From contig DYGE01000008.1 in the NCBI GenBank assembly GCA_020724845.1, forward strand, positions 1-41,158: 41,158 nucleotides of DNA, read 5' to 3'. Below, one piece after another: positions 1 to 41,158 of the stretch (position 1 is the stretch's first letter; every line of letters begins with the position of its first letter). The notes under the pieces are model-generated. The model had not been told where the DNA came from and did no database searches. It saw only the letters and a list, made by a program, of their open reading frames with translations. Position numbers and translations under genes: made by a program. The stretch comes from Candidatus Paceibacter sp. (lineage in GTDB: Bacteria > Patescibacteriota > Minisyncoccia > UBA6257 > 02-FULL-45-10c).

Positions 1-640
1 GATGAGCGGCAATAGTTATAAAATCGCTTTTTGATTTTAATAGATCGACCGACCTGGTACGATCGTGAACAATTTTCAAAAATCCGATTACTTCCTTATC
101 CTCATCCATAATCCTATCGGTTATGACCCTTAACTCTTGGTGCGGCTCCTCAAAGGAAATATCAGCTATCTGCGGATAAACTCCTTCCGGCGACTGGCGC
201 ACCACTACCGGAGCCAAAGACTGGAAAACAGTTTTGGCCAAGACGCCAAGTTTCGGATTGCTGACGCTAGCCGGAGTCAGTTTTTGGCCGACGACTTCGC
301 TGGCTTTTAAATCAAAAATGCTTTCCGCCGCGCCGCTAAAAAGAAGGACTTTAAAATCCTGATCATAGATAATCACGCCGTCAGTCATGCTGGCGATAAT
401 ATTATCAAGGCGGGTCTTTTCCAGCCGTAGCTTAACGCTTGCCCTGGCCCCTTTTATTGAAATGGCCAAGATTGCCGCGCCAAAGGCTAAAATAATTCCG
501 AGATTTACCAGCGCCCAAGTTCGGTCGAGAAATAAAATATCTATCACTAAAACGGCTGCTGCTGAAATAACGAATAACCAAAAAACCCCCACCTCCGGCA
601 ATTTAAGATATTTTTTTAGATTTTTAAAAGCTTCTTTCAT
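1..640 (-). CDS. Sensor histidine kinase, partial (C-terminus outside window); N-terminal TM segments, PAS domain, start of HisKA
   Basis: Manual minus-strand translation from ATG at 638-640: MKEAFKNLKKYLKLPEVGVFWLFVISAAAVLVIDILFLDRTWALVNLG...NIIASMTDGVIIYDQDFKVLLFSGAAESIFDLKASEVVGQKL...KSKSDFITIAAH. This is PAS-like, then the beginning of an H-box (SDFxxxAAH). Open to the window edge, so absent from the ORF track. Confidence 0.85.
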   Translation of the reverse strand, partial: MKEAFKNLKKYLKLPEVGVFWLFVISAAAVLVIDILFLDRTWALVNLGIILAFGAAILAISIKGARASVKLRLEKTRLDNIIASMTDGVIIYDQDFKVLLFSGAAESIFDLKASEVVGQKLTPASVSNPKLGVLAKTVFQSLAPVVVRQSPEGVYPQIADISFEEPHQELRVITDRIMDEDKEVIGFLKIVHDRTRSVDLLKSKSDFITIAAH

Positions 641-659
641 TGGATAGTTACAATCCCAA

Positions 660-2114
660 TTATTGAACTTCGCCCCAGCTTTTTCCCGCTTTCATGGTGA
701 CTTTAAGCGGAACCTCCAGCTCATAAGCAGACTCCATCAGCTTTGAGATAGCCGTTCCCGCTTCTTTTATTATATCCTCACTAATTTCAAACAACAATTC
801 GTCGTGAATAGTGAGGAGCATTCTGACTTTTTCGTCCCACTTTCTTTTTTTAATCTCTTCGAAAATCGTCACCATCGCAATCTTAATAATGTCAGCCGCC
901 AACCCTTGCACGGGCATATTAATGGCCGCGCGCTCGGCCTCCGCCGCCTCTCCGCGGAACATGGAGGTTGCCCGCAACAGCCAGCGGCGCCGCCCGTTAA
1001 GATTGGTTACATACCCGAAAGTTCGCGCCTGGGCCTTTGTTTCTTCCTGCCATTCCTTAATTTTTTTAAAATCATTAAAATATTCTTCAATAAATTTTTT
1101 GGCCTCGCCGAAGTTCAAGCCGCTAGTTTTGGCAAAAGCAATCGCGCCCATTCCATAGACAACTCCGAAATTGAGGGTTTTTGCCAATCGGCGCATTTCC
1201 GGAGCCACCTCCTCCAGGGAAACATTAAAAACGTTGGCAGCTGTCAATTTATGAATATCTAAATCATCATTAAACGCCTCAATCATCTTCGGGTCTCCGG
1301 AAAGGGAAGCGAGAACCCTTAATTCAATTTGAGAGTAGTCAAAAGAAACTAACTTGTATCCTTTTTCAGCCACGAACGCCTTTCGCAATTCAGTCGCCCA
1401 ACCAGTCCCGATCGGTATGTTTTGCAAATTTGGATTTTGGGAGCTCAACCTCCCAGTAGCCGTTCCGGTTTGAATATAGGTGGTATGCACCCTCCCGTCT
1501 TTGCCAATTAATTCTTGAAGCGGCTTAACATAAGTTGATTGCAGCTTAAAAAGCTCGCGATAATCAAGTAAGTATTTGGCTATGGCATGCTTGTCTTTTA
1601 TAAGATTAAGAGTTTCAACATCAGTAGAAATAGCGCCGGTTCTGGTTTTTTTAACGCCCTTGATGTCTATCCTCAACTTTTCAAATAATACCCGCGATAA
1701 CTGCTTTGGAGAATTAATATTAAAAGTTTCTCCGGCTTCTTTATAAATTTTCTTAACCAAACCGGAAAGTTCTTTCTCCAGCTTTTTATCTAAATCTTTT
1801 AAGCCCTTCGCGTTTATTTTTATACCCTTAAGTTCCATATCCGCCAATATATTTACCAGCGGCATTTCCACCTCGTAAAAAAGCTTCTCCAATTTATATT
1901 CCTTTAGTTTCTTGGTGGCATAATTGTATAACTCTTTGTTGGTTGCCTTATTCTTTTTTAAAAATTGTTCCGCCAAATGCTCCGGCGTATATTCCTTTTC
2001 GTCCGGATTAATCATCCAATAAGCTATTCCTAAATCAAAATATCCCCCCGGCAGTTTTTTCCCGGATTTTTTCAGCTCCTTAAGCTTTTCCTTTAAGTTA
2101 AAATCTATTAGCAT
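660..2114 (-). CDS. polA: DNA polymerase I, polymerase domain (with a remnant of the 3'-5' exo region)
   Basis: Motif A SFDYSQIELRVLA, motif B RRLAKTLNFGVVYG, motif C LLTIHDELLFEI. Confidence 0.95.
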   Translation of the reverse strand: MLIDFNLKEKLKELKKSGKKLPGGYFDLGIAYWMINPDEKEYTPEHLAEQFLKKNKATNKELYNYATKKLKEYKLEKLFYEVEMPLVNILADMELKGIKINAKGLKDLDKKLEKELSGLVKKIYKEAGETFNINSPKQLSRVLFEKLRIDIKGVKKTRTGAISTDVETLNLIKDKHAIAKYLLDYRELFKLQSTYVKPLQELIGKDGRVHTTYIQTGTATGRLSSQNPNLQNIPIGTGWATELRKAFVAEKGYKLVSFDYSQIELRVLASLSGDPKMIEAFNDDLDIHKLTAANVFNVSLEEVAPEMRRLAKTLNFGVVYGMGAIAFAKTSGLNFGEAKKFIEEYFNDFKKIKEWQEETKAQARTFGYVTNLNGRRRWLLRATSMFRGEAAEAERAAINMPVQGLAADIIKIAMVTIFEEIKKRKWDEKVRMLLTIHDELLFEISEDIIKEAGTAISKLMESAYELEVPLKVTMKAGKSWGEVQ

Positions 2115-2984
2115 TTAAAGCCTCTCAACAAGCGACTTGAATCCAAGTTCTCCAAAATAATTTTTTAGCTCTTCTTTGTTGAGCGAGCCTTGTTTTAAAT
2201 CTTCAAGCGAGATTTCCAGCGGAACATCGCGCTTGATAGTCGCCAGTTTTTTGGATAAGAATGCGTTTTCTCTATTTGCTTCTAGCTTTTTCCGAAGAAC
2301 TTCTTTCGGTATCAAGGCAATATCTTCATAAATTTTCTCAACCGATCCATATTCTTTAATTAATTCCGTGGCCCCCTTTGGGCCGATTCCGGTCACGCCG
2401 GGGATATTATCGGACGCATCGCCGACCAGCGCCTTGTAATCTATTAATTGCTTTGGTGAAAATCCGTATTCCTGAAGAAACATTGCCTCGCCATAGGTAA
2501 TCGTTTTACTGACCCCCGTCTTCAATAGCTCTACCACCACCATGTCGCCATCAATCAACTGAAGATTGTCTTTATCGCCGGAAAAAATGACTATTCGCCC
2601 TTCGACAAGCTCGGGGCCTCGCTTAAACCGCTCGGCCAGCGTGCCGACGATATCATCGGCTTCATAACCGGCTTTTTCTACAACCTTAATCCCGAATTTC
2701 TCAAAAGTTTCATGCGCTTTTTGCAACTGCGAAATTAATTCATCCGCGGTCGGCGGACGATGCGCTTTGTAATCTTCAAACATTGCGTCTCGAAAAGTTG
2801 GTTCCGGGCGGTCGAAAGCTGCAGCAACGTAATCCGGCTGATGGTCGCGTAAAATTTTAATAAGAATGGACGAAAGCCCGTAAACAGCATTAATTGGCTC
2901 TCCGCTTGGCGTGGTTAATGGCGGAAGCGCGTGAAACGAGCGATGAATAAGCGAATTTGCGTCAATTAATAAAAGCTTTCTCAT
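2115..2984 (-). CDS. polA: 5'-3' exonuclease (N-terminal domain of DNA polymerase I)
   Basis: LLLIDANSLIHRSFHALPPL, FDRPEPTFRDAMFEDYKAHRPPT, GYEADDIVGTLAERF, GDASDNIPGVTGIGPKGA. Ends with TAA immediately before, and in frame with, the polymerase ORF ATG. Confidence 0.95.
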   Translation of the reverse strand: MRKLLLIDANSLIHRSFHALPPLTTPSGEPINAVYGLSSILIKILRDHQPDYVAAAFDRPEPTFRDAMFEDYKAHRPPTADELISQLQKAHETFEKFGIKVVEKAGYEADDIVGTLAERFKRGPELVEGRIVIFSGDKDNLQLIDGDMVVVELLKTGVSKTITYGEAMFLQEYGFSPKQLIDYKALVGDASDNIPGVTGIGPKGATELIKEYGSVEKIYEDIALIPKEVLRKKLEANRENAFLSKKLATIKRDVPLEISLEDLKQGSLNKEELKNYFGELGFKSLVERL

Positions 2985-3469
2985 AAGTTCTTAATTACTT
3001 TAATTATACGCTCTTTTTCATTTTTGCCATGCTCGAATTTTATCCAAATCATATTTTTGGGTAAAATTTTCTTAACCTTTTCCGGCCATTCAATAAGAAC
3101 GATATTATGGGGATCCTTGATTATTTTCTTAAAGCCTAAATCTAAAATCTCTTTTGGGCCATGAATTCTATACAGATCAAAATGATAAACAAAAAAGCGT
3201 TCAGCGGTTATCTGCCTGCCGGCAGGCAGGGCGTTTGAGCGTTTAGGAGCTATTTTGTATTTTCTAAATATTACGAAAGTGGGACTTGTTGCGTGTTGAG
3301 TAATTCCAAGCGCTTTCAAAAAGCCCTGCACAAACGCAGTCTTGCCGGCGCCAAGTTCGCCTTGAAGAGCAATGACTCTAGCGTTCAGCGTTAAGCGTTT
3401 AGCGTTTATAATTTTTTTAGCCAGCTTTGCCGCAAGTTTTTGAGTTTGCGATTTGGATTTAGTGATCAT
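2981..3469 (-). CDS. tsaE: tRNA threonylcarbamoyladenosine biosynthesis ATPase TsaE
   Basis: ALQGELGAGKTAFVQGFLKALG, SPTFVIFRKY, YHFDLYRI, LIEWPEK. Contains in-frame repeat insertions. Confidence 0.92.
   Translation of the reverse strand: MITKSKSQTQKLAAKLAKKIINAKRLTLNARVIALQGELGAGKTAFVQGFLKALGITQHATSPTFVIFRKYKIAPKRSNALPAGRQITAERFFVYHFDLYRIHGPKEILDLGFKKIIKDPHNIVLIEWPEKVKKILPKNMIWIKFEHGKNEKERIIKVIKNL
3196..3246. repeat. Composite in-frame repeat in tsaE: AACGCT-type words flanking an 18-bp perfect palindrome
   Basis: CTGCCTGCC|GGCAGGCAG at 3212-3229, flanked by gcgttcagcggttat and gcgtttgagcgtttag; encodes APKRSNALPAGRQITAERF. Confidence 0.75.
3380..3410. repeat. In-frame AACGCT-word repeat in tsaE
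   Basis: tagcgttcagcgttaagcgtttagcgtttat, encoding NAKRLTLNAR. Confidence 0.7.
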
Positions 3470-3470
3470 A

Positions 3471-3962
3471 TTAAAATAACTTAATATCTAATTTTCTTTC
3501 TAGTTGCAAGATAATATACAACCCCAAACCAGATAAAATCGCGGCAGCCAGCGCGCCTTGAATCAAGAATGACGAATCAGAAATTAAGAAAGAATTAACC
3601 GTGTTGGAGATCTGGCCCTCCCGAATTTCCATCATTCTTGATTCTTGATTTATAATTTTGGAAATTATTTGTCCTTCCGCGGCTTGTCCAGAGTAATCAA
3701 GCTCGTCTACTAAATTTCCCGAAACGTCATAAAGCGATACTTGTTCGCCATTATTATTTAGGGCGATTTTAGTTTGAGAATAAGGCAAGGCCAATTCCTG
3801 ACCGGCATCTAAAGATCCGCTCAAGCGAAAAGTTTTTCCGGAGGCATCTTTAATGATCCAGCCGGATAAATTCACGCCTGAATTTCCATTGTTTAATAAT
3901 TTTATATATTCGCTCTCCTTGTCATTGCCAACCGGATTCGGCAAAAACTCCTTTATTATCAT
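3471..3962 (-). CDS. Lamin-tail-domain-like protein with C-terminal TM segment
   Basis: IKEFLPNPVGNDKESEYIKLLNNGNSGVNLSGWIIKDASGKTFRLSG (LTD-like beta fold), hydrophobic AAAILSGLGLYIIL at the C-terminus. Confidence 0.7.
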   Translation of the reverse strand: MIIKEFLPNPVGNDKESEYIKLLNNGNSGVNLSGWIIKDASGKTFRLSGSLDAGQELALPYSQTKIALNNNGEQVSLYDVSGNLVDELDYSGQAAEGQIISKIINQESRMMEIREGQISNTVNSFLISDSSFLIQGALAAAILSGLGLYIILQLERKLDIKLF

Positions 3963-4002
3963 AGTAATAAAATAACGCTAAATTTTTATTTAAGCAAAAG
4001 AA

Positions 4003-4022
4003 AACCGGCTTTACGCCGGTGT
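4003..4022 (-). terminator. Rho-independent terminator of the HD-hydrolase gene
   Basis: Minus strand ACCGGC-GTAAA-GCCGGT followed by TTTTCTTTT. Confidence 0.7.
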
Positions 4023-4628
4023 ATTCTGTTCTCCTAGTGTTTTCTCAATTTCGTCGCACTGATCAAATATCGCTTTTTCCATGTAGCTCGCTCGCCATGC
4101 CGCGCGATAACTCCGAGATTTGAGCTCTTGGATAATTTTAGAAAATTTCTCTCTGGTTTCCTTTATCTGCTTTCTCTTTTTAGCGTCCGAACATTCACGC
4201 AAAGTACGGAGATTATGCAGTCGATCGGCGAGCTTAACCAGCAACACATCGGCATCGGCCGCAAGAAGATTACTGAAATAATCCTTCCCTTCCTCTTTAG
4301 TAAGCGCGCGAACCGAAAGCACCACTCGAGATCCAAAAATATCTTCTAAATCTTCCCAATCCAGGATGAAAGAATCCTCCTGGAGATCGTGGAGTAGGGC
4401 GGAAATAATAACGTCAGGATCAAGAATCCGAAGCTCATTAATAATGATCAGCGCCACCTCCTTAGGGTGCTCAAAATAACGCTCACCGCCATCCCTAGTC
4501 TGGCCTCTGTGTCCATACTTGGAAAGCTTGTAGGCCAGCATAACTCTGCGAAGATCCTTGGGGCTTAGCTGAAACTTGATTGCGTCCCTGAACGCCTCCC
4601 GGCCAACGCCGTTTTTGTTTTCGGTCAT
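4011..4628 (-). CDS. HD-domain hydrolase of the RelA/SpoT (MESH1-like) type
   Basis: GHRGQTRDGGERYFEHPKEVALIII, ALLHDLQEDS, LVKLADRLHNLRTL. Strong SD AAAAGGAGGCGGCATG. Confidence 0.82.
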   Translation of the reverse strand: MTENKNGVGREAFRDAIKFQLSPKDLRRVMLAYKLSKYGHRGQTRDGGERYFEHPKEVALIIINELRILDPDVIISALLHDLQEDSFILDWEDLEDIFGSRVVLSVRALTKEEGKDYFSNLLAADADVLLVKLADRLHNLRTLRECSDAKKRKQIKETREKFSKIIQELKSRSYRAAWRASYMEKAIFDQCDEIEKTLGEQNTPA

Positions 4629-4659
4629 GCCGCCTCCTTTTGGTTTTCAAGGTAAACAT

Positions 4660-4688
4660 ATAATAACACGTTTATCTTTTGATTGCAA
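4660..4688 (-). promoter_or_regulatory. Sigma70-type promoter for the HD hydrolase gene
   Basis: Minus strand TTGCAA-17 bp-TATTAT upstream of the SD and ATG at 4628. Confidence 0.55.
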
Positions 4689-4691
4689 ATT

Positions 4692-4717
4692 AAAATCCCC
4701 TTCACAGAGGGGATTTT
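4692..4717 (-). terminator. Terminator downstream of ruvB (near-symmetrical)
   Basis: AAAATCCCCT-TCACAG-AGGGGATTTT. Confidence 0.8.
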
Positions 4718-5735
4718 ATACTAAACCGCCATCGTCCGGAGATTTCCGGCCTAGGTGCTTATAAGCCGCCGGCGTTACCAGCCGACCAGCCGGGGTGCGG
4801 TTTAGCAGCCCAATACTCATTAAATACGGCTCGTAAACGTCTTCAATAATGCCCCTATCGTCGTTAAGGGCCGCTGCCAAGGTCTGGATTCCAACCGGGC
4901 CGCCATGGAACTTGTCTATAATAGTGGTTAAAAGCTGGCGGTCGGTCGGCTCAAGCCCTAATTCATCAATTTCTAACATCCCCAAAGTCGCGCCAGTCGC
5001 TTCTTCGTTGATCTCCCCGAGATTATTCACTTCAGAATAATCACGGGCCCTCCTTAATAAGCGATTAGCCACCCGCGGAGTAAAACGCGAAGCCCTAGCA
5101 ATCAGAGAAACTGCGCCATCGTCAATTTTAACGCCTAGTAAGCCGGCAGAGCGTCGAACTATTGACTCAATGTCTTTAGTGTTATAATAATCCAGCTTGA
5201 AAGACGCGCCGAAGCGGGAACGCAGCGGCCCTGAAAGCAAATTCGCCCTGGTAGTAGCGGCGACCAAAGTAAACGGCGGCAAATCCAAAGAAAGAGTCCG
5301 CGCGCCCGGGCCCTTACCGACAACTAAATGCAGTTTTCTGCTCTCCAACGCCGGATAAAGCACTTCTTCAATCTGGCGATTAAGGCGATGCGCTTCGTCA
5401 ATAAACAAAACTTCGCCTTTTTCCAAATTGCTTAAAATCGCAGCTAAATCTCCCATCTTTTCCAGCGTCGGACCGGAAGTGACCTTCAGGCTGGCATTCA
5501 TTTCCTTAGCGACCAGATGAGCCAAAGTAGTTTTGCCAAGGCCGGCCTGCCCATAAAACAAAAGATGGTCGCAGGGCTCATTCCTTTTCAAGGCCGCATC
5601 CAAAATTACCCGCAAATTGCGCTTTACCTTCTCCTGACCAACGTAATCAGCCCAGTTAGTAGGCCGAAGAGCCAGATCAACCGCGGAATCATCTTTAGTT
5701 TTATTTATAGCGCCTGACAATTTTATATCTTTCAT
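4716..5735 (-). CDS. ruvB: Holliday junction branch migration helicase RuvB
   Basis: LRPTNWADYVGQEKVKRNL, LLFYGQAGLGKTTLAHLVA, LFIDEAHRLNR, AATTRANLLSGPLRSRFG. ATG at 5735 is more plausible than the TTG start at 5747 used in the ORF track. Confidence 0.95.
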   Translation of the reverse strand: MKDIKLSGAINKTKDDSAVDLALRPTNWADYVGQEKVKRNLRVILDAALKRNEPCDHLLFYGQAGLGKTTLAHLVAKEMNASLKVTSGPTLEKMGDLAAILSNLEKGEVLFIDEAHRLNRQIEEVLYPALESRKLHLVVGKGPGARTLSLDLPPFTLVAATTRANLLSGPLRSRFGASFKLDYYNTKDIESIVRRSAGLLGVKIDDGAVSLIARASRFTPRVANRLLRRARDYSEVNNLGEINEEATGATLGMLEIDELGLEPTDRQLLTTIIDKFHGGPVGIQTLAAALNDDRGIIEDVYEPYLMSIGLLNRTPAGRLVTPAAYKHLGRKSPDDGGLV

Positions 5736-5740
5736 AGTAC

Positions 5741-5769
5741 TTGACAACTAATATGTTTTATGATATACT
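5741..5769 (+). promoter_or_regulatory. Sigma70-type promoter driving a candidate ncRNA
   Basis: TTGACA (5741-5746), 17-bp spacer, TATACT (5764-5769) on the + strand. Confidence 0.65.
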
Positions 5770-5775
5770 CCCTAT

Positions 5776-5975
5776 AATTCAATAGTTCTCTATATTTGTT
5801 ATAACTCTAATAGAAAGCTTTGTTCTGTGGGCGGGAATTGCTTTATTGATAGGATGACTTGGCTCAGGCGAGGTCACTCCCAATAACAATTCTATCCTTT
5901 TCTAAACTTGTTTAGAAAAGTTCCACTTTTCCCTTACGGGATTTGCCCACAGAACAAAGCTTTTTATTATTTTCA
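5776..5975 (+). ncRNA. Candidate structured ncRNA, family not recognised
   Basis: Perfect 19-bp closing helix 5814-5832/5945-5963. Internal helices: 5835-5848/5881-5892 with 5852-5858/5873-5880 inside it; 5897-5906/5911-5920; 5930-5933/5938-5941. A TTTTTATTATTTT tract follows. Lies downstream of the promoter at 5741-5769 in a 276-bp intergenic gap. Confidence 0.6.
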
Positions 5976-6023
5976 ATTCTTTTTCTGTTTCTTTGTTCTT
6001 CTGTTTTTATGTTTCTATGTTAA

Positions 6024-7691
6024 TTATGTTCTTACCGGGCCAGTTACTTTTTCGACCTCTTCCATTGTCGTAATTCCAGAGATAACTTTTAATAATCCAT
6101 CCTGCTGCATCGTTACCATTCCCTGCCCGACGGCAAAATCGTGGATCTCTATTTCTCCGGCGCTCTTATTCATCAGCATTTCCATTTCTTTGGTGACCTG
6201 AAGCAGTTCGTAGATGGCAATTCTTCCGCGATATCCGAGGTTGCCGCATTGCTCGCATCCTTTTGGCTTAAAAATTTTTATTTTTTCATAATTTTTCTTA
6301 TTAACCCGATCAGGAAGAGAATTTACGAATTTCTGATATTCTTTTTCTGATTTTTCCGCGTCCTTATCCGCCATTTTACAATTCTCACAAAGCCGCTTAA
6401 CCAAGCGCTGGGCGATAACCAAATTCAGAGAGGGGCCGATGCTGGTCGGCTTAACTCCTAAATCTATCAAGCGAGGAATGGCGCCGGCAGCTTGGTTCGC
6501 GTGGACGGTAGAAAAGACCAAATGGCCGGTTAAAGCCGCTTGGATGGCAATTTTTGACGTTTCTTTATCGCGTATTTCCCCGATTAAAATAACATCCGGA
6601 TCCTGCCGCATCAGCGACTTCAAACCGTTGGAAAAAGTGTAGTTCGCTTCCGGATTGACCTGGGTTTGCTCAATTCCTTCCAGGTGGTACTCAATAGGAT
6701 CTTCAATAGTAATGATTTTGATATTCGGCGAACGCTTATGTTTCAAAAAAGCATAAAGCGTCGTTGTTTTTCCAGAACCGGTAGGCCCGGTATTCAGCGC
6801 CATTCCATTAGGCCGTTTCAGCTCGCCTTCAATAATTTTTAAATCATCTTCACGAAGACCAAGGTCGCCCAAACTCAAATCTAAGGCGTCCGGATCCAAA
6901 ACCCTCATAACGATAACTTCGCCGAATTCCGAAGGGGCAACCGCCACCCTTAATTCAATTTCTTTCTTTCCAAGGCCGATAGTGAATCTCCCGTCTTGAG
7001 CCTCGTCCTTCACGTTCAGCTTCAGATTGGAAAGCAGTTTAATGCGAGAAGTCAGATAGCCGTAAATTGTAATTTTTAAATTAGTAATGACATCTTGCAA
7101 ATCCCCGTCTATTCTGTAGCGTATTTTGATCGCGTCTTTAGACGGTTCAAAATGAATATCCGAAGCCCGATTGCTTAGAGCCCCTGCTAAAATAATTTCT
7201 AAAATTTGGGCGGTCGGGAAATTTTTGAAATCAAAATTTTCTATTTCTAATTTAACCGCTTCGAGCTTGGTAAGTTTTTTTATTAAACTTTCAATTCTTT
7301 CCCGGTCAACGTCAATTCGCCCGGTTATCGGCGCGGTCTTTTTGGTAATGTACCTGTAAAATTCCCAAGCCCGATTAAGGCTGGCCAAAGAAACAATAAA
7401 AGTTTTCAGCTGAAAGCCCTTTTTTTCCAGCTCTTGCAATATATCCTTTGCTTTTGGCTCTTCTGTGTCAAAGGCGATAAAAACTACCCGATCTCCTTTT
7501 TTTTCAACCGTCGCGACCTTGGCTTCTTTCGCTTTTTCTTCAGGAATAAGCTCTAGGGCGTCGGTTTCAACCGGCTGGGCAGAAAAGTCCAAATAAAGCA
7601 TTCCCCTCTGCATCGCCCGCCGCTCCGCATCGCGCTCCTCCGCCGCTTTTCGGGACTTCTCCAATACGCGTTTTAGGTTGTCCTGAGCCAT
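6024..7691 (-). CDS. Type II secretion / type IV pilus assembly ATPase (GspE/PilB family)
   Basis: SNRASDIHFEPSKDAIKIRYRIDGDL, NTGPTGSGKTTTLYAFL, TIEDPIEYHLEGIEQTQVN, LMRQDPDVILIGEIRDKETS, CENCK / CEQCGNLGYRGR. Confidence 0.95.
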   Translation of the reverse strand: MAQDNLKRVLEKSRKAAEERDAERRAMQRGMLYLDFSAQPVETDALELIPEEKAKEAKVATVEKKGDRVVFIAFDTEEPKAKDILQELEKKGFQLKTFIVSLASLNRAWEFYRYITKKTAPITGRIDVDRERIESLIKKLTKLEAVKLEIENFDFKNFPTAQILEIILAGALSNRASDIHFEPSKDAIKIRYRIDGDLQDVITNLKITIYGYLTSRIKLLSNLKLNVKDEAQDGRFTIGLGKKEIELRVAVAPSEFGEVIVMRVLDPDALDLSLGDLGLREDDLKIIEGELKRPNGMALNTGPTGSGKTTTLYAFLKHKRSPNIKIITIEDPIEYHLEGIEQTQVNPEANYTFSNGLKSLMRQDPDVILIGEIRDKETSKIAIQAALTGHLVFSTVHANQAAGAIPRLIDLGVKPTSIGPSLNLVIAQRLVKRLCENCKMADKDAEKSEKEYQKFVNSLPDRVNKKNYEKIKIFKPKGCEQCGNLGYRGRIAIYELLQVTKEMEMLMNKSAGEIEIHDFAVGQGMVTMQQDGLLKVISGITTMEEVEKVTGPVRT

Positions 7692-7765
7692 TTCTTATAT
7701 CTTATGTTTAAGCGAGGCGGTTTGGCAAGCAAAATTGTGAATAAGCCGCGTTACTTAATTTTATT

Positions 7766-7794
7766 TTGACAACCTTCTCCGGAGAAGATAAGAT
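7766..7794 (+). promoter_or_regulatory. Sigma70-type promoter with a 14-bp palindrome in the spacer
   Basis: TTGACA (7766-7771), 17-bp spacer containing CTTCTCCGGAGAAG, TAAGAT (7789-7794). Confidence 0.6.
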
Positions 7795-7833
7795 AGAAAC
7801 AGCTTAAATTGATAACCAAATCAGGAGGGATTA

Positions 7834-9312
7834 ATGAAGTCCCAAAGAAAAATGCTGTATATCCTATTCGGAGCGCTGCTTCTCTTGGCTAATAAGCAAT
7901 CAGCTTGCGCCGAGGAATTGCCCCACTATTTTCCTGAAGGGGTAATAACAACCACAGACTCCTTTAAACAGCTTCAAGAGTACGATCGCTATTTAAAAGC
8001 GACTCGTCCGCGCTTAAACGGAAATTCTCCGAGCATTGCCGGAAGCGACAGCATCCGAGTAGTGACGGATCTTGATAGCACCAGCAGCGCCATTAACCGA
8101 GACAAGCCCACCAAGATGGTCTTGGTATTTGACCATTATGTCCGCATGAACGACGGCAAAATACGCGTTACTTATCCGGGCAAACAAGAGGTCATAACCC
8201 AAGAGCAATTCGCGGTAGTCGCGAAAGACTTTGAAGGATTGGCCAAAAGGGCAATCGCCCTCAATGTGGCCTACTACAAGGACTTCGCGGATCTGGCCGT
8301 AAAATCACGGGCAGAAAAACTTGGAATCCCGGAGAAGGACTTCCGGCAACTGCTGGATAAGCCGATACCCGGGTATAAGCACAAAATCACTTTCCGCGAG
8401 CTTCATAGCTTGCCGCGCCCGATGCGAGAATCAGACTTCGTGCCTAGAGAGCTGCATCTGGGATACACGCCTCAAAACGTGTTCGGCATGGCGTGGCTGA
8501 ACACCGGCGTAATCTACTACAGCCCGCAGGCGAGAATTCGCGATTATCTTGTCGGCAGCCCCGGAGTGCTTCAACACGAAATGGTTCACGGCAATATAAA
8601 TCTGCAGAAGTTTCCAGCTTCTGTCGGATTTGACGTAGAGCTCCAGGCAAGCTTTCCGGAGATGTTATATCCGGAAAACCAGCTTGATCTGTTTTTTCAT
8701 TCCTATTCCGGAGTCGTTCGCGAACTTAGCAGAATATATTTCGGATTCAACTGGAAACAGGTTAGAAAAGAAGTTTTTCAATACGACTTGGGCGGAAATT
8801 TAGTAATTGACGAGGAAAGATACCGCGCTTATTTTGAGAAAACTCAGCAGATAAAGGCAGAGCTTCTGAAGTTTTACAGGGAAAAGGTGGTGCCGGAATT
8901 CTATTCGGATACAGTTTACTGGTCCGGAATGAATGAGAAAAGAAAAGATCAGAATTCTATCTTACGCATCGTTATGGCGGCCTACTACGATCCGACCATT
9001 TTAGGCGGAAGGGAAAAAACCTTGAAATGGCTGGATGCCCGGCGCGAACTTATCTTGGATATGGCCAGAGTCGCTTACAGAAAAAGCGGCACGCCAACCG
9101 AAGGATCCACCGACTCAAATAAAACACGGCTTCCCGCCTTTATCCAGAACAATCATCAAGCGCTGCTCACTCCTCAAGAAATAAAGAGGATAGAAGATTA
9201 CTTCCGGAACAACCCGGCAGCTCGTGAACAAGTCCTTAACCTTAGCGTGAATGAGTTAATCGACTTATTCCTGAAACTCAAACGCGGAACGCCGCCCGGA
9301 GGTGCGAGATGA
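7834..9312 (+). CDS. Exported protein of unknown function with HExxH metallopeptidase-like motif
   Basis: N-terminal signal MKSQRKMLYILFGALLLLANKQSACA; GVLQHEMVHGN (codons 8575-8589); SD AGGAGG before the ATG. Confidence 0.7.
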   Translation: MKSQRKMLYILFGALLLLANKQSACAEELPHYFPEGVITTTDSFKQLQEYDRYLKATRPRLNGNSPSIAGSDSIRVVTDLDSTSSAINRDKPTKMVLVFDHYVRMNDGKIRVTYPGKQEVITQEQFAVVAKDFEGLAKRAIALNVAYYKDFADLAVKSRAEKLGIPEKDFRQLLDKPIPGYKHKITFRELHSLPRPMRESDFVPRELHLGYTPQNVFGMAWLNTGVIYYSPQARIRDYLVGSPGVLQHEMVHGNINLQKFPASVGFDVELQASFPEMLYPENQLDLFFHSYSGVVRELSRIYFGFNWKQVRKEVFQYDLGGNLVIDEERYRAYFEKTQQIKAELLKFYREKVVPEFYSDTVYWSGMNEKRKDQNSILRIVMAAYYDPTILGGREKTLKWLDARRELILDMARVAYRKSGTPTEGSTDSNKTRLPAFIQNNHQALLTPQEIKRIEDYFRNNPAAREQVLNLSVNELIDLFLKLKRGTPPGGAR

Positions 9313-10904
9313 AAAAAGTAGGCGCGCAGAATAGCATGAAAGCAGCATTCCTGGCCGCTTTACTAGCATTCGGAAGTTCCGGGTGCGCCCTGACTTACAG
9401 AGACGAATTTCTCAAACAAGCGCAAGCCAAAGGCTGGACGGAAGACGAACAGCTGGCGGCACTCGCTTATTCCGACCGGCTTTATTTCCTGCACAAGACA
9501 AAAGATGGTTTTGCCGTAAATTATAGCCGCTTGAGCAAAGAACAGGTCTTAAAGAAATTGGATGAAGCGCTGGTGGAACTTGACGCAATTCTAGATTACA
9601 AAAATGAGCAAAACGCCAGGTTTGTTGAGTATTTCGGATTAAGAGAATTTTTGGAACACGAAGAGGAGGTGGTGAAAGCCATTCGCGACCGAGTAAGGGT
9701 CGCTGAACTTCATGATCAATTTGAGAAATTAATCGGGGCTTCGCCTTTCAGCTATCGCGACTATTACAGCTACGGCCAGAGTATCGGCGGCCAAGAAGAA
9801 AGAAGGAAAGGGTATAATATCCAGCAAATATTCTTGAGCACTGATATCTCTAAATCTTTTTCTTTTACCGAAAGCCGGATTGAAGAAGCGAAGAGGCGAG
9901 GCGCGCTGAAAATAATTGAGCAAGCCAGATCGTCTTTGAAGCGGAGATTTGACCGCAAGGAACCAAATCCCGCCTATCTGGATGATCCAAACAACTTTAT
10001 TTGGAAATCAAAATCCACCGAAGTGGAGTTCGTCAGTTACAAGATTCTGTATTCAGAAGACCCCAAAGACAACAACAGCAATTACATAGAAGGATACCGA
10101 ATTGTTGACGGCCGGAGAGAATCAAAGCCAGCCATACGGATATTCTACATTTACGAAGGGCGCCGAGGAGTTTTCTTGTTGGACGCGGATAAAGAAGGAG
10201 AAACTGGTTTCGGCCTGCCCGATGAAGTGGGTCCGGTGCGGGAAGCGCTGCAGGTAACCGACTTGCTTAGGGATGATAATCTTATGAATGTCTTGTTTCT
10301 GGAGAAAAAGGAGCGGCGAAGAGTCGCGCCAAAGAGAAAACCGATATTCGTAGAGATCGCCAGGGTTGGAGAAAAGACAATAGACTTTTGGGAGGACGCG
10401 CCTGATCAGCGGGGGTGGTACGTGCCATTCCTATACAAGAATAATGCCGAAAACAATTACAACGTAAAACTTGTCTTCGCGAGCCAAGAAAACTCCGGAG
10501 AAAACCCGGCGTATAGATTCGGCGAACCGCCGAAGCAAATAAAGTACCTTAAGAAAGAGTGGACGGACGGAACCAGGTACAAGCCGTCAATGGGCAATGT
10601 CGTAGAATATTACGAGATGAAGCCGGATTACGCGAAAAGAAACGTTTCGCGAGCTGATGTACTGCATCAACTGGATACAAAAAATCTCTCCATAGTTTTC
10701 ACAGACGGAACCACTGAAACCGGGCTGGTACTGCCTGGAAAGAATAAGTTTATTGAAGATGAGCCGATAATGATTGACTACACGGAGGGCCAGAAACGCT
10801 GGAGAATCAAGAAAGAAAAAGGCAGCCCCAACTACAATAAGCGCAAGGAAATATCTCCCGCTAAGGAAGATACCGGAATATACAGAGAGATGGAGATGGA
10901 ATAA
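9309..10904 (+). CDS. Putative lipoprotein of unknown function
   Basis: Signal peptide and lipobox MKAAFLAALLAFGSSGC; ATGA overlap with the preceding gene suggests translational coupling. Confidence 0.7.
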   Translation: MKKVGAQNSMKAAFLAALLAFGSSGCALTYRDEFLKQAQAKGWTEDEQLAALAYSDRLYFLHKTKDGFAVNYSRLSKEQVLKKLDEALVELDAILDYKNEQNARFVEYFGLREFLEHEEEVVKAIRDRVRVAELHDQFEKLIGASPFSYRDYYSYGQSIGGQEERRKGYNIQQIFLSTDISKSFSFTESRIEEAKRRGALKIIEQARSSLKRRFDRKEPNPAYLDDPNNFIWKSKSTEVEFVSYKILYSEDPKDNNSNYIEGYRIVDGRRESKPAIRIFYIYEGRRGVFLLDADKEGETGFGLPDEVGPVREALQVTDLLRDDNLMNVLFLEKKERRRVAPKRKPIFVEIARVGEKTIDFWEDAPDQRGWYVPFLYKNNAENNYNVKLVFASQENSGENPAYRFGEPPKQIKYLKKEWTDGTRYKPSMGNVVEYYEMKPDYAKRNVSRADVLHQLDTKNLSIVFTDGTTETGLVLPGKNKFIEDEPIMIDYTEGQKRWRIKKEKGSPNYNKRKEISPAKEDTGIYREMEME

Positions 10905-10910
10905 TTATTT

Positions 10911-10945
10911 ATCCGCCAAGTCAGACCTGGCGGATTTTTATTCTT
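10911..10945 (+). terminator. Rho-independent terminator
   Basis: ATCCGCCA-loop-TGGCGGAT followed by TTTTATTCTTT. Confidence 0.85.
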
Positions 10946-10980
10946 TATGCGGCTAATTTAATCGTTTATAATTGGAACAT

Positions 10981-11505
10981 ATGGCCGGTCACAGCAAATG
11001 GAAACAGATAAAACACAAGAAAGGAGCCGCGGACAAGAAGCGCGGCCAGCTTTTTTCTAAATTATTAAAAGCGATATCGGTTGCGGCCAAGGACGACCCT
11101 AATCCGCAATTCAATCCTCGTCTAAGATCCGCAATAGAGAAAGCTAAGGAAAACAATGTTCCGCAGGATAATATATCCAAAGCAGTTACCAAAGCTTCCG
11201 AAATAAAAGATATGGAGGATTTGATAGTTGAGGCGTATGGGCCGGAAGGAATAGCGTTAATTGTTGAAATCATTACCGACAACCGAAACAGATCCATTTC
11301 GGAAATACGGACAATTTTAGGAAATAACGGCGGCAAAATGGCTAACCCCGGAAGCGTCCTTTGGTCGTTCGAAAAGAAAAATTCCGGCTGGGAAGCGAAG
11401 TTTCCGCAACCAGTCTCCAAAAGCGCTCAAGATGCTATCCAAAACTTGCTCGCTTCCCTGGAGGAGCACGACGACGTCCAAAAGGTAATTACTAACGCTT
11501 TATGA
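10981..11505 (+). CDS. yebC: YebC/TACO1-family protein lacking the inserted third domain
   Basis: MAGHSKWKQIKHKKGAADKKRGQLFSKLLK, AYGPEGIALIVEIITDNRNRSISEIR; C-terminus LLASLEEHDDVQKVITNAL matches the end of full-length YebC. ATG 10981 preferred over 10972. Confidence 0.93.
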   Translation: MAGHSKWKQIKHKKGAADKKRGQLFSKLLKAISVAAKDDPNPQFNPRLRSAIEKAKENNVPQDNISKAVTKASEIKDMEDLIVEAYGPEGIALIVEIITDNRNRSISEIRTILGNNGGKMANPGSVLWSFEKKNSGWEAKFPQPVSKSAQDAIQNLLASLEEHDDVQKVITNAL

Positions 11506-11975
11506 TAATTCTAGGCATAGACCCGGGAAGCACCAGGATAGGTTATGGGATCATAGCCGGTCCCCAGAAATTGGAACTTCTGGACTATGGGGTGATAGAG
11601 TTAAAACGCAAGGAAGCTCCGCGGCTTATTCTGGATATTGGCAATCAAATATCCCGGCTGATAAAGAAATATAATCCGGATTTAATAGGAATAGAAAAGC
11701 TTTATTTCGCCAAAAACGTAAAAACGGGGATTGAGGTCGCCCAGGCGCGCGGGGCGATTCTGCTGGAGATCGCAAAAAGCGGGATTCCGATTAAGGAATT
11801 CGGGCCTTCAGAAGTAAAGCTAGCCGTGACCAACTATGGCATGGCGGATAAAAAATCAGTGGCTAAAATGGTTTCTAAGATACTGCGAGTGCAGGAACTG
11901 CCAGGGCTAGATGACGCCATTGACGGCCTGGCTATCGCCATTACCGCCGCCAATCAGGCAAGGCTGGTTTCCTGA
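11502..11975 (+). CDS. ruvC: Crossover junction endodeoxyribonuclease RuvC
   Basis: MIILGIDPGSTRIGYGII, IGIEKLYFAKNVKTGIEVAQARGAI, LDDAIDGLAIAI. Confidence 0.95.
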   Translation: MIILGIDPGSTRIGYGIIAGPQKLELLDYGVIELKRKEAPRLILDIGNQISRLIKKYNPDLIGIEKLYFAKNVKTGIEVAQARGAILLEIAKSGIPIKEFGPSEVKLAVTNYGMADKKSVAKMVSKILRVQELPGLDDAIDGLAIAITAANQARLVS

Positions 11976-11977
11976 TA

Positions 11978-12005
11978 TTGACACGGAATAAATCTTATAT
12001 ATACT
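11978..12005 (+). promoter_or_regulatory. Sigma70-type promoter upstream of a small acidic ORF
   Basis: TTGACA (11978-11983), 16-bp spacer, TATACT (12000-12005). Confidence 0.5.
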
Positions 12006-12038
12006 TATTTTTTATAATAATTAAAATCGCATTTAATT

Positions 12039-12170
12039 ATGGCCAGAGCGATAAACAATGACGACTGGGACGAGGATTTGGGAGAAGATTTATTGGATCC
12101 CGACAGAAGACTAGGAGAAGATGAAGATATCGGGGAGAGGATCCCTGATGAAGAAATAGAAATCATTTAA
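12039..12170 (+). CDS. Small highly acidic protein (43 aa), unknown
   Basis: Manual translation MARAINNDDWDEDLGEDLLDPDRRLGEDEDIGERIPDEEIEII*; own promoter and terminator; below the ORF-track length cutoff. Confidence 0.5.
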   Translation: MARAINNDDWDEDLGEDLLDPDRRLGEDEDIGERIPDEEIEII

Positions 12171-12182
12171 TATACTTTGATA

Positions 12183-12216
12183 AAAACAAGGCGGCTGTTT
12201 AGCCGCCTTGTTTTTT
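12183..12216 (+). terminator. Rho-independent terminator
   Basis: AAAACAAGGCGGCT-GTTT-AGCCGCCTTGTTTTTT. Confidence 0.85.
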
Positions 12217-12234
12217 AATGCGTAATGTTATACG

Positions 12235-14766
12235 ATGTTATACTTGAAGAGTAAGAACTTAAATCGTATGGCTAAGAAGAAGCTAAAAAAATGGGGCTTA
12301 TTGGCCCTCTTATGCCTGCTTTTCGCTATAACTGCCGGACTGGCTACTTTCGCGTTCATTTTAAGAGATCTGCCGGACCCGGAACAATTTGAAACTAGGC
12401 AGATAATTCAATCAACAAAAATATATGACCGCACCGGCGAAGTGCTTCTTTATGAAGTCTACGGAGAAGAAAAGCGGACGACTATTCCTTATGAAAAAAT
12501 ACCCGACCATTTAAAATGGGCTACGATCTCTATTGAGGATAAGGATTTTTACACTCATAGCGGCTTTGATGTCTTTTCTATCATCCAAGGAGCAATCATT
12601 GAACCGCTAACCGGAAAACGCGAACGGGCCAGGGGAGGATCTACTATAACCCAACAATTGGCCAAAAACGCTTTTCTAAGCCCTGAAAGAACGATAATCA
12701 GAAAGATAAAAGAGCTGGTGGTCGCCTACGAACTAGAAAAAAAATACTCAAAAGATGAAATATTAAACCTATACCTCAATCAAGTGCCTTATGGCGGCAA
12801 TGCTTATGGCGTAGAGGCTGCCTCAAAAACGTTTTTTAATAAGTCAGCAGAGGAACTCAATTTGGCTGAATCAGCGCTTCTGGCAAGCCTGCCTCAAGCT
12901 ACCAGCTATTATTCCCCCTGGGGAAAACATGTGGATGACTTAATGAGGAGAAAGAATAATGTCTTAGAAAGCATGTTTGAATTGGGCTATATAGACGAAG
13001 AAGAGAAGGAAAGAGCGAAGAATTTTGAATATACCTTTGCCGAGCAGGCAACCAACATCAAGGCGCCTCATTTTACCTTGGAGGTCCAAGAGTATCTGGC
13101 CAGCAAGTATGGCGAGGATTTTGTCAGGACCGCAGGGCTAAACGTTACCACAACCCTAGATTGGGAGCTTCAGCAAGCGGCAGAAAAAGTTGTATTTGAG
13201 GGCGCGGAAAGGAACAAAGAATTGTACCGAGGATTTAATTCCGCTCTAGTAGCCCAAGACGCCACTACCGGCCAAATTTTGGCGATGGTAGGCTCTAAAA
13301 ACTATTTCGCGGATCCGGAGCCGGAAAACTGCGACCCGGGCCTTAACTGCCGATTTGAAGGCAATTTTAACGTTGCCACCCAAGGACTAAGGCAGCCTGG
13401 TTCCGCCATGAAGCCATTTGCCTACCTTACCGCATTTGAAAGAGGATATTCTCCGGATACCATCGTCTTTGACCTGCCTACGGAATTTGCCGCTAATAAC
13501 CCAAAATGTCCAGTTTTAGTTAATTTTTCAAATAATGAAAAAGAGTGTTTTCATCCGCAAAATTTTGATGAAACATTCAGGGGCCCCGTTACTTTAAGGA
13601 CAGCTTTAGCCCAATCAATAAACGTCCCGGCAGTAAAAGTTCTTTACCTAGCGGGAATAGACAATGTACTTAAAAATGCCCAGAATTTCGGGATGACTAA
13701 TTTAACAGAGCGAAGCCGTTATGGTCTTTCCCTAGTTCTCGGAGGAGGAGAAGTAACTTTAGCCAATTTAGTTAATGCCTACTCTGTGCTTGCTCAAGAA
13801 GGGGTAAAACATGATCAAACGCTTATTTTAAGAATCTCTGATTCTAAGGGAAATGTCTTAGAGGAGTATAAAGATATTTCTCAAAGAGTTATTGACCCCC
13901 AATACCCGAGAATAATAAATAACATCCTGACCGATATCGGAGAGCGAGCCGGTTTATTTAGCTCCAGCCTTCCCTTGACTATTTTCCCGGGCCATCAAGT
14001 CGCCTTGAAAACCGGAACAACCAACGACTACCGCGACGCCTGGACTGTTGGCTACACCCCAGAGTTGGTAGTTGGTGTTTGGTCGGGAAATAATAATAAC
14101 GCGCCTATGGAACAGCGGGGCTCCAGTCTTTTAGCCGCTATACCGATCTGGAGCGCCTTTATGGAAGAAGCGCTGAAAGACAGATCGCTAATTTCTTTTA
14201 ATAATCCAGAACCTATTCTAACTACAAAGCCGATTCTACGGGGAGAATATATAACTAATTATAAAATAGGGTCGCAATCATATCCCCAGATACACAACAT
14301 TTTATATTATGTGGAGAAAAACGATCCTCAAGGGAATATGCCGCCTAATCCGGAAAATGATTCACAATTTGAAAATTGGGAAGCCCCAGTCCTGCGCTGG
14401 GCTGAAACAACAATTCCTAATTTTTCCGGAATCTATAACCAATTAATACCATTCGGGGCCAATTTAGATTCAGAAGTTGCCGATTTGAATTCTTCCATTA
14501 ACATTACTTATCCGGAAAACGGAAGTTTTATAAAAGGAACTATTCCGGTTCAAGCTCAAATTTCCGCTAAATTCAATATAAGAAATATCCAGCTTTTCTT
14601 TAATGATTTGTTAATGGATAACAGAATAATCACCCAAGAAAATAAAGAAATTTTATATCAATTTAACCTAGTCTCAAAAAATACTCAACTGCAAAATTCC
14701 CTGAAGCTAAAAGTGATAGATGAATTCGGTAACGAAATTATAAAAGAGATAATTCTTTTTAGGTAA
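12235..14766 (+). CDS. Class A penicillin-binding protein 1A (transglycosylase/transpeptidase)
   Basis: ATISIEDKDFYTHSGFD, RGGSTITQQLAKN, LYLNQVPYGGNAYGVEAA, GSAMKPFAYLTA, KTGTTNDYRDAWTVGYTP. Start could be 12235, 12253-like or 12271. Confidence 0.95.
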   Translation: MLYLKSKNLNRMAKKKLKKWGLLALLCLLFAITAGLATFAFILRDLPDPEQFETRQIIQSTKIYDRTGEVLLYEVYGEEKRTTIPYEKIPDHLKWATISIEDKDFYTHSGFDVFSIIQGAIIEPLTGKRERARGGSTITQQLAKNAFLSPERTIIRKIKELVVAYELEKKYSKDEILNLYLNQVPYGGNAYGVEAASKTFFNKSAEELNLAESALLASLPQATSYYSPWGKHVDDLMRRKNNVLESMFELGYIDEEEKERAKNFEYTFAEQATNIKAPHFTLEVQEYLASKYGEDFVRTAGLNVTTTLDWELQQAAEKVVFEGAERNKELYRGFNSALVAQDATTGQILAMVGSKNYFADPEPENCDPGLNCRFEGNFNVATQGLRQPGSAMKPFAYLTAFERGYSPDTIVFDLPTEFAANNPKCPVLVNFSNNEKECFHPQNFDETFRGPVTLRTALAQSINVPAVKVLYLAGIDNVLKNAQNFGMTNLTERSRYGLSLVLGGGEVTLANLVNAYSVLAQEGVKHDQTLILRISDSKGNVLEEYKDISQRVIDPQYPRIINNILTDIGERAGLFSSSLPLTIFPGHQVALKTGTTNDYRDAWTVGYTPELVVGVWSGNNNNAPMEQRGSSLLAAIPIWSAFMEEALKDRSLISFNNPEPILTTKPILRGEYITNYKIGSQSYPQIHNILYYVEKNDPQGNMPPNPENDSQFENWEAPVLRWAETTIPNFSGIYNQLIPFGANLDSEVADLNSSINITYPENGSFIKGTIPVQAQISAKFNIRNIQLFFNDLLMDNRIITQENKEILYQFNLVSKNTQLQNSLKLKVIDEFGNEIIKEIILFR

Positions 14767-14768
14767 GT

Positions 14769-15878
14769 CTAGGAAGACTTAATCGGCATTATTATATAGA
14801 AATAAGGTGTTCTTTCCGGGTTTTTCATTACTGTGGGCCTAGTATCGCTATTCACGCCTAAAAGAATCTCTTGAGAAGAAAAATTTCTTAGTCCGTCAAG
14901 TAAGTATTTCCAATTAAAGGAAACTTCAAAAGCTTCTCCTTTTGATTTTATCGGGATTAAATACCTGTTTTCTCCCAGGTATTGATTTACTGAATAAACT
15001 TCCAAAGACTTATTTCCTTCCTTTAATCTTAATTTAATGTCATTAATCTTTCCGCTAAAAGAACTGACTAATTTCACGGCATTCACCAGATGCTCTCTTT
15101 CAATCGTCATTTCGGTTTCAAAATCCTTTGGAATTATTTGTTCATAATCAGGATACGACCCGTCAATCAATCTCGAAATAATTTCCAAACTGTCATTTTT
15201 AAAAAGTATTTGGTTCGGATCAATGAATAATGTTAGCGGCCCTTCGGAAATAGTCCTTAAAATCTCTTGAGATGTCTTTAAGGGAATAATTATTTTAAAA
15301 CCTCTTGGGAAAGTGGATTCGAAATTATTTTCCGTAATAGTATTTTCAGCTAAACGAAAACTGTCGGTTGCCACTAATTTCAAATTTGTAACTTGAAAGT
15401 CCAGCAAAACACCGCTGATCTCCGGCCTAATTTCCGATAATTGAGCGGCATTAATCACTTTCAGTAAAGCGTCTTTAAACAGCAAGCTGTTAATTTTAAG
15501 AAAATTCTTGTTATTTTCTATTCTTGGGATAATCGGGAATTCTTCCTCTGGCAGTCCTTGAATCACTGCCTGATAATTATCGGTTTTTAGGGTTAGAGTA
15601 TTATTTTCTACCTCTAAGTTGATTCTTTCATCGTTAATATTATTGGTAATTGATAAAAGAGTTCCTAAAGGCACGGTAATACTGCCATTTTCAACGATCT
15701 TGCCTGATACTAGTTTAGTAATCGCTAATTCCAAATTAGTAGATGATAATTGAATTTTATTATTATACGTTTTAATCAAAACGTTTTTTAGTATAGGCAA
15801 ATTGGAATTTTCAGCAGTTGCTCTTTCAACCGCGCTAAGACCGTCTTTTAAGTTTTTCTTCAAAATTACTAGTTTCAT
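14769..15878 (-). CDS. dnaN: DNA polymerase III beta subunit (sliding clamp)
   Basis: MKLVILKKNLKDGLSAVERATAENSNLPILKNVLIK, ATDSFRLAE, C-terminal YFYIIMPIK; adjacent to dnaA. Confidence 0.94.
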   Translation of the reverse strand: MKLVILKKNLKDGLSAVERATAENSNLPILKNVLIKTYNNKIQLSSTNLELAITKLVSGKIVENGSITVPLGTLLSITNNINDERINLEVENNTLTLKTDNYQAVIQGLPEEEFPIIPRIENNKNFLKINSLLFKDALLKVINAAQLSEIRPEISGVLLDFQVTNLKLVATDSFRLAENTITENNFESTFPRGFKIIIPLKTSQEILRTISEGPLTLFIDPNQILFKNDSLEIISRLIDGSYPDYEQIIPKDFETEMTIEREHLVNAVKLVSSFSGKINDIKLRLKEGNKSLEVYSVNQYLGENRYLIPIKSKGEAFEVSFNWKYLLDGLRNFSSQEILLGVNSDTRPTVMKNPERTPYFYIIMPIKSS

Positions 15879-16110
15879 TTTCAGATTCACTACTAAATAT
15901 ATTTTTTATATTTATATAGTTAGTAGTTAGTATTAGTGGTTGTTAATATTGTGGAAAACTAAGATTTAAGACTATTTAAGCTGTTGATAGAATTAATATT
16001 CTCCGCATTTATTGGGTGAAAGCTGGGGATAAATTTTCATATGTATAAGCTTATTGATATGTTTTATACATATTTGTCAACAACTTATTAGAGGCAAAAA
16101 CTTATCTCGG

Positions 16111-17466
16111 CTATTCTTTATATATCAAATCTTTGATCGCTATAACTTTCTGGTTTAAATCTTGATTCTTATTAATTTCTTCAGAAAGTTTAGTGTAAGC
16201 GTAAATAGCGGTGGTATGGTCGCGCTTTCCAAGCCTTTGGCCGATATCCGGGTAGGATAATCCAAGGATATCTCTTAATAGATACATTGCCACTTGCCTT
16301 GGCTCTACTATGCTCTTTTGCCGGCATCGGCCCGTTAATTCGTTTGAGGGTATGCCGTAATAGTCGGCCACTGATTTGATTACTTGATTAGAGCTTATAT
16401 TCTTTGTCGGTTGTTGTATGGTTTCATCAACAATTTCTTCCACCGCCCTTAAAGAAAGCCCATTTTTGGTTTCCTGATAGAAAAGTATCCTATTTAGGAC
16501 CCCCTCCAATTCACGCAGGTTTTTCTGTATTTTATTAGCGGTGAACTCTACTATATTGTCCGGCAAAGAAATGCCCCGTTCCTGTATTTTAGTCTTGAGA
16601 ATCGCCAGACGAAGCTCATAGTCCGGATAGCCGATGTCAGCTATCATTCCCCCTTCAAAACGGGAGCGCAGGCGCTCTTCCAGTGTAGGCACGAATTTAG
16701 GCGGCCGGTCGGAAGAAATTATAATCTGCTTATTATTTTCATAGAGGGAATTAAAGGTGTGGAAAAATTCTTCTTCGGTAGATGTCTTGCCGCCGATGAA
16801 CTGAATATCGTCAATAATTAAAACATCAACGTTGCGATACTTCTCTTTCATATCCTCCATTCTTTTATTTCTGATTCCGTAGATAACGTCGTTCGTGAAT
16901 TTTTCAGAAGAAACGTACTTAACTTTTACGTTGTTGTCGTACTTCTTTTTTATTTCATTCCCAATTGCTTGTATTAAATGGGTTTTACCGAGGCCTACGC
17001 CGCCATAAATAAATAATGGATTGTATTTTCTGCCGATTTCATCAATCGCGGCAGTAGCCGCCGCGTAAGCAAGTTCGTTAGTTTTTCCAACGACAAAGGA
17101 GTTTAAATTATACCTTGGATTTAAATTAGTTTCAGGATCAATCCTTAGTTCTTCAAAAGCCAATTGAGCCTTGGAATCTGCCGGCGCCCTTCTCTTTCTG
17201 GAAGGATTGAGTTGGATTGGTTTGTTTTTTACGGTAAATTGGATTTTTTTCGTAGTTTCATCAAGATTTCTAAGAGTGCTAAGAATAATTTTTTGGTATT
17301 TATTTTCTACCCACTCTTTCGCGAAGTTATTGGGCAAGCTAATAAGCGCGATCCCATCCTGTTTGTCGACCAGCTGACTGTTTTTTAGCCAAGTTACATA
17401 ATTTGGCCTGGAAATTTGAACCTCTATTTCTCCTAAGGCAGTTTGCCAAAGCTGATCGAAATCCAT
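16111..17466 (-). CDS. dnaA: Chromosomal replication initiator DnaA
   Basis: MDFDQLWQTALGEIEVQISRPNYVTWLKN, NPLFIYGGVGLGKTHLIQAIGNEI, LIIDDIQFIGGKTSTEEEFFHTFN, GKRDHTTAIYAYTKL. ORF track extends to 17532; ATG at 17466 fits the family N-terminus better. Confidence 0.96.
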   Translation of the reverse strand: MDFDQLWQTALGEIEVQISRPNYVTWLKNSQLVDKQDGIALISLPNNFAKEWVENKYQKIILSTLRNLDETTKKIQFTVKNKPIQLNPSRKRRAPADSKAQLAFEELRIDPETNLNPRYNLNSFVVGKTNELAYAAATAAIDEIGRKYNPLFIYGGVGLGKTHLIQAIGNEIKKKYDNNVKVKYVSSEKFTNDVIYGIRNKRMEDMKEKYRNVDVLIIDDIQFIGGKTSTEEEFFHTFNSLYENNKQIIISSDRPPKFVPTLEERLRSRFEGGMIADIGYPDYELRLAILKTKIQERGISLPDNIVEFTANKIQKNLRELEGVLNRILFYQETKNGLSLRAVEEIVDETIQQPTKNISSNQVIKSVADYYGIPSNELTGRCRQKSIVEPRQVAMYLLRDILGLSYPDIGQRLGKRDHTTAIYAYTKLSEEINKNQDLNQKVIAIKDLIYKE

Positions 17467-17704
17467 AAAAGTAATTGGTGATAAAATTTGCGACGTTATT
17501 TTTAATTCTACTTTCGCGCCATCAATAGTCAAACGGCCGCAAATGAATAATCTGTGAATTTCCTGTGGAAAACAATTTTTAAGGATTGAAGTTTCATATT
17601 TTTTAAATTATGCCTTTAAAGCTCCTTGTTTGTCTATAGTAATTTGCGTTTTTTAGGTAAATATTGGGTAGTGCCGATTATTTTTCGACAAAGGCCGGGG
17701 CCAG

Positions 17705-17734
17705 TTGCATAATTCAGGGGGAATCTTGTATAAT
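17705..17734 (+). promoter_or_regulatory. Sigma70-type promoter of rpmH
   Basis: TTGCAT-18 bp-TATAAT upstream of rpmH. Confidence 0.6.
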
Positions 17735-17772
17735 AAAATAGCTTATAATTAAGGGTCAGCAAGTATTAATCC

Positions 17773-17907
17773 ATGTCACAGACTTATCAGCCTAAAAAAC
17801 GTAAAAGGGCCAGGAGTCACGGCTTCAGAAAGCGCAAAAAGTCCAAGGGCGGAAGACGGGTGTTGAAGGAGAGAAGGAGAAAGGGGCGCAAGCGCCTTGC
17901 GGTATAG
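17773..17907 (+). CDS. rpmH: 50S ribosomal protein L34
   Basis: Manual translation [44 protein letters not shown]; syntenic with dnaA and rnpA. Confidence 0.95.
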
Positions 17908-17952
17908 GGACGACAGCAGCGAAACCGCGCTTGGTAGTTGTGGAATTTCCAA

Positions 17953-18282
17953 ATGCTAGCGAAAAAATATCGTCTTCCAATACAATTTTTACCAAAAAAA
18001 GAAGGCCGGGTTATTAGAACCCCTTTTTTTTCAATAAAAATTTTTCCTAACCCGGAAAGTCCATATCCGCGCTACGGAGTTATAATCAGCAAAAAAGTTT
18101 TTTCTAGGGCTTCTGCCCGAAACAACCTAAAGAGGACGATTTTTTCAAAGCTGGAACCAAGAAAATCCAAAGATGCGGGAGATTTTCTAATTATCGCGAA
18201 CCCGGCGGTAGGCAAGCTGGAACAAGAAGAGATTTTGAGAAAATTGGAAGAGGTTTTAAATAAGCTGCCAAGTGGCAAATAA
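17953..18282 (+). CDS. rnpA: Ribonuclease P protein component
   Basis: RYGVIISKKVFSRASARNNLKRTIFSKLE (RNR-type motif); synteny rpmH-rnpA-yidC. Confidence 0.92.
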   Translation: MLAKKYRLPIQFLPKKEGRVIRTPFFSIKIFPNPESPYPRYGVIISKKVFSRASARNNLKRTIFSKLEPRKSKDAGDFLIIANPAVGKLEQEEILRKLEEVLNKLPSGK

Positions 18283-18354
18283 GTTAGCCCGGCTAGCCGT
18301 TTTGTAGTAAAATCTATTTAGGAATACTTACCAGTATTAATAAAACATTTACTT

Positions 18355-19086
18355 ATGTTTCAAACAATTTTTCAAGATCCGCTCTTAAACATCTTAATTT
18401 TTCTTTATAACGAAGTTACCTTCCAAGATTTGGGATTGGCAATTATTTTGTTGACCGTAATAATCCGGATTGTTTTTCTGCCGCTGTTTTATAAAAGCGC
18501 CAAAAATCAGATCTTAATACAGAGGCTTCAGCCAGAACTTACCAAAATTCAGCACGATCATAAAAATGACAGGGAAAAGCAGGCTCAAGCCATGATGGAG
18601 TTGTATAAAAAACATAACGTTAACCCTTTTGCGGGGTTTTTAATGCTTTTGATACAGTTGCCGGTGCTGATTGCCATTTATAGGGTGTTTTTGGCTGGCT
18701 TTCCCCCGGAGGTCTTGGATCGCTTATATGATTTTGTGATGAGGCCGGAATTTCTTCACACGACGCTGTTAGGCTTGATAGATCTTGATAAAAAGAGTAT
18801 TCTTATGGTTAGTTTGGCGGCTGTTGCCCAATACCTTCAGGGCCGCCTGATGCTTCCGAAGATTGAAAAGGGAAGAGAGCTTTCTCCTCCGGAAAAGATC
18901 GGAAGACAAATGGTCTATTTCGGGCCGATACTTACAGTGGTTATTTTATATAACCTGCCGTCGGCCATAGGACTTTACTGGCTGGTAACATCAGTATTCT
19001 CGGTTGGCCAGCAAATATATATCAATAAAACTCTTAACTTGGGCGAAGAAAAAAAAGAACATGGAATCCCTCAAACAAAAAATTGA
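18355..19086 (+). CDS. yidC: Membrane protein insertase YidC/Oxa1
   Basis: Multiple TM segments, LAIILLTVIIRIVFLPLFYKSAKNQILIQRLQPEL, LYKKHNVNPFAGFLMLLIQLPVLIAIYRVF. Confidence 0.94.
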   Translation: MFQTIFQDPLLNILIFLYNEVTFQDLGLAIILLTVIIRIVFLPLFYKSAKNQILIQRLQPELTKIQHDHKNDREKQAQAMMELYKKHNVNPFAGFLMLLIQLPVLIAIYRVFLAGFPPEVLDRLYDFVMRPEFLHTTLLGLIDLDKKSILMVSLAAVAQYLQGRLMLPKIEKGRELSPPEKIGRQMVYFGPILTVVILYNLPSAIGLYWLVTSVFSVGQQIYINKTLNLGEEKKEHGIPQTKN

Positions 19087-19492
19087 AGAAATACTTAATG
19101 CCGGCGGATTCGATTTTTCTGTGGAAGCAGATTCGGAATCTAACCGACTCGCCATTTTTATTCATGATGAAAGATTGGTGAAAAAATTTCTGCCCAAGCT
19201 GGTTATGGATCTGGAACATATCGCCAAAATAATCGCCAGGAAGCTGAACATAGAAAAAGTTAATGTAGATGTTAACAACTACAAAAAAGAGAGGGAGCAA
19301 ATTATCGCCGAGCTGGCGAAAGCGGCGGCCAGGAAAGTTTTGGCAGAAAAGAAAGACGTTGAACTTCCGGCAATGAATTCTTATGAGCGCCGAATCGTGC
19401 ATGTGGAGCTTGCAACCAGGCCGGATGTAAGAACAGAAAGTTTAGGAGAGGGAGCGGCTAGGCATATCGTGGTGAGGCCGACTGAACTATAA
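19061..19492 (+). CDS. KhpB/Jag-type KH-R3H RNA-binding protein (short form)
   Basis: MESLKQKIEEILNAGGFDFSVEADSESNRLAIFI (KH-like), PAMNSYERRIVHVELA (R3H-like); overlaps the yidC 3' end. Confidence 0.88.
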   Translation: MESLKQKIEEILNAGGFDFSVEADSESNRLAIFIHDERLVKKFLPKLVMDLEHIAKIIARKLNIEKVNVDVNNYKKEREQIIAELAKAAARKVLAEKKDVELPAMNSYERRIVHVELATRPDVRTESLGEGAARHIVVRPTEL

Positions 19493-19525
19493 AAGTCCCG
19501 ACGTTGCGTCGGGACTTTTGTTTTC
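19491..19525. terminator. Bidirectional terminator between khpB/jag and the T4SS locus
   Basis: AAAAGTCCCGAC-GTTGC-GTCGGGACTTTT. Confidence 0.88.
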
Positions 19526-19534
19526 ACATATTTT

Positions 19535-20641
19535 CTATTCTAGGTTGAAACTATAAAATCTGTTATCAATTCGGTTTTTGAAGTACAGCCTGCCGGCATA
19601 TACTTCTAAATGTTCGGCATCAATAGCTACATTCTTGTTCTCGGTTGTTAGCTCGAAAACACCTGCGCCGGTAAGATCTATCTCATAAAGAGCGTCGTCA
19701 AAATAAACCGATTTTTTATAGTAATCATCCGGCAACTCGGTATTCAAGCCGATGTTTTTCGGCACCGCGCAGTAGAGCTTGCTGCCAAGATAGATAAGGC
19801 ACTTTGACGGCAGGGTGGTAAAATTGAAAACGTTCAATACTTCTCCGGCGTGATCCACTAAGCTGATGAATGGGCTTCGGTTGACGCTGAACAGCGCCAG
19901 GCCTAAATCGCTATTTTCAAACCACTTGGCAGTCAATCCAATTTCGTCTTCAAAGAGCGGGGTTAGCCGGTTGTTAGAGAGGTTTAATGACCAGATTGAC
20001 GAAGCGTGCTCTACCGATGCCGGAACGGAAAGAAATACCAGTTCATCAGATACCCAATCGAGCTCCAGGGCTTTTTGGGTTAGATCAAGTGCCTTGCTGC
20101 TTCTGCCATTGCTTAGATTCAGGATGTTTAGAGAGTTTTCGTTGGCGTATATCAATCGTTGAGAGTCCGGCGACCAAGCGGCGGCGATGGTATTTTCCGG
20201 AAGCGGCTGCCAGCTGTCGGTGGCAGTATTAAAAATACCAAAAGTTGGGAGATTCGGATAGTTAAATTTTGCTAGCGCATAGCGGCCATTCGGGGAGGCG
20301 GTCACGCGGTTCAATCTGGTAATGATCTGGGAATTAACGGTGGATCGCTCTCCAGCTTCCGTTTCCTTTACTACTTGGCCGGCGAGGGTTACATAATAAA
20401 AGTCGCCAGTTTCCACATTTATCCAGTAATCAAAAATTGGAAAATCTTCCAGGGCCTGCAACTGGGGCTCTTCGGCTTCTTCCGGCTCGGCTATCTCTCT
20501 GTCAATTTTTTCTGACCCAGGGAAAAGGCCGCCAATGAATTCCGGCAAAGCCTCTCTTTCCCGGAAAAAGAAATAGTATACCGCTCCGGCAATTGCCGTG
20601 ATTACTAGAATTATCGCTATGTATTTTAAATATTTTTTCAT
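19535..20641 (-). CDS. Membrane-anchored beta-propeller-like protein
   Basis: N-terminal TM YLKYIAIILVITAIAGAVYYFFF; repeats such as TASPNGRYALAKF, AAAWSPDSQRLIYANENSLNILNL. Confidence 0.65.
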   Translation of the reverse strand: MKKYLKYIAIILVITAIAGAVYYFFFREREALPEFIGGLFPGSEKIDREIAEPEEAEEPQLQALEDFPIFDYWINVETGDFYYVTLAGQVVKETEAGERSTVNSQIITRLNRVTASPNGRYALAKFNYPNLPTFGIFNTATDSWQPLPENTIAAAWSPDSQRLIYANENSLNILNLSNGRSSKALDLTQKALELDWVSDELVFLSVPASVEHASSIWSLNLSNNRLTPLFEDEIGLTAKWFENSDLGLALFSVNRSPFISLVDHAGEVLNVFNFTTLPSKCLIYLGSKLYCAVPKNIGLNTELPDDYYKKSVYFDDALYEIDLTGAGVFELTTENKNVAIDAEHLEVYAGRLYFKNRIDNRFYSFNLE

Positions 20642-20644
20642 ATT

Positions 20645-21922
20645 TTATTGTATGCAGCACTGGATATTGGCCGGTCCAGGACAAATACCGGCTTCAAATC
20701 TTCCTCCTAAACAGGCGCTGCTCCCAGTCTGTTTGCAGACACCCCCTTTACTAGTACACGCTTCCGATTGTTGAAAAACTTGGACTACGCATTGTCCGCC
20801 CTCAACTTTGCCGCCTTGATTTATGCAGCTTGTGTTTGCTATACACCACCCATCCGGCGCGTAAAAAGAGAATCCGCTCTGGCATTCACATTTATTAGGT
20901 CCAGTGAATTCTGCGCCAAGAACGCATTTTTTGCAGGTGAATTCTTCCAACTGCTCCCTTCCGCCAATAGTGATGCTGGTTTTGTCGTAGGTGCCGGCGC
21001 TGCAAAGGGGCACTCCTCCGGCGCCGCGAGTGTCGCCCGCAATGGTTTGTGACTGTCCTCCGGCTCCGGGGGCTACCTGCGCTCTCTGGATAATCTCGTC
21101 AATATTAACAGGGGGCGCTTCCGGGTTCCTTATATTTAAAAGGTCTGGGTTCACGGTTCCGAGGATCACTGTCGCCCCCAAGAGAAGAATTAGCCCCACT
21201 ACCGCCTGGGTGATTCGCCCCCTCGCTTCTTCTTGGGTGCTGACTCCTCCGGCGGAGAGGACATATTGAAGCGCTCCGAAAACGATTGAGCCGAAAGCAA
21301 CTAGGCCGGCTATCATCAGGGCGAATTGGTAAATTCTCGCGATGTACCTTGAAAGAAGCTGGGGATCGCCGGATAGGAGTTCCGGACAATCGCCACCAAC
21401 TCCCGGCTGGCAAGGGATAGGGACCGCGAGCTGATACCCCTGCAATTCTTGAGTGACTGCTGTGGGTATGTTTTCTAGTGACGTGAAATTAGTTGGGTTG
21501 ATCATGCAACCAATGAGTTGGGAGCTTTGAGGGTCTGGCAAAGAAGTGCCGGGTATTGGTTTTACGCTTCCGTCCGCGGCTCTATAATAAGGCGTGCCAT
21601 TATCACATCGGTAAGACACTTGACCATCGGTAACTTTTACCGCGTTTTCTAATGTCCTGCATTTGGACGTTGCCTGGTCCAATGTAGTTCCGGGCGGACA
21701 AACAGGTTCTTTTGTTCCGCCAGTGCTAGCGCTTTTACCTCCCGTAAAATAATCAACTCCCGCATTGATTAATGATCCGCCAGGTAGTACATTCGTGACA
21801 GTTCTGAAGCTTCTTCTTAGAAGCGATTCTTCTGCCGCTAGTCCTACTTGGCTAAATCCAAATAGGATGGCGATCGTCAGAAAAAGGACAGTTAGTATTT
21901 TAAATGTGGAACTATTTTTCAT
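20645..21922 (-). CDS. VirB2/TrbC-like pilin-domain protein with a Cys-rich C-terminal extension
   Basis: Signal peptide; two-TM module IYQFALMIAGLVAFGSIVFGALQYVLSAGG...ITQAVVGLILLLGATVILGTVNPDL; 14 Cys in the C-terminal tail by hand count. Confidence 0.72.
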   Translation of the reverse strand: MKNSSTFKILTVLFLTIAILFGFSQVGLAAEESLLRRSFRTVTNVLPGGSLINAGVDYFTGGKSASTGGTKEPVCPPGTTLDQATSKCRTLENAVKVTDGQVSYRCDNGTPYYRAADGSVKPIPGTSLPDPQSSQLIGCMINPTNFTSLENIPTAVTQELQGYQLAVPIPCQPGVGGDCPELLSGDPQLLSRYIARIYQFALMIAGLVAFGSIVFGALQYVLSAGGVSTQEEARGRITQAVVGLILLLGATVILGTVNPDLLNIRNPEAPPVNIDEIIQRAQVAPGAGGQSQTIAGDTRGAGGVPLCSAGTYDKTSITIGGREQLEEFTCKKCVLGAEFTGPNKCECQSGFSFYAPDGWCIANTSCINQGGKVEGGQCVVQVFQQSEACTSKGGVCKQTGSSACLGGRFEAGICPGPANIQCCIQ

Positions 21923-21923
21923 A

Positions 21924-22625
21924 TTATTGAATAATAAAAGTTGTCAGTTTGGATGCAACCTCTAAAATGTTAAAAACATTTTGGACGCTAGCGGAAATGA
22001 CTATTTCGGTTTGGGCCGGAGCATCTCCGGAAGAAAGGTTCAGTGTCAGCACTTCAGGGTTGGCGGCTGCTTGATCAACTTGCTGGCCGTTTACTCTCCA
22101 GAAGAACAATAGCTCGCTCAAGCTTGCTGCGTTAAAGAAATAAGGCAAAGCGGCAAATTCTTGCTCTCCTAATCCTCTGGTTCTGGTTGGGGATTTGGCC
22201 TCTATGACAACCTCCGGCCGGGTGCCTGGGATTTCCACAAATTTATCCAAATCAACTCCGTTGTAGCCGGCTACCGTGATCCGGATTGTCTGATCATCGC
22301 TGCTGCCGAGAAAACTTGCCGATTTCAATCCGGGGCCGGAGGCGAACAGCTTGTCGTCCAAAGACCAGCGAATATTATATCTGGATAAATTGACCACCCT
22401 TCCATTATCAATTAGGTCAAAGGAGATTTCTACCGGCGAATTATTGCTGGGAAGTATCAGCCCCTGATAGTCGGGTGGAACGTAGTTGGCGGCCTGCCAG
22501 GATACTAGAAACTGCGGCGCGACTTGGGCGCCTGTGTAACTAACAACTAACAACCAACAACCAACAACAAGAACGACTGCCAGTCGGACAGAAAGTTTGT
22601 TAAATTTGTTTGTTAATTTAAACAT
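21924..22625 (-). CDS. Exported protein of unknown function in the T4SS-like locus
   Basis: Signal-peptide-like hydrophobic segment LAVVLVVGCWLLVVSYTGAQ; co-directional, tightly packed with neighbours. Confidence 0.6.
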   Translation of the reverse strand: MFKLTNKFNKLSVRLAVVLVVGCWLLVVSYTGAQVAPQFLVSWQAANYVPPDYQGLILPSNNSPVEISFDLIDNGRVVNLSRYNIRWSLDDKLFASGPGLKSASFLGSSDDQTIRITVAGYNGVDLDKFVEIPGTRPEVVIEAKSPTRTRGLGEQEFAALPYFFNAASLSELLFFWRVNGQQVDQAAANPEVLTLNLSSGDAPAQTEIVISASVQNVFNILEVASKLTTFIIQ

Positions 22626-22637
22626 TTTGCCAGATTA

Positions 22638-23066
22638 CTAATTACTGCCCGCTAATTCTGGTTTGGGGGCCGTGGGAACAGTCGGTCCTCTGCCGGCTGT
22701 TTGCGCGCCCGCGCCTACTTTGCCTTTTTTATCTAGCGGCTTGACGACTCTTCCGGCGGTTTCAATTCCCGCGGAAACTACGGCGCTGCGGTCGGCCATG
22801 ATAGTTAAAATCCAACCGATTGTAGATATCGGCAGGGCGCCCGCGTAAGGTATCATTTCCAGCAGGTTGGAAATGAGGTCAAAGGTCGCGTTAACCCCGC
22901 TCATTCTTAAATATACCTGCGTAGCCGGAAAGCGTATGGCGTCCAAGATGAAAAAATCATCCAAGCCGAAAAAGAATAGGACTATACCAATGCCATCGGC
23001 CAAAAGGTAGTAAGGGGTGATAAAAACTATATCCGCAATGTTAAGTTTTGGTTGGTGTTTTTCCAT
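22638..23066 (-). CDS. Small integral membrane protein of the T4SS-like locus
   Basis: Hydrophobic segments VFITPYYLLADGIGIVLFFFGL and LPISTIGWILTIM. Confidence 0.6.
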   Translation of the reverse strand: MEKHQPKLNIADIVFITPYYLLADGIGIVLFFFGLDDFFILDAIRFPATQVYLRMSGVNATFDLISNLLEMIPYAGALPISTIGWILTIMADRSAVVSAGIETAGRVVKPLDKKGKVGAGAQTAGRGPTVPTAPKPELAGSN

Positions 23067-23075
23067 TGCGCGTGT

Positions 23076-24791
23076 TTATTTTTTATCTCTTTGCTCTAGA
23101 ATTTGCTCCGGTTTGGTAGTGACTATTTTGTCTTCCAGATAAGACGCGATAATTTGAATGGCCACGTGATTCAGGCCGGCGAAAAACAGCCCTTCGCCGA
23201 CATTGGCTTCAAGAAGGAGGCTTCTTTCTCCTTGGGTCAGATTAAAAGTCTTTGCCACCAAGTCAACCATCGCAGGAGATTGTTTGAGAAGAAGCTGGAG
23301 AGAGGAGTTAGTGATAATCGGCCGGCCGTAGGGCGATCTTAGAAAATCCTCAACGTCTTGAGTGATAGTGGTTATTCCTAAAAAATATTTCCGACAGCGT
23401 TTTACTAGACCGAACAGGAAAGTCGCCCCATCCTCGTATTTCATCAGCACCCAGGCTTCGTCAATGACCAGCACTCTCTTTTTCAATTGGGCGCGGATTA
23501 AGCTCCAGATGAAGTTTAATACTATATACATAGCAATCGGCCGGAGCTCGTCTTCCAGGTCGCGGATGGAAAATACGATTAGGCGATTTTTGACGTCAAC
23601 GTTAGTCGGTTGATTAGTGAACCCGGCATAGCTGCCCTGGGTATATTTGTATAACCGATCCGCCAATCCGCGGCCACCTTCCATATTTTCCAGGATTTTC
23701 TGGAGGTCTTCCAGCAGGGGCGGCGCTGCCTTGGAGAAGTCTTTTCCGGGAACGATGTCATGTGAAGCGTAGGCCTCGCCGATGGCCCGGTCTAAAATAG
23801 CGTCTTCTTCCGGAGTTATTTTTCCGAGCATGATTTTAAGCAATCCGGCCAGGTTTACTATATGAGACCGCAGCACATCTGCCGGATCCTCGCCTTCCGG
23901 AATCATCGGTATATCAAACGGATTGATGTGGTGGTCGGAGGCGAGAGATATTTTGAAGTAGCTTCCTCCAACCGCCGAAGCGAGGTTCTGGTATTCATTT
24001 TCCGGGTCAATGACCAGCACATCCACCCCCATCATCAAGAGGCGCAGAATCTCCAATTTAGTCGCGTAAGATTTTCCGCTTCCGGACTTTGCGAAAATGA
24101 CCATATTGGCATTCTCCAGAGAAAATCGGTCAAAGATTATCAGGGTGTTATTGTGCCTGTTAATGCCGTACATTATCCCATCGTCCGATGTAAGCTCCGC
24201 GGAAGTGAAGGGGAAAATAGAAGATAGCGGGCCGGAATTTAGTGGAGCATGAATCAGCAGCTTGTCTTGGCCTAGTGGAAGAGAGGAATTAAACCCCTCA
24301 ATTTGCTGGAATAGAGCCGGCTTTACGTAAACCAAACGGCTTTCTAGCAAAGAGTTGATGCTGGTTTCGGTTTTCTTGAGATCTTTTAGGGTATCCGCGT
24401 AGATGGTGATGTATACGCCGACGTTGAATAAATGTTCTCTGGACTGCTGAAGCGCGTCCCGGAGCGATTCAATATCTTGGTAAGCAGTTTCCAAAAGCGG
24501 GTCGCGGACTTTGCCTTTTTCCTGCTTTTCAATAATTTGCGACTCTACTTGAGCGGCCTTTTTTCTTAGCCGCTTTAGGGCCAGCGGGGTTTCAACCGGA
24601 TGGACGAAAATAGAGATATCCAAGAGTTCCGGCATGTCTATGATTCCGGAGAACCAGCCGGTGGAGAGGTATCGGGGATAGGTGAAGATAAAAATGGTCT
24701 TGGCAAATTTGTCGCCGATTTTTAAATAATTGGAATCTATTTCAATGCCGGGAGGGGCAATTGCGTTTATTAATGCTTTTTCGTCTGGCAT
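23076..24791 (-). CDS. VirB4/TraC-family conjugation-type ATPase
   Basis: Walker A MVIFAKSGSGKSYATKLEIL, DVLVIDPENEYQNLASAVGGSYFKIS, Walker B KRVLVIDEAWVLMKYEDGATFLFGLVKRCRKY, TQDVEDFL. Confidence 0.93.
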   Translation of the reverse strand: MPDEKALINAIAPPGIEIDSNYLKIGDKFAKTIFIFTYPRYLSTGWFSGIIDMPELLDISIFVHPVETPLALKRLRKKAAQVESQIIEKQEKGKVRDPLLETAYQDIESLRDALQQSREHLFNVGVYITIYADTLKDLKKTETSINSLLESRLVYVKPALFQQIEGFNSSLPLGQDKLLIHAPLNSGPLSSIFPFTSAELTSDDGIMYGINRHNNTLIIFDRFSLENANMVIFAKSGSGKSYATKLEILRLLMMGVDVLVIDPENEYQNLASAVGGSYFKISLASDHHINPFDIPMIPEGEDPADVLRSHIVNLAGLLKIMLGKITPEEDAILDRAIGEAYASHDIVPGKDFSKAAPPLLEDLQKILENMEGGRGLADRLYKYTQGSYAGFTNQPTNVDVKNRLIVFSIRDLEDELRPIAMYIVLNFIWSLIRAQLKKRVLVIDEAWVLMKYEDGATFLFGLVKRCRKYFLGITTITQDVEDFLRSPYGRPIITNSSLQLLLKQSPAMVDLVAKTFNLTQGERSLLLEANVGEGLFFAGLNHVAIQIIASYLEDKIVTTKPEQILEQRDKK

Positions 24792-24795
24792 GTTT

Positions 24796-25482
24796 TTATT
24801 TTTCTAATTCTAAGTCAACGCTTTTTTCAATCGTTGCCGGGTTATAAAGATTATAGAATAACTCAACCAACTCATCGTCATTCAATGGTATGGCTCTTAA
24901 TCCCATCTGATTTAATCCTCCGACGACTTCATCAACCCGGTGGTTAAGCTGTTCCAATTGTTCCTCAAAAGCCTGTTCGCCTTTCTGCTCTTCTGATTGG
25001 GCGGCTCCCTTGCCTCCGAACAGCTTATCCATAATATTCAGCCCTCCGGTTGGCAGTTGGATTGGATCATAAGGAACAACCACGAAAAATCGCTTCTGCA
25101 TAATAGCATTCTCTCCCACGATAGTTTTAATAAACTCTTTATATTCAGAAATCTGATTTTTAAGAAGCCCATTCTCTTCCTTAGCTTCCTGCTCTTCTAA
25201 TTTCCCCAAATACCCCTCAATGTTTAATTTTCTGGAATGAATGAAAAATTGGACGGAAAAATCCAGGGAGTTCAAAAATCCTTGAAAGGCATAGGTAATC
25301 AAGCCCTGTTCCTCTTCTGATCTTAAGGCAAAGTTGATTCCGGAAACCAAGAGGACCTTTCTAAGCGACCCGCTTTTTAGGCGGATAACGTCTCGTTCAA
25401 TCGCCTTAATTTCTATAAATTGTTGTGTGGCCGAAGCCTCCTTCTTTTTGTCTGCCATAATTACATTATTATTATACCTCAA
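24796..25482 (-). CDS. TraC/VirB4 N-terminal-like protein
   Basis: QQFIEIKAIERDVIRLKSGSLRKVLLVSGINFALRSEEEQ; sits directly between PrgI-like and VirB4 genes. Confidence 0.65.
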   Translation of the reverse strand: MRYNNNVIMADKKKEASATQQFIEIKAIERDVIRLKSGSLRKVLLVSGINFALRSEEEQGLITYAFQGFLNSLDFSVQFFIHSRKLNIEGYLGKLEEQEAKEENGLLKNQISEYKEFIKTIVGENAIMQKRFFVVVPYDPIQLPTGGLNIMDKLFGGKGAAQSEEQKGEQAFEEQLEQLNHRVDEVVGGLNQMGLRAIPLNDDELVELFYNLYNPATIEKSVDLELEK

Positions 25483-25483
25483 A

Positions 25484-25996
25484 TTACCTATAATCTATTC
25501 TCCTTGCTTTTTCTTTCTCGCCGGTGATTTTCTGCATTACCTCATATCTTTCCTGCGGAGTCTTTATTTTTTCGGTTACCGGCTGTTTAATGGGCTTTTC
25601 CCGCTTTGGCACCGGCTGTTTGCTGGTCTTGAGCTGGTCCCATAAATCATTGATTTTTGATTTTACCACAGTTATCTTAGATTCTCCTTCCGGCAGGGCT
25701 GGCGCTTTTATTGCTTCCGCCTTTCGCTCCCAGAGATATAGGCGGGGCTTCCAGTAGAAACTTAAGGCAGCAAGAGCAGTGACTGACAAGGGGCGGCCAT
25801 TTACTTTAATGAAGGCAAAAGCGGCCATTATAAGCGTGAAGATGCTGGTTATTAATAGCCAAACCGGAGTAGAAAGAAAGAAGAAGAGGGCGAAGCCGAC
25901 TGCTCCGGCGGCCGCAAGATACAAAAACTGCCGAAGGGTCAGCGGCCCGATGATTTTGTCTTCTGTTTCTATGAATTGTGGTACTTGGAATTGCAC
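25484..25996 (-). CDS. PrgI-family (VirB3-like) membrane protein
   Basis: MQFQVPQFIETEDKIIGPLTLRQFLYLAAAGAVGFALFFFL, two TM segments, AALSFYWKPRLYLWERK. Confidence 0.85.
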   Translation of the reverse strand: MQFQVPQFIETEDKIIGPLTLRQFLYLAAAGAVGFALFFFLSTPVWLLITSIFTLIMAAFAFIKVNGRPLSVTALAALSFYWKPRLYLWERKAEAIKAPALPEGESKITVVKSKINDLWDQLKTSKQPVPKREKPIKQPVTEKIKTPQERYEVMQKITGEKEKARRIDYR

Positions 25997-26005
25997 GTTT
26001 ATTGC

Positions 26006-27283
26006 CTATCTTAATTTTCTTAGGTCTACAACGTTGTCATCGCTGACTTCCTTTTTAGGTATTCCTAAATTATTAACCGGAGTTCGATTGCCGTTGTAAT
26101 GCACTATCCGGTTGTTGGTCGGCTTTTTGTCCAGCTCAACCACAAGCTTTGATCTTTTCTTTTTCTGCTCCTCTGTCGGCGGCTGGCTGGGCGCTTTGGG
26201 CCTGGCGCTTAAATATTCCGGAGCTTTTTCTCTGCTAACCGGCTTAGCCGGGGCTGGCGGACTCGGCGCTTTAGCCGGTAATGTCGTTCGCGGCCTTTCC
26301 TGTTTTGGTTCGTCTTTGGCTTTAGGCATCGGCGGAGCTGTAATCTTAGTTATTATAGGTTGTGAGTTGTCGGTTGTTGGTTGGTCGTCTGGCGCTTCCA
26401 GGCGTACTGGAATTCCTTTCTTTTTTTCTTCTTCTGCTTGCGAATAATTTTTTACCTTAATATTCAAGGACGGCCTTCGGGCGGAAAGCTGTTCTTTGGT
26501 GGGCGGAGTAAAGATGGATTTTTCTTGATGCAGATAGAAGGGGCTTGCTGCTTCCGGCAAGGGCGCCGCTCCTGCTTCAGCGCGTTTCGGCCCCGGAACT
26601 TCTCTTGGTTCTGGCGGAGGCGGAGCAGGAACGCGCGGCGGAGACGGATAAGCTTTTGTTTTTTCGAAGGATTCTAAATCCACCCTGGGTCCTTTTGATA
26701 AGCCGGCAACCTCCTCCATTGGTTTTGGCGCTTCGGACGGCTCTTCTATTTTATCTGTCGGTGGAACTGGTTTGGGTGTTGGAGGCGCTGGAGGCGGAGT
26801 CGGCTTTTCTTCAACCGTAGGGATCGCGGACAACGGCGCCGGCTCTTCCGAGGACGGCTCCGCAGTTGCAACTTCGGCAGTTTCCGGCTCAACCCCTGGT
26901 TCTGCTAATGGCGGCGTCTGGAATTCAGCCGTTTTTTGTCGCGGCTCGCCAAACCGGATTGCCCTTATATCTATATCAACGTATTTTCTTAACTCCCCCT
27001 CAACCGGGCTTAATATTTTTGTGACGATATCTTCAGAAACCGTCTTGGCAGTCTGAAAGTTTATTTTAAGCCCCTCGCTTATCTCATTTATAAAGCTCGC
27101 CGGGCTTAATTCCTTGGTGACTAATTTGTAAATAGTTCTTGGAATAATGGCTTGTCTTACTCCTTTTTGCCCTAGTCGTCTATTTAATTCAGCCACCAAA
27201 AGGGCTGACTCCGGCGAGGAGAGCCAGTTTTGCACTTTTTCTGGTAAGTCAGAAAATTTCATTTTTTCATTTTGGTTTGCCAT
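26006..27283 (-). CDS. Pro-rich cytoplasmic protein of the T4SS-like locus
   Basis: Long Pro/Glu/Ala-rich linker (VEEKPTPPPAPPTPKPVPPTDKIEEPSEAPKP); no signal or TM seen. Confidence 0.55.
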   Translation of the reverse strand: MANQNEKMKFSDLPEKVQNWLSSPESALLVAELNRRLGQKGVRQAIIPRTIYKLVTKELSPASFINEISEGLKINFQTAKTVSEDIVTKILSPVEGELRKYVDIDIRAIRFGEPRQKTAEFQTPPLAEPGVEPETAEVATAEPSSEEPAPLSAIPTVEEKPTPPPAPPTPKPVPPTDKIEEPSEAPKPMEEVAGLSKGPRVDLESFEKTKAYPSPPRVPAPPPPEPREVPGPKRAEAGAAPLPEAASPFYLHQEKSIFTPPTKEQLSARRPSLNIKVKNYSQAEEEKKKGIPVRLEAPDDQPTTDNSQPIITKITAPPMPKAKDEPKQERPRTTLPAKAPSPPAPAKPVSREKAPEYLSARPKAPSQPPTEEQKKKRSKLVVELDKKPTNNRIVHYNGNRTPVNNLGIPKKEVSDDNVVDLRKLR

Positions 27284-27295
27284 TTTTTAAATTTT

Positions 27296-29230
27296 CTATT
27301 TACCCTCTACCCTCTCTTCTTCCTCATCATCTTCTTCATCTTCGGCGATTTTTCCGCTTGTTTCCACTGTCTTTTCTATTTCTGCTAGCGTAGCCAGCCT
27401 TTCATCCGTTATATATTCATGCATTCCGGTATTACTTATTAATTCAGGGGTTATCGTTTCTAATTTTTTACCTAATGCGGCATATTCCCTTTTCGCCCTT
27501 GACTTCTCTTCAGCCCCCGATCCGGTTTCAGACAGCTTGCGCAGTGATTCTATTTTGTCTTGAGTCGCGGCCCATCCGGAAATTAAGGCAGCCCTTTGTT
27601 TTGGCGTGCCCCTGGAAGCGATCCTCTTTATGGTATTTTTATCCAGATCAGCGAATATTTCCGACTTCTCAAGAGCTTCTGGCGCTATCTTCAGCGGATC
27701 TGTAATTTTACTCAAAATCTCTTTAGGTTCTTTGCCGATAAACCTTGCCAAATCCGGCCTTGTGTCCATAATATCCTTTCCATGCCCCGTGTCTTGAGCG
27801 GTTTTTATTAATTTTTCAAGGGCAACTCCTCCGCCTTTTTGCGATTCCAGCTTGCTGGTCAGCCCTCGTTTCGCAAGTTCGACTGCGATAGCTGATTGCT
27901 CTGCCGGGTTCCCTAACGGCCCGGACACTAATTTAGCCTGGGTCAATAAGTCTTCATCGTTATAAATTTGCTTATTAGAATAATCTTGCTGAAATTTCTT
28001 GTAATCTTCTTCGGTAGTAAACCCGGCCCTTGCTTGAGCCGCTAGCCCTTTGATGCCTCGGCCTACATCTCGAGTTAAACGACTCTTCATTAAGAAAGAA
28101 GAGAGTCCTTGCATCGGCCTAGATCCTAGCGCGCCTTCAACAAGCTTAGCTCCTCCGCCAACAAGCGCCCTCCTTGGCGCAGCGGTTGTCTTTCCAATGG
28201 CCCAGTCTTTCGCCATTCCGGTGTACTTGAGAGCGGCGTCGGCGCCGATCATGCTCGCGTCCAAGCTGACCTTCATTCCAACGAAGAGCAGTCCCACTAT
28301 CGCAACCATCTGGCCGACTATGCCTCCAACGTCAGCTATGGATATCCCGATCTGATCCAGGTTGAATAAGGACTTGGCTGATCCCAAGCTATATGTGGTC
28401 GCGCCGGTAGGGTTGGTCTCGGCCAATTTCAGGGCTAGGTAGATAAAGAAAGATAACGACGGGGCAAAAAATACCCATTTGAAGAATTCACTCCACCATC
28501 TTTGCCAGTGCCCCGATGTTTGCGGCCAAATCCACATCAGCCAGGCAAGCGGAGCCAAGATGAGTAGAACGTTCAAAACCATATATCTTATTAAAAGCAT
28601 GGCGAAAAGAGAGAACAGCGTCATAGCTGCTATTACCGTGAAAATGGTGACAAAGAAGATAGAGGCTACGAAGGAGAGCAGCCCTAATCCGGCGCTTCCG
28701 GCAACCAATTTTAGAACTTTACCGGGATCTTCCGGCACTTGAAGAAAGCGCTGGACTTGGAAGGCGTTAGCTAAGCCGCTGCCGATTTTTTCAAAATTGG
28801 CTACGCCCCCGCCCCCGGTGGAAGCGTTAATAAAGAAGTCGGTTAAAATGCCGGCAAAGTCAATAAACACCCCGGCAATTACCAAGCTGAAGTTGACTAG
28901 GAGAGCGGCGATGATTAGCTTGGTAAGCATCTGCTTGGTCTGGAAAGTTTCCAGCCGCAGGATGGTAATAAAAGCAATTAAGATTATCGCGAGCACGAAT
29001 CCTAAATTGGCGATATCGCGGACAATCACCCAGCCAATCTGAACGGTTTGGCTTTGCACCACGGCCGTATTCAGATTCAGCGCCCAATTGACCAGATTGC
29101 CTCCCAAAAATACCGCTATTCCGGAAATATAACCAAGCGCGTAGTTGACTACGGCCATGAGAACCATAATCGCGGATAGCGATATCCCTCCTATGATTCC
29201 CCCTCCTATGTATGAAGCAATAGCTTCCAT
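27296..29230 (-). CDS. VirB6/TrbL-like polytopic membrane protein
   Basis: Multiple TM helices near the N-terminus and a long cytoplasmic C-terminal tail; position beside PrgI/VirB4. Confidence 0.7.
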   Translation of the reverse strand: MEAIASYIGGGIIGGISLSAIMVLMAVVNYALGYISGIAVFLGGNLVNWALNLNTAVVQSQTVQIGWVIVRDIANLGFVLAIILIAFITILRLETFQTKQMLTKLIIAALLVNFSLVIAGVFIDFAGILTDFFINASTGGGGVANFEKIGSGLANAFQVQRFLQVPEDPGKVLKLVAGSAGLGLLSFVASIFFVTIFTVIAAMTLFSLFAMLLIRYMVLNVLLILAPLAWLMWIWPQTSGHWQRWWSEFFKWVFFAPSLSFFIYLALKLAETNPTGATTYSLGSAKSLFNLDQIGISIADVGGIVGQMVAIVGLLFVGMKVSLDASMIGADAALKYTGMAKDWAIGKTTAAPRRALVGGGAKLVEGALGSRPMQGLSSFLMKSRLTRDVGRGIKGLAAQARAGFTTEEDYKKFQQDYSNKQIYNDEDLLTQAKLVSGPLGNPAEQSAIAVELAKRGLTSKLESQKGGGVALEKLIKTAQDTGHGKDIMDTRPDLARFIGKEPKEILSKITDPLKIAPEALEKSEIFADLDKNTIKRIASRGTPKQRAALISGWAATQDKIESLRKLSETGSGAEEKSRAKREYAALGKKLETITPELISNTGMHEYITDERLATLAEIEKTVETSGKIAEDEEDDEEEERVEGK

Positions 29231-29254
29231 TGGCTTAGTTGATGCTTAATAAAA

Positions 29255-30745
29255 TTAGCTTGACGGAAAAGCTGATTGGCATGTTTGCAGCTCTCCTTCA
29301 ATTACCGGCAAGCGCGCCGCGACGTTTTCATTAACTGCCGTTTGATCTTCTGTTACCGAGGCCAAAAATTCTTCCGCGGTGGTCGGGTCGGAAAGTTCAC
29401 GATTGACTAAGGTGGTATTCGTCAAGCCGGACCAATCGCCGCTTTCTAGGTTATTGATAGCATCATAATTCTCTTGAAGCGGATTTAAGAAACTTAGATT
29501 ATCTTCAAGTTTGTTTTGCAAGTCATCAAGCGTTGCTTGCGCTTCTCCTAGCTCGTTCAAGACGCCGGTATCTTCCGGCCGGCAGGCCTGGAGTTCGGCT
29601 AAGGCGTCTACTAATTCGGTTTGGCCGCTGACTAGCTGGGTAAGGATGGAATTAGCCTCCTGTCTGGCGGTTAGGGCTGGGCTGAAAGAATCTTGGGTGG
29701 TGAGCCGATCGTTTTCAAATAAATTAGTATTTGCCTGATTAAATCCTATACAAGCAAGGAAGGCGTCTCCGGTTAAGCCGCCGCAAGGGTTTTGCGGGGT
29801 TGCTGTTTCAAAGCTGCCCGATGTCTGGTTTCCCAGTTGCCCCCTTAAGCCATCCACTCCCATTTTAGTCAGCCGGTTAATTCCGGCGTCAGCTATGGCG
29901 GCTATATAGGCAGCGATATCATCGGAATTTAGAATGGTCCAAATTTGCCTATTTGGCCCGCCAATCCAGTTATTCACCTGGGATCCTAAGTAACTTCCCG
30001 GTGTCACAACTTTGCAATTCTTATTAGACCCCGGAGGATCGCACCTAATTTGCGACAGAAATCCTCCACCGGCCAACCCTTGGCTCCTGGCGGCCTCTGC
30101 CTCTTTTGCCACTTGGCGCGCTTGTTCGTCCAAGGCAAGAAGAGTCGCGCCGTAGAAATTGTTTTGCGGGTACCACTGCTCCTGATAAGCTATCCAACCG
30201 CCGTTTTCAAAGTTTTCTATAAAGGAGTCAATGTTTTGGACTATGTCGTCTAAAGTACATCTTGCCCTTTGGGAAAACTTTTCAACCGGCAGAAGGGTGA
30301 GTCGGACGTTGATGTCAAAGTTTCGGCAGAGAAAGCCGCCTCCGACTTGCTCGGCAACCGCGCCGGCCGCGTCTTTGCCGGCTTGTTCAAAAAATTCACC
30401 CCAATCTTCAATAATCACATTGCTTTGTCCGCTGATGTAAGCGACCAAAGCGTCAACTAATCTGTCCAACACCACTTTTTTAAGAGTCTGGCCGGCAACT
30501 TTTGCGGCAAATTCCGCTATTCTTTTCCAGAAGCTTTTTTGATTTGTAACAAGGTTACCGCTATTAATCTTGGCTATCCCGACTAAAATTTTGTTTGCTA
30601 CTGGATCAAAAACCGGCACAGTCGGCCCTATGCCCGGAACTCCTTGGGCGTTAGCAGTTCTTGCGGTCAAGACCGGTGTAACAGGCGCGAACATTGCGCT
30701 TGCGAGCAGAACTATTATTAAAGATTTAGAGAATAAGTTTTTCAC
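29255..30745 (-). CDS. Exported protein of the T4SS-like locus, unknown
   Basis: Signal peptide SLIIVLLASAMFAPVTPVLTARTANA; helical/coiled C-terminus ELGEAQATLDDLQNKLEDNL. Confidence 0.6.
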   Translation of the reverse strand: MKNLFSKSLIIVLLASAMFAPVTPVLTARTANAQGVPGIGPTVPVFDPVANKILVGIAKINSGNLVTNQKSFWKRIAEFAAKVAGQTLKKVVLDRLVDALVAYISGQSNVIIEDWGEFFEQAGKDAAGAVAEQVGGGFLCRNFDINVRLTLLPVEKFSQRARCTLDDIVQNIDSFIENFENGGWIAYQEQWYPQNNFYGATLLALDEQARQVAKEAEAARSQGLAGGGFLSQIRCDPPGSNKNCKVVTPGSYLGSQVNNWIGGPNRQIWTILNSDDIAAYIAAIADAGINRLTKMGVDGLRGQLGNQTSGSFETATPQNPCGGLTGDAFLACIGFNQANTNLFENDRLTTQDSFSPALTARQEANSILTQLVSGQTELVDALAELQACRPEDTGVLNELGEAQATLDDLQNKLEDNLSFLNPLQENYDAINNLESGDWSGLTNTTLVNRELSDPTTAEEFLASVTEDQTAVNENVAARLPVIEGELQTCQSAFPSS

Positions 30746-30763
30746 TTTGAATTATTTATGAAT

Positions 30764-31561
30764 TTATAATTCGCTGATAAATTTGGACATCTGCGCGGCC
30801 AATTCCTCAAATTCCCGATTGTTTTTCTCTAATTCCTGAATAGCCAAAACTGTAGTGATGGGGTCTTTTTGGTAATTGATGATGGTTTCAAAAATATTTT
30901 TTTTGACGCCCAGAAGCTCAATTTGTCTTTTGTGGAACGAGAGGGCTGAAGACGGAACGGGCAATTCATAAAATTTATCAATGCTTTTTCCATAAATTTC
31001 CGCGACTAAAGCCATGCCTTCCATAGTAATTTCTCCGGTTACAAACTCCAGGGGGATTTCTTCGGAGGCATCCGAAATTATTTTTTGAAAATCGTTAAAA
31101 TAAGATGCTAGTGATTCTTTGCTGTTATCGCCATAAATAGTTAAGTCGGTATCATTCACGGTTGGCCGCAGGGTTTCCGGATCAAATTTTTCCGCCGCTT
31201 CGGCTATTAACTCCTCAACGGTCAATTCCGGATCTGGGGCGCTAAGATAGCTGGAGTAAGATACGCCATCAATATTTGCCGGTCCGCCGGGACCCTGCTT
31301 GGTTATATCTTCACCAACGTTTTTGATAAAGAATTCGGTCAAGTTTTCTCTGGGAGCGGCCTGGTTAAGATTTTGCCTTTTGATATTTTGCCCGGTGAAT
31401 GATTCTATGAACGGTCCGCCGGAGATCGGGCTGTTATTGCTGACCGCGGCGGTTTGCCGGGCCGCCGTATCTATCTCTGCCAAAGGAGGCGATTGGACGC
31501 TAAAAACCGCCCAGGCAACAGCCAAGCTTAATAATGATCCTGTGACGATGAATCTGATCAT
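30764..31561 (-). CDS. Exported/membrane-anchored protein, unknown
   Basis: N-terminal hydrophobic segment FIVTGSLLSLAVAWAVFSV; co-directional at the upstream end of the T4SS-like locus. Confidence 0.6.
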   Translation of the reverse strand: MIRFIVTGSLLSLAVAWAVFSVQSPPLAEIDTAARQTAAVSNNSPISGGPFIESFTGQNIKRQNLNQAAPRENLTEFFIKNVGEDITKQGPGGPANIDGVSYSSYLSAPDPELTVEELIAEAAEKFDPETLRPTVNDTDLTIYGDNSKESLASYFNDFQKIISDASEEIPLEFVTGEITMEGMALVAEIYGKSIDKFYELPVPSSALSFHKRQIELLGVKKNIFETIINYQKDPITTVLAIQELEKNNREFEELAAQMSKFISEL

Positions 31562-31664
31562 CCTTCTTTATTATATCTTTTTTAGGAGGTCAATAACAAA
31601 GCAAATAAGTGGATAAGTTGGGGGCGCCAAAATTAGGATTTCGGGGGTGTTAATAACCTGTTGA

Positions 31665-32468
31665 TTATATATTGATAAGCCCTGCCAATTTTTCGATTTT
31701 TTCTATATCCAAGTCTTGAGGTCTTGATTTTTGGTCTATTTTTAGGCCAGAAAGCAGTGTTTCTATATCCTCTCTCGACAAATCTGTTCCATCTTTTAAG
31801 TTATTAACCAAGGTTTTGCGCGGTTGCTTAAAAATTATTCTGAGTAATTTATAATAACTATCTATTTTTGTTCGGTCTCGTTTCTCGTATCTCTTGTCTC
31901 TTGTCTCAAACTTGATCACCGCAGAATCAACTTTTGGCGGCGGGTTGAAATCAGCCGGTTTTAGCTTAAATAGAATTTTCGGTTCGGCCCAGAACTGGAC
32001 GGCGGCGGCTAAGAGATTGTTCTTCGGCGGTTTAGCTACGATGCGCTCCGCGACTTCTTTTTGGACCATTAACACGGATATTTCCGGTTTTTTTTCCAGC
32101 TCGCTTAGGATTCTTAATAGTTTTCCGGTGATATAGTAGGGAATGTTGCCAACAACCTTAAAGCGTTTAGCGGTTAGCGTTGAGTGTTGAGTGATTTTTG
32201 GTAATTCTTTCAGCGCGTCACCAATTACTATTTCTAGATTTTCACTATTCGCCGTACGCTGTACGCTGAACGCTAGCTTGGGGTCTTTTTCTATCGCGAT
32301 TATTTTGCAATTTAATTTTTCGCATTTTTCTGCGAGCGGCAAAGTGAGCGCCCCGCTGCCCGGACCAATTTCGATAATTGTCTCGCCTTCTTTTAAATCC
32401 AAAGCCGCTATTATTTTTTGGATAGCGGCTTTATTTACTATAAAATGTTGGCCTAAGGATTTTTTCAT
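31665..32468 (-). CDS. rsmA: 16S rRNA (adenine1518/1519-N6) dimethyltransferase
   Basis: MKKSLGQHFIVNKAAIQKII, IEIGPGSGALTLPLAE, VVGNIPYYITGKLL. ATG at 32468 overlaps the previous stop (TAATG); ORF track extension to 32579 rejected. Confidence 0.94.
   Translation of the reverse strand: MKKSLGQHFIVNKAAIQKIIAALDLKEGETIIEIGPGSGALTLPLAEKCEKLNCKIIAIEKDPKLAFSVQRTANSENLEIVIGDALKELPKITQHSTLTAKRFKVVGNIPYYITGKLLRILSELEKKPEISVLMVQKEVAERIVAKPPKNNLLAAAVQFWAEPKILFKLKPADFNPPPKVDSAVIKFETRDKRYEKRDRTKIDSYYKLLRIIFKQPRKTLVNNLKDGTDLSREDIETLLSGLKIDQKSRPQDLDIEKIEKLAGLINI
32161..32194. repeat. In-frame AACGCT/AACACT-word repeat in rsmA
   Basis: aagcgtttagcggttagcgttgagtgttgagtga, encoding TQHSTLTAKRF. Confidence 0.7.
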
Positions 32469-32809
32469 TAGAAGCTGGTTCCGATGACAGAGGCCGGGTA
32501 ACCGGAGCCAACTGGGACGATTCCTACCACGCAAGGCACTTGAGCGATTGGGCCGAACGGCGTGGTTCCCAGCACCCAAGCGCCGATTCGAAATACTCTA
32601 TGCGGGAAAATAATGGTTCCCGGAACAATCATAATTGATCCCGGTACTGGCGGCCCGACCGTAATCCAAAAACCGGAATCGCAGGCCGTGACCGTAAGTA
32701 TTCTTCCGCCGAATGGCGTTCCGAATTGGGCATTTGCCGCGTTTGCGAACAATAGTAGAAAAATCAGTACCAACGCGGTTAGGCCCCAGAATTTAAGTTT
32801 GCGAAACAT
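32468..32809 (-). CDS. Small exported protein, unknown
   Basis: Signal peptide LTALVLIFLLLFANAANAQ; Gly/Pro/Val-rich mature part ILTVTACDSGFWITVGPPVPGSIMIVPGTII; TAATG coupled to rsmA. Confidence 0.6.
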   Translation of the reverse strand: MFRKLKFWGLTALVLIFLLLFANAANAQFGTPFGGRILTVTACDSGFWITVGPPVPGSIMIVPGTIIFPHRVFRIGAWVLGTTPFGPIAQVPCVVGIVPVGSGYPASVIGTSF

Positions 32810-32830
32810 AAGTATATTATATCACGCCGG

Positions 32831-34771
32831 TTATTCTATGTAGATAGCTTCATCATCCCAATCCCTATTTTCTTCTCCATAGCTGGAAACTTGTTTGAAC
32901 TCAATCAGTTCTGGCGGCAATTCTCCTAAAAATCGGGACGGGAGGTCGTAAAAGCTGATATTCAGATTTTCTTTGGCTCGGGTCATGGCCACATACATCA
33001 GCCGCCGCTCTTCTTCCAGTTCATCCGACTTCATAATTGATCTTTCGTGAGGCAGCAGACCGTCATTGGCCCCGACTATAAAAACCTGCTCAAATTCTAA
33101 TCCCTTGGCAAGATGAACGGTCATCAGCTTTACCCCGTTAGAGGCAGAGGCGCGCTGTTTATCCCGTAGCGAACTGGTATGGGACGAGCCCCCGCGGCCT
33201 CTAACGGGGTTAACGGCAGCTTTCTCTCCGCTAGCTGACGGATTAGGCTTTCCGTCCAGGCTGGATAGAAGGGTGACTCGTTCAAGGAATTCGCGGGCGT
33301 CTTTGAAGGTAGCGGCAAAATTAATCAACTCCTTAATGTTTTCCTGGCGTTCTTCCAGGTTTTTAAATTTTTTCTCCAGATGTTCCAGGTAGTCGGTGTT
33401 TTCCAAAAAGAAGTTGATTAGCTCTACTAAGGATAATTCATCCCGGAGGCGCGGCAATTCTTTTAATAAAATTTCATTTTTGAATTTTGGAAAAGTTTTT
33501 AGCAAGCGGTCAATGCTAGCGGCGTCTTTGGGATTAAAAGCGTACCGGATTCCGGCGATAATATCTTTAATTTCTTTTCTGGCGTAGAATCTAAGGCCGC
33601 CGAATATTTCATACGGAATTCGCAGGTGGAGCAGCGCTTGTTCAATGGCTCTGGACTGGGCATTGGTTCGGTAGAGAATGGCGATCTCTTCCGGCGCTCT
33701 GCCGCTTTTTAGAAGCTCAACGACTTTCTCCGCAGTTCCCCAGGCTTCTTCGTCGCCGTTCTGGAACGCCCTGATTTGAATAGTCTCCCCTTCGTTATTT
33801 TTGGTCCAAAGCTCTTTAGGCTTCTGCATTTTATTCTTCTTTATCAGCTCGGAGGCGGCCCTGATAATGTTTTGGGTGGAGCGATAGTTTTCTTCCAATT
33901 TAATGACTTTGGCGCTGGGCCAATCTTTTTCAAAATTCAAAAAATTCCGGAAATCCGATCCTCGGAAAGCGTAAATGCTCTGGGCGTCGTCCCCGATGGC
34001 AAAAATATTCTGATGCTTTTGGGCGAGCAGTTTTACAAAAAGATATTGGCTGGTATTCACGTCTTGGAATTCGTCAATCAGAATGTGCTGCCACCGCTTT
34101 TGATATCCCTCCAGTGTTTTGGGGTTAGATTGGAGAATTCTAACAACTTTTTCTATCAAATCGTCAAAGTCAAAAGCGTTGCTCTCTTTCAGCGCCTCTT
34201 CATATTTGTCAAAGACGGTGGCTGCGATTTTTTCATATTGCCCGCTACCGAAACTGGAGGAATCTAAAAGCTCATTTTTTGCCCTGGAGATTTTTGACAT
34301 TACAGCAATTGGGTTGAACTTTTCTTTCGGCAGATTCAGTTCTTTTAAAATATTCTTGACGACCCTCAAAGAATCGTCCTCGTCAAAGATAGTAAAATAT
34401 CCGGTCCTCCCGACCAAGCCAGCTTCTTTTTTTAAAATTCTTACACCCAAGGAATGGAAAGTGCCGATGAATGGAATTACGAATCTTGAATTGTGAATTA
34501 AGGCTTTAGGGGCTTCTTTATTCCAGAATTCATGATTCTTAATTCTTAATTCCATTTCTCGGGCGGCTTTATTGGTGAAGGTAATGGCAATAATATTCTC
34601 CGGACCGATCCCGGATTGCAGCAAATGAATAACCCTGCTAGTCAGAGTTTTGGTTTTTCCGGAACCGGCGCCGGCAGCAATCAAAAGCGGGCCGCTTTCG
34701 TGTTCTACGGCTTTCCGCTGCGCTTCGTTTAGTTCTTGTGTGGATTTCATTTTATAATGAAAAATCATCAA
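32831..34771 (-). CDS. UvrD/PcrA-family superfamily 1 DNA helicase
   Basis: LNEAQRKAVEHESGPLLIAAGAGSGKTKTLTSRV, AITFTNKAAREM, IGTFHSLG, LIDEFQDVN, GDDAQSIYAFRGSD, VKLMTVHLAKGLEFEQVFIVG, LMYVAMTRAKENL. Confidence 0.95.
   Translation of the reverse strand: MMIFHYKMKSTQELNEAQRKAVEHESGPLLIAAGAGSGKTKTLTSRVIHLLQSGIGPENIIAITFTNKAAREMELRIKNHEFWNKEAPKALIHNSRFVIPFIGTFHSLGVRILKKEAGLVGRTGYFTIFDEDDSLRVVKNILKELNLPKEKFNPIAVMSKISRAKNELLDSSSFGSGQYEKIAATVFDKYEEALKESNAFDFDDLIEKVVRILQSNPKTLEGYQKRWQHILIDEFQDVNTSQYLFVKLLAQKHQNIFAIGDDAQSIYAFRGSDFRNFLNFEKDWPSAKVIKLEENYRSTQNIIRAASELIKKNKMQKPKELWTKNNEGETIQIRAFQNGDEEAWGTAEKVVELLKSGRAPEEIAILYRTNAQSRAIEQALLHLRIPYEIFGGLRFYARKEIKDIIAGIRYAFNPKDAASIDRLLKTFPKFKNEILLKELPRLRDELSLVELINFFLENTDYLEHLEKKFKNLEERQENIKELINFAATFKDAREFLERVTLLSSLDGKPNPSASGEKAAVNPVRGRGGSSHTSSLRDKQRASASNGVKLMTVHLAKGLEFEQVFIVGANDGLLPHERSIMKSDELEEERRLMYVAMTRAKENLNISFYDLPSRFLGELPPELIEFKQVSSYGEENRDWDDEAIYIE
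33132..33210. repeat. About 79-bp palindromic element inserted in frame in the UvrD/PcrA gene
   Basis: 14-bp perfect terminal inverted repeats ACCCCGTTAGAGGC / GCCTCTAACGGGGT (33132-33145, 33197-33210). Confidence 0.8.
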
Positions 34772-34893
34772 TATGCCCAGCGCTTGGAATCTGGGGATTC
34801 AGATGATATAATGCGTGTATTATTGATATAATACGCAAAAAACTGGATAAGGCAAAGATTTTCGCTGAATTTCTGAAGGATTGGACAACCGCA

Positions 34894-35886
34894 GTGACGG
34901 TTGTTTTTGTTACGGGTATGACTATTTTTAATGTCCTGTTTCTTTCTTATCTAAATAAGCCAACCGACAGCCAGAGAGATCGCCGGCTGTTAGGGAGCTA
35001 TTTGGAGGCCCTGCAGGAGGGATCGGACTATTCAGCTAGCTCTGTCTTGTTGCGCGGAGACTGGTCAGTTGATGCGGGTTTCAGTTCAGGCGCTCAAGAG
35101 ACTAGGTTTGTGATAATTGAAAGCTCTAAGCTATTAAACACCAATAATCCTCTTAGCAATACCCTGCCAACCAGAGAGGGCCTGCTTATCTATAAAGTGC
35201 AGGAAGGCGACAACCTATCTAGGATAGCGGCTAATTTTGGAATATCTCTTAATACGATTTTGTGGGCCAATGAGAATTTGCGCGCCAGCTTAATCCGCCC
35301 CGGCCAAGAAATCACAATCTTGCCGGTTACCGGAGTTCTGCATCAAATAGAAGAAGGAGAAACGATAGAATCAATCGCCAATCAATATAATTTGTCGGTG
35401 GAAAAAATATTAAATGCCAATCCCAACCTCATTCCAGCCAAGCTTTCGCTTAGCTCAACCATAATTATTCCGGATTCAAGGCCTTCAAGAAGCGCCGGTC
35501 TTTCTTCGTTGTCCAGCCTGCCAAATTTGCCGGGTTATTTTGCCATTCCGACGACCGGCTGGAACTGGGGGAGGCTGCACAATTATAACGCCGTGGATAT
35601 TGCCAACGCTTGCGGTACGCCGATCTACGCGGCAGCCGAGGGTCTGGTGGTTGAAGAGAGATCCTCCGGATGGAACGACGGCTATGGGGGTTATATTGTG
35701 CTGGAGCATCCTAATGGCACCAGAACTAAATACGCCCACAATTCCAGAAATACGGTTTCCGTAGGAGACTATGTTTTAAAAGGAGACCAGATTGGCCTTA
35801 TTGGGAATACTGGCTATACCCACGGTCCGACGGGTTGCCATCTCCACTTTGAGATCAAGGGAGCAAGGAACCCCTTTGTGAAATAA
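34894..35886 (+). CDS. LysM-repeat M23-family peptidoglycan endopeptidase, membrane-anchored
   Basis: Two LysM repeats (YKVQEGDNLSRIAANFGISLNTILWANE; HQIEEGETIESIANQYNLSVEKILNAN); M23 elements YNAVDIANACGTPIYAAAEG and HLHFEIKG. GTG start in the ORF track; the frame stays open upstream to 34807, so the true start is uncertain. Confidence 0.88.
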   Translation: MTVVFVTGMTIFNVLFLSYLNKPTDSQRDRRLLGSYLEALQEGSDYSASSVLLRGDWSVDAGFSSGAQETRFVIIESSKLLNTNNPLSNTLPTREGLLIYKVQEGDNLSRIAANFGISLNTILWANENLRASLIRPGQEITILPVTGVLHQIEEGETIESIANQYNLSVEKILNANPNLIPAKLSLSSTIIIPDSRPSRSAGLSSLSSLPNLPGYFAIPTTGWNWGRLHNYNAVDIANACGTPIYAAAEGLVVEERSSGWNDGYGGYIVLEHPNGTRTKYAHNSRNTVSVGDYVLKGDQIGLIGNTGYTHGPTGCHLHFEIKGARNPFVK

Positions 35887-35914
35887 TCTTCGCTTATTAC
35901 TGGTTGCGTGTTGT

Positions 35915-35953
35915 GAAAAAGAAAAAGCCCCATGCGCTTGCGCGCATGGGGCT
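35915..35953 (-). terminator. Terminator of the beta-CASP MBL gene
   Basis: AGCCCCATGCGC-TTGC-GCGCATGGGGCT with an A-rich tract on the + strand left side. Confidence 0.85.
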
Positions 35954-35960
35954 GATAAGT

Positions 35961-37427
35961 TCAGACCGGCAGCTCTTTGAGATGAGCCCCGTGCAGGACC
36001 GGGATTCCGAGATTAAGGGCATTGACCCTTTGCTCGAATCCGGCGTAATTCTCCTGGTCGCCGTGGTGGCCGATGACTGCCTCAACGGGACAGATTTTTT
36101 CGTGAAAGCGAGCAACTCGCTCCACGAGCCTGTCGGCCGGATCATGGCCGGAGAGAGAGAAGTGGGAAACTTCGCAGCTGACCGGAATTGGCTTTACGAC
36201 TTCCTGCCGCTGTTTGGCATCCCAAGTTCTCAACTTGATGTTTGTCCCCCTCTTAACTTTCAGAATCTGCTCCCCGGTGGTTCCGGGAAACATATATCCG
36301 GAGAAGATCACTCGGCCTTTCCGGTTAGGAAGGATCTTTTCCGCGTATCCGACGCTCCTGCCTTGTTCCAGCATGGCGGAAGAGCTGATGATCGGGGAGT
36401 TCTGGATGCCGCAGCAGCTCCCGAGAGCGGTATTCTCCCGGTGAACTTCCTCGGCTTGCCGTTCCTCCTGACTGGCGCTCCGGTCAAACTGCTTGTACAG
36501 GACCGCCAGCTTTTCGGCCACCAACTTTTCCACTTCCAGATTGATATCCTGGTCGCACCAGGTCCGCTTGGCGTAAACCTCGCAGAACCTTGCCGCCATG
36601 CCGTCAATGTGGCAGGCAATTCCGCCATCGGTCAGAAGCTTAAGCAGTGAAGGCCCTCGGTCAGCGAAAGATGGAAACAGGATTTGTTCCTGCCTCTTAA
36701 TCGCCTCTTTGACCAAGGCCTTAACTTCCTTTTGGATCTCGGGCATGGATTTGTCCAGCACCCGGTTTCCATAAGTTGTTTCGGTAATCATCACCACGCT
36801 TTTCCCCTTGAGGCGATTTCCGAAGAATTCCTCCGGAGGAAGCATAACGCCCTTAACGAGCGGCTGGTCGTGGGAACAGACGTCTCCGGTGATCCAGTAG
36901 GCCTTTTTGCCGGGGGTGACGATGAAGATCATTGTCGCCCCGCGGGTGTGCCCGCTGGAATAAAAACCGATTTCCCAGCCAGGCCAGATGGAATGCCAGC
37001 CCGGCTTGGTAATCGGCTGAATGCGTCGGAAGAGCGAACCGACGTTGATTGCGTCGTAGATAAAGGGCTCCGGATTTCCGCCTTGCCGGCGAATTTTCTT
37101 CGCCTCTTGCTCCGCGATTTTCAGGGCATCCTTGATCATGATGTAAGCGCCGGCCATACAGGGGTCGGTCATCATGATGACCGCCTTCGGGTTCATCTTG
37201 GCGATCAGCGGCAGAGCGCCGGAATGATCTAAGTGGTGATGAGTCAGAAGGATTAAGTCCACGTTGCCGTAAGCTTTTTCGGTCAGTACGGGGTAGTAGT
37301 TCCCGCTTGACCCTCTTTCGTTGTCAATTCCCATGCCGCAGTCACCTGCAATCACTTTGTCTTCGGCTTCGATTAGCGTAAGAGTTCCACCTGGCCCGTC
37401 TCTTTGTTCCCCTAACTGTGTTACCAT
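35961..37427 (-). CDS. Metallo-beta-lactamase-fold beta-CASP protein (RNase J / CPSF-like ribonuclease family)
   Basis: LLTHHHLDHSGALPLI, SSGHTRGATMIFIV, MITETTYGNR, ILFPSFADRGPSLL, RVIFSGYMFPGTTGEQIL, FSLSGHDPAD. ATG 37427 preceded by GGAGGAGG. Confidence 0.88.
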   Translation of the reverse strand: MVTQLGEQRDGPGGTLTLIEAEDKVIAGDCGMGIDNERGSSGNYYPVLTEKAYGNVDLILLTHHHLDHSGALPLIAKMNPKAVIMMTDPCMAGAYIMIKDALKIAEQEAKKIRRQGGNPEPFIYDAINVGSLFRRIQPITKPGWHSIWPGWEIGFYSSGHTRGATMIFIVTPGKKAYWITGDVCSHDQPLVKGVMLPPEEFFGNRLKGKSVVMITETTYGNRVLDKSMPEIQKEVKALVKEAIKRQEQILFPSFADRGPSLLKLLTDGGIACHIDGMAARFCEVYAKRTWCDQDINLEVEKLVAEKLAVLYKQFDRSASQEERQAEEVHRENTALGSCCGIQNSPIISSSAMLEQGRSVGYAEKILPNRKGRVIFSGYMFPGTTGEQILKVKRGTNIKLRTWDAKQRQEVVKPIPVSCEVSHFSLSGHDPADRLVERVARFHEKICPVEAVIGHHGDQENYAGFEQRVNALNLGIPVLHGAHLKELPV

Positions 37428-37586
37428 CTCTTGCCTCCTCCTTTCAGATCTGGTTTTCAAGCAATGCAAACCGCGCAGTCTTGCTGCGTATTCGGTTTAC
37501 AAAGAACTTGCTCCGACGAAAAATTTTAAATTTTTGATCGGAGTAAATTCTCTGTTATTAATGATTTAGATAAAAATTGAGCCCAG

Positions 37587-37617
37587 GCCCGGCTCCGATG
37601 GTTAATCGGAGCCGGGC
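37587..37617 (-). terminator. Long GC-rich hairpin, probable terminator of the gene at 37631
   Basis: GCCCGGCTCCGAT-loop-ATCGGAGCCGGGC; minus-strand T-tract CAATTTTTATCT lies a few nt further on. Confidence 0.6.
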
Positions 37618-37630
37618 GCTGGGCGGGGCG

Positions 37631-38356
37631 TTACGACGTCTGCTTCTTGCCGCCCTTCTTCGGGGCGCCGCCCTTGGCCGTCGCCTGCGCGAGCCGCTCG
37701 CTCACGCCCTCCGCCTGCTTGGGCTGGGGGCGTTCCTGCCGCTCGTCCTGCTTTTGCTGCCAGCTCTTCGGGAAGGCCCGGCGGATCTTGTCCGCCTGGT
37801 CCTCCGCCCGCTTGGCCAGCAGGTGCTTGGACTCGGCCTTCAGCTGCTCGTGCTTGCGCCCGAGCCGCTCGAGGACCTCCTGGACGTCGCGCGGCCGCAT
37901 TCCGTCCCGCAGGACGTAGCCGACCGTCGCGGCTCCCTCGGCGAGAGCCTGGAGCTCGCGCTTCACGAACTCGGAGCGCGAGAAGCGTCTCGCCGCCTTG
38001 TCCTTGTCCGCGCGCGGAAGGTGCCGCTCGTCTTTGACGGTCCGATACATCTCCGAGGACCACAGGATCCGGCCGGTGTCCTGCTTCCCGTTCACGGTGG
38101 CGTTCGAGATGATCGCCCTCGTGAGGTAGTCCACCAGGCTGTAGATGTCCTGTTCGCCGAACGGCTCCTGCGCCTCCAGCGCCGCCTTGGTGGCGGCCTC
38201 GGCCGCGGCCTTCAGCTTGGCGGTTTCCTCGGCGCTCGCCGGCTGGTCGCCCTTCTTGCCCTTGGTGAGGTTCGCGTGCGCTTCCCTCGCCTTGGCGATG
38301 AGGTCGTAGACCGGCCCGAACTTCTCGTCCAGCTCTTCCAGCGTCATCCGTTTCAT
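37631..38356 (-). CDS. Charged helical protein of unknown function, strongly G+C-rich gene
   Basis: MKRMTLEELDEKFGPVYDLIAKAREAHANLTKGKKG..., Lys-rich tail; SD AAGGAGGAGACATG; consensus promoter upstream; terminator downstream. Confidence 0.75.
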   Translation of the reverse strand: MKRMTLEELDEKFGPVYDLIAKAREAHANLTKGKKGDQPASAEETAKLKAAAEAATKAALEAQEPFGEQDIYSLVDYLTRAIISNATVNGKQDTGRILWSSEMYRTVKDERHLPRADKDKAARRFSRSEFVKRELQALAEGAATVGYVLRDGMRPRDVQEVLERLGRKHEQLKAESKHLLAKRAEDQADKIRRAFPKSWQQKQDERQERPQPKQAEGVSERLAQATAKGGAPKKGGKKQTS

Positions 38357-38426
38357 GTCTCCTCCTTCCTAATGCCCTGTGGGCGTGGTTTTTTGCAGAT
38401 CGTGTTGTCTAGGTACTATGTTGAGT

Positions 38427-38455
38427 ATTATACACTACCACAAGAAATCTGTCAA
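38427..38455 (-). promoter_or_regulatory. Consensus sigma70 promoter for the gene at 37631-38356
   Basis: Minus strand TTGACA-17 bp-TATAAT, matching consensus at both hexamers. Confidence 0.8.
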
Positions 38456-38461
38456 GCCCCG

Positions 38462-38506
38462 AAAAAAAGTTAGGCCTCGGAGCAGGTTTGCTCCGAGGCC
38501 TTTTAA
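38462..38506. terminator. Bidirectional terminator
   Basis: GGCCTCGGAGCA-GGTT-TGCTCCGAGGCC flanked by AAAAAAA and TTTT. Confidence 0.88.
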
Positions 38507-38508
38507 GG

Positions 38509-39081
38509 TTAGATGTTTCGCAAGTGTTCGGGCGCTTCGTTCGCGTTGACCTTGGAAGCGGTGACCGTAAGGAATCTTCCCTCGGAATCTCCGCTTTCTT
38601 CAACCTCCACCTTAATGTAGGTGGGAGCGCCGCCGTTCATGACTTTCACGAAGAGCGGCTCAAAGCCGGCTGGTTTTTGCGGCGACATGTAGACCGGCTG
38701 GATGAAGTTTCGGCCATTCGGATCTTTGTCGGTTGGGTCAAGAGTGAAGGCTTTCCATGGCTCGGCTTCGCTTGCTCGGCCGACTGCCATCGGAGGGATG
38801 GGGTCTCCGCCTCTCCGGCTTCTCCGGAAATGGACGATGATTCGATTCGGATTCACGCCGGGGTGACGGAAGACGATCTTGACTTGGTCTTGCGTTCGCA
38901 GATCTTCTCCGAACAATTCCCCGAGGTGGAAAATGTTCTTCTCCTGCCTCTGCGGATCGTTCCAGGAATCGGCGAACTTTCCTTTCGTGTCATCGTTGAT
39001 TCCGATTACGCTACGGACGGCAACTCCGAGCGTCCGGCCCAGAATGGGCTTGTACACGCTTTCCACTTGCTTTGTCTGCAT
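38509..39081 (-). CDS. Protein of unknown function (190 aa)
   Basis: MQTKQVESVYKPILGRTLGVAVRSVIGINDDTKG...; SD AGGAGGAGCGCAATG; perfect promoter upstream; terminator downstream. Confidence 0.75.
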   Translation of the reverse strand: MQTKQVESVYKPILGRTLGVAVRSVIGINDDTKGKFADSWNDPQRQEKNIFHLGELFGEDLRTQDQVKIVFRHPGVNPNRIIVHFRRSRRGGDPIPPMAVGRASEAEPWKAFTLDPTDKDPNGRNFIQPVYMSPQKPAGFEPLFVKVMNGGAPTYIKVEVEESGDSEGRFLTVTASKVNANEAPEHLRNI

Positions 39082-39121
39082 TGCGCTCCTCCTATGGAGT
39101 TTTGTGAGTACTTTAGTTCAT

Positions 39122-39150
39122 ATTATATAGTAAAAGACTTAGTGTGTCAA
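39122..39150 (-). promoter_or_regulatory. Consensus sigma70 promoter for the gene at 38509-39081
   Basis: Minus strand TTGACA-17 bp-TATAAT, matching consensus at both hexamers. Confidence 0.8.
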
Positions 39151-39189
39151 CCCCTTTACAAAAAATATGCATGGTATAATATTTTATAC

Positions 39190-39534
39190 ATGTCACACTT
39201 AAACGAAAAACAACTCCAGGAATTAAAAGAACAATTAGAAAAAGAAGCGGGAGAATTAGAGGCGCAGTTGGCTAACGTTTCCAAAACCGCTGACTTTGGC
39301 AACGATACGGAAACTGATTTTTCTCAAGAGGCGGATGAGGCGGAAGAATTTTCCAGCCAGCTCGGCATGCAGGAAACTTTTAAGGAAAGACTGCAAGACA
39401 TAGAAGCGGCGCTGGAGAAAATCAGCAAGGGCGAATACGGCAAGTGCGAAAAGTGCGGGAAGGATATATCGCTAGAGCTCCTGAAAGTGAATCCGGAATC
39501 CCGGCTTTGCAAAGAATGTAAATCTGAAAATTAG
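39190..39534 (+). CDS. DksA/TraR-type C4 zinc-finger protein
   Basis: MSHLNEKQLQELKEQLEKEAGELEAQL...DIEAALEKISKGEYGKCEKCGKDISLELLKVNPESRLCKECKSEN. ATG 39190; the ORF track start at 38488 runs through an antisense gene and is rejected. Confidence 0.9.
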   Translation: MSHLNEKQLQELKEQLEKEAGELEAQLANVSKTADFGNDTETDFSQEADEAEEFSSQLGMQETFKERLQDIEAALEKISKGEYGKCEKCGKDISLELLKVNPESRLCKECKSEN

Positions 39535-39549
39535 CCGGAAAATTCCGCT

Positions 39550-41088
39550 ATGAGCAATATCTCTAAAGTCTATTCCGCCGCAATTGAAGGAATAGAAGCG
39601 AAACTTATTGAAATTGAGACCGACATAAACGTCGGTCTTCATAGTTTTAATATCGTCGGGCTGGCGGATAAGTCATTATCGGAAGCGAAAGAAAGGGTGA
39701 GTTCGGCCCTGAAAAATAGCGGCGTAAAACCGCCAACCAAAGAAAATCGCAAGATTATTATCAATCTCGCCCCAGCCGATCTTAAGAAAACCGGATCTCA
39801 TTACGATTTAGGCATAGCCGTCGGATATCTTATTGCCACCAAGCAAATAAAAGAATTTGATTCTTCGGATAAAATTTTCGTCGGAGAGCTGGCCCTGGAC
39901 GGTTCTTTGCGGCCAATCAGCGGCGCGCTGAATATTTCCAGGATGGCCAAAAAAGGCGAATTTAAAGAAGTTTTTGTTCCGGAAGCGAATGCCGCCGAAG
40001 CGGCCATAGTTGATGGGGTAAAAATTATCCCTATTAGCAACCTTTTAAATCTAATCGATTATTTGGAGGGGAGGAAGGTTATAGCTCCTAATTTGAAGAC
40101 CAAAATCCAGCCATCCTTATCTTCCGACCATCAGTTAGTGGATATCGGCGATATCAAGGGCCAAGAAAATGCCAAGCGCGCTTTAATGATTGCCGCCGCA
40201 GGCGGCCATAATCTACTGATGCAAGGCAGTCCGGGTTCCGGAAAAACCATGCTGGCGCAAGCGCTGGCTTCGATTTTGCCGCCGCCGAGCCTGGAGGAAA
40301 TAATTGAAGTGACCAGAATCTATAGCTCTGCCGGGCTTCTTGAAAAAAATTCTTTTATCAGCTGGCGCCCGTTTCGGTCGCCGCACCAGACCGCTTCGCC
40401 GGTGGCGGTTATCGGCGGCGGGCAAAATCCCAGGCCGGGGGAGATAAGCTTGGCGCATCGCGGTGTTTTATTTCTGGATGAATTGCCGGAATTTCGCCGA
40501 GATTTGCTTGAGGCGCTAAGGCAGCCGTTAGAGAGCGGCAAAGCTTTGATCTCCAGAGCGAGGGGAAGCTTGGTTTTTCCGGCAAAATTTATTTTGGTGG
40601 CGGCGATGAATCCTTGCCCGTGCGGTTATTACGGGGACGAGGAAAAGGAGTGTCGCTGCAGCGCTTATGAAACTTTCCGCTATCAGAAGAAAGTATCGGG
40701 ACCGCTTTTGGACCGGATTGATCTCCAAATAACAGTGCCAAGAGTGAAGATTGGCCAATTACAGGATAAGAATCTAGACAAAAAATCGGCTGATGATATG
40801 AGGGCTAGAGTCAACGAAGCGCGCGCTTTGCAAAAAGAAAGATTTGACGCGGTTGGCGGCATATTAACTAATTCTGAAATGAGCTCCAAGCTATGCGATG
40901 AAGTGGTTCGTTTGGATTCGCAGGCTGATAAATTTCTCAAAGACGTTTTTGAAAAGTCATTGCTTTCCGCCCGCGGCTATTATCGCGTATTAAAAACAGC
41001 GAGAACTATAGCTGATTTGGAAGAGTCCAAGGACGTCAAAGTTAATCATTTAGCGGAAGCTTTCCAGTATCGGTTAAGAGAGAACTAG
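39550..41088 (+). CDS. YifB/ComM-family Mg-chelatase-like AAA+ ATPase
   Basis: IEGIEAKLIEIETDINVGLHSFNIVGLADKSLSEAKERVSSALKNSG, LMQGSPGSGKTMLAQALASILPP, FRSPHQTASPVAVIGGG, LFLDELPEFRRDLLEALRQPLESG, AAMNPCPCGYYG. Confidence 0.95.
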   Translation: MSNISKVYSAAIEGIEAKLIEIETDINVGLHSFNIVGLADKSLSEAKERVSSALKNSGVKPPTKENRKIIINLAPADLKKTGSHYDLGIAVGYLIATKQIKEFDSSDKIFVGELALDGSLRPISGALNISRMAKKGEFKEVFVPEANAAEAAIVDGVKIIPISNLLNLIDYLEGRKVIAPNLKTKIQPSLSSDHQLVDIGDIKGQENAKRALMIAAAGGHNLLMQGSPGSGKTMLAQALASILPPPSLEEIIEVTRIYSSAGLLEKNSFISWRPFRSPHQTASPVAVIGGGQNPRPGEISLAHRGVLFLDELPEFRRDLLEALRQPLESGKALISRARGSLVFPAKFILVAAMNPCPCGYYGDEEKECRCSAYETFRYQKKVSGPLLDRIDLQITVPRVKIGQLQDKNLDKKSADDMRARVNEARALQKERFDAVGGILTNSEMSSKLCDEVVRLDSQADKFLKDVFEKSLLSARGYYRVLKTARTIADLEESKDVKVNHLAEAFQYRLREN

Positions 41089-41158
41089 ATTTTGAGAAAC
41101 CACAAAGAGTATTTTCTTTAGACTCGGGCTGCGCGGTGGGGACAAAGTGTCATAACCA

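Follow-up and report, generated by a model that had tools for sequence, protein, structure and literature searches.

The raiA motif/ModT, OLE and ROOL are broad structured RNAs whose function was unknown at discovery. The RNA gene described here resembles them in that it encodes a predicted stand-alone structured RNA first defined via covariation, whereas it shows no sequence or Rfam relationship to them and differs in architecture and lineage. The raiA motif/ModT has also been treated in PMC11706538. Among the housekeeping RNAs, 6S RNA (RF00013) is similar to it in size (~120-200 nt), single copy, sigma70 promoter and a long helix closing the ends, SRP RNA (RF00169) in its housekeeping-like size and long rod, and RNase P RNA (RF00010) and tmRNA (RF00023) as universal bacterial stand-alone RNAs. 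The broad kind, a stand-alone structured RNA, is thus known, but the family is unrelated to any described one. The preliminary description, in which no RNase P, tmRNA or SRP signature had been recognised, left the family open, and our comparisons agreed with this. Rfam 15 gave no match to the element (5400-6300, E<=10), RF00010, RF00023 and RF00169 included, and searches of 30 diverse member loci at E<=5 returned nothing above noise. No description of the RNA was found in the open-licence literature on surveys of non-coding RNA in CPR bacteria.

The window, i.e. the whole stretch of 41,158 nucleotides from Candidatus Paceibacter sp. that was analysed, contains the element between ruvB and a pilB-type gene. 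Our analysis confirmed positions 5741-5975 of the + strand as a predicted stand-alone, single-copy gene that has a promoter of its own and a folded non-coding RNA as its product. The following features were assigned:

4716-5747, - strand: ruvB, divergent 5' neighbour (Pfam RuvB_N/AAA_lid_4/RuvB_C)
5741-5769, + strand: sigma70-type promoter TTGACA-17-TATACT, 11/12, with a TG extended -10
5776-5807, + strand: probable 5' leader, placed from the promoter position; its length differs among relatives
5808-5833, + strand: 5' strand of the closing helix P1, its inner end CUGUGGGC strongly conserved
5834-5893, + strand: arm 1, composed of P2, GGA/UCC and the P3 hairpin
5834-5840/5887-5893 and 5843-5848/5881-5886, + strand: P2 within arm 1
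5852-5854/5878-5880, + strand: GGA/UCC within arm 1
within arm 1: P3 hairpin, tip GC-UCAG-GC in the window copy, UNCG-type in most relatives
5897-5920, + strand: arm 2 (P4), hairpin CTTTTCTAAA/TTTAGAAAAG
5930-5941, + strand: arm 3 (P5), hairpin TCCC/GGGA, which varies among relatives and is missing from many of them
5944-5969, + strand: 3' strand of P1, GCCCACAG conserved, running out into a T-rich tract
5964-5980, + strand: T-rich 3' tract, a terminator-like end read from the sequence
6024-7691, - strand: pilB-type ATPase (T2SSE family), convergent 3' neighbour (Pfam T2SSE)

Elsewhere in the window, at 660-2984, polA is present as two adjacent ORFs, one for the 5'-3' exonuclease part and one for the polymerase part, either as a split gene or through a frameshift.

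The perfect 19-bp helix originally reported at 5814-5832/5945-5963 is present and forms part of a closing helix of 26 consecutive pairs (5808-5833/5944-5969), the additional length being provided by wobble pairs. This helix encloses three arms. All of them had been placed correctly, but the third has to be regarded as the weakest and is missing in many relatives. The + strand reached a minimum free energy of -77.7 kcal/mol compared to -37.6 +/- 4.1 kcal/mol in 200 dinucleotide shuffles (z = -9.8), none of which folded equally well. As proposed before, the interval harbors no plausible protein gene. ORFs starting inside the element comprise only 24-36 aa, apart from one of 97 aa that continues antisense of pilB, and the covarying fold argues against coding. 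Protein coding was dropped as an explanation on account of the short overlapping frames, the indels and the covarying helices.

The fold was strongly supported by the comparison of homologous sequences. In 54 aligned members of the order, compensatory changes were detected at 50 of 55 pairs, including all 22 pairs of P1 and all nine of P4. Standard pairs occupied 94.7% of the paired cells of these sequences versus a mean of 71.6% in shuffles; structures slid along the alignment paired at most 54% of the cells, and none of 500 shuffles reached the real value. While the later alignments were fitted to models and are therefore biased towards the structure, the alignment produced first, by MAFFT only, from 16 family members (A2) already disclosed covariation at 27 of 59 pairs. 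The regions upstream of ruvB in related genomes, named beforehand as the place to look for homologues, were thus conserved and showed massive covariation. Since P1 covaries throughout, its changes go beyond the needs of a palindromic DNA repeat or a terminator. We conclude from these substitution patterns that the fold of the RNA is real.

Paired columns contained 300 G.U pairs versus 55 A.C mismatches, an asymmetry which indicates that selection at the RNA level acts on the + strand. The promoter TTGACA-17-TATACT was found exactly as initially described, with TG preceding the -10 region, and transcription probably starts approximately 7 nt past the latter. Promoters scoring at least 9/12 were located upstream of 82/85 class loci, compared to 12/85 in an antisense-downstream control and 24% of shuffles. 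At a score of at least 10/12, 70 class loci remained versus three in the control (n = 85), and the scan revealed an extended -10 region in 67 of the 82 loci with a promoter. The distance from the -10 region to the closing helix ranged from -5 to 84 nt in relatives and lay within ~30 nt at most loci. Terminator-like hairpins followed by U-runs were identified past the + end of 26/85 class loci against 2/85 on the opposite strand; in the set from outside the class, 18 such sites were situated at the + end and four on the other strand. The proposed terminator-like end of the window copy is accordingly correct as to its T-rich tract, but the separate downstream hairpin terminator seen in some members is missing there. 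Wobble asymmetry, predicted promoters and terminator-like sites all point to the + strand.

We also asked how far the RNA could be a highly diverged 6S RNA, which would resemble an open promoter and thereby trap RNA polymerase. In favour of this reading, it is similar to 6S RNA in size, occurs in single copy, is closed from end to end by a helix and has a strong promoter; in addition, neither the window's genome nor the closed relative G182 yielded a canonical 6S RNA. However, no member matched RF00013, even permissively, nor did anything in the window's own genome. The predicted RNA is branched and carries neither a 6S signature nor the symmetric central bubble, in which both strands of 6S RNA are open: in the window's family P1 is stacked directly on P2 without a 5' bubble strand between them, and in other members of the RNA family only one side is open. 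Moreover, true 6S RNAs with the signature CCCACCUG...CAGGG exist outside the class. In G845 and G860 the matches lie below the Rfam gathering score, yet they are full-length, contain this signature and are encoded at loci apart from the RNA. As both RNAs reside at different loci in these two genomes, it is very unlikely that the new family is 6S, and the doubt already cast on this identity was justified. In total, 6S RNA was found in 32/369 genomes of the phylum; canonical or diverged copies occur in G845, G860, G628 and G792 (L208, L209, L212, L213), while none was detected in the window's class. A functional replacement of 6S by the RNA is conceivable in this class, where 6S was undetected.

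SRP RNA differs from the new RNA by its helix-8 core, which the latter does not possess. RF00169 matched none of the 17 family genomes and none of 146 phylum genomes, and the M domain of Ffh (PF02978) was detected in only 1/17 family genomes versus 14/14 controls, indicating that the family has no SRP that the RNA could serve. Identity with SRP RNA was dropped, as Ffh and SRP RNA were undetectable in the family. The SRP system seems to be absent from the window's family and phylum, which is partly known for CPR bacteria; the loss of SRP subunits in many of them has already been noted (PMC8080830). RNase P RNA and tmRNA are separate genes, the former being present in the window's genome and both in G182. 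G182 belongs to the window's order and contains the RNA; at Rfam gathering thresholds its closed genome yielded only rRNA, tRNA, tmRNA, RNase P RNA and an L10 leader. Its 23S rRNA gene (L140, 7461-11371) spans 3.9 kb compared to 2.9 kb of the model and thus probably contains an intron or insertion.

The genomic position of the element is very stable. Out of 69 order loci, 67 have pilB and 66 have ruvB adjoining the RNA, nearly always on the opposite strand, and further class members kept the same ruvB-pilB location. This synteny, the convergent arrangement with pilB and the fact that the closed genome G153 misses both ruvB and the RNA are what a cis-acting element would lead one to expect, be it a bidirectional terminator, a 3' UTR structure or an antisense regulator of pilB/ruvB. 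We nevertheless consider a cis-acting element distinctly improbable, because the RNA has its own promoter, the strand selected according to the wobble asymmetry is antisense to pilB, and the covariation is more elaborate than a terminator needs. In addition, the RNA is inverted in L074, and outside the class it adjoins vanW in either orientation. There, the neighbour is a VanW-family gene (vanW), convergent in 17/29 loci and located upstream on the same strand in several others, with clpP nearby in 11 loci. A function as terminator only was discarded on the basis of promoter, strand and relocation. A stable place, rare inversion and a different site in another class fit the vertical inheritance of an independent gene, and evolution as read from these sequences establishes the gene, its strand, its fold, its single copy and its vertical inheritance. 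With regard to G153 (L214-L245), which belongs to a family without matches to the RNA, no RuvB match was obtained either. The joint absence is a single case and could be due to one deletion; it offers a lead but no evidence of a link to RuvB.

A DNA search recovered the RNA in 16/17 genomes of the window's family, G004 giving no match, and the window's own genome contains one copy. The wider distribution was determined with covariance models of the RNA (R1-R3), whose E-values are rough by design. R1 matched 162/245 order genomes and 118/173 genera, and the broader model R2 173/387 class genomes (152/340 among those of high quality). Outside the class, R2 gave weak matches in six genomes, including G639, whose match of 55 nt was not counted as a member. 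R3, built from five outside-class members, found the RNA in 32/382 genomes of the phylum sample. The 83/245 order genomes lacking a match include G004 and G153, the latter being the single closed genome in which absence was checked. This patchy distribution means that the RNA is non-essential in some lineages or that some copies have diverged past detection; the absence from a third of the order may accordingly reflect loss or divergence.

Owing to the almost palindromic fold, many second matches fell on the other strand of a locus already found; true second copies were rare (G093; G898, tandem). Contig 6 of G093 harbors a possible diverged second copy (9842-9979, 60 bits), and in L135 of G898 the outside-class RNA occurs as tandem copies at ~1286-1409 and 1501-1624. 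The long terminal inverted repeat at 5808-5832/5945-5969 is reminiscent of a mobile MITE-like element, an origin of practically negligible probability given one copy in nearly all genomes, fixed synteny, compensatory changes in P1 and a promoter. A repeat of this kind at many loci, which had been mentioned as a possible objection, was looked for and excluded by the single copy; copy number and synteny together refuted the MITE.

Outside the class, the relative of the RNA is a simpler rod of ~125 nt, in which 41/48 pairs covary (30 members). Common to both forms are the closing helix, P2, GGA/UCC and P3, a hairpin whose tip is usually of the UNCG type, while P4 and P5 are features of the class form; of these, P5 and sometimes P4 has been lost, and L085 is devoid of both. 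R3 recovered class members at identical positions, for example L085 with 43.9 bits and L128 with 29.6 bits. The proposed homology of the two forms is based on their shared architecture and on scores of 25-47 bits with the covariance models.

Within the 30 outside-class sequences, the 5' inner strand CACGACAAGCAUGG and the UUCUUG opposite to it are near-invariant, while the surrounding helices change freely. Such a pattern might reveal a regulatory RNA whose single-stranded core, CACGACAAGCAUGG in the outside-class form, pairs with a conserved target RNA. This mode of action is unlikely. Lacking in the class form, the motif cannot provide the shared mechanism, the target remains putative, and strict conservation is equally well explained by a protein site or by tertiary structure. 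A possible pairing of the CACGACAAGCAUGG motif with 16S rRNA would include a conserved mismatch and would be lacking in the class form; it is not claimed.

Together, the data suggest that the locus probably encodes a stand-alone structured RNA of ~160-190 nt that acts in trans and is the first member of a new family. Judged from sequence comparison, the gene would be transcribed, and its product, a stable RNP or a regulatory RNA, would act in trans and have a partner at its conserved core. The housekeeping RNA polymerase would start a short distance ahead of the closing helix and stop after it, and the RNA would fold into a long closed helix with its two ends paired. The inner end of P1, P2, GGA/UCC and P3 with its UNCG-type tip would most likely form the surface that a protein or RNP partner recognises, and P4 and P5 would be lineage-specific arms. 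We infer a role as a protein-bound housekeeping or regulatory RNP. More tentatively, and with somewhat less than even confidence, the RNA may be an ancient, phylum-specific housekeeping RNA of the Patescibacteria (CPR) dating back at least to the common ancestor of two classes, which would form an RNP and serve a core function in cells that have lost SRP as well as, in this class, any detectable 6S.

Few bacterial RNAs are equally widespread in a phylum and still unnamed. Genomes of the host group comprise 0.4-1.3 Mb, and according to the inventory of G182 the RNA is one of few structured RNAs in a minimal symbiont-type cell. With one model for each form, within and outside the class, it could be annotated phylum-wide at once, and the discovery of its partner could uncover a core process in this poorly cultivated group.
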